From positions 1 through 28,019 of the IMG/VR virus record IMGVR_UViG_3300037137_001021: a stretch of 28,019 bases of DNA. One strand, given 5' to 3'. Below the pieces are notes generated by a model that saw only the letters and a program-made list of their open reading frames with translations, was not told the origin of the DNA and did not search any database. The position numbers were made by a program, and so were the translations under genes. How positions within the stretch are numbered: position 1 is the stretch's first letter; each line of letters begins with the position of its first letter. The DNA is from a virus. Shown here in pieces: positions 1 through 28,019 of the stretch.

Positions 1-187
1 CGAACAGCGTGGGTGATCCCCGGAAGTCACGCAGGCTCAGGTGATACTCAACGTCCGAGTCGAGACTAGCGAGCGCTTCCACGATGTCGGTGTCCGACTC
101 ATCGAGCCCCACGAGCAGCGGCGCGGCGGCCGGGCCGCCCAGTGACTTTTCCAGCGCTAGCAGTCTTGTCATCGGGTTCTTGGTCAT
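1..187 (-). CDS. Hypothetical protein, 3' end cut by window edge
   Basis: Open frame from an ATG at 185-187 running off the left edge with no stop (at least 62 residues, beginning MTKNPMTRLLALEKSL). A GGAAGGGG Shine-Dalgarno lies just upstream, and the gene follows the metallopeptidase-like gene on the same strand with a 19-base gap. The visible part is partly acidic (DESDTDIVEALASLDSD). I do not recognise it; function unknown. Confidence 0.6.
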   Translation of the reverse strand, partial: MTKNPMTRLLALEKSLGGPAAAPLLVGLDESDTDIVEALASLDSDVEYHLSLRDFRGSPTLF

Positions 188-206
188 GGTGTCCCCTTCC
201 GGTGCT

Positions 207-755
207 TCACCGGAGCCCCTGCGGCCGCGCCTTGCCGCGGTCGAACGCTTGCAGCTTGCACGGGCCAGCGTAGCCGATGCGCCGTCCCGTCACTAGCTCT
301 GCGATTGCGTCGGCGACGAATTCAATCACGTCGTCGTCGCGCTTGTGCCACTCCGTCACCCACTTCACCCAGTGCTCGTCGCTGAAATCGGTGCGGTCGC
401 GCCGCACCGCCACGCGCTCCGGCCCCAGCACGAATTCGCCGGGGTAGAGGAAGTCGGTCGCGTGTCCGAATTCGTGCGCGATGATCGCCCCCACCGTGTT
501 CTCCGGCAGCTCGACCATTTCGGGAGCGAGCATGATCACCACACCGTCGTCGCGTGTGCCCGCGAAGTGGCGCGGCGAGTCGTGCATCGACGGCGCGACG
601 TAAAGCATCGCTCGCTTCGTCGCGATGAGCCCCGCGTCCACGAACGCTTCGCGCATCACCAGGAAGTACGGTTCAAGGATCAGCAACGCCTCCTCGGGCG
701 TCACGCTGGTCGTCGTGTCGGCGCACTCGGTCACAGCGCCACCGGTCCCCGTCAC
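207..755 (-). CDS. HExxH zinc metallopeptidase-like protein
   Basis: 182 residues. An HEFGH zinc motif is at residues 94-98 inside a hydrophobic helix (VGAIIAHEFGHATDFLY), and an EFVAD sequence at residues 145-149 matches the ExxAD pattern that supplies the third zinc ligand in gluzincin peptidases. These elements and their spacing suggest a folded metallopeptidase-like domain, but no signal peptide or substrate clue is visible. The chosen GTG start (753-755) overlaps the stop of the upstream zinc-ribbon gene as GTGA, the usual junction here; an internal GTG at VTECAD is an alternative. The C-terminus is basic (DRGKARPQGLR). Possible roles are virion maturation, entry or host-protein cleavage; none is shown by the sequence. 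Confidence 0.7.
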   Translation of the reverse strand: MTGTGGAVTECADTTTSVTPEEALLILEPYFLVMREAFVDAGLIATKRAMLYVAPSMHDSPRHFAGTRDDGVVIMLAPEMVELPENTVGAIIAHEFGHATDFLYPGEFVLGPERVAVRRDRTDFSDEHWVKWVTEWHKRDDDVIEFVADAIAELVTGRRIGYAGPCKLQAFDRGKARPQGLR

Positions 756-1186
756 CCTCGGTACTGCTGCGCCCTCGCCTGGACCTGACGTACCGCGTTC
801 GCCACGTACGTCGGATCCACGTGGCCGGCTTGCGTGCCGGCGCGCAGGTGGCGCACCGCCTCGTCGGGGGTGAGCATCACGAGCGTGTCGCGTCGCTGGC
901 ACTGGCAGCACGGCACGTTCGGGTGCAGCGCGCCGTGCCGCTGCGAGTACGCCCAGGGCGGGCTCGTCGGGTTGCCCGGCGGCGGCTGACCCTGGCTCAC
1001 GAAGATGCACTCATCCCAGCTCACCACGACGTGCTGTCGCTGCCCGCACGTGTCGCACACGATCTCGAAGCGCACTCCGTCGGGCAGGTAGCTCGTCCGC
1101 GAGGCGTAGTGGTCGTCCGCTCCCGCGCCACCGAGCGCGCCGGTTCCGAACTGGGCCAGGTCAATGTCGCTGAAGTCGTCCGCCAT
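752..1186 (-). CDS. Zinc-ribbon hypothetical protein
   Basis: 144 residues. Two cysteine pairs, CDTCGQ near residue 44 and CCQCQ near residue 93, could form one treble-clef or ribbon zinc site around a central Trp/Pro-rich stretch. The N-terminus is acidic and Gly-rich (MADDFSDIDLAQFGTGALGG), the C-terminus helical. It shares a GTGA junction with the metallopeptidase-like gene, so the two are probably translated together. Family not recognised. Confidence 0.7.
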   Translation of the reverse strand: MADDFSDIDLAQFGTGALGGAGADDHYASRTSYLPDGVRFEIVCDTCGQRQHVVVSWDECIFVSQGQPPPGNPTSPPWAYSQRHGALHPNVPCCQCQRRDTLVMLTPDEAVRHLRAGTQAGHVDPTYVANAVRQVQARAQQYRG

Positions 1187-1243
1187 GAAATGTTCCCTTT
1201 CGTCGTCCCGGCCGGGAGGATAGCTCAGCGTCCTGGCCGAACG

Positions 1244-1507
1244 CTACTTTTCGGATGCTATCCTCCGAAGGGCGGCCGTCGAGATACCCTGCTGTGGGGT
1301 GCGGTCCGGGTCGCTGGGCGGAGGGAGCATCGCCTGGAGCCGGAGCCGGGCCATCCGCATATCAAGCTGCATCCGGCTCAGGCCCTCCACGAAATCCCGT
1401 AGTTCGTCGAGCTTTGCGAGCAGACCCGCGCGATCTACCTCTGCGATCAGCTTTTCGGCCTTGGACAGCGCCTCGATGGCCTCTCCGATGCCATCCACCG
1501 CTGACAA
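1244..1507 (-). CDS. Small coiled-coil protein, TTG start
   Basis: 87 residues, mostly helical with heptad-like hydrophobics (IGEAIEALSKAEKLIAEV...LLAKLDELRDFVEGLSRM). The first start in frame is TTG, with an AGGAG Shine-Dalgarno eight bases upstream formed at the stop of the preceding gene; an in-frame GTG three codons later is the alternative. It belongs to a group of four short helical genes at 1.2-2.05 kb. Function unknown; a structural or chaperone role would be a guess. Confidence 0.6.
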   Translation of the reverse strand: MSAVDGIGEAIEALSKAEKLIAEVDRAGLLAKLDELRDFVEGLSRMQLDMRMARLRLQAMLPPPSDPDRTPQQGISTAALRRIASEK

Positions 1508-1518
1508 CGGCCGCGCTC

Positions 1519-1740
1519 CTAGACCGATTTTGCCCGGGGAGGCGGGGTGTCGCGCAGCCGGCGCAGCACCGTGATCAGGTCGTCGAGCGCCGCGCTGGCC
1601 ATCTGTTCGGCCTGAAGCTGCGCCGCCATCGCTCGGATGACGCCGGCCTTGATGGGCGTCCCCGAGGTGCCGTGCATCGGGGTCGATGCAGGCGGCTCTG
1701 ACAGCGTAAATGTCACCGACTCCCTTGACTGCGGTACCAT
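1519..1740 (-). CDS. Small helical hypothetical protein
   Basis: 73 residues. A polar Ser/Thr/Pro-rich N-terminus (VTFTLSEPPASTPMHGTSG) is followed by a helix (AGVIRAMAAQLQAEQMASAALDDLITVLRRLRD) and a basic Pro-rich end. Its ATG lies 28 bases inside the end of the upstream coiled-coil gene, indicating translational coupling. No family recognised. Confidence 0.6.
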   Translation of the reverse strand: MVPQSRESVTFTLSEPPASTPMHGTSGTPIKAGVIRAMAAQLQAEQMASAALDDLITVLRRLRDTPPPRAKSV

Positions 1741-2045
1741 GCTTCTATCGCTCCTGTCGCGTGGCCGACCTTCTCGGTCAGCGCCGTGACTGCTGCACTG
1801 GTCTGCGAGGTGTACGCCGAGAATTCCTCATCCGACACGGATCGGGCAACGCGCTCCTCCATGCGCTTCACCGCGTCACGCACTTCGGTCACTTCCTTCT
1901 GCAAGGCGTCGAGTCGCTGGCGCACCAGGGCCAGGCTCTCGTCCTCCGCGATTTCTTTCTTCATTCGCTGCGGCATCGCCGCGAGGCTCGCCGCAAAGCC
2001 TGCCGCCGCCGCACCGACCAGCTTGCCGATTTCTTCGAGGGACAT
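1713..2045 (-). CDS. Coiled-coil protein with N-terminal hydrophobic segment
   Basis: 110 residues. Residues 5-24 form an Ala/Gly-rich hydrophobic segment (IGKLVGAAAAGFAASLAAMP) that could touch a membrane. Residues 40-70 read as a coiled coil (RLDALQKEVTEVRDAVKRMEERV). The layout loosely recalls small phage membrane-associated coiled-coil proteins next to structural genes. No Shine-Dalgarno stands out; it follows the 312-residue protein by 18 bases. Identity unknown. Confidence 0.65.
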   Translation of the reverse strand: MSLEEIGKLVGAAAAGFAASLAAMPQRMKKEIAEDESLALVRQRLDALQKEVTEVRDAVKRMEERVARSVSDEEFSAYTSQTSAAVTALTEKVGHATGAIEAWYRSQGSR

Positions 2046-2063
2046 GGAGGATGAGGGCCATCG

Positions 2064-3002
2064 TCAGCTTGGGTTCGAGCCCGCGAACACGTAGATGCCG
2101 AGGTCGGGGAACGGCTTGTGGCTCACCTGGCCGGACGGCGGCATGGCGTTGGTGCCGTACAGGTTGGAGAACTGCTGATCGAGCCCACCGAAGTTCCACG
2201 CCGCGGATCCGGGGATGGCATCGACGTTGTTGTTCCGGTAGCAGATGACGATCAGCTCGTCGCCCTTCGCTACCGTGAAGTACGGCCGGAACATGGCGCC
2301 CGGCGCGGTGTTCGATATTCTCGGGTCGATGACGCCCTGCTGGTACGCGCCGAGTGGGCGGATCCCGTTCCCCCCCGTCGCCGGTGGCTGCGGGAACACG
2401 TTGGCGAAGTTCGGCGCCGCGTTCGGCGGCAGGAGCGGCAGCCCTGCTGTCACGAACGTGGCCAGAAGATCGCCCGGTATGTTGATCAGCTCGGTGCGTA
2501 GGTTGCCCTGCGCGCGGCCGGGCGCGGTGATCACGCCCGGGATCGGGGCGGGCAGCGTCACCTCCGGCTGCTGGTACAGCACCGTCTCGGTCGCGGACGG
2601 CAGCACGAACTGATTGAGCGGCTGCGCCGGACTCCCAGCGAGCCACGTGTCGGGCGCACCGACCGCCTCTTTCGAGAGGTGGTAGGGGAGGCGGCGGCGC
2701 TGGAAGTCGCCCACGTTCCGCAGGCGCCAGACCAGCAGGTACCGGTAGTCGATGAGCTGATTGCCTTCCGCGTCGTTGGTCACCTGGGGGAACCACAGTG
2801 CCATCTTGGCCCCCATGGGCACCGGCATCCCGCGGAGCAGGTACGGCGAGAAGCCGGGCTTGCCCGCGTCGTCGTCGAGCGTGCCGGGGAACGCGATCGG
2901 GATGGTGACGGCCTGCCCCTGGTAGACCGCCTCGAAGCCGTCGAACGGGCGCAGCACGCCCGCCACCGTGAACTGCGCATCTGCAAGTACGTTCTGTGAC
3001 AC
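2064..3002 (-). CDS. Putative virion protein (unidentified), 312 aa
   Basis: 312 residues without recognised enzymatic motifs, rich in Pro, Gly, Asn and aromatics, with many short beta-like stretches (QAVTIPIAFPG, YRYLLVWRLRNV, DELIVICYRNNN, GIYVFAGS). That composition and the lack of catalytic motifs would fit a capsid, spike or other virion protein, and it is the largest gene in the left block, next to a Gly-rich membrane protein. This is inference only. The start is GTG, sharing its G with the TAG stop of the upstream gene, with GGAGA six bases before. A tail or receptor-binding protein is the main alternative. Confidence 0.6.
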   Translation of the reverse strand: MSQNVLADAQFTVAGVLRPFDGFEAVYQGQAVTIPIAFPGTLDDDAGKPGFSPYLLRGMPVPMGAKMALWFPQVTNDAEGNQLIDYRYLLVWRLRNVGDFQRRRLPYHLSKEAVGAPDTWLAGSPAQPLNQFVLPSATETVLYQQPEVTLPAPIPGVITAPGRAQGNLRTELINIPGDLLATFVTAGLPLLPPNAAPNFANVFPQPPATGGNGIRPLGAYQQGVIDPRISNTAPGAMFRPYFTVAKGDELIVICYRNNNVDAIPGSAAWNFGGLDQQFSNLYGTNAMPPSGQVSHKPFPDLGIYVFAGSNPS

Positions 3003-3403
3003 TATTCGTCTCCAGTGCTTTTCGCGTAAACCCGGTACGCCAGGTAGCCCCCGAGCAGTGCTCCGAACAGCGCAAGCGACGCGCTCGTGCCCGCATCCTG
3101 GCGCACGACCGGGTCGGCGTCACCCCAGCCGCGCGTGGCGCGCAGCGTGTTGCGCGCGGCGCCGACTAGCAGCAGGCCCGCGCCCGCGCCCATCGGGCCG
3201 CCCAGCCAGAAGCCGGTGCCGGTGCCGGCGGTGGCCATAAGCAGGCCGACGCCCGCGCCCCGTCGCGCCGCCCGGTACGCATCGGCCGGCGGCAGGCTGG
3301 GGTTCAGGGGCAACAGGGTGGGCGCCGCGACCATCGAGGATGGAGCCGGCGAGGCCGGATCGGCGCCGAAGGCCGTCATCGGGGAGGGCGCGAAGTCATC
3401 CAT
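3002..3403 (-). CDS. Gly/Ala-rich membrane protein
   Basis: 133 residues. A Ser/Pro-rich N-terminal third precedes two hydrophobic segments, about residues 50-82 (GVGLLMATAGTGTGFWLGG, then GAGAGLLLVGAA) and 108-124 (ASLALFGALLGGYLAYRVY). The regularly spaced glycines look like glycine-zipper packing. It overlaps the putative virion gene at the TAGTG junction, so the pair are probably co-translated. A TATGCT -10-like box lies 11 bases before the ATG. It could be a virion or lysis-related membrane protein. Confidence 0.65.
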   Translation of the reverse strand: MDDFAPSPMTAFGADPASPAPSSMVAAPTLLPLNPSLPPADAYRAARRGAGVGLLMATAGTGTGFWLGGPMGAGAGLLLVGAARNTLRATRGWGDADPVVRQDAGTSASLALFGALLGGYLAYRVYAKSTGDE

Positions 3404-3454
3404 GCCGAGCTTCCAGCATACCGAACGGCTGTCTCGGTGGAAAGTTTCGTGCCT

Positions 3455-3847
3455 TCAGTGCCCGCGGACCGAAGGATCGGGGGGTGTCGGGGGCTCCACC
3501 GACACGGGCCGGGGCGGCGCTTTCCTGGCCAGAGCTGCTGGGATGGGCACGTCCTGCCCGTCGCGCAGGCTGTTCACGATGGTGTCGTGGCCGGCGATGG
3601 CGAGAAACGCCGACACGAGCCCACCGAGCACGGCGTCGCGCCAGGGCGTCCCGGTCGATGCGGCCTGGAGCACGCCGCTCACCACGCCGAGCCCGAGCGC
3701 GAGCACCGGGCGCCAGCGCGCGGGGATCGCGAACGGAGGAAACGACGTGTCCTCCTTCAGTAGACGCACCACGAGGCCGATGACCAAGGCGGCCAGGCCG
3801 ACCCACTGATGCTTGGCGATCAGGTCGAGGAAAGGCTGTGCGTCCAT
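3455..3847 (-). CDS. Holin-like membrane protein
   Basis: 130 residues. Hydrophobic segments at about residues 16-29 (GLAALVIGLVVRLL), 47-62 (PVLALGLGVVSGVLQA) and 70-86 (DAVLGGLVSAFLAIAGH) are linked by short basic loops, and the C-terminus is Pro/Arg-rich. Two to three helices, small size and a location two genes from the endolysin-like gene suggest a holin, which would permeabilise the inner membrane at lysis. It has its own promoter, with the ATG six bases after the -10 box, so it can be expressed separately from the endolysin. A generic phage membrane protein is the alternative. Confidence 0.6.
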   Translation of the reverse strand: MDAQPFLDLIAKHQWVGLAALVIGLVVRLLKEDTSFPPFAIPARWRPVLALGLGVVSGVLQAASTGTPWRDAVLGGLVSAFLAIAGHDTIVNSLRDGQDVPIPAALARKAPPRPVSVEPPTPPDPSVRGH

Positions 3848-3881
3848 GCCCCGAGGCTACGCGACTCGCCGCGACCGTCAA
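3845..3881 (-). promoter_or_regulatory. Leaderless promoter of holin-like gene
   Basis: On the minus strand TTGACG (3876-3881) and TAGCCT (3854-3859) are separated by 16 bases, and the ATG starts six bases after the -10 box. Transcription would begin at or next to the A of ATG, and there is no room for a Shine-Dalgarno. Confidence 0.6.
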
Positions 3882-3897
3882 GTTTTCGGGGCGTCGG

Positions 3898-4185
3898 TCA
3901 ACGGGAGGGAAAGTAAGCCCAGCAGATCAGTGCCAGCGTGCGGCGCGTGGGCGCCCCATCCACAAAAGCGGGCTCACCGTGAGCGCGCATCTGAGCGACG
4001 TGGCGCTTCACGAATCCGTCACGCTTGCGCTGCCAGTGTTCCGAGAGGCGCATCGGATCGCCTCCCGCCGCCTTGTACGCAGCGATGAATCCGCCACGTC
4101 CGCGCGCCACTTCCGACACGCCGAGCGCTTTCGCGTAGGGCACGAAACTCACCACGTCCCGCAAGCTCATGTACGGGTAGGCCAT
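3898..4185 (-). CDS. Conserved phage hypothetical protein
   Basis: 95 residues. The core (GRGGFIAAYKAAGGDPMRLSEHW, then KRDGFVKRHVAQM) has the G-F-x-x-A-Y...W-x-x-K/R-R-x-x-F-x-x-R-H pattern of small proteins I associate with other phages; the function is not known to me. It starts four bases after the preceding stop (TGAGCGATG), so translation is probably coupled. It sits between the endolysin-like and holin-like genes. Confidence 0.65.
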   Translation of the reverse strand: MAYPYMSLRDVVSFVPYAKALGVSEVARGRGGFIAAYKAAGGDPMRLSEHWQRKRDGFVKRHVAQMRAHGEPAFVDGAPTRRTLALICWAYFPSR

Positions 4186-4188
4186 CGC

Positions 4189-4521
4189 TCACTGATGCTC
4201 CGCGCACACCGTCGTGACCCAGCCCCCGCGCTTGCTCGGGCCGCCCGGAGCCCCGCACTGCTCGCAGATCCGGTAGCTCTGCTCCTCTGCGATGCGGATC
4301 AGGGCAAACGCTTGCTCTGGCGCCACTTCCTCGACGTAGAAGCGCAGACCCCCGAACTTGCTCTTGCACTGCGTGCACCGCACGGTCGGGTGCTCGACGG
4401 ACAGGACCGCGCACAGCACATTCACGAGCGTCTCCCAGCCGGGAGGGCAGTCCGAGTACCGAAGGTCGGTGCCCGCGAACAGCGCCGGGTACGCCGCTGC
4501 GAGGCGCTCGATCGGCGTCAT
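4189..4521 (-). CDS. Phage zinc protein, KFGGLRFY type
   Basis: 110 residues. The central RCTQCKSKFGGLRFYVE followed by ICEQCGAPGG and a C-terminal VCAEHQ gives two CxxC pairs plus a C..H pair, a pattern I recall from phage proteins carrying a K-E/S-K-F-G-x-L-R-F-Y signature. Function unknown; the cysteines suggest zinc binding. An AAGGAG Shine-Dalgarno lies at the end of the endolysin-like gene, five bases before the ATG. Confidence 0.7.
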   Translation of the reverse strand: MTPIERLAAAYPALFAGTDLRYSDCPPGWETLVNVLCAVLSVEHPTVRCTQCKSKFGGLRFYVEEVAPEQAFALIRIAEEQSYRICEQCGAPGGPSKRGGWVTTVCAEHQ

Positions 4522-4523
4522 GC

Positions 4524-5312
4524 TCACTCCTTCACCAGCACGCTCACGCCGACCTTCCCGTCTGCGTGCTTCTCGACCACGTACTTCCAGCGCCCGTCGT
4601 GGTCGGTGAGCGCGTCGCCGACCTTGACGCGGTTTTCCGCCGGCCACTCCGGGCCCATCATGCTCACGAGGCCCCGCGCGTACTCGCGGACGGTCGGCGG
4701 TATCTCCGCCGGGCCGGCGCGTCGGAAGCCCGGATGTGTCGCGCGCTCGTTGTCGGGCCGCGTGGCCATCACCTTGAGCCACCGATCGGCGCGCTCCCAC
4801 TCGCGGTCGGTCGGCTTGCACTTCCCCCCGCTCGCGTAGCTGGCAAACGTCATGGCCACCCGCCGCCGGTCGGCGCGCTGGCCGAGGAACACGCCGCACT
4901 GCTTGGCCTGCGCGATAAGCACGCGGAGGCCGTACTGCGCGCAGAGGTGCGTCTCGTCCGTTCCGAGCCCCACGAGCTTCTCCCACACGTCCTGCGGCAC
5001 GATGCCGGAGCTGTGAATTTGCATCCCACAGCGGGCCAAATGGTGATCTTCGTTCCACAGCGGATGAGGCTCACCCGCGTGCACGCGCTTGTCGAACAGC
5101 GACTCGCCGTGCCAGATGATCCCGCCCGCAGCGGCCAGCTCGGTCAGCGACCAGCCGCTGCCGTTCGCCAGCGTCCGCGCCTCCTCGACCAGCGCGGTGG
5201 ACACCGCCTGCACGCGCGCCTGGTAGTCCTCGCGCGTCTCGCCCGGTGCGTGCGACCCAGGGATCTTCAGTAGCTCCGCGGTGAGCCAACCTACGATGAC
5301 GGCGATCTTCAT
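4524..5312 (-). CDS. Putative endolysin (lysozyme-like)
   Basis: 262 residues. Residues 60-120 (AAAGGIIWHGES..D..VH.GE...LW...HHLARCGMQIH) resemble the catalytic region of phage lysozyme/transglycosylase-like proteins: a Glu (E70) in an ES pair, a following polar loop and a C-x-M-Q-I-H strand. The later stretch (TDETHLCAQYGLRVLIAQAKQCG) fits the next helices of that fold. It would cleave peptidoglycan at lysis, consistent with the nearby holin-like gene. No signal peptide is evident, although residues 1-15 are mildly hydrophobic. Its ATG overlaps the HNH gene stop (ATGA), with AGGAGA in the HNH coding end as ribosome site. The C-terminal 70 residues may be a wall-binding part. The call rests on remote resemblance. 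Confidence 0.5.
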   Translation of the reverse strand: MKIAVIVGWLTAELLKIPGSHAPGETREDYQARVQAVSTALVEEARTLANGSGWSLTELAAAGGIIWHGESLFDKRVHAGEPHPLWNEDHHLARCGMQIHSSGIVPQDVWEKLVGLGTDETHLCAQYGLRVLIAQAKQCGVFLGQRADRRRVAMTFASYASGGKCKPTDREWERADRWLKVMATRPDNERATHPGFRRAGPAEIPPTVREYARGLVSMMGPEWPAENRVKVGDALTDHDGRWKYVVEKHADGKVGVSVLVKE

Positions 5313-6151
5313 GGTGTTCTCCTAAGTTTCAGGACTTCCGGCAGGAACCCGCTCGGTTTGCCAGCGGGCAGAGATATTTTTCTCTGCTCCGCGTCGTGGA
5401 GCCCATGGCAGAGCTTGTGGCACGGCACGCAGAGCCAGATCACGTCGAGCGCGCGATCGTAGTCATCGTGGTGCGCGTGAATCGCAAACTCCGTGCCGTC
5501 GCATAATGAGCACGCATCGGGCCGCACGAGCGTTCCGCGCTTCAACGCCCGGTGCACCGCTTCGTGTGCCGCGTGAGCTACCGCAGAGTGCGCGCTGCGC
5601 GCGCGAACGTCACGCCCCCAGCCGCCGACACTGCGGTAATAGTTCTCTCGGCTCCTAGCGCGACCGGTGACAGGACCCGCGGCGTACCGCGCTCTCCGAC
5701 GTGCGTTCCGGCACGACTTACAGTAAGCGTCAACGCCCGCTGGGCGATTCGGCGCTCGCCCGAACGCTTCGGTCGGCCTGTCACTCTTGCACCCAGGACA
5801 GTACCGTTGACCAAGCGCAACCAGCTCCCGGCGGCGCTCTACAGAGACACACACACCCGTGTACCGCTTCGGCTGCTGCGTTGCTGCGCTGCACGCTCGG
5901 CACGCGCTACCGTAACCGTTGCGATCGGTGCGCCTATGGAACTGCGTCAGCGGTAGCTCTCGACGGCAGCGAGCGCATTTTTGCCGACCCTCTGCGCGCA
6001 GTCGGCGTCGCGCCAGCTTGAGGGATTCCGGGTGCGCCTTCGCGTAGCACGCCTTGCAGTGTCCTGTTGGCAGACGCGCTCCGCACGAACGGCACCGCCA
6101 GCCGCTGTAGCCGACGCTTTGCCCGCGCCCATGAGCGTGTGCCGTCAGCAT
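5309..6151 (-). CDS. HNH endonuclease with zinc-finger repeats
   Basis: 280 residues. Three N-terminal cysteine clusters (CRSCG...CKAC; CARC....F.....G..CRAC; CPGC....F....CKSC) precede a C-terminal HNH core: CSLC at about 213, HAHHDDY at about 224-230 and WLCVPCHKLCHG at about 242-253. The C..C/HH/C..CH arrangement is that of phage HNH nucleases; the N-terminal clusters probably bind DNA. It could be a free-standing homing-type nuclease or part of packaging or recombination. The ATG at 6149-6151 is preferred over an upstream TTG because a full promoter lies seven bases before it and the TTG is itself the start of the -35 box. Confidence 0.8.
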   Translation of the reverse strand: MLTAHAHGRGQSVGYSGWRCRSCGARLPTGHCKACYAKAHPESLKLARRRLRAEGRQKCARCRRELPLTQFHRRTDRNGYGSACRACSAATQQPKRYTGVCVSVERRRELVALGQRYCPGCKSDRPTEAFGRAPNRPAGVDAYCKSCRNARRRARYAAGPVTGRARSRENYYRSVGGWGRDVRARSAHSAVAHAAHEAVHRALKRGTLVRPDACSLCDGTEFAIHAHHDDYDRALDVIWLCVPCHKLCHGLHDAEQRKISLPAGKPSGFLPEVLKLRRTP

Positions 6152-6187
6152 GGCGCGCACTCTAGTTAGCCTCCTTGGCCTCGTCAA
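6149..6187 (-). promoter_or_regulatory. Leaderless promoter of HNH gene
   Basis: TTGACG (6182-6187), 17-base spacer, TAGAGT (6159-6164), then seven bases to the ATG. One of the best matches to the promoter family in this window. The -10 box contains the TAG that ends a 12-codon frame starting at the SNF2 stop. Confidence 0.6.
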
Positions 6188-6196
6188 CCAGCCCCA

Positions 6197-8836
6197 TTAC
6201 GTCGGTTCGATCCAGTCCGGGTACGACTCGGCGCCGCCGCGCTGGTTCGGCTTCATGCCGCCGCCGGTGATCGAGCCGAAGATGCCAGCGGCCACGTCCT
6301 CCTGCGACAGAACCACGCCCTCCATTACCCCCTTCGCGGTCGCGAGCTTCTTCATCAGCATTTCACCGAACTTCTCGTCCAGCGTGCCCGGCGCGTCGAA
6401 GTAGGTGATGGTCACCTGATTCTTCTGACCGATGCGATGTACCCTGTCCTCGGCCTGCGCCAGCTTGGACGGCGTCCATGTCCGCTCGATGAAGAACACG
6501 TCCTGCGCCCGGGTGAGAGTGAGCCCCACGCCTGCGGCTTCGATGGAAAGCACCAGAATGTCGTAGTAGTCACGCTGCTCCGGTGGCGCGCTCACGGGTA
6601 CGCCCTCCTGAAAGCGCTCTTTCGTGGCCTCCCGGTCCTCGTCACCGCCCAGGATCGAGCCGACGCGGTAGTTCAGCGCCTTCAGCGCGTTGAGCAGCGC
6701 GTGCTGCACGTCCACATGCTGCGCAAAAATCAGCAGCGGCCGGCGCGTGCTCTCCCAGTGCTGCTGCACCTCCTCCAGAAACGCCTCGACCTTGCCCACG
6801 CCGGTCAGGTGGCTCAGCGTGTTCATGCGCACCAGCACTTCCGCGCGCTCCGCCCGCTCCATCGCTTCCCAGCCGCCGCGCGCACGAATGAACGCGAACA
6901 GGTCCGACGCAGCGGCCTCGTACTCCTTGGCGGTCGCGTCATCGAGCGAGATCAGCTTGGTGCGCCGCCACTTCTCCGGCAGGTTCAGAATGTCCTTGGT
7001 CTTGCGGAGCATGTACTTGCCGTTGATCCGCTCGTGCAGCTCCAGAATGTTCGACGCACCCTCGTACGTGGTGATGTTCCTCCCCTGCGCGCGGATCTGC
7101 TGCGGGTCGCAGTAGCGCTCGCCGAACGGCTTGAACTTCGGAAACTCGTCGGGGGCGACAAGGTGAAGCTGCCCGAACATTTCGCAGGGGCTTTTGTTCG
7201 ACATGGGCGTCCCAGACAAAAGGGCTCGGCGCGGGATACTCTGCGCGACCTCCCACACCGCGATGGCGCGGGCGCTGCCGGTCGGGACGGTACGCCACTG
7301 CCCGGTCTTTTCATTCTTCCGCGGTCCGATCCGAAAGTTCTTGATGTAGTGGCTCTCGTCCACGATCAGCGTCTTGAACTTCCGCGCTTGAAACTGCTCC
7401 ACATACCGGGAGAGAATGTCGTAGTTCACCACGGTCACGTCCGCGCGCTCCGCCGCTGCCAGTGACGCCGCCTCCCGCTTCTTCCCCGTCTCGACGGCAA
7501 CAGCCGTCAGGTCGGGACGCCACATGGTGACTTCCTTGACCCAGTTGGCCTTCAGCGACTTCGGACACACGACCAGCGCCGGGTAGTCGGCGGCGACGAT
7601 CGCGATGGCCGTCTTGCCGAGGCCCATGTCGTACGCGAGCAGACCGGAGCCTTGCTGGCAGAGCCAGAGCACGCCCTCCCGCTGGTGCGCCATGAGCTGC
7701 TCCGGCATTTCGCGCTCTGCGGCCGCACGCCCCGCGGGCTTGTCGGTCGTCTCCGCCACCTGCGCCACTTCCGCGGTCGTCGGCGGCGTCACCACCACGT
7801 CGCGCATCCCGGCGGTGATGCCGCCGAACTGCTTGCCGTGCAGAAATCCCTTCTCTTTCATCGAACGCGCGGCGTTCTCGGGCGTCAGCAGGATGGTGCG
7901 CACGCGGTCGGGACTGACCCACGCGACGACCATCGGCTTGCCCTTCAGGTACACCGTGTCGCCCGCTTCCAGGCTCGCCGCGTCCTTCGGGAGCCTGCCC
8001 GGCTCCTGTTGCACCGCGCCCTCCGGCCCTGCGCCGGCAGGCGCCTGCGCGGTCGCCGGCTGCGGCACCGCCTGTCGGTCGGCAGGCACGATGAACGTCT
8101 CGCCACTCGGGAGCACGCCAAGCGTGCCGGCGAGCGTCGGCACGAGCGCGTTCAGGATCTTGATCCACTGCACGTCATTCCCTGGGAACGTCGTGTGCCA
8201 TCGGCCGCGCTGATCCTTCTGGTTCCGCGAACCCGCCGCCTTCATGGCGTTGTTCGTCTCGAACCAGACGTTCTTCGACTCAATGAGTGGCAGCTCAATT
8301 TCCCACTGCCCGCCCTGCACGGCAGTCACCACGATGCCCTGGGGCTTCTGCTTGCCGACGGGGTTCCCTTCCTCGTCGAACTTCCGTCCCTCGACGAACA
8401 CGGCCTGGAGTGCTCGCGCGGTGCCGGCGAACCCGAGCGCGCTCGCGATTTCCATGGCGCTGCCGATGTAGTAGGCGTAGTCGCTCGCGTGCGTCTCCCA
8501 GGCACGGCCCGCGGCGTGGATGGCCGCGCTCACCGCCTTGCGCGGATCGCCCTCGCGTTCGCGTATGGCGGCGGCCATGAGCGGCGGCGCGGTTTCGAGC
8601 GCGCGGCCGAGCGCTGCCATGTCGGGAGCGCCCGTCACCGCGAACATGCCGTGCTTCGCCGCGCAGATCGGGCCGACGCCACGCTCCAGGCTGGCCGGGT
8701 CGCGGAGCGGGTGGTCGCAGATCAGGCAGCTCGTCGCGAGCATCCTGGTCCCGCCCTCCTCCTCGTACCCGTTCGGCATCATGCCCGGGTGCATGGGCTC
8801 GTCCTGGTCCGGGTGCTCGTACTGCTCGTATTGCAT
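6197..8836 (-). CDS. SNF2-family helicase with N-terminal DUF6011-like zinc motif
   Basis: 879 residues. Near the N-terminus CLICDHPLRDP.SLERGVGPICAAKHG (residues 37-63) matches the C-x-x-C...G-x-G-P-x-C pattern of DUF6011. The helicase core has HQREGVLWLCQ, Walker A DMGLGKT (about 403-409), DESHYIKN (about 495), LSGTPMSN, and C-terminal motif VI QAEDRVHRIGQ (about 799). This is the SNF2 (SMARCAL1/RapA-like) ATPase set, so the protein probably translocates on duplex DNA and remodels protein-DNA or branched DNA during replication or repair. A middle segment (about 120-370) containing an Ala/Pro/Gln linker is unassigned. The gene has its own promoter with a leader of about eight bases. Confidence 0.92.
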   Translation of the reverse strand: MQYEQYEHPDQDEPMHPGMMPNGYEEEGGTRMLATSCLICDHPLRDPASLERGVGPICAAKHGMFAVTGAPDMAALGRALETAPPLMAAAIREREGDPRKAVSAAIHAAGRAWETHASDYAYYIGSAMEIASALGFAGTARALQAVFVEGRKFDEEGNPVGKQKPQGIVVTAVQGGQWEIELPLIESKNVWFETNNAMKAAGSRNQKDQRGRWHTTFPGNDVQWIKILNALVPTLAGTLGVLPSGETFIVPADRQAVPQPATAQAPAGAGPEGAVQQEPGRLPKDAASLEAGDTVYLKGKPMVVAWVSPDRVRTILLTPENAARSMKEKGFLHGKQFGGITAGMRDVVVTPPTTAEVAQVAETTDKPAGRAAAEREMPEQLMAHQREGVLWLCQQGSGLLAYDMGLGKTAIAIVAADYPALVVCPKSLKANWVKEVTMWRPDLTAVAVETGKKREAASLAAAERADVTVVNYDILSRYVEQFQARKFKTLIVDESHYIKNFRIGPRKNEKTGQWRTVPTGSARAIAVWEVAQSIPRRALLSGTPMSNKSPCEMFGQLHLVAPDEFPKFKPFGERYCDPQQIRAQGRNITTYEGASNILELHERINGKYMLRKTKDILNLPEKWRRTKLISLDDATAKEYEAAASDLFAFIRARGGWEAMERAERAEVLVRMNTLSHLTGVGKVEAFLEEVQQHWESTRRPLLIFAQHVDVQHALLNALKALNYRVGSILGGDEDREATKERFQEGVPVSAPPEQRDYYDILVLSIEAAGVGLTLTRAQDVFFIERTWTPSKLAQAEDRVHRIGQKNQVTITYFDAPGTLDEKFGEMLMKKLATAKGVMEGVVLSQEDVAAGIFGSITGGGMKPNQRGGAESYPDWIEPT

Positions 8837-8880
8837 GGGCTTGTTCTCTCGGGTCTACCGCGTGCTGCCACTGCTGTCAA
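8834..8880 (-). promoter_or_regulatory. Promoter of SNF2 helicase gene
   Basis: TTGACA (8875-8880), 17-base spacer, TAGACC (8852-8857). The TAG of the -10 box is also the stop codon of the upstream 60-residue gene. Fifteen bases separate the -10 from the ATG, so unlike its siblings it leaves a short leader containing GAGAG. Confidence 0.55.
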
Positions 8881-9037
8881 GCTCGGCCCGCTGCCGCATA
8901 CACCAGCGGGCCAGCAAGGGGTCGCCGGTCGCGATGGCCTCCCGGTGCATCCGGGTGACCTCGCGCAGGTACTCGGCCCGGAATTCCGGGTCGGCGAGCT
9001 GCTCGGCGCACCAGCTTTCGGCTCGGGAGTCGGACAT
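8855..9037 (-). CDS. Small helical hypothetical protein
   Basis: 60 residues, charged and helical (SWCAEQLADPEFRAEYLREVTRMHREAIATGDPLLARWCMRQRAEL). The ATG is chosen because a TAGGCT -10-like box lies ten bases upstream; a good -35 is not seen. It ends inside the promoter of the SNF2 gene. Function unknown. Confidence 0.55.
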   Translation of the reverse strand: MSDSRAESWCAEQLADPEFRAEYLREVTRMHREAIATGDPLLARWCMRQRAELDSSGSTR

Positions 9038-9074
9038 GACGGCGCCCAGCCTACTGCCAGCACGGCACCCCGCG

Positions 9075-9302
9075 CTACTTTTCGGTCGTGGGGGCTTCAC
9101 GGGGGTCAATCGGTTCCACGGTTGCCCGGAAGCCGGCAAGCGCGAGCACGGCGAGTTCGTTCTCCGCATCGCCGAGCGTTTCCACCCAGTAGCGCACGTG
9201 CTCCCGGTACGCTTCGAGCCACGGGCGGGCGACCGCTTCGCGAACGCGCAGCAGGGTGAGCGGGTCGCGACCGACGGGGACTACGACGTAGACCAAGATC
9301 AT
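9075..9302 (-). CDS. Small hypothetical protein
   Basis: 75 residues. A hydrophobic beta-like N-terminus (MILVYVVVPVG) leads into a helical region (LLRVREAVARPWLEAYREHVRYWVETLGDAENELAVLALAGF). It starts three bases after the upstream stop (TGAGCGATG), so it is probably coupled. No family recognised. Confidence 0.6.
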   Translation of the reverse strand: MILVYVVVPVGRDPLTLLRVREAVARPWLEAYREHVRYWVETLGDAENELAVLALAGFRATVEPIDPREAPTTEK

Positions 9303-9305
9303 CGC

Positions 9306-9521
9306 TCACGGTCCTACCCGCAGCGCCACCAAGACTCGGCTCTCGCTCGGCGTCTGCGCGCACACGGCGCAGAGCCAGCGCCGTTCACCACAAACGATCG
9401 CGGGCATCCAGCCCTCACGAACCAAAATCACGTCCCCCTCCGGCGACAGGTCATCCACGATGTTCATGGACCTCGCGGCGCACGCCGCGCAACGGACCCA
9501 CACGTGGGTGAGCTTAGCCAC
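9306..9521 (-). CDS. Zinc-ribbon small protein
   Basis: 71 residues. Two CxxC pairs, CAAC near residue 11 and CAVC near residue 51, with a Trp/Gly strand between them form a likely zinc ribbon. GTG start inside the end of the upstream gene (8-base overlap). Function unknown; such ribbons often bind nucleic acid or stabilise small phage proteins. Confidence 0.6.
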   Translation of the reverse strand: MAKLTHVWVRCAACAARSMNIVDDLSPEGDVILVREGWMPAIVCGERRWLCAVCAQTPSESRVLVALRVGP

Positions 9522-9879
9522 CGGTGGGCGTCTCCGGCGCGCGCTCGATCAGCAGCTTGCAGCGCTGGCACGCCGCGATCACTTTACCGTCGCGCAGCGT
9601 GACGGGGCGAAGCTCTGCGAGAATAGGCTTGTCCACGGCGTAGTGCTCTGGGTACGCCAGCGGCGCCCCCTCGCTGTCGGCGAGCTGCCAGAAGCTCGGG
9701 TAGTCGATCTTGCGCACGATGGGGCAGCCGTGCGGCGCGTCGCACGGCCTTGCACGCGCCTCGCCCGTCCAGGCGTGCGTGAAGCCGCACTGCCCTGCGC
9801 ACTGGCAGCGGCCCTTCGCCTCGCGCAGCACGCGCTCCGCGTTCACCGGCGACGCGGCGGCGGGTGCCTTAGCGGCCAT
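9514..9879 (-). CDS. Cys-rich HNH-like phage protein
   Basis: 121 residues. The N-terminal CQCAGQCGFTH and CDAPHGC and the C-terminal VIAACQRCKLLIE give a C-x-C...C-G..H...C...C-x-x-C-K layout that recalls degenerate HNH/treble-clef proteins of phages. The catalytic histidine pair of a true HNH nuclease is not obvious, so nuclease activity is uncertain. It starts 11 bases inside the upstream coiled-coil gene. Confidence 0.65.
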   Translation of the reverse strand: MAAKAPAAASPVNAERVLREAKGRCQCAGQCGFTHAWTGEARARPCDAPHGCPIVRKIDYPSFWQLADSEGAPLAYPEHYAVDKPILAELRPVTLRDGKVIAACQRCKLLIERAPETPTGG

Positions 9880-10357
9880 CGGCCTGCGCCTCGGCTTCGA
9901 TCAGCGCCTTTGCCTGCTTCTCCCACTCGTGCGCTCCGTCCACGTCGATGCCGTGCGCCCACGCGAGCGGTGCCGCTGCGCAGAGGAGCGTGTCCATGTT
10001 CTCCAGCCGCTCACGCAGGCCCATGATGATGCGTAGCTGCTCGGTGCGGCCCCGGTCGCTCTCCGCGAGCGCCGCCACGGCCTCGTCGCGCTCCAGCTTC
10101 AGCCCCGCGACCATGTCCGGCACCTTGGCGCGGAGCGGTGAGTCCTGCACCGAGCCGTCGTCGGAGACGTACGCATCCTTGCCGAACAGCAGAGCGATCT
10201 TGTCGAGCATCCTGGCATAGAAATCCGTGTTGCGCGTTTGCTGCGCCGCCGTGGCCTGCCACGCATCGCGCTCGTCCTTGAGCCGCTCGACCATGAGGCG
10301 GAGCGCGTCCAGCTCGCGGAGAATCCTCTCTCCGGCCCCCTCCTCTGGGGCGCTCAC
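9869..10357 (-). CDS. Coiled-coil hypothetical protein
   Basis: 162 residues. A predicted coiled coil near the N-terminus (ERILRELDALRLMVERLKDERDAWQATAA) and another at about 95-125 (LKLERDEAVAALAESDRGRTEQLRIIMGLRERLENM) flank a short region with LFGKDAYVSDDGSVQD. The GTG start (10355-10357) overlaps the upstream stop as GTGA. Phages carry many such proteins of unknown role. Confidence 0.65.
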   Translation of the reverse strand: MSAPEEGAGERILRELDALRLMVERLKDERDAWQATAAQQTRNTDFYARMLDKIALLFGKDAYVSDDGSVQDSPLRAKVPDMVAGLKLERDEAVAALAESDRGRTEQLRIIMGLRERLENMDTLLCAAAPLAWAHGIDVDGAHEWEKQAKALIEAEAQADGR

Positions 10358-10557
10358 TTGGGCCTCGTGTCGATCGGGGGCAGGCCCCACTTCTTTGCGA
10401 AGCGCCGGGCACCGGCTTCGTCGGTGTGGCGGTAGTGAGCACGCGGAAAGCGCAGGCGGCTGCCGGCGTGCTTGTGATCGGTCGTCCACGAGAGCATCCA
10501 CAGGTCGTTACCGATGTGACGGACGTGGTGCCCGCGACTGGCTGCTGTTCGCGTCAT
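10354..10557 (-). CDS. Small basic hypothetical protein
   Basis: 67 residues, basic and His-rich, with RFPRAHYRHTDEAGARRFAKKWGLPP in the second half, a G-A-x-R-F-A-K-K-W pattern that looks conserved-protein-like. GGGAG lies five bases before the ATG. It is the first gene after the repeat-bearing gap at 10.56-10.84 kb. Function unknown. Confidence 0.65.
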   Translation of the reverse strand: MTRTAASRGHHVRHIGNDLWMLSWTTDHKHAGSRLRFPRAHYRHTDEAGARRFAKKWGLPPIDTRPK

Positions 10558-10585
10558 TGCGCTCCCGTCAAGGCAACCAGCTTGG

Positions 10586-10839
10586 TCGCGGCGGCGAGAG
10601 GCCCCACGCTGCCATGGTGCCACGATGCAGCACGGCGACATGTCGCGGCGTCGTAGGCCCCGCGTTGCCGTGGTGACCGTCATGTGTCGCGGCATCGCAG
10701 GCCCCGCGCTGCCTCGGTGATGAACAACGGGTAGTCGCGGCGTCGTAGGCCCCGCGCTGCCGTAGTACGTGCGAACTCAGTCGCGGCGTTGCTTTGGGGG
10801 ATCCACCCGCAGCATTGCTAGGCCCCGCGCTGCCTTGGT
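10586..10839. repeat. Direct-repeat array A in intergenic gap
   Basis: The 282-base gap 10558-10839 holds no convincing gene but five degenerate copies of a unit of about 32 bases. The copies begin at 10586, 10643, 10687, 10735 and 10781. The common parts are TCGCGGCGTCGTAGG and CCCCGCGCTGCC. The fifth copy is split by about 25 extra bases, its second half lying at about 10817-10838. Start-to-start spacing is 44-57 bases and the spacers are dissimilar. Too short and irregular for CRISPR; could be protein-binding sites, an origin, or repeated RNA hairpins. Confidence 0.75.
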
Positions 10840-11031
10840 TCACGTGTCCCTCCGCGTCCGCTTCTCGACCGTCTCGCGCTCCGCCGGGCTCATGTCCGCC
10901 CACGCCGCGCGGATCGTCTCCCACAGCGTCTCGGGCACGTCCTGGTCGGAAGCGACCACGCGCACCAGCTCGGCGAACGCTGCCAGGTACTGCTGGACGA
11001 GCGGGCTGTCGGGGGGCTCGGAATCATCCAT
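10840..11031 (-). CDS. Small acidic helical protein
   Basis: 63 residues (MDDSEPPDSPLVQQYLAAFAELVRVVASDQDVPETLW...AWADMSPAERETVEKRTRRDT). The N-terminus is acidic and the C-terminus basic and helical. It has its own promoter with the ATG nine bases after the -10. The WADMSPAERETVEKR segment resembles short helical motifs seen in many small proteins; no function is assigned. Confidence 0.65.
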   Translation of the reverse strand: MDDSEPPDSPLVQQYLAAFAELVRVVASDQDVPETLWETIRAAWADMSPAERETVEKRTRRDT

Positions 11032-11070
11032 CTGCCGTCAGTGCTACCACCGCTGCCGCCCCCCTGTCAA
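11029..11070 (-). promoter_or_regulatory. Leaderless promoter with -35 overlapping a stop codon
   Basis: TTGACA (11065-11070), 18-base spacer containing GGCAGCGGTGG, TAGCAC (11041-11046), then nine bases to the ATG. The TGA inside TTGACA is the stop codon of the upstream gene. The spacer shares GGCAGCGGTGGTAGC with the promoter at 18.35 kb. Confidence 0.55.
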
Positions 11071-11366
11071 CCGGCCCCTCTCCCCTTCAGTGCCTGCGCC
11101 GCCAGCTCGCGGATCAGGTCTGGGTTTGCCAGGGCGACGACCCAGAGCTTCTCCAGCTCCGCCAACCGTTGCCTCACGACCCGCAGTGTCGCCTGCGTCT
11201 CCTCCAGCTCGGTCAGGTAGTCCAGCATCCGGCCGCGCAGCTCGCTCACCTTCGCGTCGGTGACCTCGGCGTCGGCCGGCTGGCGCTTCTCCAGCTTGCT
11301 CAGGCGCTGGTCGAGTCGCGCCTCCACGTCGGCCAGGTCGCCGAGCGTTGCCGGGTACTCGCTCAC
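11067..11366 (-). CDS. Coiled-coil protein, paralogue of next gene upstream
   Basis: 99 residues. Coiled coil (LGDLADVEARLDQRLSKLEKRQ, later YLTELEETQATLRVVRQRLAELEKLW) and an ANPDLIRELAAQALKGRG tail. The architecture and the tail match the neighbouring 84-residue protein (AANPEAFREVALAALAAK), so the two look like a diverged tandem duplication. GTG start overlapping the upstream stop (GTGA). Confidence 0.7.
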   Translation of the reverse strand: MSEYPATLGDLADVEARLDQRLSKLEKRQPADAEVTDAKVSELRGRMLDYLTELEETQATLRVVRQRLAELEKLWVVALANPDLIRELAAQALKGRGAG

Positions 11367-11617
11367 GGCCACGGCTCCACTTTCGCCGCCAGCGCGGCGA
11401 GCGCGACCTCGCGGAACGCTTCCGGGTTCGCCGCGATGGCGCGCTGGAGGGTATCGACCCACTGCTCCAGGGTGCGGAGCCGCATTTCGCTCATTTCAGC
11501 TTGGTACGTGGCCCACGCCACCTTCGGCCCGTGCTCGTTCTGAAACGCTTCGAGGCGGGATAGCCGCACACGCAGGTTGCCTACCTCGGTGCGAGTGACG
11601 GGCGGGGATTTTCTCAT
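11363..11617 (-). CDS. Coiled-coil protein, paralogue of next gene downstream
   Basis: 84 residues: basic start (MRKSPPVTRTEVGNLRVRLSRLEAFQ), a helical middle (YQAEMSEMRLRTLEQWVDTLQRA) and a C-terminal AANPEAFREVALAALAAK. It resembles the downstream 99-residue protein in order of parts. The ATG overlaps the upstream stop as ATGA. Probably a small oligomer; role unknown. Confidence 0.7.
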   Translation of the reverse strand: MRKSPPVTRTEVGNLRVRLSRLEAFQNEHGPKVAWATYQAEMSEMRLRTLEQWVDTLQRAIAANPEAFREVALAALAAKVEPWP

Positions 11618-12072
11618 GGTGTTCGACTCGCAAGGTTGTTCAGCATCGCAATGTCGCCGGGCTCGGGCCAGAGTCGCGTGCGGCCCCCGAGTGCAATCAC
11701 CGCCAGTTCCCGCTCCAGCTCCTCCGGCGGCCCACGCAGCAGCTCCACGATGCGCTTGTCGGGCACGTTCGCCGCACTGAGCGCCCGCAGCGCGCCGACC
11801 GTTGGCGGCGCGGCGTACCATCGTCGCTTGCCCCGCTGGTCACGGATGAGGGTCACCACGATGCCCGCCGCGGTGAGCAGCTTCGATTCCCGCCACCAGA
11901 CCTCGATGAGCCCGAGCCGCTCGATCAGCGCGCGGCGCGCGGCCGTCGCACAGGCGGCGGTGCCGGCGTGACGGCTCGGGTCCTTCAGCACCTTGCCGCA
12001 CGCCTTGCACACGTGCGGCCCAGGCTCGGGGTGCGTGAGCCGGAAGGTGGCCGGTGCGCGGCGCGCGCTCAC
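11614..12072 (-). CDS. Zinc-finger hypothetical protein
   Basis: 152 residues. HVCKACGKVLKDPSRHAGTAAC (about residues 19-40) looks like a C2HC finger. The middle (IEVWWRESKLLTAAGIVVTLIRD) and the C-terminal PPEELERELAVIALGG suggest further folded helices and strands. GTG start sharing GTGA with the upstream stop. No family recognised. Confidence 0.65.
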   Translation of the reverse strand: MSARRAPATFRLTHPEPGPHVCKACGKVLKDPSRHAGTAACATAARRALIERLGLIEVWWRESKLLTAAGIVVTLIRDQRGKRRWYAAPPTVGALRALSAANVPDKRIVELLRGPPEELERELAVIALGGRTRLWPEPGDIAMLNNLASRTP

Positions 12073-12293
12073 GACGCCGGCCCCAGCGCCTCGTCGCACG
12101 CATCGCGGAGCTTCCGCAGCTCGACCGGGTCCATCCCGATCGTGACCACCATCCCGCCGCCCTGGATCCGCACGGCGGACGGGGCGCCGACCGCCAGCAT
12201 GAACTTGCCGGTTCCAGCGTCGCCGATGGCCCACGTGCCGTTGCCCTTCGCAATCGCGCGCGACACGTGCGCGAACACCTCATTTTTCGTCAT
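12069..12293 (-). CDS. Small hypothetical protein
   Basis: 74 residues: a helix (KNEVFAHVSRAIAK), a Gly-rich beta region (GTWAIGDAGTGKFMLAVGA...RIQGGGMVVTIGMD) and a helical end. GDAGTGKF superficially resembles a P-loop, but the protein is far too short for an NTPase. GGAGAAGG precedes the ATG by about eight bases. Function unknown. Confidence 0.65.
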   Translation of the reverse strand: MTKNEVFAHVSRAIAKGNGTWAIGDAGTGKFMLAVGAPSAVRIQGGGMVVTIGMDPVELRKLRDACDEALGPAS

Positions 12294-12308
12294 CGGGAAT
12301 TCCTTCTC

Positions 12309-12491
12309 CTACCAGTCCCACGCCTCGGCAATCGTAGCCAGCAGCCAGAGCGGCCAGGCCAGTGCCACCAGGAACACCTGCGCGAGCGCCCGCCGGGGCC
12401 CCATCTTCCCCGCGTTCACGCTCGGCATCGCAGAGCACAGCATGACGGCGACGGCCGTGGCGACGAAGCCCGCGATGTAAAGGTCGGCCAT
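12309..12491 (-). CDS. Two-helix small membrane protein
   Basis: 60 residues from the ATG in the TGATG junction (a GTG one codon upstream is also possible). Two hydrophobic stretches, LYIAGFVATAVAVMLCSAM and ALAQVFLVALAWPLWLLATIAEAW, are separated by a short basic loop. One of three tiny membrane proteins in 12.3-13.5 kb. Function unknown. Confidence 0.65.
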   Translation of the reverse strand: MADLYIAGFVATAVAVMLCSAMPSVNAGKMGPRRALAQVFLVALAWPLWLLATIAEAWDW

Positions 12492-12790
12492 CACCGGTCG
12501 CTCTCCCCGTCGTCATCATCATCGTCCGTGTCGGCGAGCCACACGAATCCCGGCGTGCGCTCGCCCACCCAGGCGCCCGCGACGTTGAAGCTGAAGTGCT
12601 CCTCCGCCTCCTCGCGGGTCATGTCGGGGTTGTCGCGAAGCAAGATCGCGATGCAGCGCCGCGCGTCGTACAGCACGAACGCTTCCTGCCCGACGCGGTC
12701 CACCTCACCCAGGATCGCGTCGTCGAACCCGTCAGCGAACAGCAGGTCCGGGTCGTTCTCGGTCAGGCTGTCTCTCGTGTGGCGCGTCAT
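12491..12790 (-). CDS. Conserved acidic phage protein
   Basis: 99 residues. The core FDDAILGEVDRVG...LYDARRCIAILLRDNPDMTREEAEEHF.FNVAGAWVGERTPGFVW follows a pattern I recognise from many phage hypothetical proteins (F-D-D-A-I-x-G...Y-D...E-E-A-x-E-x-F-x-x-N-x-x-G-A-x-x-G-E-x-T-P). Its biochemical role is not known to me. It ends in a run of aspartates. The ATG is coupled to a 14-codon frame ending at the same point, with GGAG just upstream. Confidence 0.75.
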   Translation of the reverse strand: MTRHTRDSLTENDPDLLFADGFDDAILGEVDRVGQEAFVLYDARRCIAILLRDNPDMTREEAEEHFSFNVAGAWVGERTPGFVWLADTDDDDDDGESDR

Positions 12791-12831
12791 GCGTGCTCCA
12801 TCGTGGTGGCCTCGAATCGCTTGGCGCTCAC
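12787..12831 (-). CDS. Possible 14-codon coupling ORF
   Basis: A GTG overlapping the upstream stop (GTGA) opens a frame VSAKRFEATTMEHA that ends in an ATGA with the next gene. It may exist only to carry ribosomes across the gap and to hold the GGAG ribosome site. No Shine-Dalgarno of its own is evident. Confidence 0.3.
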   Translation of the reverse strand: MSAKRFEATTMEHA

Positions 12832-13031
12832 GACGGCTCCTCATCGTCGCTCTCGTCCTCGGTAGCCCATCCTCGGATGAGCCAGTACACGAAGAACAGC
12901 GCCCAGACCACCGCGATCCCTGCCATGACGCCGCTGAAGAACCCGGCCCAGAACCGCTGGGTCGCGTGTATCGCGAGGGCCGCGCAGGCGACGACCACGC
13001 CGAGTAAAACCACTGTCGGCTGGAGCCTCAC
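12828..13031 (-). CDS. Two-helix small membrane protein
   Basis: 67 residues: VVLLGVVVACAALAIHA and FWAGFFSGVMAGIAVVWALFFVYWLI are clear membrane segments, followed by an acidic tail (EDESDDEEPS). GTG start sharing GTGA with the upstream stop. Function unknown; a modified-membrane or lysis-control role is possible but unsupported. Confidence 0.65.
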   Translation of the reverse strand: MRLQPTVVLLGVVVACAALAIHATQRFWAGFFSGVMAGIAVVWALFFVYWLIRGWATEDESDDEEPS

Positions 13032-13282
13032 GTCTCCTCCAGCCCCAGCGCGTCACGGATGCTGTCCTGCACGTGCCGGCGTCCCGTCCGGTACGCTTCC
13101 TTGAGCAGGCGCAGCACGCACCCGATCTGCTTCTCGGTCATCGGCACCGTGACGAGGAACAGATGCAGGCCCGGACCGCTGACGGCCCAGCCCTTGCCGG
13201 ATCGCATCGCCTCCCACCCCTCGTCCAGCAGCACGGTGTCGCGCGGACGCTTCCTTGTACGCACTTTGGTCAGCTTGGCCAT
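13028..13282 (-). CDS. Small hypothetical protein
   Basis: 84 residues: basic N-terminus (MAKLTKVRTRKRPRDTVLLDEGWEAMRSGKGWAV), a beta-like middle (GLHLFLVTVPMTEKQIGC) and a helix (VLRLLKEAYRTGRRHVQDSIRDALGLEE). GGAAGG precedes the ATG by about seven bases. Could bind nucleic acid; not recognised. Confidence 0.65.
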   Translation of the reverse strand: MAKLTKVRTRKRPRDTVLLDEGWEAMRSGKGWAVSGPGLHLFLVTVPMTEKQIGCVLRLLKEAYRTGRRHVQDSIRDALGLEET

Positions 13283-13296
13283 GTTCTTTCCTTCCT

Positions 13297-13440
13297 TCAC
13301 CACTCCCAGGTCCACGTGCCCCACATGATCCGGCACGCGACGCGCGCGACCAGCCAGGCGGCCAGCAGCACGGCCGGAAACAGCCAGGGGCCAAGCACGA
13401 ACCGCCGGAACCACAGCACGTTGTAGAGCCGGTCGATCAC
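13297..13440 (-). CDS. Single-helix micro membrane protein
   Basis: 47 residues from a GTG overlapping the upstream stop (GTGA). One membrane segment (FVLGPWLFPAVLLAAWLVARVAC) and an aromatic end (IMWGTWTWEW). The Trp-rich C-terminus is unusual. Function unknown. Confidence 0.55.
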   Translation of the reverse strand: MIDRLYNVLWFRRFVLGPWLFPAVLLAAWLVARVACRIMWGTWTWEW

Positions 13441-13667
13441 GGCTTGTGGGCCTCGTCCGCGTGCGTGCCAGATCCGCAGAGGGCTCGCATCCCTTGTTCG
13501 ATGCACTCTGCGGGCCAGTAGACCCACCCGACGTACCGTTCAGGGTGCAGACCGCTCTCAATGTCGGCGTGCTGCTCGTCGCGGAGGTGGCGGCGCTCCG
13601 GGTCGGTCAGCCATTCACGGATAGGCTGCGCGGTATCTCGGGGTTCGTGCTGCTTCAGGGATGCCAC
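13437..13667 (-). CDS. Small hypothetical protein with KQHEP N-terminus
   Basis: 76 residues from a GTG with GGTGGAGG about six bases upstream. Starts VASLKQHEPRDTAQP, close to the start of the 48-residue gene at 14145 (MKQHEPADQAEP); the shared DNA GAAGCA(A/G)CACGAACC suggests a duplicated 5' end. The rest (ERYVGWVYWPAECIEQGMRALCGSG) is not recognised. Confidence 0.6.
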   Translation of the reverse strand: MASLKQHEPRDTAQPIREWLTDPERRHLRDEQHADIESGLHPERYVGWVYWPAECIEQGMRALCGSGTHADEAHKP

Positions 13668-13680
13668 TTCTCGCCTCCAC

Positions 13681-13977
13681 CTAGGTTCCGAGAATGTCCT
13701 GCGGAGCACATGCGTCGGCGTCGCCTTCCCACTTGGTGAACTCCCCGTCGTTCGTCATGCCGTAGTGAATCGCGTCGCCATCGCTGTCCTTCGCCGGCTC
13801 GGGAAGTCCGTAGCTCTGCGCCAAACCGTCGAGCCAATCGCCAAACACGAGACGCTCCTCGTCGGGCAACCACTTGCCGTGGACTTTGATGACGGGCGCG
13901 GAGACGACTCCACGCGCACGCTGCAACGCAGCCTGTCGGTGTTCTTCGGAAACCTTCACTCCAGTGTTCTTGACCAT
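13681..13977 (-). CDS. Hypothetical protein, 98 aa
   Basis: 98 residues, with a GAGAGGAGC ribosome site ahead of the ATG. Residues 1-25 form a basic helix, followed by PVIKVHGKWLPDEERLVFGDWLDGLAQSYGLPEPAKDSDGDAIHYGM and an acidic end. Its third-position GC is lower than in most neighbours. Not recognised. Confidence 0.6.
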   Translation of the reverse strand: MVKNTGVKVSEEHRQAALQRARGVVSAPVIKVHGKWLPDEERLVFGDWLDGLAQSYGLPEPAKDSDGDAIHYGMTNDGEFTKWEGDADACAPQDILGT

Positions 13978-13998
13978 AGGTAGCTCCTCTCAAAAGAT

Positions 13999-14145
13999 TC
14001 AGACGTTCGCGAGACGCGGTCCTCCCAGGATACGGAGCGTTTGAATCGCGCGCTTCAAACCGGCGCGATACCCCACCTCGAAAGCCTCGGCTAACTGCTC
14101 CTTCGTGACGGGCTCCGCCTGGTCTGCCGGTTCGTGTTGCTTCAT
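13999..14145 (-). CDS. Small helical protein with KQHEP N-terminus
   Basis: 48 residues: MKQHEPADQAEPVTKEQLAEA then a helix (FEVGYRAGLKRAIQTLRILGG). ATGA overlap with the upstream stop. See the 13437-13667 entry for the shared start. Function unknown. Confidence 0.55.
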   Translation of the reverse strand: MKQHEPADQAEPVTKEQLAEAFEVGYRAGLKRAIQTLRILGGPRLANV

Positions 14146-14393
14146 TCGCGCGGGTCTTTCTCTTGACCTAGACAAACGACGCAATCGGACACGAACCCAA
14201 CGCCGCCGTGCTCAATGCAACGGCGCGCCGACTTGCCTTCCAAGAGATCGCCCGTATGCCCCTTCCCCCAGCCGCGAGCGCGAGCTTCCGCGAGTGCCAA
14301 GCGACTCTCATCGTCCCACAAATCCCCGCCGCCATCCCGCTCTCGTAGCTCGGCGCACCGCACCAGCCCGCGCACCATGTCGTTCACTCTCAT
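14142..14393 (-). CDS. Small Cys/His protein
   Basis: 83 residues. The C-terminal part has CIEH and CVVC (about residues 59-74), a possible zinc site, and ends QEKDPRE, nearly the same end as two other micro-genes nearby. AAGGAG lies nine bases before the ATG, which overlaps the upstream stop. Function unknown. Confidence 0.55.
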   Translation of the reverse strand: MRVNDMVRGLVRCAELRERDGGGDLWDDESRLALAEARARGWGKGHTGDLLEGKSARRCIEHGGVGFVSDCVVCLGQEKDPRE

Positions 14394-14467
14394 AGGTGTT
14401 CGCTCCTTCCAAGAACCAGAAGTCTTGTGTCCTGCTCCTCGTGGCCTGCCGTGCATCCGTGCTTCAT
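14390..14467 (-). CDS. 25-codon micro-ORF
   Basis: MKHGCTAGHEEQDTRLLVLG..., opened and closed by ATGA overlaps. Its first 23 bases (14446-14468 region) are identical to the start of the gene at 14807 (MKHGCTA), so it may be a decayed copy that still links translation. Coding status is uncertain. Confidence 0.35.
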   Translation of the reverse strand: MKHGCTAGHEEQDTRLLVLGRSEHL

Positions 14468-14529
14468 TCGCGCGGGTCCTTTCCGAAAGCCAGAACCACG
14501 TCAGCGACTAGCTCCGTCTCGGGATTCAT
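14464..14529 (-). CDS. 21-codon micro-ORF
   Basis: A 21-codon frame starting MNPETELVADVVLAFGK and ending KDPRE, opened and closed by ATGA overlaps. It ends in the same CCGCGCGAATGA junction as its neighbours. Possibly a remnant or a coupling peptide. Confidence 0.35.
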   Translation of the reverse strand: MNPETELVADVVLAFGKDPRE

Positions 14530-14807
14530 TCGCGCGAGCCCTTCGCTCCACCTAGAACCCGGTGGGCGGAACACGGCACACAGTCACATGCCGGGTCAGT
14601 AGGTGCGCCACCCGTCGAATCACAATCCGCCGTCTGGATGCGCCGAAGCACAACCTCAAGCTCCGCGATGCGGCTGTTTAGTATGTCGAACTCGGCTGCC
14701 ACCAGATCGCTGAGAACAGGTGGCGCGGATCTAGCAGTAACCACCGACCCCGTACTCTCGTCCACCGTACCTGGCATGGTCGGGTCTGCCGTGCATCCGT
14801 GCTTCAT
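14526..14807 (-). CDS. Small Cys-containing coiled-coil protein
   Basis: 93 residues. A helix with heptads (LSDLVAAEFDILNSRIAELEVVLRRIQ) is followed by CDCVPC near the C-terminus and an end GAKGSRE. ATGA overlap at the start. The start (MKHGCTA) and the end resemble neighbouring micro-genes. Function unknown. Confidence 0.55.
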   Translation of the reverse strand: MKHGCTADPTMPGTVDESTGSVVTARSAPPVLSDLVAAEFDILNSRIAELEVVLRRIQTADCDSTGGAPTDPACDCVPCSAHRVLGGAKGSRE

Positions 14808-14902
14808 TGCCGAGCCTTCTTCTCTTGAGGTAGATCCCACCACCGATAACCGGAGCCGTACCGGCGTGCGCATGTCACGCACTGCCATACGCGCTTCGTC
14901 AT
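14804..14902 (-). CDS. 32-codon single-CxxC micro-ORF
   Basis: MTKRVWQCVTCARRYGSGYRWW..., 32 residues, one CxxC pair and aromatics; ATGA overlaps at both ends. A half zinc site could dimerise. The upstream overlap with a longer gene supports it. Confidence 0.45.
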   Translation of the reverse strand: MTKRVWQCVTCARRYGSGYRWWDLPQEKKARQ

Positions 14903-15120
14903 CGAACGGCGTCTCCCGCCTTGGTGGTCCCGCCCACCTGAAACTTCCGCACCAGCCGGTACTCTCGCACGGTGGCGTCCACGCCGCGCGCCCACTCGTC
15001 GATGCCGCCAAGCGGCTCACGAACGAGCAGATGGTTCTCGCCGCCGTGCGAGACAATCCAGATGCGCGTGCCCGCATCGGGCAGCACCGCATCGGGCACA
15101 GAATCGACCGGCGCGGTCAT
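14899..15120 (-). CDS. Small hypothetical protein
   Basis: 73 residues; beta-rich (TRIWIVSHGGENHLLVREPLGG) followed by a helical and basic end (ATVREYRLVRKFQVGGTTKAG). ATGA overlap with the upstream stop. Not recognised. Confidence 0.6.
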   Translation of the reverse strand: MTAPVDSVPDAVLPDAGTRIWIVSHGGENHLLVREPLGGIDEWARGVDATVREYRLVRKFQVGGTTKAGDAVR

Positions 15121-15467
15121 CCGCCCACCTGTGCAAGCTCTGCCCGGAGCGTCTGTAGCTCCTCGGCCTGCGCTTGTCGCCCTGCCGGCGTCCGTGGGCC
15201 GCGTTCTGCCACGCGAGCGATGCGCGCCCGCAGCGCGCGCGCCGTCCGTGGACCGGGAGTCGCCACCGTCCACTCATGCCCGCAGTGCGGGCAGCGCACC
15301 CGGACGCCCTCGCGCCACAGAAGCTCGTCGCATCCGGGGCACGCCATGACGCCCGGGTCGCTGAACATCGCGCCGCGGATCGTGTTGCCGCCGCCGTGCC
15401 GCTCGGCGAGGCGCGCGCCTTCCTCCCAGTCGAACGACTGCCCTTCGAGAACGATGGGCTCTTTCAC
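15117..15467 (-). CDS. Zinc-ribbon protein
   Basis: 116 residues. [24 protein letters not shown] (about 42-65) is a complete two-CxxC zinc ribbon, followed by a basic helical tail ([17 protein letters not shown]...[13 protein letters not shown]). GTG start overlapping the SLOG gene stop (GTGA), so probably co-expressed with it. May bind nucleic acid. Confidence 0.7.
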
Positions 15468-15871
15468 TTGCCGGCGCTCCCGTCGGTGATCTTGATCACC
15501 GGGACGCCGGCCCGCTCCGCACGGCGCACCATGTCCGCCGTCCCCTTGCCGCCCGGGAACGCCACCACGAGCGTGGGCTTGAATTCGCGGAGCATCCGAC
15601 CGTTCCGAATCACGCCCGCCGCCTTCCCGTCGGTGGTCCAGTCCGCGGCGAACGTGTCGCACTGAACGGCGGCGACCGACTGCGCCGCCCACTCGCGGGC
15701 CAGCGCATCGGCGCCGCGCGCCCCGCCCTCTGCGATCCGCTTCGGCTGCACGACGCTCAGTGTCGCGAACACGAGCGTGCGGTTCCGGTACTCCCGCCCA
15801 CCGCAGACGAGCACCCGGTCCCGGTTGACCGGCGGGGCAGCCACTGGCTGCTCATCGCGCTCGGGCGTCAT
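15464..15871 (-). CDS. SLOG-domain protein (DUF2493/YspA-like)
   Basis: 135 residues. [11 protein letters not shown] (about 20-30), [17 protein letters not shown] (46-62), RNGRML (88-93) and [18 protein letters not shown] (101-118) are the signature strands and loops of the Rossmann-like SLOG fold (cpYpsA-related). SLOG proteins bind nucleotides or nucleotide-derived signals, or act as phosphoribohydrolase-like enzymes. Phages carry many such copies of unknown role. It has its own leaderless promoter and leads a small group with the zinc-ribbon gene. Confidence 0.85.
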
Positions 15872-15909
15872 GCTCCGGGCAGCCTAGACGCCGCTGCCAC
15901 TGGCGTCAA
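15869..15909 (-). promoter_or_regulatory. Leaderless promoter of SLOG gene
   Basis: TTGACG (15904-15909), 17-base spacer containing GTGGCAGCGG, TAGGCT (15881-15886), nine bases to the ATG. The TGA inside the -35 box is the stop codon of the upstream gene. Confidence 0.6.
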
Positions 15910-16175
15910 GTGGTGAGCGCTCCCAGGTCCGCCTCGGCGTTGCGACAGGCTTCCAGGGCCGGCGCCACGCGGGGATCATCGAACCGGACGCTCGGCTCGC
16001 CCGCTCGGAGCAGGCCCAGCAGAATTCCGCCCAGCTCCCAGCGCGCGTACCGGGCCTGGTGCGTCGCGGCTCGCAGCGCCACGCGGTGCTCGACCTGCGT
16101 GAGCGCTGCCTGCGCCACCTGCGCCACCTGCGCCACCTGCGCCTGCTCCTCGTCGTTCAGCACGTAGTAGGTCAT
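15906..16175 (-). CDS. Small protein with AQV tandem repeat
   Basis: 89 residues. MTYYVLNDEEQ is followed by AQVAQVAQVAQAAL, encoded by three exact 9-base repeats, then a helical body (ALRAATHQARYARWELGGILLGLLRAG). The repeat extends a helix and may vary in number between relatives. ATGA overlap with the upstream stop. Function unknown. Confidence 0.65.
   Translation of the reverse strand: MTYYVLNDEEQAQVAQVAQVAQAALTQVEHRVALRAATHQARYARWELGGILLGLLRAGEPSVRFDDPRVAPALEACRNAEADLGALTT
16111..16137. repeat. Three exact 9-bp tandem repeats
   Basis: TGCGCCACC repeated three times in frame within the 89-residue gene, coding for repeated A-Q-V. A likely replication-slippage site. Confidence 0.85.
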
Positions 16176-16453
16176 GGACGCGACCTCGCCTTCCGTTTCG
16201 CTTTCGCCTTCACCTTGCCGCTGCGCGCCTTCCGCTTCAGTGAGCACACCGGGCAGCCCTTGTCGGTCCACCACTTGTGCTTCGCGCAGTGGTGCGGCAG
16301 CAGCGGGTGGCGGTGCGTCGAAAGCTGCACGTCGGGCTCGCCGCGCTCAGGGTCGCCGCCGTGAACCCAGAAGTACACGCCCTTCTCCTGGTCGGACTCG
16401 AAGGGAGGCGGCGGCTTCATGCGACGACCCACCAGTCGCACGGCTTCGGCCAT
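16172..16453 (-). CDS. Cys/His-rich basic-tailed protein
   Basis: 93 residues from an ATG in a TGATG junction. HCAKHKWWTDKGCPVC is a likely zinc site, followed by a strongly basic tail (KRKARSGKVKAKAKRKARSR). The frame is also open upstream, giving a continuous 221-residue reading from 16837, but codon usage favours two genes with a frame change near 16495. Possible nucleic-acid binder. Confidence 0.6.
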   Translation of the reverse strand: MAEAVRLVGRRMKPPPPFESDQEKGVYFWVHGGDPERGEPDVQLSTHRHPLLPHHCAKHKWWTDKGCPVCSLKRKARSGKVKAKAKRKARSRP

Positions 16454-16837
16454 CACTTCCCTCCGAAGTACACATTGTGGCGATCCAACCAGGCCCAAGC
16501 ACTTCTTGCAGCGGAGCACCGACAGGTGATCCGCATACGTGTCACCGGGAACGACACCACCGTCCGGCGCGCCGCACAGGCGCGTCCCCGCTGCGCTCCG
16601 CGCGTGGATGATGACCTCGGGAAAGAGGCGCGCGATGACCTCCAGCAGCCGATGCCCTTCAAAATCGGGCCCCTCCCCGTAGAGGCACGCCAGATCCCGC
16701 GCTCCCGCCCAGGCCAGCAGCGCGTCTCGAAGCTCGTCGGTCACCGGTGCAGCACCCCGTCCCGGTCCGGCATGGACCGCACGAAGCCCTCCAGTCCCGG
16801 CAGGGATCCCGGCGAGAACCTTGGCCACGGTACCCAT
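16453..16837 (-). CDS. Zinc-site protein, probable frameshift near 16495
   Basis: Begins at an ATG overlapping the upstream stop (TGATG). Residues include DLACLYGEGPDFEGHRLLEVIARLFPEV and a zinc-type pair LCGAPDGG...LRCKKCL. Directly after CKKCL, at a run of three G (16494-16496 on the plus strand as C), skipping one base gives AWLDRHNVYFGGK and a stop overlapping the next start. Staying in frame gives GLVGSPQCVLRREV with poor third-position GC. The 127-residue shifted version is preferred; it needs a sequencing-error check. Confidence 0.5.
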
Positions 16838-17139
16838 CACCTTCCGTGCATCACTATCCAGCCGACCGCGACGCCGAGCCCGACGACGCAGACGCAGAGC
16901 CAGTTGACCATGGCGCGGAGCGCGCGCACCTCGCCGTCCGTGCGCTCCAGGCCACGGATCACCGCCTCCTCCCGCGCCTCCTGGTCGAGCGTCTCCGCGC
17001 CGTAGCTCCCGAGCCCGGCGGTGCGCGCGATTTCCTCCGCGTCCTCGCCCCACGCCGGGCTGCTCTGCGCCTGCACGCCCTGCACCGCCGCCGCGTCGGC
17101 CGGGGGAGCAAAGTAGCTCTCGTTCTTCGGGTTGGCCAT
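16837..17139 (-). CDS. Tail-anchored small membrane protein
   Basis: 100 residues. A polar N-terminal two-thirds with a charged helix (AETLDQEAREEAVIRGLERTDGEVRAL) leads to one C-terminal membrane segment (MVNWLCVCVVGLGVAVGWIVM) and only three residues beyond. AGGAGG lies eight bases before the ATG. Not recognised. Confidence 0.7.
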   Translation of the reverse strand: MANPKNESYFAPPADAAAVQGVQAQSSPAWGEDAEEIARTAGLGSYGAETLDQEAREEAVIRGLERTDGEVRALRAMVNWLCVCVVGLGVAVGWIVMHGR

Positions 17140-17151
17140 CGTGTTCCCCTC

Positions 17152-17511
17152 CTACCCTGAAACCGGGTCCCCGCCAACGCTGGCCGCTGCCCGGCCCCGT
17201 TCCACGCGCACCGACAGCCAGACGCTCTGACCACGCTTGATGTTTTCGAGCGAGCCGCGGCCGATGAGCACCGGAAGCGGGAACGCGAATTGCTTACCAT
17301 CCTCGTCGGACACCAACACAATCGTCTCGTCGAGCAACATCACTTCCCGCACTCGGCACCGCAGTCCGAACACCTCGTGCGTCGCAGGCGGCGGGCGCAG
17401 TCGAGCGCGACGGCGCTCCCTGGCTCGCTCGCGCGTCTGCCGCACCGTCGGTTTCTTAGCCTTGGGACGCGACTTACGAGCCTTGGCGGTGCGCGCGGAG
17501 GAACGTGTCAT
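17152..17511 (-). CDS. Basic N-terminus plus beta-barrel-like protein
   Basis: 119 residues. The first 40 are very basic (RTAKARKSRPKAKK...RERARERRRARLR), the rest beta-rich (FGLRCRVREVMLLDETIVLVSDEDGKQFAFPLPV.....GQSVWLSVRVERG), like a small beta barrel. Such a layout fits a nucleic-acid-binding protein. ATGA overlap with the upstream stop. Confidence 0.65.
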   Translation of the reverse strand: MTRSSARTAKARKSRPKAKKPTVRQTRERARERRRARLRPPPATHEVFGLRCRVREVMLLDETIVLVSDEDGKQFAFPLPVLIGRGSLENIKRGQSVWLSVRVERGRAAASVGGDPVSG

Positions 17512-17972
17512 CGGCCGGGTAGCTCCGGCTGCGCCGCGAGCGCCGCCGCTGCCTGCTCCCCCTGCATTTCGCCGAGCCGCTGCTTCGCCGCCTCCACGAT
17601 GGCCTGACGGACCTTGTCTATGTCCCAGCTACTCTTGCTGCTCAGCAGCCCCATCATGTGCGTGTAGAGCGCCTGCACCAGCGTGGCGTCCTGCTCGGCC
17701 GTCAGCACGAACCGGCCCTCGGCGACCACCCTCCCGAGCAGGTGTCGCACGAGGTCGGACACGTTCATGTTGCTGATGTTGTTCCCCGCCCACTGGACGA
17801 TTCGGTCGGCAAGCGTGCGCTTTGCGTCGTCGCTCGCCTTGTCCCACGCCTCGCGCAACAGGTTCAGGATCCCCGTCGCCGCTAGCTGGTAGTGCAGGCT
17901 CGCGAGCGCTCCCGTCGGATCGGTCTGGGGGTTCATGTGCGGCTGCGTGAACACGTACTCTGTTTCCGGCAC
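17508..17972 (-). CDS. Helical hypothetical protein
   Basis: 154 residues, GTG start with GAGAGG nine bases upstream. Mostly helical (LASLHYQLAATGILNLLREAWDKASDDAKRTLADRIVQW..., DLVRHLLGRVVAEG..., VRQAIVEAAKQRLGEM). No known motif. It is the first gene after the large inverted repeat at 18.01-18.08 kb. Confidence 0.65.
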   Translation of the reverse strand: MPETEYVFTQPHMNPQTDPTGALASLHYQLAATGILNLLREAWDKASDDAKRTLADRIVQWAGNNISNMNVSDLVRHLLGRVVAEGRFVLTAEQDATLVQALYTHMMGLLSSKSSWDIDKVRQAIVEAAKQRLGEMQGEQAAAALAAQPELPGR

Positions 17973-18010
17973 TCAGATCATCCTCTCCGTCTCGTTCCGT
18001 CTCTCGTTTG

Positions 18011-18082
18011 CGCACCCGAGTCTCGCACCGTGAGCGCACCGCGTGAGGGGGTGGGGCGCCCAAGGTGCGAGGCTCGGATGCG
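18011..18082. terminator. Long inverted repeat, possible attenuator
   Basis: Arms at 18011-18029 and 18064-18082 pair at 17 of 19 positions around a 34-base GC-rich loop. It lies between the promoter-proximal 83-residue gene and the rest of the minus-strand genes. There is no U-run, so it may be a factor-dependent terminator, an attenuator or a protein-binding site. It lies in the only gap (17973-18090) of this block. Confidence 0.5.
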
Positions 18083-18090
18083 CGAACCTC

Positions 18091-18342
18091 TCAGTGTACC
18101 GTGTCTCCGGGCCGGGCGGACTCGTGCTGCGCGACCACGACCGGCGGCCGGCGCACGCCGCGCATCTGCGGACCGCGCAGGCGCTTCACTTCGGCACGCA
18201 GCGCATCGGCGTCGCGCGCCCGGCCCGCCTGCGCCTCGCGCTCGGCGCGTACGTCCAGCCGGTCGGCATCCTTACAACGCGGGCACGCAGCACCGAACGC
18301 TCGGTGACCGCACTTCGAGAACTTTCCTCTGCTTGCAGGCAT
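18091..18342 (-). CDS. Small zinc-finger protein, first gene of minus operon
   Basis: 83 residues. CGHRAFGAACPRCKDADRLD (about 12-31) is a likely C/H-C-C zinc motif, followed by a charged helix (REAQAGRARDADALRAEVKRLRG). It is the first minus-strand gene beside the divergent region and has a leaderless promoter. By position it could be an early regulator, but nothing in the sequence proves this. Confidence 0.65.
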   Translation of the reverse strand: MPASRGKFSKCGHRAFGAACPRCKDADRLDVRAEREAQAGRARDADALRAEVKRLRGPQMRGVRRPPVVVAQHESARPGDTVH

Positions 18343-18377
18343 GGCAGCGACGCTACCACCGCTGCCGGCGGCGTCAA
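18340..18377 (-). promoter_or_regulatory. Leaderless promoter, start of minus-strand block
   Basis: TTGACG (18372-18377), 16-base spacer containing GGCAGCGGTGG, TAGCGT (18350-18355), seven bases to the ATG. Faces away from the plus-strand recombination genes and should drive the leftward block. Confidence 0.6.
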
Positions 18378-18458
18378 GCGTCCTTTACCTGGCGCGCGTT
18401 TCCGTGCAGAATTACCGCGGCCCCGTGCAGGGCGTGACGTTTCCTGTCCGCCCACGGC

Positions 18459-18497
18459 TTGCGTCAGCCTACGGGAGAGAGCATACCGGCACTCATG
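18459..18497 (+). promoter_or_regulatory. Possible leaderless promoter of exonuclease gene
   Basis: TTGCGT (18459-18464), 17-base spacer, CATACC (18482-18487), seven bases to the ATG at 18495. Weaker boxes than the other sites, but the same geometry. A GGGAGAG in the spacer is too far from the ATG (about 15 bases) to be a good ribosome site. Confidence 0.4.
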
Positions 18498-19460
18498 CGC
18501 AACGCTGCATACGAGACGCTTGTGTCCGCTGACGCGAGCCGCGCCGACTGGCTCAAGGCTCGCGCCGGTCTGATCACCGCGAGCGACGTTCCCACGATCC
18601 TCGGCATCGTGCCCGGCAAGCCGGCGCTCTGGTACGAGAAGGTCGGGATGCTGGAGCGAAAAATGTTCGCGGAGCCGGAGGTGCTCCAGATGGGGCACGA
18701 CTCCGAGCCGTTCAACGCCGAGCAGTACGTGAAGAAAACTGGTCGCAAGGTGAAGCGCTGCCAGGAGCTACTGCGCAGCAAAGCGTACCCCTGGCTCGGT
18801 GCGACGCTCGATTACTGGGCGTGGCTCCCCGGCAAGCGAGGACCGCGCGGGCCGCTGGAGTTGAAGTGCACCGGCAACAAGGATCTGTGGCCCGACGACG
18901 GCGCGCCTGCGCTGAAGTTTCAGGCGCAGCTTCAGACACAGATGCTCGTCTCCGGCAGCGAGTGGGGTTCGCTCAGCGCAATCATCGGCAGCCCGTACAT
19001 GCACCACCGCTGGCTCGATTTCGAGCGCGACGACGCCGGCCTCTGCGATCTGATCCTGACCGAGACGCGCGCGTTCGCCGAGTCGGTACAGGCCGGAGTG
19101 AACCCGCCGGTGGACGGCGACGAGAGCACCAGCGGCGCGCTCCGTAACCTCGTCGTCGAGGTGCTGGCCGGCACCACCACCGTGCTGCCCGAGGCGGCGA
19201 TCGAGTGGGACCGCGAGCTGGTCGCGGCGAAGGAAGCAATCAAGACATGGAGCGAGCGGCAGCGGTTCTACGAGAACCTGTTGATGACGGCGATCGGGAC
19301 GCACGAGGCTGGGGAGCTGCCCGGCGAGGCGGGTCGGTTCACGTTCAAGCGCCAGACGCGCAAGACGTACACGGTCGCCGAGACGACCTTCCGCAAGCTC
19401 CACCGTGTCGCGCCGAAGAAACCCAAGGTAGTGATGACCGGTGGTGAGGGCACACCATGA
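18495..19460 (+). CDS. YqaJ-like phage recombination exonuclease
   Basis: 321 residues. ITASDVPTILGIVPGKPALWYEKVG, MGHDSEPFNAEQYV, then GATLDYWAW (D106), GPLELKC (E122, K124) and KFQAQLQTQMLVSG (Q144, Q148) form the YqaJ/lambda-exonuclease PD-(D/E)XK active site. It should degrade one strand of duplex ends to give single strands for RecT two genes downstream. The C-terminal part (MTAIGTHEAGELPGEAGRFTFKRQTRKTYTV) is typical of phage YqaJ proteins. The ATG at 18495 is preferred over an upstream TTG because promoter geometry points to it. Confidence 0.9.
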   Translation: MRNAAYETLVSADASRADWLKARAGLITASDVPTILGIVPGKPALWYEKVGMLERKMFAEPEVLQMGHDSEPFNAEQYVKKTGRKVKRCQELLRSKAYPWLGATLDYWAWLPGKRGPRGPLELKCTGNKDLWPDDGAPALKFQAQLQTQMLVSGSEWGSLSAIIGSPYMHHRWLDFERDDAGLCDLILTETRAFAESVQAGVNPPVDGDESTSGALRNLVVEVLAGTTTVLPEAAIEWDRELVAAKEAIKTWSERQRFYENLLMTAIGTHEAGELPGEAGRFTFKRQTRKTYTVAETTFRKLHRVAPKKPKVVMTGGEGTP

Positions 19461-19693
19461 GCATCTTTGGCTTCGACCGGCTCACTGAGCTGATTCGCGA
19501 GGGGCTCCGTAACGCCGTCGCCGGGACGGATCTGGTCTGCTTCGGCTGCCTCCGCCCCGACGACACGGTGACCGGCGACGCAGGCGACTTCTCATGTTGC
19601 CACCGCTGCCAGGCGAGCATCACCAGCAAGACGGGCAAGACCATCCGGCGCGCGAGCGCCACCGACAACAGCAACAGCAACCAGGAGGAATGA
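19457..19693 (+). CDS. Zinc-ribbon protein between exonuclease and RecT
   Basis: 78 residues. CFGC near residue 28 and CCHRC near residue 47 form a two-pair zinc ribbon; the tail is polar (SNSNQEE). ATGA overlap with the exonuclease stop. The position suggests it acts with, or is at least co-expressed with, the recombination pair; the function is unknown. Confidence 0.7.
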   Translation: MSIFGFDRLTELIREGLRNAVAGTDLVCFGCLRPDDTVTGDAGDFSCCHRCQASITSKTGKTIRRASATDNSNSNQEE

Positions 19694-19698
19694 ACACC

Positions 19699-20889
19699 AT
19701 GAACCAGCCGAATCCCCAGACCAGCCCCAAGGGCTTGACCACCACCCGCTCGAACGGCGCGCCGCGCGATGCGCAGACCGAGTTTCGTGACGTGCTGATG
19801 AAGATGCGACCGCAGATCGAGGCGGCGCTCCCGCAGGGGCTCGACGCCGGGCGCCTGCTCCGCATCGTGCTCACCACGGTGCGCAAGACGCCCGCGCTCC
19901 TCCAGTGCTCCAGAGAGAGCGTGCTCGCTGGCATCATGCAGGCCGCGCAGCTTGGCCTGGAGCCCGACAGCAACATGGGCCTCGCGTACCTGCTCCCCTA
20001 CGGGCAGCAGTGCCAGCTCATCGTCGGCTGGAAGGGGTACATCGAGCTGGCGCGCCGCTCGGGACTCGTCTCGAACATCACCGCGCACTGCGTGCACTAC
20101 GGTGATTTCTTCGAGTACGAGCTGGGGCTCGACACCAAGCTCCGGCACATTCCCGCCGACGTGCTCGACATGCCGCAGTACGGGCGCGAGCGCGCCATCG
20201 CGGAGGGGATGCGTGGCGAGCAGGTCGTGGGCGCGCTGGCCGGTGGGCAGCGCAAGAGCGATCTGATCGCCGCCTACGCTGTCGTCACCATGAAGGATGG
20301 TGAGAAGCAGTTCCGTGTGGTCACCGCGAAGTTCGTGCAGAAGATCCGCGCCATGAGCCGGAGCGGGAACCACCCGTCGTCGCCGTGGGTCGCGTGGGAG
20401 GAGCAAATGTGGGAGAAAACGGCGGTCAAGCAGGTGCTCCGGTTCGTTCCGCTCTCCCCGGAGGACAAGACGATCATCGAGCACGCCGACGCGGGCCGGA
20501 TGCTGGCGGGGATCGCCGACGTGCGGACGCGGGCCGCGCTCGAAGCGGAGCCGCCGCCCCTGGACGTGGAGGCGGAGGTCGCCGCCAACGCTGCCGTGCT
20601 GGACGCAGCGCCCGCCGCCGACGCGGCCGCACCGGTGACGCAGAGCACGCCCGAGACGCCCGCACCCGCCGCACGGCGAGGTCGCCCGCGGCGTTCCGCA
20701 CCGGAGGCGGCACCGCCCGAGAGCGCTATCTCCGCGCCGCCGCCAGTGATGCGGCCCTCGGCCGAGCCCGTCGCGCCGCCACCGGGACCGCCGCCGCCGC
20801 CGCCAGTGGAGCCGCACCAGGAGGGCCTGTTCGGCAACGACGCCACGGACGATCCGGGGCCGGGACCGGACGAGCTGGCGAACGTGTGA
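19699..20889 (+). CDS. recT: RecT single-strand annealing protein
   Basis: 396 residues. RESVLAGIMQAAQLGLEPDS...AYLLPYGQQCQLIVGWKGYIELARRSG (about 70-118) and later KFVQKIRAMSRSG...PWVAWEEQMWEKTAVKQVLRFVP are the RecT core. The protein anneals and pairs strands made by the exonuclease. After about residue 270 comes a long Ala/Pro-rich linker with poly-Pro, then an acidic tail LFGN....DPGPGPDELANV shared with the next gene. The second ATG (19699) is chosen because AGGAGG is ten bases before it and only one base before the first ATG (19690). Confidence 0.93.
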   Translation: MNQPNPQTSPKGLTTTRSNGAPRDAQTEFRDVLMKMRPQIEAALPQGLDAGRLLRIVLTTVRKTPALLQCSRESVLAGIMQAAQLGLEPDSNMGLAYLLPYGQQCQLIVGWKGYIELARRSGLVSNITAHCVHYGDFFEYELGLDTKLRHIPADVLDMPQYGRERAIAEGMRGEQVVGALAGGQRKSDLIAAYAVVTMKDGEKQFRVVTAKFVQKIRAMSRSGNHPSSPWVAWEEQMWEKTAVKQVLRFVPLSPEDKTIIEHADAGRMLAGIADVRTRAALEAEPPPLDVEAEVAANAAVLDAAPAADAAAPVTQSTPETPAPAARRGRPRRSAPEAAPPESAISAPPPVMRPSAEPVAPPPGPPPPPPVEPHQEGLFGNDATDDPGPGPDELANV

Positions 20890-20895
20890 TCGCCG

Positions 20896-20927
20896 CCCGG
20901 CGGGGGCTCCCGACCGCCCCCGCCGGG
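20896..20927 (+). promoter_or_regulatory. Perfect 11-bp hairpin touching the next ribosome site
   Basis: Arms at 20896-20906 and 20917-20927 are fully complementary (all G/C) around a 10-base loop. The 3' arm runs into the GGGGAG ribosome site of the nuclease gene. It could limit translation, stop exonucleases or slow transcription. There is no U-run. Confidence 0.6.
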
Positions 20928-20937
20928 GAGTCACACC

Positions 20938-21561
20938 ATGGCCTGGCCCACTGTGCCCCTCACCGAGGCGATGCTGCGCGCCGCGGACGAGTACGATCGT
21001 GCGGTCCACGCAAACGCGAACATTCGCAACACCCCGAACTACACGAGCCTGATGGCGGAAGGGCGATTCCGCATCGGGCACCTCGGGGAAAACGCGCTCG
21101 CTTCACTGCTCGCCTCGCTGCGCCTGCGGTACGAGTGGGCGCCGCGCTCCGACGGCCGCCCAGACGGCCAGGACGTGCTCGTGTACCACCGCGGGGTCGC
21201 CTACCCGTGCGAGGTGAAAACCTGCTCGCAGCCGCACCACCGCCACGTCATGCAGCCCCTCGACCAGGGGCGGCACCGTGGCGACCGCGGCCTCATCGTG
21301 GCCGTGCGTCTCAATGAGGAAGCCGGCTACGCCGAGCTGCCGGGCTACGTGAAGTACCGCCGCTTTCTGGAGGCGCCCGTGGTGTACCCGCCTGTGCAGA
21401 GGGTTCGGGTTCCGACGCGCTTGGTGCGACTCGACGCGCTCACGCCGCTGGCGGAGCTGACACGTCACCTCGACCCGGTTGAACCGCGCCGCGATGGCGT
21501 GTTCGGCAACGGGGACTGCGAGGATCCGGGGCCCGGACCGGACGAGCTGGACAACGTGTGA
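20938..21561 (+). CDS. Putative PD-(D/E)XK nuclease with RecT-like tail
   Basis: 207 residues. FRIGHLGENALASLL (E51), GRPDGQDVLVYHRG (D79) and AYPCEVKTC (E92, K94) fit a PD-(D/E)XK nuclease core: helix with Glu, beta-strand Asp, then E-x-K. The order resembles Holliday-junction resolvases and restriction-like nucleases, but the subfamily is not clear. The last 20 residues repeat the RecT tail pattern. It follows recT and probably takes part in recombination or genome processing. GGGGAG lies before the ATG. Confidence 0.65.
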   Translation: MAWPTVPLTEAMLRAADEYDRAVHANANIRNTPNYTSLMAEGRFRIGHLGENALASLLASLRLRYEWAPRSDGRPDGQDVLVYHRGVAYPCEVKTCSQPHHRHVMQPLDQGRHRGDRGLIVAVRLNEEAGYAELPGYVKYRRFLEAPVVYPPVQRVRVPTRLVRLDALTPLAELTRHLDPVEPRRDGVFGNGDCEDPGPGPDELDNV

Positions 21562-21569
21562 TCGCTCAG

Positions 21570-21602
21570 GTCTGCCGGTGGCACTTGACGCCATCGGCAG
21601 AC
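21570..21602 (+). terminator. Hairpin after nuclease gene
   Basis: A 12-base stem (21570-21581 with 21591-21602; one G-U pair) with a 9-base loop, eight bases after the stop codon. No U-run follows. The loop contains TTGACG, and ATAACG lies 17 bases later, so the site could also be a promoter in which the hairpin hides the -35 box. Confidence 0.5.
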
Positions 21603-21654
21603 ATGGCATAACGCGGCCAAGCCGCGATTCGGTATGTGCGGGCGAACGTGCTGC

Positions 21655-21867
21655 CTGCAAAGCCACCGCGACGGCTGCAAGGGCGCGGCGTGGAGTTCAG
21701 GACCTTCTCCCCGCGCGTCTGCGAACCCTGCAAAGCCACCGCGACGGCTGCAAGGGCGCGGCGGTCATCGGCAAGGACCTGCAAAGCCACCGCGACGGCT
21801 ACTGGGCGCGGCTTCCACGGAGCGGCATCGACTGCAAAGCCACCGCGACGGCTGCAAGGGGCGCGGC
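21655..21867. repeat. Direct-repeat array B (four copies)
   Basis: The gap 21562-22190 contains no convincing gene. It contains four copies of a 22-base core (CTGCAAAGCC then ACCGCGACGGCT) at 21655, 21728, 21779 and 21832. Copies 1, 2 and 4 extend into GCAAGGGCGCGG; copy 3 differs there. Start spacing is 73, 51 and 53 bases, close to 7, 5 and 5 DNA turns, which would place protein sites on one face. Candidate iteron-type origin or operator cluster; a T-rich run (about 21990-22001) lies downstream. Confidence 0.85.
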
Positions 21868-22091
21868 AGGACCTGGCTGAACGCCAGGATCTGACGTGGT
21901 TTCCGCGTGCCACACCACGGCGCCGCGCGTTTCCCGCCCCCCGCAAATGCCCGCTCGGATCGCAACACGGATAACGCTCCGTCACGCTGATTTTTTCTTT
22001 GCGTGCCCATCGCGCTCGCATTCCGTCGCGGCAGCGCGCACTTGCACGGGATCGCTCAGGTGGGCTCGCACCGTGGGCCCGAAGATCGCCG

Positions 22092-22124
22092 TTGACGATG
22101 CTACTCGCGTTTTAGTAGCGATAT
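22092..22124 (+). promoter_or_regulatory. Promoter and inverted-repeat operator of replication block
   Basis: TTGACG (22092-22097), then TAGCGA (22116-22121) 18 bases later. Between them lies an inverted repeat GCTACT-N8-AGTAGC (22100-22119) covering the spacer and the front of the -10 box. This layout fits a repressor site; the ribbon-helix-helix protein encoded 70 bases downstream is an obvious candidate to bind it. Confidence 0.45.
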
Positions 22125-22136
22125 AGACCCTGCGCG

Positions 22137-22158
22137 GGCCGTCGGTGATGCGACGGCC
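22137..22158 (+). promoter_or_regulatory. Leader hairpin before regulator gene
   Basis: Perfect 8-base stem (22137-22144 with 22151-22158) around GTGATG, with further CGCG pairing outside. It lies in the leader about 30 bases before the regulator ATG. It may act as attenuator, protein site or RNA stabiliser. Confidence 0.5.
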
Positions 22159-22190
22159 TGGCGCGGGTGACTCGCACCGGGGAAGGCAAC

Positions 22191-22376
22191 ATGATGCCGA
22201 CGACGAAGAAGAAACCGCCCGACAAATACCACTTGATGGTCATTCTCGACGAGGAGGACCGCCGCGCGCTGGAGGATGCCGCGGAAATCGAGAAGCTCTA
22301 CAAGGCCGACACGATTCGCCGCGCGATTCGCGCCTACGCACGCAAGCTCCGCGCTCAAGTCGCCGCTGCCGGCTGA
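22191..22376 (+). CDS. Ribbon-helix-helix regulator
   Basis: 61 residues. A basic start (PTTKKKPPDK) is followed by a strand (YHLMVILDEED), helix (RRALEDAAEIEKLYKA) and helix (DTIRRAIRAYARKLRAQ), the Arc/CopG RHH layout. Such dimers bind short inverted repeats. It should bind DNA, possibly the inverted repeat at 22100-22119 to control its own operon. GGGGAAGG lies five bases before the first of two adjacent ATGs. Confidence 0.7.
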   Translation: MMPTTKKKPPDKYHLMVILDEEDRRALEDAAEIEKLYKADTIRRAIRAYARKLRAQVAAAG

Positions 22377-22394
22377 ACCGAAGGGGGGCTCTCC

Positions 22395-22466
22395 GTGAAC
22401 AGCGGCAAAGGTCGTGCTGTCTCTGCTGTCGTCGTCTCCGCGCTCACGCGCCGGGGGCACGTCTGA
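22395..22466 (+). CDS. Possible 23-codon ORF with strong ribosome site
   Basis: GTG at 22395 preceded by AAGGGGGG at a good distance. Frame VNSGKGRAVSAVVVSALTRR, then GHV and TGA directly abutting the organizer ATG. May be a leader peptide coupling translation to the organizer. Coding status is unproven. Confidence 0.35.
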   Translation: MNSGKGRAVSAVVVSALTRRGHV

Positions 22467-23336
22467 ATGGCTTGGCTCATCGACCCGCGCAAGTGGGACG
22501 ACCCATGGTACCGCTCGCTGCCGAGCGACGCGCGCGAGGTGTTTTCGTTCTGCCTGTTCGGGAACGTCCGAACGTCCATCCCCGGCCTGGTCAAGGGGGT
22601 GAGTGTCGTCGCGCTTTCCGACGGGCTGGCGTTCACGGTCGAGCAGACCGAGCACGCCTTGAACCGGGCGCTCATGCCGGACGACGCCGGCAAGGCGCAC
22701 CTGTACTTCGATGCCACTGCCCGGGTCATCCGGGTGCCGAACGCCCCGAAATACAACAAGTGCACGAACCCGAACCAGCTAGTCGGCTGGTTCCGAGCCT
22801 GGCGGGACGTGCCCGAGTGCGCCCTGAAGGCCGCCCACCTGGAAACCGTCCCGGCCGGGGTGAACCTGGCAAACGCGGAAATGCTCAGAGCTTGGAACCG
22901 AACCTTCGGGCCGGTCATCGCGGCGAGGCAAAATGGCGTGGCTTTGAGCAGCTATGCCGACCTGGACTCACCTCGGCACCACCCACAGCTTACCCTTCAA
23001 GGCTTTGGCAAGGCTTCCGAAAGCCTTCCTCTCTCAGAGAGAGAATCGGGATCGGGATCGGGATCTGGATCTAAGGCTTTGGCAAGCCTTTCGGAAGCCT
23101 CTCCCGATTCAGGAAATTCCAGACGCAGAGGAAACCTTACAGTCGTGAAGGAAAGTGGAGGCCAGCATGGAGCGAGTGGGAGCGATGGGGGTGTTGGACC
23201 CCGAGAAAATCCTGACGGGGCGGGAGGCCGACCGGGAGGCCCTACGAACGGCGGCGCGGGAGGCCGGGGGACCGGCGGAGCACCTGCGGGCGGTGCACCC
23301 AAGGCTCGGCGCAAGCTGCCCCCCGGGCTGGAGTGA
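22467..23336 (+). CDS. Replisome-organizer-like replication protein
   Basis: 289 residues as read. The N-terminal 150 residues (MAWLIDPRKWDDPWYRSLPSDAREVFSFCLFGN...SIPGLVKG...HLYFDATARVIRVPNAPKYNKCTNPNQLVGWFRAW) resemble winged-helix phage replication initiators with a V-P-N-A-P-K-Y-N...P-N...W pattern. The rest is low complexity: repeated AAGGCTT-type DNA, a (TCGGGA) hexamer run giving SGSGSGS, then a Gly-rich tail. It should bind the origin and bring in the ATPase and helicase encoded next. The last 170 bases overlap the ATPase gene in another frame; the true end is uncertain. Confidence 0.7.
   Translation: MAWLIDPRKWDDPWYRSLPSDAREVFSFCLFGNVRTSIPGLVKGVSVVALSDGLAFTVEQTEHALNRALMPDDAGKAHLYFDATARVIRVPNAPKYNKCTNPNQLVGWFRAWRDVPECALKAAHLETVPAGVNLANAEMLRAWNRTFGPVIAARQNGVALSSYADLDSPRHHPQLTLQGFGKASESLPLSERESGSGSGSGSKALASLSEASPDSGNSRRRGNLTVVKESGGQHGASGSDGGVGPRENPDGAGGRPGGPTNGGAGGRGTGGAPAGGAPKARRKLPPGLE
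22999..23101. repeat. Half-site cluster in organizer gene (origin candidate)
   Basis: Two 28-base near-repeats (22999-23026 and 23073-23100, 25 of 28 identical) made of AAGGCTT/AAGCCTT half-sites at 22999, 23010, 23021, 23073, 23084 and 23095 (the last 6 of 7). Between them lies a run of TCGGGA hexamers (about 23046-23071). Inverted half-sites inside the initiator gene recall the lambda origin inside O. Confidence 0.7.
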
Positions 23337-24066
23337 GTCGGCCCTGGTGGCCGAGACGACGGACTGGTACTCGGACTGCGAGGCAAGGCTCGGCATGTGC
23401 GCGGTGTGCCCCCCGGCCGGCGCTGCCTGCGCCCGAGCGACTTCGATCCTGCCCCCCGGCCAGCTCCCGGTCTGGCAGGGGGACCGCGTCGTCGGCGCCC
23501 GCTGCGAGCGGTACCGCGAGTGGCGGCTCTGCCAGCGGCTCGCGGTGAGTGACGTACCGGAGCGCTACCGGAGCGCCACGCTGAGCGCGTTCAACACCGA
23601 AACCGACGCGCAGCAGACGGCGTTCGACGCGGTGGCTGGATTCTTCGCGGCGGTGCGCGCCGGCACCGACCCGTGGCTCGTGCTCTGCGGGCCACGCGCG
23701 AGCGGCAAGACGCACCTTGCGTGCGCGGTGCTGCGAAGCCTTCCCCGCACCATGCCGCAGAAACGCTTCTGGTACTCCGACATGAACGAGCTGCGGGTCG
23801 CGATGAAGGGTTACAAGTTCGACTCGGACGACGAGGATCCAACCGACCGACTGCGCAGCACCGACGTGCTTGTGTTCGACAACCTGGACACGGGCAAGCT
23901 CGCGAAAGAGGCGTGGTTGAAAGAGCGGGTGGAGGACGTGCTTTACCAGCGATGGAACCGGCAGCGTGCGACGTTGATCACCACGCACGGGACGCTCGAC
24001 GATCTGGTCGAGGCGTTCAGCACGGTCACCACGCTCAAGGAAGCGCCGTCATGCAGCCTGGAGTGA
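23167..24066 (+). CDS. DnaC-like AAA+ helicase-loader ATPase
   Basis: 299 residues. A Cys-rich N-terminal part (C71, C78, C81, C88, C113, C122) is followed by an AAA+ core: Walker A GPRASGKT (about 175-182), Walker B DVLVFDNL (233-240) and sensor-like TLITTHGTLDDL (269-280). It should load the DnaB helicase encoded next. It ends soon after sensor I, without the usual S-R-L/arginine-finger region. The start at 23167 is chosen because GGAGG lies five bases before it and codon usage supports this frame through the overlap with the organizer; a GTG at 23347 is the alternative. Confidence 0.8.
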   Translation: MERVGAMGVLDPEKILTGREADREALRTAAREAGGPAEHLRAVHPRLGASCPPGWSESALVAETTDWYSDCEARLGMCAVCPPAGAACARATSILPPGQLPVWQGDRVVGARCERYREWRLCQRLAVSDVPERYRSATLSAFNTETDAQQTAFDAVAGFFAAVRAGTDPWLVLCGPRASGKTHLACAVLRSLPRTMPQKRFWYSDMNELRVAMKGYKFDSDDEDPTDRLRSTDVLVFDNLDTGKLAKEAWLKERVEDVLYQRWNRQRATLITTHGTLDDLVEAFSTVTTLKEAPSCSLE

Positions 24067-25499
24067 AAAGCACTGCACCCGTGCAACCGCTCCGTCCGTC
24101 GCCCGGCAGGGTACCGCCGCACAACCTGGACGCCGAGGCGGCGGTGCTGAGCACGGTGCTGCTGAAGCCGGACGAGTACGACGTGGTCGCTGGCATCATC
24201 CAGGTCCCGCACTTCTACTCCGATGCGAACCGACGGATCTTCGAGGCGGTCGCGGCACTCCACGAGGCGAGCCAGCCGGTGGACACGGTCACCGTTGCGA
24301 CGTGGCTACAGGCGCATGGCCGGCTCGCGCAGGTCGGCGGCCCCCCGTACCTCGCGCTGATCATGGACTCGGTGCCCGCCGTCGCGAACGTCACGGCGTA
24401 CGCCGAAATCGTCCGCGACGCCTGGCAGAAGCGGCAGCTTATCGCGCAGTGCCAGACGTTCGCCGCGGAGGCGTACGACACGCCGACTCCCGCTCGTGAG
24501 CTGGTGCAGAACGCCGAGGCGTCGCTCGCGGAGCTGGGGTCGAGTGGATCGGTGACCGCGTTCGCGCGCGTCGGCGACGTAGTGGCCACTGAGGTGGCCA
24601 GGATGGAGGAAGCGAAGCGGCTGGGCCTCACCGGCTTCGGGCTCACGACGGGATTCCATCGGCTGGACGAAAAGACGGCGGGCTTGCACAAGGGTGATCT
24701 GACCATCATCGCGGCCAGGCCAGGCCACGGTAAGAGCAGCCTCGTGATGAACATTGCCGCCGCCGTCGCGCGGCCCTGCACCGACGGCGTCGGGGTGTTC
24801 TCTCTCGAAATGCCGAAGGAGCAGATCGCGATGCGCCTCGCGTGTGCGGAGCGCGGGATCGACACGGCGCTCGTGCGGCGCAACGCGATGAAGGACGAGC
24901 AGTGGGCGGAGCTACGGCAGGCGGCGCTCGACGTGGCGTCGATGCCGCTCTGGATCGATGACACGGCTGGCCTGTCGCTCATGGAGCTGCGGGCGCGAGC
25001 GCGGAAGCTGCAACGCGACGTTGCGGCGGAGCGCATGGGGGTGCCGTGCAAGCGGCTCGGTCTGATCTGTGTGGACTACTTGCAGCTCATGCGCGGCAAC
25101 CGTGAGCGGGGTGACTCGCGCGAGCAGGAAATCGGATCCATCACGCGCGGCCTGAAGCAGTTAGCGAAAGACTTGCAGGTCCCCGTTATCGCACTCTCGC
25201 AGTTGAACCGCGACACGGAGAAGCACGGCAAGGATCACCGGCCGAAGCTCTCGTCGCTTCGCGAGTCGGGCAACATCGAGCAGGACGCCGACAGCGTCTG
25301 GTTCATCTACCGGCCGGACATGTACGACACGGAAGTGGCGACCGGGAACGCGGAGCTGATCATCGGCAAGCAGCGCAACGGCCCCCTCGACACGATCGAA
25401 ATGCAGTTCCGTGGCTCGACGATGCGGTTCTACGAGCGCGTCGGGGGCGTGGACGTGGACCAGTTCGACGATGTTGCCGAAGCGCTCGGCGCGGTGTAG
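24051..25499 (+). CDS. dnaB: Replicative DNA helicase DnaB
   Basis: 482 residues, normal DnaB length. N-terminal VPPHNLDAEAAVLSTVL; helicase core with Walker A ARPGHGKSS (222-230), SLEMPKEQIAMRL (H1a/DnaB motif 2), Walker B LICVDYLQLM (338-347), ALSQLNRDTEKH (381-392), KLSSLRESGNIEQDAD (399-414) and IIGKQRNGP (437-445). Unwinds the parental strands at the replication fork as a hexamer. The ATG overlaps the ATPase gene by 16 bases, with AAGGAAG upstream, so loader and helicase are co-translated. No intein or insertion is seen. Confidence 0.96.
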   Translation: MQPGVKSTAPVQPLRPSPGRVPPHNLDAEAAVLSTVLLKPDEYDVVAGIIQVPHFYSDANRRIFEAVAALHEASQPVDTVTVATWLQAHGRLAQVGGPPYLALIMDSVPAVANVTAYAEIVRDAWQKRQLIAQCQTFAAEAYDTPTPARELVQNAEASLAELGSSGSVTAFARVGDVVATEVARMEEAKRLGLTGFGLTTGFHRLDEKTAGLHKGDLTIIAARPGHGKSSLVMNIAAAVARPCTDGVGVFSLEMPKEQIAMRLACAERGIDTALVRRNAMKDEQWAELRQAALDVASMPLWIDDTAGLSLMELRARARKLQRDVAAERMGVPCKRLGLICVDYLQLMRGNRERGDSREQEIGSITRGLKQLAKDLQVPVIALSQLNRDTEKHGKDHRPKLSSLRESGNIEQDADSVWFIYRPDMYDTEVATGNAELIIGKQRNGPLDTIEMQFRGSTMRFYERVGGVDVDQFDDVAEALGAV

Positions 25500-25540
25500 A
25501 CTGCGGCTCCTCGGCATGGTGACCCCCCTCCTGGGTCAAA

Positions 25541-25593
25541 GCCCGCCCGCGTGTTCCGCTGTTCCCTTTCCGGCGTAGAGCGCGCGGGCGGGC
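25541..25593 (+). terminator. GC-rich inverted repeat after dnaB
   Basis: Arms GCCCGCCCGCG (25541-25551) and CGCGGGCGGGC (25583-25593) pair perfectly around a 31-base loop. It lies 42 bases after the dnaB stop and may help end the replication transcript. Confidence 0.45.
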
Positions 25594-25613
25594 GGGGCGG
25601 GCGGAAGCCCCGC
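25592..25613 (+). terminator. Hairpin followed by T-rich run
   Basis: GCGGGGC (25592-25598) and GCCCCGC (25607-25613) with an 8-base loop, followed by TGCCGATTTCTT. The best rho-independent-like site in the window. It lies directly before the promoter of the lipoprotein gene, separating the two blocks. Confidence 0.55.
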
Positions 25614-25623
25614 TGCCGATTTC

Positions 25624-25662
25624 TTGACGGCCCGCGAGGCGGCTCGTACCGTGCTGGTTGTG
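25624..25662 (+). promoter_or_regulatory. Leaderless promoter of lipoprotein gene
   Basis: TTGACG (25624-25629), 17-base spacer, TACCGT (25647-25652), seven bases to the GTG at 25660. Same geometry as the minus-strand leaderless promoters. No Shine-Dalgarno in between. Confidence 0.6.
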
Positions 25663-26100
25663 CCTCCCCGTTTCCGGCTCACCCTTGCTGCCGCCGTGGC
25701 AGCCGTCGCCCTCTCGGGCTGCGGCGCGACCGCCGAGCAGGTCGCCTTGAACGGCGCGTCGGTCACCGCCAACACGACGCGCCTCGTGGTGCAGACCGCG
25801 GAGACGGGGGCCCTGGCCCTGTACCGCGCGGAGCAGATCGCCGCGGTGGATCTGGTCAAGGCGCAGAACGGCACGCGCGAGCAGGCGGAGGCGGCGGTGC
25901 TCGCCGTCCGCGCGAAGTGGAAGCCGGTGTGGGACGCCATCGACGCCGCGGCGGCCGCGCACACGGCGCTCGTCACCGCGATCGTCGCGTACGATCAGGG
26001 CAAGCAAGTCATCGCCGACGTGACGCGCGCAGCGGTCGCGCTCGCGACGGCGGAGCAGGAAGCAGTCGCCGTCATCGAGCAGGCGAAGGGAGCACGCTGA
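25660..26100 (+). CDS. Lipoprotein
   Basis: 146 residues. The N-terminus PPRFRLTLAAAVAAVALSGC is a lipoprotein signal: two Arg, a hydrophobic core and lipobox LSGC with Cys21. The mature part is Ala/Val-rich and helical (AEQVALNGASVTANTTRLVVQTAETGALALYRAEQIAAVD...). It should be lipid-anchored outside the cytoplasmic membrane. An outer-membrane spanin-like or superinfection-exclusion role is possible. GTG 25660 is preferred over upstream frames because the signal then starts correctly and the promoter is seven bases away. Confidence 0.75.
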   Translation: MPPRFRLTLAAAVAAVALSGCGATAEQVALNGASVTANTTRLVVQTAETGALALYRAEQIAAVDLVKAQNGTREQAEAAVLAVRAKWKPVWDAIDAAAAAHTALVTAIVAYDQGKQVIADVTRAAVALATAEQEAVAVIEQAKGAR

Positions 26101-26101
26101 C

Positions 26102-26341
26102 ATGGCGCTCGCGTTCGTTGCCTCGCTACTCCAGTTCCTCGCCGAGGAAGCGCCGCATCTGGTCGATGAGGTGCGGAAACTCGTCACCACGTGGGCGGAC
26201 CGCAAGGGGATCCCGCACGAGGTGCTGCTCGCCGCGCTCGGACCGGTGGACGACCGGGTGAAGGCCGTGGACACGGCGGTCAATCAGCACATCGCCGAGC
26301 TATGGGGCGACCAGACGCAACCCGACGGGTCGCGGAAGTAG
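26102..26341 (+). CDS. Small helical protein
   Basis: 79 residues: amphipathic helices (ALAFVASLLQFLAEEAPHLVDEVRKLVTTWADR and DRVKAVDTAVNQHIAELWG). Starts two bases after the lipoprotein stop. No signal peptide is clear, although the N-terminus is mildly hydrophobic. Function unknown. Confidence 0.65.
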   Translation: MALAFVASLLQFLAEEAPHLVDEVRKLVTTWADRKGIPHEVLLAALGPVDDRVKAVDTAVNQHIAELWGDQTQPDGSRK

Positions 26342-26345
26342 CCCC

Positions 26346-26651
26346 ATGCGTGTCAACGTCCCGATCACCGTGACGCTCGACCTGGGCACCCCGGTCACAT
26401 GCGTGCCCGATCCGCTCGCGACGATCAAAAGCCAGCGCGTGCGGCTGCTCGACATTGCCGTGATCGGCCCGCTGATGATCTGGGGCGGCGTGAAGGCGGG
26501 CGGCTGGGGCGGCACCGTTCTCGCGCTGTTCGGCCTCACCACGATGGGCTACAACGCCCGGAACTACGCCCGCGTCCGCGACATGGCGGCAGCACTGCCG
26601 GCGCTACTGCCGGACCAGCCGGCGACCGCAACCCCGAACGGCGCGCAGTAG
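26346..26651 (+). CDS. Small membrane protein
   Basis: 101 residues. A beta-like N-terminus (NVPITVTLDLGTPVTCVPDP) is followed by two short hydrophobic stretches (LLDIAVIGPLMIWGGVKAG and GGTVLALFGLTTMGYNARNY). Starts four bases after the previous stop. It resembles small phage membrane proteins with an I-G-P-L-M-I-W-G-G stretch. Role unknown. Confidence 0.65.
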   Translation: MRVNVPITVTLDLGTPVTCVPDPLATIKSQRVRLLDIAVIGPLMIWGGVKAGGWGGTVLALFGLTTMGYNARNYARVRDMAAALPALLPDQPATATPNGAQ

Positions 26652-26662
26652 GAGTCCCCACA

Positions 26663-27073
26663 ATGGCCGTCACGATCAAGGATCTGGTCAACCACCCCTA
26701 CAGCTTCGCGATGGGCGTGGGCATCGCCAACGGCTTCCTCGCCGTGGGCCGCGGGAAGAAGATCGACATGCCGACCGCGCTGACACTGAGCGCGATCCTC
26801 GGCCTCGGCGAAATGGCGCTGGTCATGTACGAGCCGGAGAGCGAACGCTCGCACAGCTTGCAGGCGGTCGGGATCTACTCGGTGCTCGGGGTGCTCACGG
26901 GGCTCCTTCCGTTCGTGACGCCGGGCCACGGCTCCGCCGCGGCGACCATGCCGATCGCGGAGAAGGAACCGTCGGCGCTGACGCCGCTCCTCGCGAGCAA
27001 CGCGCAGCCGGGCACCACGGCGGTGAGCGGGTGGGCGCGCCGTCAGCCGGTGCGCAGGCGCCGGTACGGCTGA
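26663..27073 (+). CDS. Membrane protein
   Basis: 136 residues. Two or three hydrophobic segments (SFAMGVGIANGFLAVG; ALTLSAILGLGEMALVMY; AVGIYSVLGVLTGLLPFV), then a polar tail ending in basic RRQPVRRRRYG. AGGAG precedes the ATG. Part of a block of secreted or membrane genes; a holin function is possible, but the 3.8 kb gene fits better. Confidence 0.65.
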   Translation: MAVTIKDLVNHPYSFAMGVGIANGFLAVGRGKKIDMPTALTLSAILGLGEMALVMYEPESERSHSLQAVGIYSVLGVLTGLLPFVTPGHGSAAATMPIAEKEPSALTPLLASNAQPGTTAVSGWARRQPVRRRRYG

Positions 27074-27081
27074 GACGGACC

Positions 27082-27894
27082 GTGCCCGCGTTCGACCCGG
27101 AGAAGCTCTACTACCGCGGCACGCAACGCCGAGAACTTGGCGGCGTGCGCGGCGCCCAGTCGTGGACCGACGCGATTGCAGTGGCCCTGATCTGGTCGGC
27201 GGTGCCAGGCGACCCGTGGGCGTCATCGCGCGAACGGCGCGATGCGCACTTCATCGAAACGTCCACCGTGCACGCGGCGCATCTTGTCATTCACCATCCG
27301 CTGGTCATCAGGGAGACGGACGCGAGTGTAGCCGACGTGATGGAGGTGCTGCGCTATGGGAAGCCGGACGGGATCACGGGCGACGAGGTGCGCAAGGTGT
27401 TCAACTACCTGCACAACCGGATCTACGGCAAGGCGAAGGGCGGAGACTTCAGCTACGTGATCACGGACGAGGACGGCGAGGAGCTAGATCCATCCGACGA
27501 GCCGTTCTCGCTGACGGGAACATCGTCGTACATTCTCGACCTGCGGGACGAGGTTGAGTACACCGACAACGACCCCGAGGTCGCCGGACGGCTGCACGCC
27601 GACGCCTACGTCTACTTCGATTCCAAGACGGTGCAGGCGGTCGCGCGCCGACTCGGGTTCGACGGGTTCGTGTACCCGGACATTTTCGAGGGCTGCGAGT
27701 ACGCCGCGCGCGACCTGTTCGGGAAGGACGTGGAGTGCGACGAAATCAAGGGCATCGCGGACGACCGTGACGTGAAGGGTAAGACGGTGTTCACGCACAT
27801 GACGTACCGCCCGCTGTCGGAGGCGAGCGTCGTGCCCGTCTGGGATGCGCCGTCGCTTGCGCTGCTGCCGGACGTGCTGGGAGGCATCGGGTGA
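27082..27894 (+). CDS. Possible ADP-ribosyltransferase-fold protein
   Basis: 270 residues. KLYYRGTQRRELG (9-20) and GGVRGAQSWTDAIAVALIWSA (20-40), a strand HAAHLVIHHPLVI (64-76) and RRLGFDGFVYPDIFEG (189-204) follow the pattern of phage ART-like (PolyVal-associated) proteins: Y-x-G-T, S-x-T-D...A, V-x-x-V-x-L-x-I-x-N/H-P-L, and L-G-F/Y-D-G. A catalytic Glu is not certain. If active, it would use NAD+ to modify a host target. GTG 27082 is chosen nine bases after the previous stop. Resemblance is remote. Confidence 0.45.
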   Translation: MPAFDPEKLYYRGTQRRELGGVRGAQSWTDAIAVALIWSAVPGDPWASSRERRDAHFIETSTVHAAHLVIHHPLVIRETDASVADVMEVLRYGKPDGITGDEVRKVFNYLHNRIYGKAKGGDFSYVITDEDGEELDPSDEPFSLTGTSSYILDLRDEVEYTDNDPEVAGRLHADAYVYFDSKTVQAVARRLGFDGFVYPDIFEGCEYAARDLFGKDVECDEIKGIADDRDVKGKTVFTHMTYRPLSEASVVPVWDAPSLALLPDVLGGIG

Positions 27895-28019
27895 AGATCC
27901 TGCGCGTCGTGGACACCCGCGAGTACGAGGAAATCGCGGACGGCAAGTGGGCGGCGATCCCTGGCAGCGGCAACGCGCGCGAGTGCGACCGCTGCGGGCG
28001 GCTCCACGAGGTGCACGCC
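27891..28019 (+). CDS. Zinc-motif protein, cut by window edge
   Basis: Starts at GTG 27891 in a GTGA overlap with the ART-like gene and runs off the right edge (43 residues visible). ECDRCGRLHEVHA is a C-x-x-C-G-R-x-H-E-x-H motif seen in many small phage zinc proteins. Function unknown. Confidence 0.6.
   Translation, partial: MKILRVVDTREYEEIADGKWAAIPGSGNARECDRCGRLHEVHA

Follow-up and report, generated by a model that had tools for sequence, protein, structure and literature searches.

A C-terminal tail shared by RecT and a neighbouring probable nuclease in one phage clade: a putative docking peptide spread by 3'-end duplication

The window, i.e., the whole stretch of DNA that was analyzed, corresponds to one virus record in IMG/VR, 28,019 bases long. 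Its plus strand carries a recE/YqaJ-like exonuclease gene (18459-19460), a 78-aa ORF, recT (19690-20889) and a 207-aa ORF (20938-21561), followed by a small ribbon-helix-helix-like ORF, a 289-aa ORF, a DnaC-like loader and a DnaB helicase. The RecT assignment is firm, as the protein scores 138.7 bits against PF03837 with a curated cut-off of 24. Alignment to its relatives shows an annealing domain (about residues 27-290), a Pro/Ala-rich linker (about 291-376) and a C-terminal tail. The features at the end of recT and in the adjoining gene are:

19690-20889, + strand: recT gene, 399 aa (PF03837, 2.4e-40; phrog_148, 5.9e-69; alignment to relatives)
20803-20893, + strand: 3'-end direct repeat, copy 1
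20818-20889, + strand: RecT tail QEGLFGNDATDDPGPGPDELANV and stop, by direct reading; kept in the relatives L005 and L006, pN/pS 0.17-0.26 among orthologues
20890-20937, + strand: G+C-rich inverted repeat in the recT-nuclease intergenic region, from the sequence and the alignment with L029
20938-21561, + strand: 207-aa ORF, a probable PD-(D/E)XK-like nuclease with tail (GExx..., D79, E92-x-K94; 56% identical relative in L031; body dN<dS)
21475-21565, + strand: 3'-end direct repeat, copy 2, 80% identical to copy 1 (last 43 nt, 93%)
21493-21561, + strand: nuclease tail DGVFGNGDCEDPGPGPDELDNV and stop, by direct reading; kept in L031 as DGVFGDGATEDPGPGPD

RecT ends in HQEGLFGNDATDDPGPGPDELANV (stop at 20889) and the 207-aa protein in RRDGVFGNGDCEDPGPGPDELDNV (stop at 21561), so that both carry a common acidic tail of about 20 residues. 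The underlying direct repeat spans 91 nt, extends 4 nt beyond the stop codon (TGATCGC) and encodes G-[LV]-F-G-N-x3-[DE]-D-P-G-P-G-P-D-E-L-x-N-V. Chance similarity is ruled out: the local alignment of the two copies scores 92, compared to a maximum of 32 among 300 dinucleotide-preserving shuffles, and a degenerate DPGPGPDE pattern (at most three mismatches) occurs twice in the window while 0.12 occurrences are expected. The first-pass annotation had described a tail common to both proteins on near-identical DNA that runs past the stop, with otherwise unrelated bodies, and both statements are borne out: RecT belongs to PF03837, while the 207-aa ORF has no match among Pfam, PHROG and NCBIfam models or PDB sequences. 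The likeness of the tails starts slightly further upstream than had been stated (PVEP).

Two further elements lie downstream. Between the nuclease gene and the ribbon-helix-helix-like ORF (21654-21867), a repeat of about 36 nt, CTGCAAAGCCACCGCGACGGCTGCAAGGGCGCGGC, occurs in four copies with start-to-start spacings of 73, 51 and 53 nt. It is absent from every relative fetched and has no Rfam match; the copies are possibly binding sites or a mobile repeat. Upstream of the ribbon-helix-helix-like ORF (21990-22200), a non-coding stretch GATTTTTTCTTTGCGTGCCC...TTAGTAGCGATATAG is conserved in L029 and partly in L031, and is possibly a promoter or operator.

The 207-aa ORF is probably a PD-(D/E)XK-like nuclease, a lead based on motif reading. 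This fold is defined by an alpha-beta-beta-beta core with E, D and (E)xK in that order. GE, D and EVKT/EIKT motifs are kept in this order in the window protein and its relative, and an AlphaFold model places a helix (46-60) and three strands (65-69, 75-84 and 87-92) in the expected succession, but its mean pLDDT of 35 is too low for the model to be usable. The relative was found by a pattern scan for FG-x4-[DE]DPGP in L031 (IMGVR 3300049216_000216); genomes, plasmids and GenBank phages yielded no further ones. Its tail differs from the RecT tails in the same way as that of the window nuclease, with V and E in place of the L and, mostly, D found in the RecT tails. Since L031 carries the tail with these nuclease-type residues, the tail on the nuclease appears to be old, which points to its inheritance along with the nuclease gene. 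As the 17-kb L031 piece has no RecT match (the record is possibly incomplete), the nuclease tail would also be independent of a neighbouring recT copy there.

The RecT side shows the same independence. The RecTs of L005 (77% identical) and of L006/L007 (70%) end in GLFGDAETDDPGPGPDELDNV and GLFGDGGTEDPGPGPEEADVTAAPR, respectively. Those of L005 and L006 keep GLFGDxxT[DE]DPGPGP[DE]E after a linker that has diverged. Judging by sequence reading, recT is followed in L005 by an HNH-type ORF and a helicase-like ORF, and in L006 directly by a small ribbon-helix-helix-like ORF; the RecT tail thus persists next to different downstream genes and does not depend on a nuclease neighbour. L028, a further IMG/VR record, was not counted as independent because it is a fragment of this very virus (100% identical). 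The linker itself carries an AT-hook-like RRGRPRR in the window (20650-20700), with RRPGRPRKG as its counterpart in L005 and none in L006.

Beyond these relatives, the remaining viral RecTs retrieved (32 distinct tails overall, three of which come from this clade) and 16 GenBank phage RecTs all lack the tail, which therefore belongs to one clade. Genome contigs scanned with a RecT profile gave no match. The first-pass annotation had proposed a search for the tail at the C-termini of phage proteins; the search retrieved it in this phage group, while the pattern scans of IMG/VR gave no C-terminal FG...DPGP tail elsewhere. A general phage motif was rejected, as the other matches are internal or in implausible reading frames. 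As a separate observation, an LF dipeptide in acidic context occurs near the C-termini of unrelated phage RecTs (L048, L052, L053 and L072; QDPTLFDEGK, EQQELFN, SPLFADDD), and could be a weak common partner motif.

Selection was assessed on a sample of three RecTs and two nucleases, over 16-19 codons. Among RecT orthologues, pN of the tail is 0.12-0.14, equal to that of the folded core, compared to 0.28-0.42 for the linker (Fisher p = 0.03 and 0.0004). Between the nucleases of the window and L031, the tail has a pN of 0.14 and a pS of 0.83 (5 of 36 replacement sites and 10 of 12 silent sites changed), whereas pN is 0.29 in the body and 0.52 in the 16 codons immediately upstream; the difference is clear against these 16 codons (p = 0.0009) and only borderline against the body (p = 0.05). 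The silent sites of orthologous tails are diverged or saturated while the amino acids are conserved, and the synonymous codons of DPGPGP differ among the window, L005, L006 and L031. In the pairwise counts, the row L005R was left aside owing to an offset of one codon. Because the protein sequence is retained as silent sites drift, the comparison points to selection on the tail peptide, with the DNA word itself unimportant.

The two copies within the window behave differently. They differ at 2.5 of 14.5 silent sites (pS 0.17, compared to 0.44-0.83 among orthologous tails), a contrast that is significant against the nuclease orthologues and not against the closest RecT pair alone, and their pN/pS is about 1. 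Identity is 93% over their last 43 nt, compared to 69% over the 48 nt before these (Fisher p = 0.004), although part of this difference is expected anyway because the right-hand part of the repeat is also more constrained. Given this step in identity and a silent divergence far below that of the orthologues, the data are most simply explained by a recent transfer of the last ~40 nt between recT and the nuclease gene, through copying or gene conversion, on top of an old duplication. The recent 3'-end duplication suggested by the first-pass annotation thus survives as a recent homogenization of the last ~43 nt, but not as the origin of the nuclease tail, which is old. A recent local duplication as the sole cause is discarded since the L031 nuclease also has the tail.

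Two relatives show the tail in altered or captured form. L029, which is the closest relative of the downstream region, has an altered tail at the recT position (GRFG, with one GP lost). This tail stands behind a non-RecT frame at the end of the contig and is succeeded by the same intergenic repeat, as much of the 20890-20937 inverted repeat recurs there. At the position of the nuclease gene (L029:7250-7290, minus strand) lies a nine-codon mini-ORF, MDPGPGPDG followed by a stop (ATG-GAT-CCT-GGG-CCG-GGA-CCG-GAC-GGG-TAA), which holds the tail core only and is probably a remnant after deletion of the nuclease body. In L031, a Myb/SANT-like ORF of 113 aa (4665-5006; phrog_323, 8e-7) ends in PPVAPPKGPPPPTDDPGPGSDGG, which resembles the RecT linker and tail. 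Its 3' DNA matches the recT linker at 28 of 33 nt, and its score of 46 exceeds the best shuffle (41) by a weak margin, given DNA of low complexity. This resemblance at the DNA level is only suggestive, and the ORF may represent a third kind of protein with the core motif. Both cases indicate that the 3' end can move or outlive its gene.

We lean, by somewhat more than an even chance, towards the tail being a putative docking motif of this clade, which would have spread through duplication of 3' ends, been maintained by selection, and bring RecT and the nuclease to one partner. G-[LV]-F-G-[ND]-x3-[DE]-D-P-G-P-G-P-[DE] would be a short linear docking peptide that terminates a flexible or variable stretch, specific to one small phage group and carried by proteins of the recE-recT locus. 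The peptide may bind one common partner, a replication or recombination protein of phage or host, so that RecT and the nuclease would arrive at one and the same site on the DNA, as SSB tails and clamp-binding peptides recruit enzymes. An old 3'-end duplication would have brought the tail to the second gene, and its last ~40 nt would then have been re-copied or gene-converted in the lineage of the window. The docking function proposed in the first-pass annotation gains indirect support from the protein-level conservation of the tail in RecT relatives and the L031 nuclease despite diverged silent sites, and L005, L006 and L031 all keep the tail, so that a loss in relatives, named there as an argument against docking, does not apply inside the clade. 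What counts against it is that the tail is missing from all RecTs examined outside the clade, that the pN/pS of the window copies is as for a freely drifting or converted duplicate, and that the altered tail and mini-ORF of L029 fit leftover DNA better than function.

A rather unlikely alternative regards the recT 3' end as a boundary between modules: genes would be swapped, deleted or inserted there, different bodies would become joined in frame to one common 3' end, and the peptide of the second gene would be a functionless by-product of recombination. Such a boundary agrees with the near absence of silent differences between the window copies over the final 43 nt, stop codon and the next 4 nt included, and with the other genes, or nothing, at the nuclease place in L005 and L006; the best evidence comes from L029, with its tail behind a non-RecT frame and its mini-ORF, and from the Myb-like ORF of L031, within the weak margin of its DNA match. 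Yet orthologues conserve the peptide and not the DNA, most clearly in the nuclease tails, which is unexpected of leftover or boundary DNA. Furthermore, partner contacts in the RecT/Redbeta family are made by the segment that follows the annealing core; in Redbeta, this C-terminal domain is the binding site for lambda exonuclease and host SSB (PMC8303780, PMC9772228). For this reason the docking peptide is favored over the by-product. A broader version of the docking reading, a phage-specific recruitment code in which RecT, the nuclease and perhaps the Myb-like protein share the peptide for a single hub and newcomers capture the 3' end of a neighbour, is still more doubtful.

Two further explanations are improbable. 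The RecT tail could be a sliding-clamp (DnaN) binding peptide, Q-x-G-L-F, acting at the replication fork with the acidic DPGPGP as an accessory. QEGLF, QAGLF and QQGLF do occur in the three RecTs of the clade, and LF motifs near RecT ends are found in 11 of 32 tails compared to 2.0 in shuffles, a count inflated by related sequences. However, the Gln is missing in both nuclease tails (RRDGVF, ESDGVF), the Leu is replaced in L029 (QEGRF) and most of the 16 GenBank RecTs have no such motif; as the nuclease lacks QxGLF, this motif cannot account for the tail that both proteins carry. Slightly less probable still is an SSB-like, self-regulating tail that folds onto the DNA-binding surface of its own protein. 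Its acidity and its terminal position, behind the long Pro-rich linker of RecT, would suit this role, but a precise G[LV]FG...DPGPGP on two unrelated bodies is more specific than charge, and the C-terminal residues vary (ELANV, ELDNV, EEADVTAAPR, D).

If the docking peptide is real, it would be a portable tag to steer annealing proteins, of relevance to recombineering, where partner compatibility limits the use of RecT. It would also show a short interaction motif spreading in phages by 3'-end capture, at a scale below that of domain-shuffling surveys.

Among known systems, the C-terminal peptide of SSB (SSB-Ct) is likewise a short acidic peptide that ends a disordered linker, and the phage tail is similarly proposed to recruit in DNA metabolism. 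SSB-Ct requires a terminal Phe (...DDDIPF). The phage tails, in contrast, have an internal aromatic residue and end variably in ELANV, ELDNV, AAPR or D instead of an acidic tip with a C-terminal Phe, and they are carried by two different proteins. Clamp-binding motifs of the QLxLF type (Gln at position 1, L-F at positions 4-5) have a counterpart in the QxGLF of the RecT tails but not in the nuclease tails, which are without Gln, and the shared conserved core is DPGPGP and not QxxLF. The C-terminal domain of Redbeta/RecT is also located after the annealing core. In Redbeta, however, it is a three-helix bundle, whereas the phage RecT has a Pro/Ala-rich linker and a short tail that is also present on another protein. 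Finally, the survey of fragment shuffling among phage proteins (PMC10684548) considered aligned fragments of 50 aa or more, and the tail, with about 20 aa, would escape detection below this minimum; in both, nevertheless, phage DNA-metabolism proteins that are otherwise unrelated have a fragment in common.
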